Source of the DNA: an uncultured Cytophagaceae bacterium
GTDB taxonomy: Bacteria > Bacteroidota > Bacteroidia > Cytophagales > Spirosomataceae
DNA: 15,070 nt
Assembly (NCBI GenBank): GCA_938008575.1
Contig: CALLKB010000264.1
Location: 1-15,070 of the forward strand
Direction: 5' to 3'
Part shown: piece after piece, positions 1-15,070 of the stretch
Layout of the letters: each line of letters begins with the position of its first letter
Position numbering within the stretch: the stretch's first letter is position 1
Notes under the pieces: model-generated
Told to the model about the DNA's origin: nothing
What the model saw: the letters and a program-made list of their open reading frames with translations, nothing else
The model's database searches: none
Translations under genes and position numbers: made by a program

Positions 1-23
1 TAATCCAAATTAGATTATCTTCT

Positions 24-57
24 AAAAACTCCCCATCTTTGGGGAGTTTTTTTATTT
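24..57 (+). terminator. Intrinsic terminator of an upstream gene outside the window
   Basis: An 11-bp perfect stem AAAACTCCCC-type (24-34 with 41-51) closes a 6-nt loop and runs into a T-rich tract. No coding region precedes it inside the window, so it most likely ends a plus-strand gene lying to the left. It also insulates the nucleotidase gene that begins at 68. Confidence 0.8.
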
Positions 58-67
58 ATATAGCCTT

Positions 68-598
68 ATGAAAAGAATAGCCATTGATATGGATGACGTG
101 ATGGCAGACACCACGTTAAAAATTATACAGTACATCAACGAACGAATCGAAAGTGATTATACTTACGAAGGTTTAATGAACGCTCAAGACCACGAGAAAA
201 AGGCGTTTTATGAGAGCTATATCTCCAACAACGATTTTCTGTGGGAACCAGGCTTTTTTGAGGATATTCAGGTAAAACCCAATGCGGTTGAAGTGATCCT
301 TTCCCTACAGGAAAAGTATGAAGTTTTTATTGTTTCCGCAGCTACGGAATTTCCAAATTCCATGAAGGAAAAATTAAATTGGATGGCTAAACATTTTCCT
401 TTTATTGGATGGCAACATACGGTATTTTGTGGTCATAAGCACATGATATTAGCTGATTACCTAATCGACGATCACGAAAAGAATTTAAAGACATTCACAG
501 GAACACCACTCCTATTTACGGCACCCCATAATTTACATATACATGATTATGAAAGAATGAATACATGGTTAGACGTTAAAGCTAGATTATTAGGATGA
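68..598 (+). CDS. 5'(3')-deoxyribonucleotidase, HAD superfamily (NT5C type)
   Basis: Predicted to remove the phosphate from (deoxy)nucleoside monophosphates in the cytoplasm. The 176-aa product opens with the HAD motif I, IDMDDVMAD, giving Asp7 as nucleophile and Asp9 as acid/base. Motif II is the Ser90 of VFIVSAATE, and motif III/IV is the KHMILADYLIDDHEKN segment with Lys124 and the Mg-binding Asp134/Asp135. Length and motif spacing match the short NT5C family. The start at 68 is the only Met before motif I. The stop overlaps the start of the following transporter gene by 4 nt (ATGA), so the two are probably translationally coupled. Exact substrate preference (dUMP/dTMP versus others) cannot be read from sequence. 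Confidence 0.85.
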   Translation: MKRIAIDMDDVMADTTLKIIQYINERIESDYTYEGLMNAQDHEKKAFYESYISNNDFLWEPGFFEDIQVKPNAVEVILSLQEKYEVFIVSAATEFPNSMKEKLNWMAKHFPFIGWQHTVFCGHKHMILADYLIDDHEKNLKTFTGTPLLFTAPHNLHIHDYERMNTWLDVKARLLG

Positions 599-1734
599 GC
601 CAACTGATTAAAAACCGCCTGAGCATTGGTGTATTATTTTTACTATGTGGATTAAACTTTGCTACCTGGGCTACTCGCATTCCAGATTTCAAGTATTTGT
701 TGCATTTATCTGACGCAGCATTAGGCACCGTTTTAATGGGCTTGCCTTTGGGTTCTTTAGTTTCCTTACCTCTTGCAGGTTGGTTAATATCCAAGTTTAA
801 CTCCAAAATGATTTGCATCGTAGCTGTTTTCCTTTACATGCTGATTATACCCATTATAGGATTTAGCGCCAATTCATACATGCTTTTTGTTTGCTTATTC
901 TTCTTTGGGATGGCAGGTGATATTTTAAATATAGCGATGAATACCCAAGTCGTGGCCTTGGAAGCTAAAATGAATAAAATCATCATGTCTTCCTTTCATG
1001 CCATATTTTCCATTGGGCTCATGTTAGGAGCATTATTGGGCGGATATTTATCTAGAATGGGATTTGATTTTCAAACCCATTTCTATCTGATTGCTATTAT
1101 AAACTTACTTTCAATTCCTGTATTTTATCCCAATTTATTAAAAGATGAGGCTAAGAAAGAAGATGATCAAAAGCCAAAATCATCCATTTTAAATCTAGGA
1201 CCCTATTTAACAATTTTAGCATTAGTCGCATTTTGCGGTATGCTGTGTGAAGGAGCTATGGCAGATTGGATTACACTATATTTCAAAGAGGATGTTGATT
1301 TGTCTACCTATGCTACCACCATAGGATTTTCTTCATTCGCATTAGCTATGGTTGTGGGCCGATTCACGGGAGATTATATTTCTCAAAACTTTGGGGTTCG
1401 TAATATTCTAACGCTCAATGGATTATTGATTTCTGCAGGAATGTTACTTACCTTATTTGTTCCTACAGTCGAAGTGAAAATACTAGGGTGTTTTTTAACC
1501 GGATTAGGTATTTCTACGATAGTACCCCTAATCTATTCACAGGCAGGGAATCAGAAAAATATAGAACCTGCAATCGCGATTGCAGGTGTCTCAACAATTG
1601 CATACATCGGTTTTTTAATTGGTCCCGTATTAATTGGATATCTCGCAGATTTTTTAAACTTGCAGAACGCATTATTTTTATTGGTCATACTTGGTATAAT
1701 GGCAAGTTTTGTTGCAAATAAATTTATTAAATAG
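595..1734 (+). CDS. Major facilitator superfamily transporter (YbjJ-like)
   Basis: A 379-aa very hydrophobic protein with about 12 predicted membrane segments and a charged central loop near residues 182-195 (KDEAKKEDDQKPK), the usual junction between the two six-helix halves of MFS proteins. The N-terminal FATWATRIPDFKYLLHLSD segment resembles the YbjJ/fucose-permease-like branch. No substrate can be assigned. It starts inside the stop codon of the nucleotidase and ends 7 nt before the AraC-type regulator, so the three genes likely form one operon. Coupling to a nucleotidase makes nucleoside or base efflux/uptake a possibility, but that is inference only. The gene contains a 22-bp perfect palindrome near its 3' end, listed separately. 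Confidence 0.85.
   Translation: MSQLIKNRLSIGVLFLLCGLNFATWATRIPDFKYLLHLSDAALGTVLMGLPLGSLVSLPLAGWLISKFNSKMICIVAVFLYMLIIPIIGFSANSYMLFVCLFFFGMAGDILNIAMNTQVVALEAKMNKIIMSSFHAIFSIGLMLGALLGGYLSRMGFDFQTHFYLIAIINLLSIPVFYPNLLKDEAKKEDDQKPKSSILNLGPYLTILALVAFCGMLCEGAMADWITLYFKEDVDLSTYATTIGFSSFALAMVVGRFTGDYISQNFGVRNILTLNGLLISAGMLLTLFVPTVEVKILGCFLTGLGISTIVPLIYSQAGNQKNIEPAIAIAGVSTIAYIGFLIGPVLIGYLADFLNLQNALFLLVILGIMASFVANKFIK
1566..1587. repeat. 22-bp perfect palindrome inside the MFS gene
   Basis: The half-site ACCTGCAATCG is followed directly by its exact reverse complement, with no spacer (centre between 1576 and 1577). It encodes residues around 324-331 (PAIAIAG) of the transporter. The repeat is seen directly; whether it has any role, such as protein binding or an RNA hairpin, is unknown. 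Confidence 0.6.
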
Positions 1735-1741
1735 GTAAGGA

Positions 1742-2599
1742 ATGTTAATTCATTATAAGAAACCTGAGGGCTTATTATCGGAGTATGTTGACCATTTTTG
1801 GGAAAAAAAGATGGAAGATCAAGATGATATCCCTTATGAGGTGGAAACAATATTCCCTGAAGATCAATTAGTCATTACATTTTCGCTAGGGAATCCCTAT
1901 CACCGTGCCGTCCAGAAGCCCGAAGACTTCTCACCTATACAAGGTGCAATCATTGAGGCATTACATACACAAACGACCTATTATAAACATCAAGTAGGGA
2001 ATCATATTTTTGGCATCAAATTTAAACTAGGTGGCTTAGCTTGCTTTAGTTCAGAAAGCTTTAAAAACTTCAATAATATAAACTCACCAATTGAAAAGTA
2101 CTTTGGTTTAGCATCAAATTATTTATTACCTGCATTGCAAAGTTTATCTACTTTCGAAGAAAGAATCGATTTGTTTGTCCAATTTTTAGAGCCATTATTT
2201 ATTCCTGCTCGAGGAAAGAAATGGTTAAGGTTGCAAGAATTCGTTAGTGTACTTGAATCCCAACAAGAAATTAATGCCGCCTTGTATAAAACGATAACGC
2301 GTTCATTTATCGAATTAACTGGTATTACACCCAAAGAGTATTTACAAATCAAGCGCATTAATCAATCTTTGGCTTATTTTGCCCAAAACAAATCGTCAAA
2401 AAATCAAGAATTGGCTGAGTTGTTAGGCTTCTACGATACAGCTCATTTTAACCATACGTTCAAAAAATTTACAGGTAAAACTCCTCAAAGTTTTGTGAAT
2501 GAAATTGAACAAATGCAATCCAATGAATTTATCGAAGAATTCAAACAATATATCTCCCCTGAGCATTTACTTTATTATTCTTCAAAAAAGCATCAATAA
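1742..2599 (+). CDS. AraC-family transcriptional regulator with DUF6597-like N-terminal domain
   Basis: Predicted cytoplasmic DNA-binding regulator of 285 aa. The N-terminal half (about residues 1-115, starting MLIHYKKPEGLLSEYVDHFWE) resembles the DUF6597 sensor-like domain. The C-terminal part has the AraC signature: ITPKEYLQIKRINQSL (linker helix) followed by the second helix-turn-helix QELAELLGFYDTAHFNHTFKKFTGKTPQSF. The first helix-turn-helix (around 165-195) is short and less typical, as often seen in this subgroup. It follows the MFS gene by 7 nt, so it probably controls its own operon, but no operator was identified. A tail of about 35 residues rich in Glu, Gln and Tyr follows the DNA-binding domain. 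Confidence 0.82.
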   Translation: MLIHYKKPEGLLSEYVDHFWEKKMEDQDDIPYEVETIFPEDQLVITFSLGNPYHRAVQKPEDFSPIQGAIIEALHTQTTYYKHQVGNHIFGIKFKLGGLACFSSESFKNFNNINSPIEKYFGLASNYLLPALQSLSTFEERIDLFVQFLEPLFIPARGKKWLRLQEFVSVLESQQEINAALYKTITRSFIELTGITPKEYLQIKRINQSLAYFAQNKSSKNQELAELLGFYDTAHFNHTFKKFTGKTPQSFVNEIEQMQSNEFIEEFKQYISPEHLLYYSSKKHQ

Positions 2600-2671
2600 T
2601 TTCGATTAGTCCAAAAATTACAATTCGATTTATTTAAATATTTACTAATTTGTTCATCAAATTCGGTTAAT

Positions 2672-3982
2672 ATGAATAAACATGTAATATTTTGGTCCAT
2701 TACTGTTGGGCTTGGTGGAATGCTGTTCGGGATGGATATGACGGTGATCTCAGGCGTTGAAAAAACAATCAAAGAGTTATGGCATTTAGATGATTGGACT
2801 CATGGATTTGCCATGGCCACTGCACTTTATGGTACCGTGCTCGGAGCAGCATTTGGAGGAATTCCTGCCGACAAATTTGGCCGGAAAAAAACCTTATTTT
2901 GGATTGGTTTGAGTTTCTTAATTTCTTCAATTGGAGCTGCATTAGCGAATGACGTGAATAGCTTTATGATATTTCGCTTTTTAGGTGGTTTAGGAATTGG
3001 AGCATCATCAGTGGTGGCTCCTATCTACATATCTGAAATAGCTCCAGCAAAACACCGCGGAAAACTTGTTATATCCTTCCAATTAAACATTGTATTAGGT
3101 ATTTTGATTGCCTATGTTTCGAATTATTTCATTAGTGGTTTAGGTGAAAATGATTGGCGTTGGATGTTAGGGATTGTTGGCTTACCTAGTTTACTGTTTT
3201 CAATACTCATTCTATTTACGCCAGAAAGCCCTACTTTTTTATTACTTCATCGCAATGACAAAGAAGGAGCTAAAAAGGTTTTAGACCTCGTAGATCCTGA
3301 TCCAATGGGTACAATCAATCGCATTTTGTCAAACCAAGCAAAGATTACAACGACAGAACGAATCTTTACGAGTAAGTATTTTAAACCTTTGTTATTGGCT
3401 TTCTTGTTCTCATTTTTCAATCAGCTATCAGGTATCAATGCGGTATTGTATTACGCACCTCGAATATTTGAAAAAGCACACTTAGATAAATCAAGCGCAT
3501 TGCTTCAATCCGCGGGTATTGGTGTGGCCAATCTAATATTCACGTTATTGGGTTGGTATTTAATTGATCGTGTAGGAAGAAAAGTTTTAATGTACATCGG
3601 AAGCATTGGCTATATTGCTTCGCTTTCGTTGATAGCTTATTCCTTTTATTCGGATTCATTCGAGTTCGTACCCATGTACATCTTTGCTTTTATTGCCGCA
3701 CATGCAATAGGTCAAGGTTCTGTAATTTGGGTGTTTATTTCAGAAATATTCCCTAATTCAGTTCGTGCAAGTGGCATGGCCTGGGGTTCCTTAACCCATT
3801 GGATTTTAGCGGCCCTTATAACGAACTTTTTCCCCATCTTTACGAATATATTGGGCGAATCTACCATTTTTACATTCTTTGCAATCATGATGTTTGCTCA
3901 ATTGGCTTATGTGAAATTCTTAATGCCAGAAACAAAAGGGGCAACTTTGGAAGATATTGAAAGCAATATCGTAATGCACTAA
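2672..3982 (+). CDS. Sugar porter family MFS transporter (XylE/GalP-like sugar:H+ symporter)
   Basis: A 436-aa, 12-segment inner-membrane protein with the full set of sugar-porter signatures: GGIPADKFGRKK (62-73), PESPTFL (184-190), FNQLSGINAVLYYAP (249-263), DRVGRK (299-304) and PETKG (419-423). The family imports hexoses or pentoses such as xylose, arabinose, glucose or galactose with protons. PESPTFL replaces the more usual PESPRWL. The substrate cannot be fixed, because no sugar isomerase or kinase lies nearby. A GntR-type regulator follows after 14 nt, so the pair is probably one transcription unit. The 72-nt gap upstream shows no terminator and no clean TAnnTTTG promoter. Confidence 0.9.
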   Translation: MNKHVIFWSITVGLGGMLFGMDMTVISGVEKTIKELWHLDDWTHGFAMATALYGTVLGAAFGGIPADKFGRKKTLFWIGLSFLISSIGAALANDVNSFMIFRFLGGLGIGASSVVAPIYISEIAPAKHRGKLVISFQLNIVLGILIAYVSNYFISGLGENDWRWMLGIVGLPSLLFSILILFTPESPTFLLLHRNDKEGAKKVLDLVDPDPMGTINRILSNQAKITTTERIFTSKYFKPLLLAFLFSFFNQLSGINAVLYYAPRIFEKAHLDKSSALLQSAGIGVANLIFTLLGWYLIDRVGRKVLMYIGSIGYIASLSLIAYSFYSDSFEFVPMYIFAFIAAHAIGQGSVIWVFISEIFPNSVRASGMAWGSLTHWILAALITNFFPIFTNILGESTIFTFFAIMMFAQLAYVKFLMPETKGATLEDIESNIVMH

Positions 3983-3996
3983 ATTCATCAACAATC

Positions 3997-5004
3997 ATGA
4001 TAACATTTGACCCGAACAATAATAAACCCAAGTATCAACAGCTCATTGATAGCATCGTTGACGCGATCGATTCTGGTCAATTTGATAGAGGCAAGCAACT
4101 TCCGTCGATTAATGTTGTGGCAAATGAATTTGGAATGGCTCGGATGACAGTTACGAAGGCCTATGATGAATTACGCGAACGTGGCTTAATCAATTCTCAC
4201 CATGGTAAAGGTTTTTATGTAGCCTCTACGGATACGCGCAGTGCGTTAAACGTATTTATTTTAATGGATGCGTTGACACCTTATAAAGAAATTCTTTTAG
4301 AGAATATATTAGAGAATTTAGGTGAGGGAGTCAGCCATACGCTATTTTTCCATTATCACGACATCCAATTGTTTGAAAACCTGATTCAAGATAATGTAGG
4401 TAAATACAATCATTACATTATCCTCCCCCATTTTAATAAAAGTGTATCAGGAATTCTTTCAAAAATTCCGAAAGACAAATTATTGATCTTGGATATTGAT
4501 GTGAAGGAATTCGGTCCTGACGCTGCCATCTTGTTTCAAGATTTTGAATCCAATATTTACCAAGGCTTATCAGAATGCTTACCGAAGCTAAAAAAATATG
4601 ATTCTCTGAATCTAGTTTTAAGTAGCAAAAGCTTTCAATACACCCCCAATGGCATAATTAATGGATTTACTCGTTTTTGCACGGATCATTCCATAAGTCA
4701 TGACATAATTCCCGATTTAGAGGAAGATGTCGATATTGTTGAAAAACAAGCATATATCGTTTTTCGGGAATTTGATTTAATTAAAATGATCAACTGGTGT
4801 ACGAAAAGGAACTGGAAATTTGGTACAGATATCGGAGTCATTTCCTATGATGATACTCCTTTAAAAGAAATTATCTCAGAAGGAATTTCTGTTATTTCAA
4901 ATGACTTTGCATTGATGGGAAAACGCGCTGCGCAAATGATCTTAGAAAAGTCAAAGGGACGTTACCCCAATGACTATTACTTTATCGACCGAAATTCTTT
5001 ATAA
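3997..5004 (+). CDS. GntR-family regulator with periplasmic-binding-protein-like effector domain
   Basis: A 335-aa cytoplasmic transcription factor. Residues 1-75 form a GntR winged helix (KYQQLIDSIVDAIDSGQFDRGKQLPS, then the recognition region MARMTVTKAYDELRERGLI and the wing HHGKGFYVAS). The remainder (about 82-335) looks like a LacI/ribose-binding-type ligand domain rather than a FadR or UbiC domain, ending with FGTDIGVISYDDTPLKEII, a typical LacI-type segment. Bacteroidota regulators of this architecture are usually found next to sugar genes, and here the neighbour 14 nt upstream is a sugar porter, so it probably responds to the transported sugar or its metabolite. Its last 6 nt overlap the end of the convergent acetyltransferase gene. 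Confidence 0.85.
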   Translation: MITFDPNNNKPKYQQLIDSIVDAIDSGQFDRGKQLPSINVVANEFGMARMTVTKAYDELRERGLINSHHGKGFYVASTDTRSALNVFILMDALTPYKEILLENILENLGEGVSHTLFFHYHDIQLFENLIQDNVGKYNHYIILPHFNKSVSGILSKIPKDKLLILDIDVKEFGPDAAILFQDFESNIYQGLSECLPKLKKYDSLNLVLSSKSFQYTPNGIINGFTRFCTDHSISHDIIPDLEEDVDIVEKQAYIVFREFDLIKMINWCTKRNWKFGTDIGVISYDDTPLKEIISEGISVISNDFALMGKRAAQMILEKSKGRYPNDYYFIDRNSL

Positions 5005-5445
5005 ATGTAGATTAACATTAATCCACTCGCCGTCGAATTGTGCATTATACTTTTTGTAAAATTCAATGGCGGGTGTATTCCAATCCAATACTTGCCACAT
5101 CATTCCTGTACATTTTGTCTGCTTGGCCTCTTCTATACACGCCTCAATTAATTTTTGACCAATACCTTTACCCCGAAATTCATCTTTCACATATAGATCT
5201 TCTAAATAAAAGCGCTTCCCTTTCCAAGTTGAGAAACGAAAATACCATAATGCAAATCCCGCCAATTGACCTTCATAATAAGCTAAATAAGAGAAGAAAA
5301 TCGGATTATCACCAAAACCGTTCTCGATATAATCTTGTACCGTTGCGGTAACTTCATTGGGTGCTTTTTCAAAAAGAGCTAAGGAATTCACAAGCTCTAA
5401 TATGCTCGGAATATCCTCTTGTTTGGCTCGACGTAATTCAATCAT
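4999..5445 (-). CDS. GNAT N-acetyltransferase, spermidine/spermine acetyltransferase-like
   Basis: A 148-aa single-domain GNAT enzyme that would transfer acetyl from acetyl-CoA to an amine. The acetyl-CoA loop is RGKGIG (91-96), preceded by the beta-4 strand YLEDLYV. The C-terminal MMWQVLDWNTPAIEFYKKYNA with Tyr130 matches the eukaryote-like SSAT branch (W-x-VLDWN-x-x-A-x-x-FY), so a polyamine, a diamine or a small amine such as thialysine is a plausible acceptor. Substrate is not proven by these motifs. It starts 1 nt after the stop of the RluD-type gene on the same strand and is very likely co-transcribed with it. Its 3' end overlaps the convergent GntR gene by 6 nt. Confidence 0.85.
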   Translation of the reverse strand: MIELRRAKQEDIPSILELVNSLALFEKAPNEVTATVQDYIENGFGDNPIFFSYLAYYEGQLAGFALWYFRFSTWKGKRFYLEDLYVKDEFRGKGIGQKLIEACIEEAKQTKCTGMMWQVLDWNTPAIEFYKKYNAQFDGEWINVNLHL

Positions 5446-5446
5446 T

Positions 5447-6475
5447 TTAATCGTTGGTGAATTTTCTAAGTTTCGTTAATAAGTTATCAAAATCTTCTGG
5501 AAATTGGCTCTCAAATTGCATCCATTCATGCGTCGTAGGGTGTTCAAATCCAAGCGAATAGGCGTGCAAAGCTTGACGGGGACACACCTTAAACATATTA
5601 TCAACAAATTGTTTAAAGTTCGTGCGTGTACTCATGAAACGAATCTTATCTCCCCCATAGGATGAATCTGAAACCAATGGATGACCCATTGATTGTGCAT
5701 GAGCCCGTATTTGGTGCGTCCGACCCGTTTCCAAGTTAAATTTAACAAATGAACAAAAACCAAAAGACTCGATAACTTCGTAGTGTGTAATGGCTAATTT
5801 ACCCTCTTCACTCTCTTCAGGAAGCATATACATGATCTTACGGTCTTTGGGATGACGCATAATTTTACCTCGCAACGTACCTTTTGATTCTTTAGGAACT
5901 CCCCAAAGTATCGCATAATACGTTCTTTCAATTGTATGATCGAAAAATTGCTTAGCCAAATACGTCATGGCAAATTCAGATTTGGCAATGACCAATAAAC
6001 CCGAGGTATCTTTATCGATTCGATGCACTAAACCTGGCCTGATATTATTATTACCAGGTAAATTTTGGCAATAATATAATAATCCATTAACCAAAGTACC
6101 TGTCCAATTACCATGTGCAGGGTGAACAACCATCCCAGGCTCTTTGTTGATAATCATTAAATCATCATCCTCATAGACGATGTTAATTGGAAGGTCTTCA
6201 GGAATAACCTCATTGTCACGAGGAGGCGTTGAAAATGAAACAGAAATTTCATCAAATGGCTTTACCTTATAATTTGACTTAATGAGTTGGTCATTAACTT
6301 TTACTGCACCAGCTTCTATACCGGTTTGGATTTTTGACCGACTGGAATTCGCAATTTTAAGTAATAAATATTTATCTATTCTTAACAATTGTTGACCTTT
6401 GTCAACAACAAAGTTATAATGCTCAAATAAATCATCTTCTGATTCAATTGGGTCTATTTCTGGATCTATGGACAT
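5447..6475 (-). CDS. RluD-type 23S rRNA pseudouridine synthase with S4 domain
   Basis: Predicted to convert specific uridines in large-subunit rRNA to pseudouridine. The 342-aa protein has an S4 RNA-binding domain at about residues 32-80 (RIDKYLLLKIANSSRSKIQ), then the RsuA/RluA catalytic domain with motif HRIDKDTSGLLVIAK (151-165), in which Asp154 is the catalytic residue, and the ETGRTHQIRAH motif. Length and domain order fit RluD. An acidic N-terminal extension (residues 1-20) precedes the S4 domain. No other Met lies between the chosen start and that domain, which supports the start even though it overlaps the divergent PLP-enzyme gene by 8 nt. The GNAT gene follows after 1 nt. Confidence 0.9.
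   Translation of the reverse strand: MSIDPEIDPIESEDDLFEHYNFVVDKGQQLLRIDKYLLLKIANSSRSKIQTGIEAGAVKVNDQLIKSNYKVKPFDEISVSFSTPPRDNEVIPEDLPINIVYEDDDLMIINKEPGMVVHPAHGNWTGTLVNGLLYYCQNLPGNNNIRPGLVHRIDKDTSGLLVIAKSEFAMTYLAKQFFDHTIERTYYAILWGVPKESKGTLRGKIMRHPKDRKIMYMLPEESEEGKLAITHYEVIESFGFCSFVKFNLETGRTHQIRAHAQSMGHPLVSDSSYGGDKIRFMSTRTNFKQFVDNMFKVCPRQALHAYSLGFEHPTTHEWMQFESQFPEDFDNLLTKLRKFTND
6389..6408. repeat. 8-bp perfect inverted repeat near the 5' end of the RluD-type gene
   Basis: TTGTTGAC (6389-6396) and GTCAACAA (6401-6408) flank a 4-nt spacer, inside codons for VVDKGQQLL. On the mRNA it would form a small stem-loop about 70-85 nt into the coding region. Function unknown; it may be chance. Confidence 0.4.
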
Positions 6476-7334
6476 CTTACAATTTGAAAAACAATACTTA
6501 CGTTTACCATCGGCAATCGATGAAATCCATGATGAACTCTTTGATCAAAAAGGAATACGTGTTTTTGTCAAACGAGATGATTTGATTCATCCCATCATCA
6601 GTGGGAATAAGTGGCGCAAATTACGGGAATATATTCAAATAGCGCAATTTAATGAACATAAGCATCTAATTAGTTTTGGAGGAGCTTATTCAAATCATTT
6701 GTATGCGCTTGCTTTTGCAGCCAAAGAATTAGGCTTTGCAGCCACAGGCATCATAAGAGGTGATGAATTAACTAGTCGGAGCAATTTGTATTTAAGCCAA
6801 ATGGAAGCATGGGGGATGGATTTGCAATTTGTTTCTCGGTCGAGTTATCAAAAGAAAGAGATACCGCAAGAGATTAATACAAGTAACGCCATCATTATTG
6901 CCGAAGGTGGTTATGGGAAAATGGCTATAAAAGGTATCTTCAACATAGCTTTAGAAATAAGTGGACAGAATTTTGAGCATATCATATGTCCAATCGGTAC
7001 AGGGACAACCTATCTTGGCCTTTGTGAATCGTTAGAAAAAGCAGCTATACATGGCATATTAACACTGAACAATTTCCAAGAAATAGAATCAAACGCTGTC
7101 GAATTAGGAATTCCAACCCAGCAGATATATGATGCCTATATTTTTGGTAAATATGCGAGGCAACCCGAAGAATTGGTCAATTTTTGTCAATTGTTTGAAC
7201 AAAAACATCAAATAAAAATAGAGCCCATTTACACAGGAAAGATGTTTTATGGACTCTATGATTTAATACAAAAGGATAAATTCAAACCTGGAAGTAACAT
7301 ATTAGCGCTGCATACAGGTGGGATTAAATCTTAA
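6468..7334 (+). CDS. 1-aminocyclopropane-1-carboxylate deaminase / D-cysteine desulfhydrase-like PLP enzyme
   Basis: A 288-aa fold-type II PLP enzyme of the ACC deaminase family. The family signature [21 protein letters not shown] includes Lys48 as the likely PLP Schiff-base lysine. GGAYSNHL (71-78) carries Ser75 at the position of the family's catalytic serine, and [11 protein letters not shown] (175-185) is the PLP phosphate loop. [10 protein letters not shown] is the usual C-terminal end. It is shorter than typical family members (about 330 aa), with the reduction after the glycine-rich loop. Bacteroidota homologues are often annotated as ACC deaminase without proof; D-cysteine desulfhydrase or another D-amino-acid lyase activity is equally possible. 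Its start codon overlaps the first codons of the divergent RluD-type gene, and its end overlaps sufB by 4 nt. Confidence 0.82.
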
Positions 7335-7339
7335 CCCAC
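7318..7339. other. Hairpin spanning the convergent stop codons of the PLP-enzyme gene and sufB
   Basis: GTGGG (7318-7322) pairs with CCCAC (7335-7339), and TTAA (7324-7327) with TTAA (7331-7334), leaving one bulged A and a 3-nt loop. It covers both stop codons. No U-run follows on either strand, so a classical intrinsic terminator is not supported. It might still protect both 3' ends. Confidence 0.35.
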
Positions 7340-8785
7340 AGATCCTTCTAGGGATATAGCTAATAATTTTTGGGCTTCAACGGCAAATTCCATTGGTAGT
7401 TGATTTAGTACCTCTTTTGCGTACCCATTAACAATTAATGCTACGGCAGTTTCAGAAGACAAACCGCGTTGGTTACAATAGAAAATTTGATCCTCCCCTA
7501 TTTTTGAAGTAGTTGCCTCGTGTTCAACAGAAGAAGAACTATTCTTTACTTCCAAATATGGGAACGTATGTGCACCACACTTATCACCTAACAACAAAGA
7601 GTCGCATTGCGAAAAATTCTTTGATTTATCTGCTTTACGAGCAACTTGAACTAAGCCACGGTAAGAGTTTTGTGAAAAACCTGCTGAAATACCTTTCGAA
7701 ACAATTCGAGATTTCGAGTGCTTACCTAAGTGAATCATTTTGGTTCCCGTATCGGCTTGTTGGTAATTATTCGTAACAGCCACAGAGTAAAATTCTCCAA
7801 TCGAATAATCTCCTTTTAATACAACAGATGGGTATTTCCAAGTTACAGCAGAACCAGTTTCTACCTGCGTCCAAGATAATTTAGAATGAGCACCATCACA
7901 AATTCCGCGCTTCGTTACGAAATTAAAGATTCCTCCTTTTCCTTCTTTATCCCCAGGATACCAGTTTTGAACCGTGCTATATTTAACCTCTGCTCCTTTG
8001 TGCACAAATATCTCTACTACCGCAGCATGTAATTGGTTTTCATCCCGCTGAGGCGCTGTACAACCTTCTAAATAACTCACGTACGAATCTTCATCGGCAA
8101 TAATTAAAGTACGCTCGAATTGGCCAGTACCTGCTGCGTTTATACGGAAATAAGTAGAAAGTTCCATTGGGCAACGTACGCCTTTAGGGATGTAACAGAA
8201 AGAACCGTCAGAGAAAACAGCTGCATTCAATGCAGAAAAGAAATTATCTTTCACTGGAACAACACTTCCTAAATATTTCTTAACTAATTCAGGATGCTCT
8301 TTAACAGCCTCAGAAATGGAACAAAAAATAATCCCTTTCTCAGCTAAAGTTTCTTTGTAGGTTGTAGCTACTGAAACGGAATCGATAACGGCATCAACCG
8401 CAACAGCAACACCCGAAATACGTTTTTGTTCGTCGAGCGAAATCCCCAACTTTTCGAAAGTACGACGCAATTCTGGATCTATTTCATCCAAAGAATTAAT
8501 CGTTTTCTTAGGCTTAGGAGCTGAATAATATTTTAAAGCTTGATAATCTGCTGGTGTATACGTCAAATTAGCCCAATCCGGTTCTTTCAACGTTTTCCAG
8601 TGATTAAATGCGGCTAATCGCCACTCAAACATCCATTCTGGTTCATTCTTTTTATCAGAAATGAAACGAATAATTGATTCGTCTAAACCCATCGGGGCTT
8701 CTTCAGTTTCAAAATTGGATTCAAATCCATATTTATAATCTGAATTTGTTACCTCCAATAAAATATCATCTGGGTGCTCTGCCAT
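7331..8785 (-). CDS. sufB: Fe-S cluster assembly scaffold protein SufB
   Basis: SufB forms the SufBC2D complex, on which iron-sulfur clusters are built in the cytoplasm. The 484-aa product has the conserved C-terminal block [49 protein letters not shown] and the terminal [19 protein letters not shown]. Cys437 (in FYCNQRG) corresponds to the cluster-assembly cysteine known from E. coli SufB (Cys405). Length and the N-terminal region fit full-length SufB. In most genomes sufC, sufD and sufS follow; here the next gene downstream is on the opposite strand, so sufB stands alone in this window. A Bacteroidota-type promoter lies in the 78-nt gap upstream, separating it from the Lrp-type gene. Confidence 0.95.
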
Positions 8786-8805
8786 CTCTTTAAATAATTA
8801 GAATA

Positions 8806-8839
8806 CAAAATTACGAATCAAATTATAAAATAGAAGCAA
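8806..8839 (-). promoter_or_regulatory. Probable promoter of sufB (Bacteroidota type)
   Basis: On the minus strand the sequence TAATTTTG (plus coordinates 8806-8813) fits the -7 consensus TAnnTTTG. A TTG (8837-8839) lies 23 nt upstream, slightly longer than the usual spacing. It would place transcription start about 10-20 nt before the sufB ATG. Confidence 0.5.
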
Positions 8840-8863
8840 TTATTAAGAACGAATCTAAATAAA

Positions 8864-9328
8864 TTAAAATAAAGGCGTATTTCGTATTAAACTTTCTTCC
8901 AATGAGATAAAAGTCTCCGTTCGCTGAATACCTGTTACGCGTTGAATTTTATCATGAAGTACTTCACGAAGGTGTTGGGTATCCCGACAAATAATTTTAG
9001 CAAAAATACTGTAAATACCGGTCGTATAATGGATATTAACTACTTCTGGAATAGCTTCCAATTGTTTAGCCACATCCTCATACAAGGAGCTTTTGTCTAA
9101 ATAGATACCTAGGAAAGCTGTAATATCCCAGCCAATTTTGGAATAATCAATTAATAACTGTGCCCCTTTAACGATTCCTAAAGATTCCATTTTTTTCATT
9201 CGAACATGAACGGTTCCCCCGGATACATCTAATCGTTGGCCTATTTCAGTATAAGGCAAATTCGCATCTTCTACGAGTATTTCTAAAATCTTATAATCTA
9301 AAGGATCTAAATCCGCTTTCTTGTCCAT
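8864..9328 (-). CDS. Lrp/AsnC-family transcriptional regulator
   Basis: A 154-aa regulator of the standard Lrp/AsnC size. Residues about 8-55 form the AsnC helix-turn-helix (LDYKILEILVEDANLPYTEIGQRLDVSGGTVHVRMKKMESLGIV). Residues about 65-145 form the RAM ligand-binding domain, with the usual GIYLDK, GIYSIFAKIIC and GIQRTETFISLEE strands. Such proteins respond to amino acids as dimers or octamers. It lies upstream of sufB on the same strand (78 nt) and diverges from the tRNA-like RNA unit that begins about 100 nt away, so it could bind the shared intergenic region; no operator was recognised. Target genes are unknown. Confidence 0.9.
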   Translation of the reverse strand: MDKKADLDPLDYKILEILVEDANLPYTEIGQRLDVSGGTVHVRMKKMESLGIVKGAQLLIDYSKIGWDITAFLGIYLDKSSLYEDVAKQLEAIPEVVNIHYTTGIYSIFAKIICRDTQHLREVLHDKIQRVTGIQRTETFISLEESLIRNTPLF

Positions 9329-9397
9329 TCGAAATTTTCAATAATTAGGTTAAATTTTTAAAAAATATCCAACAAATTGATATTTTTCTTTAAATAT

Positions 9398-9429
9398 TTT
9401 GAAATAAATAAAAACATCTTTTATATTTG
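9398..9429 (+). promoter_or_regulatory. Promoter of the tRNA-like RNA (Bacteroidota -33/-7)
   Basis: TTTG (9398-9401) and TATATTTG (9422-9429) are separated by 20 nt, matching the Bacteroidota consensus TTTG-N17-23-TAnnTTTG exactly. The predicted transcription start, about 5-8 nt downstream, would give a leader of roughly 30 nt before the mature 5' end at 9465. No coding region lies between it and the terminator at 9654-9682, so it drives the RNA alone. Confidence 0.75.
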
Positions 9430-9464
9430 TGTCAAGATAATTACAAAGGTAGTTATTTTTTCAC

Positions 9465-9607
9465 TGTAGGGTGATGAAATTGGCAGACGTGCCCTCCTGT
9501 CTCGGGGGTGGTGAGTTCAGGATAAACACGGCATAATGGGTTGACCACTAAATCAGTTCTGTGTCGCGGCTAACTGCACCTTGGAGGTTCGAATCCTTCT
9601 CCTACAG
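9465..9607 (+). tRNA. tRNA-like RNA, GUC anticodon, leucine-like body, 74-nt variable arm
   Basis: All four canonical arms close. Acceptor: TGTAGGG (9465-9471) with TCCTACA (9600-9606), one G-U pair. D arm: ATG/CGT around a loop with GG. Anticodon arm: CCCTC/GGGGG (9492-9508) with loop CTGTCTC and anticodon GTC at 9499-9501. T arm: GGAGG/CCTTC with loop TTCGAAT (9583-9599). Discriminator is G9607; full CCA is not encoded (GCA follows). The D-arm string ATGAAATTGGCAGAC resembles tRNA-Leu, but G73, G2-C71, GUC and C38 are AspRS identity elements. Positions 9509-9582 replace a normal variable arm: GGTG/CACC and AGTT/AACT at the base (one bulged G), then ACACGG/CTGTGT (9526-9531 with 9559-9564) and an apical hairpin region. 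At 143 nt it is far longer than any ordinary tRNA. It has its own promoter and terminator. A normal decoding role is doubtful; it could be a functional tRNA mimic, an unusual tRNA-Asp, or a decaying gene. Confidence 0.75.
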
Positions 9608-9653
9608 CATTTTAATTAATTTGGTTTTTAGTTTGTTGATGAAGTGTAATGTT

Positions 9654-9687
9654 AAAAGCAATCTTATTTTAGGATTGCTTTTTTTAT
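9654..9687 (+). terminator. Intrinsic terminator of the tRNA-like RNA unit
   Basis: AAAAGCAATC (9654-9663) pairs perfectly with GATTGCTTTT (9673-9682) around a 9-nt loop, followed by more Ts. It lies 47 nt after the tRNA-like 3' end. With the promoter at 9398-9429 it defines a primary transcript of about 250 nt and separates it from the peroxiredoxin gene. Confidence 0.8.
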
Positions 9688-9742
9688 TTAAAAATAGTCT
9701 ATAAATTTAGTAGAATTAATATTAACCTAAACCCCTTTTGTT

Positions 9743-10378
9743 ATGTCATTACATTTAGGCGATATCGCACCGAATTTTAGTGCTGAAACAACACAAGGTC
9801 CAATCAATTTTCATGAATGGATCAATAATTCATGGGTCATGCTTTTTAGTCACCCAGCAGATTTTACTCCTGTTTGTACAACAGAACTAGGTAAAACAGC
9901 ATTGTTAGCAGGAGATTTTGCGAAACGTGGTGTAAAGGCAATAGCTATTTCTGTAGACGATTTAGATTCACACAATAAATGGGTACCCGATATTGAAGAA
10001 GTTAATAATGTAAAAGTAAACTTTCCCATCATTGCGGATCCCGAAAAAAAGGTGGCATTATTATATGACATGATCCACCCAAATGCTTCAGAAAAAGCAA
10101 CCGTACGTTCCGTTTTCATTATTGGGCCTGATAAGAAAATTAAACTAACATTGACTTATCCTGCATCGACTGGTCGTAATTTCACTGAGTTATTACGTGT
10201 CATTGATTCGTTGCAATTAACGGCTAATTATCAAGTGGCCACACCAGCAGATTGGACAAATGGCGAGGACGTAATTATTACGCCTGCTGTATCCAACGAG
10301 GACGCAGTAACAAAATTTCCCAAAGGCTTTACAACCATTAAGCCATATTTAAGAAAAACTCCACAGCCGAATCTATAG
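9743..10378 (+). CDS. 1-Cys peroxiredoxin (Prx6 family)
   Basis: Thiol peroxidase that reduces hydrogen peroxide and organic hydroperoxides in the cytoplasm. The 211-aa product has the active-site segment HPADFTPVCTTELG with peroxidatic Cys45, with Thr42 and the conserved Arg of KATVRSVFIIGP nearby. There is no second cysteine anywhere in the protein, so it is a true 1-Cys enzyme. The extended C-terminal domain (about 160-211) ends in the PYLRKTP block typical of Prx6-type proteins, whose members are about 210-225 aa. The gene is flanked by terminators on both sides and is therefore probably monocistronic. A near-consensus -7 box (TAAATTTA, 9702-9709, one mismatch) lies upstream but is weak. 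Confidence 0.92.
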   Translation: MSLHLGDIAPNFSAETTQGPINFHEWINNSWVMLFSHPADFTPVCTTELGKTALLAGDFAKRGVKAIAISVDDLDSHNKWVPDIEEVNNVKVNFPIIADPEKKVALLYDMIHPNASEKATVRSVFIIGPDKKIKLTLTYPASTGRNFTELLRVIDSLQLTANYQVATPADWTNGEDVIITPAVSNEDAVTKFPKGFTTIKPYLRKTPQPNL

Positions 10379-10395
10379 GGTTTAAATTTCACTTT

Positions 10396-10428
10396 AAGGG
10401 GTATAGGTCTAACTTATACCCCTTTTTT
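10396..10428 (+). terminator. Intrinsic terminator of the peroxiredoxin gene
   Basis: AAGGGGTATA (10396-10405) pairs perfectly with TATACCCCTT (10415-10424) around a 9-nt loop and is followed by a T-run. It begins 17 nt after the peroxiredoxin stop. Confidence 0.9.
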
Positions 10429-10445
10429 AATACCTGATAAAATAG

Positions 10446-10453
10446 TATTTTTG
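10446..10453 (+). promoter_or_regulatory. Probable -7 promoter element of pgi
   Basis: TATTTTTG fits TAnnTTTG and lies 27 nt before the pgi start codon. No clear TTTG is seen at -33, which would fall on the T-run of the preceding terminator, so the call rests on the -7 box alone. Confidence 0.45.
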
Positions 10454-10477
10454 AAAATTAATAAGCCAAAAGTATAA

Positions 10478-12130
<1,653 letters not shown>

Positions 12131-13504
12131 TTAAATAGTAGCCATGTATTCAATTAATTGCGAGATGGAGAGCACACGTTGTTCTCCATTTTTCATGTCT
12201 TTTACTGACACCGATCGATCTTTAATCTCCTGTTCACCGATAACACCCACAAACGGAATTCCTTTCTTATCGGCAAATTCAAATGACTTTTTAATTTTTA
12301 CAATATCAGGATAAACTTCACTTGGGATATTCGCTTTACGCAATTGGTTCGATATATTAATGGCTAATGCTTGACCTGCTTCATCGAAATAAGTAAATAA
12401 TATTTGACTTGCACTGATCTGAATATCTGGAAACAGATCTAATTCGCGCATAACATCGATGATTCGTTCAATTCCAAAAGATATCCCTACTCCACTCATA
12501 TTAGGTAACCCAAAAGCGGCAGTCAAATTATCATAACGTCCACCTCCTGCGATAGAACCAAAGGGCACATCGACAGATTTACCTTCATAGATTAGACCTG
12601 TGTAATAACTTAAGCCCCGAGCTAATTTAAAATCAAAAACTAAATTGGCATTGTCATATCCGTTTAAATCAGATAAACGCAAGACCGATTTGATCTCAGA
12701 AAGGCCTTCATTTCCTAAAGCATTGTCGGCAAAGAATTCCGTCAACAATTCTATCTTATCTAAATTAGAGCCTTCAAAATTGAAGAGTTTTTTTAGCGCC
12801 TCAATTTGATTCGATTGAAATCCATTCGAAGCCAATTCCAGAGCTACCGCGTCCCAACCAATTTTATCTAACTTATCGATCGAAACAGCAAAGGCAACAA
12901 AAAGATCAGTAGCACCAAGTTTATCAACAATCCCCGCTAAAATTTTACGCGAATTGATAATTAGATTCGTTCTTAAATTCAAGGAATTAAAAATCGCTTG
13001 GAACAAAGCAATTAATTCGACTTCGTTGACCAAGGAATCTGATCCAATGATATCGGCATCACATTGATAGAATTCCCGGTATCTACCCTTTTGCGGTCTG
13101 TCTGCTCGCCATACGGGTTGGATTTGAGAACGTCTAAATGGAAAGGCTATATCATTTCGATTCATCGCTACAAATCGTGCAAAAGGAACCGTTAAATCAT
13201 AACGTAAGCCCTTTTCTGAAATTTGAGGAAGTAATGACTTAGAACCTAAAGCCAAAGGATCACCATTAACCTTGCTTAAATAATCCCCTGAATTGATAAT
13301 TTTAAAAAGTAATTGATCCCCTTCATCACCATATTTTCCCGTCAAAACAGATAAATTCTCCATCGCTGGAGTTTCAATCGATTGAAAACCAAATGCCTCA
13401 AAATGTCTTTTAATGGTTGCAAACACATAGCTACGTATAGCCATTTCTTTAGGTCCAAAATCACGCGTGCCTCTAGCGTTTGTAGGCTTTTGTATTACTT
13501 TCAT
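12131..13504 (-). CDS. hisS: Histidyl-tRNA synthetase
   Basis: Class II aminoacyl-tRNA synthetase that charges tRNA-His. The 457-aa product shows motif 2 RYREFYQCDADIIG (141-154), the histidine-specific HisA-type motif LARGLSYYTG (294-303), GGGRYDNL (320-327) and motif 3 GVGISFGIER (338-347). A C-terminal anticodon-binding domain covers about 365-457 (ILFTYFDEAGQALAINISNQLRKANIPSEVY). The N-terminal NARGTRDFGPKEM is the usual opening of bacterial HisRS, which supports the start. It is convergent with pgi and diverges from the 47-aa basic-protein gene over an 82-nt region. A TAAATTTG box (minus strand, 13509-13516) lies only 4 nt before the ATG, so the transcript may have almost no leader. Confidence 0.97.
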   Translation of the reverse strand: MKVIQKPTNARGTRDFGPKEMAIRSYVFATIKRHFEAFGFQSIETPAMENLSVLTGKYGDEGDQLLFKIINSGDYLSKVNGDPLALGSKSLLPQISEKGLRYDLTVPFARFVAMNRNDIAFPFRRSQIQPVWRADRPQKGRYREFYQCDADIIGSDSLVNEVELIALFQAIFNSLNLRTNLIINSRKILAGIVDKLGATDLFVAFAVSIDKLDKIGWDAVALELASNGFQSNQIEALKKLFNFEGSNLDKIELLTEFFADNALGNEGLSEIKSVLRLSDLNGYDNANLVFDFKLARGLSYYTGLIYEGKSVDVPFGSIAGGGRYDNLTAAFGLPNMSGVGISFGIERIIDVMRELDLFPDIQISASQILFTYFDEAGQALAINISNQLRKANIPSEVYPDIVKIKKSFEFADKKGIPFVGVIGEQEIKDRSVSVKDMKNGEQRVLSISQLIEYMATI

Positions 13505-13508
13505 AAAA

Positions 13509-13516
13509 CAAATTTA
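13509..13516 (-). promoter_or_regulatory. Possible -7 element of hisS
   Basis: On the minus strand TAAATTTG fits TAnnTTTG and ends 4 nt before the hisS ATG, implying a leaderless or nearly leaderless mRNA. No TTG is present at the expected -33 distance, so the match may be chance. Confidence 0.3.
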
Positions 13517-13534
13517 ATTATTCGAGGGATATTA

Positions 13535-13565
13535 TTTGATATATAACCAATAATTCCTATTTTTG
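13535..13565 (+). promoter_or_regulatory. Promoter of the 47-aa basic protein gene (Bacteroidota -33/-7)
   Basis: TTTG (13535-13538) and TATTTTTG (13558-13565) are separated by 19 nt, an exact fit to the Bacteroidota housekeeping promoter. The start codon lies 22 nt downstream of the -7 box. Confidence 0.75.
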
Positions 13566-13586
13566 CAGACCAAAATTATTATCGAC

Positions 13587-13730
13587 ATGGCCGTAACTAG
13601 ACTAAAAAGAAAAGACAGAAGAAATAAAGCAGTAGCTAACAATAAAGTTGAAGCTATCAAAATCTTAAAGCAAAGACCTATTATTAAATTAGTAGATATT
13701 GAGGCTATCAAAGCTTCATTTGCTAAATAA
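13587..13730 (+). CDS. Small strongly basic conserved protein, 47 aa, function unknown
   Basis: The reading frame starts MAVTRLKRKDRRNKAVANNK and ends IEAIKASFAK followed by TAA. It has 14 Lys/Arg against 4 Asp/Glu, no Cys, no signal peptide and no membrane segment, so a small nucleic-acid- or ribosome-binding role is plausible. A consensus promoter (13535-13565) and a strong terminator (13751-13778) frame it exactly, which supports expression as a single-gene unit despite its size. I recall short proteins of this kind (starting MAVTRLKRK and with a conserved VDIEAIKASF-like end) annotated as hypothetical in other Bacteroidota, but cannot verify it here. It is divergent from hisS; no function is assigned. 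Confidence 0.82.
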   Translation: MAVTRLKRKDRRNKAVANNKVEAIKILKQRPIIKLVDIEAIKASFAK

Positions 13731-13750
13731 TAAATATTTCTTGAAATTAG

Positions 13751-13778
13751 AACCGGTATTTGATACCGGTTTTTTTTT
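13751..13778 (+). terminator. Intrinsic terminator of the small basic protein gene
   Basis: AACCGGTAT (13751-13759) pairs perfectly with ATACCGGTT (13763-13771) around a TTG loop, followed by a long T-run. It lies 20 nt after the stop codon. Confidence 0.92.
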
Positions 13779-13802
13779 GTTCAAAATTCAATACAAAACA
13801 CT

Positions 13803-14558
13803 ATGAAACAATCCATACTAGCCGCTATGCTTTTCGGTTTGAGCATTAGCTTCGCTTCTCAAGCGCAAGATCACCGACATGTTGTTGTTAACCCAACGAA
13901 ACCTGATGCTACCGAATTTTGGGATCCAGAAGTACGCGTTGTAACACCTGGCGCTATACCTTCTGATGCAATCGTTTTGTTTGATGGTAAGAATTTAGAT
14001 AATTGGGAATCCATCAAAGATGGCGGCCCAGCACAATGGAAAGTTGAAGGCGGCAAAATGACTGTAGTTCGTGGAGCAGGACATATTTCTACCAAGCAGA
14101 AATTCACAAATTATCAATTGCATATTGAATGGCAGTCCCCTATCGAGCCAGAAACCTTAAAAAGTCAGGGAAAAGGGAATAGTGGTATTTTCATGCAGGG
14201 AATGTATGAGGTACAGGTATTAAACTCATACAAAAACCGTAGTTATCGTAACGGTCAAGCAGGAAGTATTTACAAGCAAACTGCACCTTTAGTTAACGCA
14301 ACTTCCCCAATGGGCGAATGGAATGTATATGACATTATTTACACAGCACCTGTATTTACGGTAAATGGTGGAATTGAAACACCTGCTTACGTTACTGTTA
14401 TTCATAATGGAGTTGTTGTTCAGAATCACACTAAGATTCAGGGAACAACGGAATACATTGGCCAACCGCTAAATCCGGTACATGGCGCTGGTCCAATCAG
14501 TTTACAAGACCATGGTAACGCTGTAAGTTTCCGCAACATTTGGTTGCGCGAAATGTAA
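13803..14558 (+). CDS. Secreted DUF1080 protein (3-keto-disaccharide hydrolase-like)
   Basis: A 251-aa exported protein. Residues 1-21 form a signal peptide (MKQSILAAMLFGLSISFASQA, probable cleavage before Gln22; no lipobox Cys). The mature part is one DUF1080 domain of the concanavalin-like fold: LFDGKNLDNW (59-68), WKVEGGKMTVVRGAGHISTKQKF, GNSGIFMQGMYEVQVLNSY, and the C-terminal ISLQDHGNAVSFRNIWLREM (232-251) are the family's hallmark segments. Some members hydrolyse 3-keto-glycosides or 3-keto-disaccharides; others are untested. It probably acts in the periplasm or outside the cell on glycosides. It lies between two strong terminators and no consensus promoter is visible in the 24 nt after the first, so the promoter remains unclear. 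No partner oxidoreductase lies in the window. Confidence 0.9.
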   Translation: MKQSILAAMLFGLSISFASQAQDHRHVVVNPTKPDATEFWDPEVRVVTPGAIPSDAIVLFDGKNLDNWESIKDGGPAQWKVEGGKMTVVRGAGHISTKQKFTNYQLHIEWQSPIEPETLKSQGKGNSGIFMQGMYEVQVLNSYKNRSYRNGQAGSIYKQTAPLVNATSPMGEWNVYDIIYTAPVFTVNGGIETPAYVTVIHNGVVVQNHTKIQGTTEYIGQPLNPVHGAGPISLQDHGNAVSFRNIWLREM

Positions 14559-14577
14559 TCCAATTAAAATTTTCATT

Positions 14578-14614
14578 AGGAAGGTTTTTTATCTGAAAAA
14601 CCTTCCTTTTTTTT
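14578..14614 (+). terminator. Intrinsic terminator of the DUF1080 gene
   Basis: AGGAAGGTTTTT (14578-14589) pairs with AAAAACCTTCCT (14596-14607), a 12-bp stem with a 6-nt loop, followed by a T-run to 14614. It begins 19 nt after the stop codon. Confidence 0.92.
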
Positions 14615-14619
14615 GTTCT

Positions 14620-15070
14620 ATGAAACATATTATCAGCTGGGTACTTCGTCACATTCCAAGAAAAATTATCCAATTATTTGCGCATCGATTACTGAAATTT
14701 TATAGCCTATTTTTAAGGGGTTCTAAAGTTTATTGTCCTGTATGCGATCATTCCTTTTCAAAGTTTTTACCATACGGACGCTTACAGCCTAGGGAAAATG
14801 CACTTTGCCCTTCTTGTTTAAGTTTAGAAAGACATCGATTAATGCATCTGTTTCTTAAAAATGAAACCAATTTCTATACTTCAAAACCTCATGTTCTACA
14901 CATAGCACCAGAATATTGCTTCATTGAAAGGTTCGAAAACTATTTAGGAGACAACTATATAACGGCTGACATTGAATCACCTTTGGCTAAGGTGAAGATG
15001 GATTTACACGATATTCCATTTCCAGATAATTCTTTCGATGTGGTATTTTGCAACCACGTATTAGAGCACG
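14620..15070 (+). CDS. Class I SAM-dependent methyltransferase with N-terminal zinc ribbon (3' end cut by window)
   Basis: The frame is open for 150 codons to the window edge. A basic N-terminal stretch (1-36) precedes a probable zinc ribbon, Cys39-x2-Cys42 (CPVC) and Cys63-x2-Cys66 (CPSC). Then comes a methyltransferase core: VLHIAPE (92-98) at the position of the SAM-binding motif I, TADIES with Asp117 as the ribose-binding acidic residue, and MDLHDIPFPDNSFDVVFCNHVLEH (127-150), the classic motif of Methyltransf_11 proteins. The Gly-rich motif I (usually D/E-x-G-x-G) is degenerate here. The start at 14620 lies directly after the T-run of the preceding terminator, so no promoter or leader is evident. 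Substrate unknown; similar proteins often occur with glycosyltransferases. Confidence 0.85.
   Translation, partial: MKHIISWVLRHIPRKIIQLFAHRLLKFYSLFLRGSKVYCPVCDHSFSKFLPYGRLQPRENALCPSCLSLERHRLMHLFLKNETNFYTSKPHVLHIAPEYCFIERFENYLGDNYITADIESPLAKVKMDLHDIPFPDNSFDVVFCNHVLEH

Follow-up and report, generated by a model that had tools for sequence, protein, structure and literature searches.

A conserved tRNA-like RNA of Bacteroidota and phages with a giant variable arm and tRNA-Asp-like identity bases

The window analyzed here is a stretch of 15,070 nucleotides from an uncultured Cytophagaceae bacterium, and it contains, at positions 9465-9608 of the plus strand, an RNA that forms a full tRNA-like cloverleaf (Table 1). 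The gene is flanked on one side by SufB and a regulator of the Lrp/AsnC family (minus strand) and on the other by a 1-Cys peroxiredoxin. Upstream of the RNA stands a TAnnTTTG box, which we take to represent the Bacteroidota-type -7 consensus, and boxes of this type are found at a comparable distance from the RNA in many relatives. Given this box and the terminator-like hairpin downstream, the RNA looks like an independent transcript. In several genomes, GTTCTT(T) lies just 5' of the RNA (leaders of L058, L064, L073, L080, L081, and L084), presumably a boxA-like element reminiscent of rRNA antitermination leaders. Downstream of the RNA, the window, most same-genus genomes, and genomes G041, G053, G247, G306, and G412 share an identical 22-nt trailer. 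It is also present at a second locus in several same-genus genomes (L101-L108), where it is accompanied by a terminator-like hairpin and no tRNA-like RNA, as if it were part of a separate small RNA.

Table 1. Features of the tRNA-like RNA and its surroundings, in window coordinates
Feature	Position	Strand	Basis
Lrp/AsnC-family regulator, divergent neighbor	8864..9328	-	Pfam AsnC_trans_reg, HTH_AsnC-type; synteny
-7 box TATATTTG (TAnnTTTG), predicted promoter of the RNA	9422..9429	+	sequence
Acceptor stem, 5' strand (U1-A72, G2-C71, U3-A70), 7 bp	9465..9471	+	comparison, covariation
D arm, 3 bp (9474-9476/9488-9490), loop AAATTGGCAGA, tRNA-Leu-like, with G18 and G19	9474..9490	+	
Anticodon arm, 5 bp (9492-9496/9504-9508), loop 9497-9503 CTGTCTC (G34 U35 C36 U37 C38)	9492..9508	+	
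Giant variable arm, stem 9510-9513/9577-9580 (GGTG/CACC), bulge 9514-9518	9510..9580	+	
Variable arm, inner part: 2 bp 9519-9520/9574-9575, asymmetric 6x4 internal loop GATAAA 9521-9526/CTAA 9570-9573, apical region			
Apical motif TGGGTTGACCA (GG-UNGA-CC, hairpin-like)	9537..9547	+	
T arm, 5 bp (9583-9587/9595-9599), loop TTCGAAT	9583..9599	+	
Acceptor stem, 3' strand 9600-9606, discriminator G73 (9607), C74 (9608)	9600..9608	+	
Conserved 22-nt trailer TTAGTTTGTTGATGAAGTGTAA	9628..9649	+	comparison with relatives
Terminator-like hairpin and T run	9654..9685	+	sequence

A preliminary description, made from the sequence of the window, had proposed a tRNA-like RNA in which a branched arm replaces the variable loop, and this proposal is supported by the relatives, by covariation, and by the lack of an Rfam match. 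The acceptor, D, anticodon, and T stems are present in the 7/3/5/5 geometry that it reported, the elbow bases of the T and D loops are in place, and 74 nt (9509-9582) do separate the anticodon stem from the T stem. Its model of the arm stands for the outer GGTG/CACC helix and has to be revised further in: single-sequence folding does return the proposed AGTT/AACT helix with a symmetric 5x5 loop, but comparison favors the 2-bp step and 6x4 loop of Table 1. Throughout the class, the arm follows one plan, in which GGTG/CACC is followed by a bulge of 4 to 5 nt, 2 bp, the conserved internal loop, and an apical part whose length differs greatly between copies. The internal loop reads GAUAAA/CUAA in the window; one phage group has a loop that is related to it but not identical. 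The GG-UNGA-CC apical motif is conserved in most viral copies and in some of the cellular ones. The gene encodes no full CCA and stops at G73-C74; most ordinary tRNA genes of the related genome G008 likewise stop at N73-C74. Two cellular copies (L032 and L041) show a 2-nt UU bulge in the T stem.

Both-sided changes occur in 18 of the 30 pairs in an alignment of 16 cellular members, and 93.7% of the cells are paired, with none of 500 shuffles reaching any of five covariation measures for this structure, which was drawn from the same 16 sequences. Pairing in the top helix of the arm reaches only 59.7% of the cells, a low value that we put down to misaligned arms of different length. For the phages, 25 members were hand-picked from 78 for diversity, excluding copies with an extra D-loop hairpin; 23 of 31 pairs changed on both sides, 99.0% of the cells were paired (0/500 shuffles), and pairing dropped to 46-53% when slid by one column. 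The core pairs of this second test came from the cellular model, and the apical AGGA/TCCT helix was read from the viral set itself. Covariation in the extra arm, for which the preliminary description had proposed to search relatives, is thus found in cellular and viral sets alike. The folding free energy is no better than that of shuffled sequences (z of 0.05 for the RNA of the window and of -0.05 for the arm alone) and therefore uninformative, so that the support for the fold is the covariation.

The RNA is called by neither ARAGORN nor Rfam. ARAGORN found no tRNA in the window and none in 17 loci of relatives. None of the 4227 families of Rfam release 15, the tRNA family RF00005 included, reached its gathering score in the window, and the six matches at E<=10 comprised no tRNA family. 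In G008, 34 RF00005 matches leave out the RNA at 2374748-2374905. In the titles and abstract openings of the open PMC literature, we recognized no earlier description of this RNA, and one may exist.

The locus is present in close relatives, as the preliminary description required: BLASTN found it in 44 of 59 related genomes, comprising 31 of the 37 same-genus genomes and 13 of the 22 that belong to other families of the order, and the six same-genus genomes without a match are 62-86% complete. A covariance model built from 16 members (R1) was then run on 392 sampled Bacteroidota genomes, scoring the eight best first-look candidates per genome, so that weak or short forms may be missed. Scores of at least 93 bits were obtained in 42 genomes, all within seven families, where they represent 42 of the 48 genomes. 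The next scores were 73 bits, for a 77-nt armless form in G048, and 67 bits, for an 87-nt match in G408; matches at 62 bits or less mostly measure 82-88 nt, which is tRNA-Leu by length, and one such viral match is called tRNA-Leu by ARAGORN. Named carriers include Chitinophaga, Dyadobacter, Spirosoma, Algoriphagus, Cyclobacterium, Niabella, Neolewinella, and one MAG labeled Ignavibacteriales; among the matches listed (the best 80 of at least 120), all carriers are Bacteroidota, judged from their names. Cellular RNAs are 109-211 nt long (155 distinct copies) and occur in places as tandem copies, and plasmids gave no match to the RNA. It is thus a conserved RNA class of Bacteroidota that Rfam release 15, at gathering score, and ARAGORN do not call.

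A divergent match to the AsnC family, at a distance of 122-253 nt, accompanies the RNA in 44 of 60 loci of the A3 set, eight of which come from the genus of the window, in 50 of 75 cellular loci of the named (A5) set, and in none of 69 viral loci, counting loci with enough upstream sequence; it is accordingly absent in 16 A3 loci, in 25 A5 loci, and in all viral loci counted. The AsnC orthologue is retained in genomes G048 (60% identical) and G061 (63% identical) with no RNA body beside it, which indicates that the RNA is not needed everywhere; promoter- and trailer-like remnants, judged by eye, persist next to the gene. The armless form of G048 (L075, 1138-1214) lies away from its AsnC gene and was the sole R1 match in a scan of AsnC-like loci. 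R1 matched nothing in 24 loci of AsnC-like genes taken from genomes without the RNA, of which L408, a contig end of a carrier, is uninformative. A motif near TTGAATAATTTGCAAA, with at most four mismatches, is found upstream of 49 of 108 copies with an adjacent AsnC gene and 17 of 58 without (6-7% in shuffled sequences), and of 0 of 59 viral copies. We do not claim an operator, since this motif may be part of the promoter.

Viral contigs matched the RNA pattern at at least 120 places, and the 80 loci that were fetched comprised 78 full-length RNAs, one cut at its 3' end, and one of only 46 nt. Ordinary tRNA or tmRNA genes were found on the fetched piece in 45 of the 78 loci (at least three in 22 of them, a tmRNA in 7), and 253 of these 254 genes lie on the same strand as the RNA; the gap to the nearest one is exactly 4 nt in 14 loci and at most 25 nt in 30. 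Within four open reading frames of the RNA, we found genes for terminase (22/78 loci), portal (11/78), PhoH-like (10/78), and thymidylate synthase (8/78), the neighbor clusters being named from one scanned member each and a fifth cluster giving no family. We discarded a prophage attachment site as the reason for the viral copies, as these hold the RNA at full length, in tRNA arrays or near phage genes. In an annotated phage collection, the sole match was a 72.7% identical copy in a 636-kb record of an uncultured phage. In some viral copies (L238, L257, L273, L288, and L300), the D loop is enlarged by an additional hairpin-like insert, and four viral loci (L240, L245, L280, and L307) hold a 91-nt form with a minimal arm.

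Many viral arms also contain palindromes of 6-12 nt, of many different sequences (e.g., L285, L229, and L257). Among copies with the GACCA motif, palindromes of at least 6 nt are present in 46 of 51 distinct viral segments (shuffle mean of 22.1, maximum of 32) and of at least 8 nt in 36 of 51 (mean of 6.6, maximum of 15), whereas cellular arms show no enrichment (13 of 70 segments; shuffle mean of 20.8). These figures represent no probability, since the shuffles were single-letter ones, the cut was crude, with some segments reaching the T arm, and related sequences were counted separately. A palindrome that changes in sequence from one viral arm to the next is a hint of dimer formation.

The bases conserved in the RNA resemble the identity set of tRNA-Asp. 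PMC6523644 gives GUC, G73, G2:C71, C38, and G10 as the identity elements of Escherichia coli AspRS, and PMC9976931 describes G34 as a strong aspartate determinant. Four of the five elements (GUC, G73, G2-C71, and C38) are present in the window and in most members; the fifth, G10, is replaced by A in the window and is a minority base among 155 cellular copies ending in GC (A in 111, T in 39, G in 5). We collected 228 distinct members (166 cellular and 62 viral), and 226 of them could be parsed, here without the filter on the GC end. All 226 have U35, C36, and C38, a count in which the viral (A4) and named (A5) copies had been retrieved by means of a pattern fixing GGCAG and GTCTCG; in the A3 set, which did not depend on this pattern, U35, C36, and C38 occur in 76 of 76 parsed distinct copies, G34 in 70 (another base in 6), and G2-C71 in 75 of 75 uncut copies. 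Apart from two copies truncated at a contig end, all members have G73-C74. When the 33 ordinary tRNAs of G008 were scored for six single features, tRNA-Asp alone showed them all and tRNA-Glu came next with four, a result unchanged by the automatic reading of base 73, which is off for a few tRNAs such as Ser(gct). Differences from tRNA-Asp are the U1-A72 pair, the usual lack of G10, the pyrimidine at position 37, the class II body, and the giant arm. No extra class II D/K/N synthetase was found in carriers: all 17 genomes have three strong PF00152 matches. Of the 12 non-carriers, 10 have three and the others, G064 and G132, have two, with weaker extras in some genomes of both groups. The idea of an additional AspRS-like enzyme in carriers was rejected.

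The body of the RNA, in contrast to these bases, resembles tRNA-Leu in its D arm with an AATTGG-type loop and in its long variable arm, with two unpaired bases, often GT, between the arm and the T stem; it differs from tRNA-Leu in the NUC anticodons in place of a Leu anticodon, in G73 rather than A73 in every uncut copy, in Y37, and in a distance from anticodon to T stem of 74 nt in the window versus the usual 10-24 nt given in the preliminary description. In a comparison of cores with the 33 G008 tRNAs, the best scores were those of tRNA-Leu(tag), 13.0, and tRNA-Ala(tgc), 11.5. Based on the Leu-like D loop, the two bases after the arm, and the best core score, descent from a tRNA-Leu gene is likely, though unproven given the close score of tRNA-Ala(tgc).

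A loop fit for decoding would have U33 and a purine at 37, and the anticodon loop of the class departs from this. Position 37 is a pyrimidine in all 226 parsed members (U in 219, C in 7), whereas the loops of the ordinary G008 tRNAs, as printed, have a purine there in 32 of 33 cases, tRNA-Lys being out of register. U33, which the preliminary description had called correct, is so in the window and does not hold throughout the class: another base stands there in 31 of the 155 cellular and in 4 of the 61 viral copies ending in GC. The constant pyrimidine at 37 and the relaxed position 33 make decoding unlikely, and we infer that the RNA is a substrate or ligand of AspRS rather than a decoder. That it might still be an unusual tRNA reading the Asp codons GAY under special conditions, as the GUC anticodon of most members would allow, is quite improbable in view of these loop bases and of the ordinary tRNA-Asp found in G008 and in 5 of the 20 viral loci that were scanned.

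Among the other explanations, two merit the most attention. The RNA might be a structural or regulatory molecule that is not aminoacylated and keeps the tRNA fold for stability and processing, its Asp-like bases serving another end such as pairing of a UCUC loop with a target. This would fit the variation of position 34 in several lineages, which leaves U35-C36-Y37-C38 as the real invariant, the absence of G10, and the occurrence of the conserved 22-mer trailer alone at another locus; yet G2-C71 and G73 are invariant too, and the acceptor end in which they lie is remote from the loop; we regard this explanation as rather unlikely. Alternatively, the same identity bases could let the RNA bind AspRS in order to titrate or sense it, without carrying aspartate, at a level set by the AsnC-family regulator next door. 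A precedent exists in mRNAs that mimic tRNA to bind their own synthetase, yeast AspRS included, as described in PMC9976931. However, such a decoy would need neither a conserved G73-C74 end, nor embedding in tRNA arrays, nor a conserved internal loop in its arm, and the gain for phages is not evident, which makes it an unlikely account. Improbable is a decoy against anticodon nucleases or other tRNA-targeting defenses, one that would protect or replace tRNA-Asp in hosts and phages: it is suggested by the tandem cellular copies and by the phage copies in tRNA arrays, but no recurrent toxin or nuclease was recognized among the neighbor clusters, inspected by eye, and the RNA occurs in most genomes of whole families with a recurrent regulator as its neighbor. 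A pseudogene or chance fold could be argued from the unremarkable folding energy and from the silence of ARAGORN and Rfam; it is contradicted by covariation and by conservation across families and phages, and we give it almost no credence.

Known atypical RNAs offer partial parallels. The T4 genes rnaC and rnaD (species 1 and 2, NC_000866) also specify stable RNAs, of 139 and 119 nt, within a phage tRNA cluster, and rnaC (L433, 1409-1547) ends in a T-arm-like hairpin, CCGGG-TTCGAAT-CCCGG; neither gene matches Rfam or R1, which does match T4 tRNA genes. Another tRNA-like RNA, tmRNA, combines an mRNA part with AlaRS identity and lacks an anticodon arm, which is complete in the RNA described here. 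Allo-tRNAs and other tRNAs with novel cloverleafs, atypical bacterial tRNAs found by genome mining, have altered acceptor/T-stem lengths (8/4 or 9/3); in contrast, the present RNA keeps 7/5 stems, and the change sits in its variable arm.

Our preferred reading, which we hold tentatively, is that of a tRNA that can be aspartylated but does not decode, and whose giant arm would act as an effector. In this proposal, a stable tRNA-like RNA of Bacteroidota, probably derived from a tRNA-Leu gene, would be transcribed as a unit of its own in cells and as part of tRNA arrays in phages and would be trimmed and CCA-tailed like a tRNA. AspRS would recognize it via G73, G2-C71, the GUC anticodon, and C38, and it would not decode codons. 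The long arm with its GAUAAA/CUAA loop would be the effector part, binding a protein or RNA partner and steering the RNA, aspartylated or bound to AspRS, toward a function other than ordinary elongation. Its dose in cells would probably be set by the divergent Lrp/AsnC regulator, and large phages would bring their own copy together with their tRNAs and, in some, a tmRNA. Points against this proposal are the missing G10 of most members, the six A3 copies with a base other than G at position 34, the lack of an extra class II D/K/N synthetase in carriers, the two genomes with an AsnC gene and no RNA body beside it, and the cellular and viral loci in which no AsnC gene adjoins the RNA. A bolder version, possible but in our opinion doubtful, is that of a dedicated non-decoding aspartyl-tRNA, core to several Bacteroidota families and controlled by an amino-acid-sensing AsnC-type regulator. 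Once charged with aspartate, the RNA might use its giant arm to feed a non-ribosomal reaction or control translation; phages would carry the RNA as an element of their translation kit, and the palindromic arm may pair two copies into a dimer.

Together, our results establish the fold, conservation, placement in tRNA arrays, synteny, and identity pattern of a phage-borne RNA class without a call by Rfam release 15 or ARAGORN. If charged, it would represent a tRNA recruited out of decoding and the transfer of one tRNA's synthetase identity onto the body of another, and its phage copies could help to find out which components of the translation machinery are replaced by phages.
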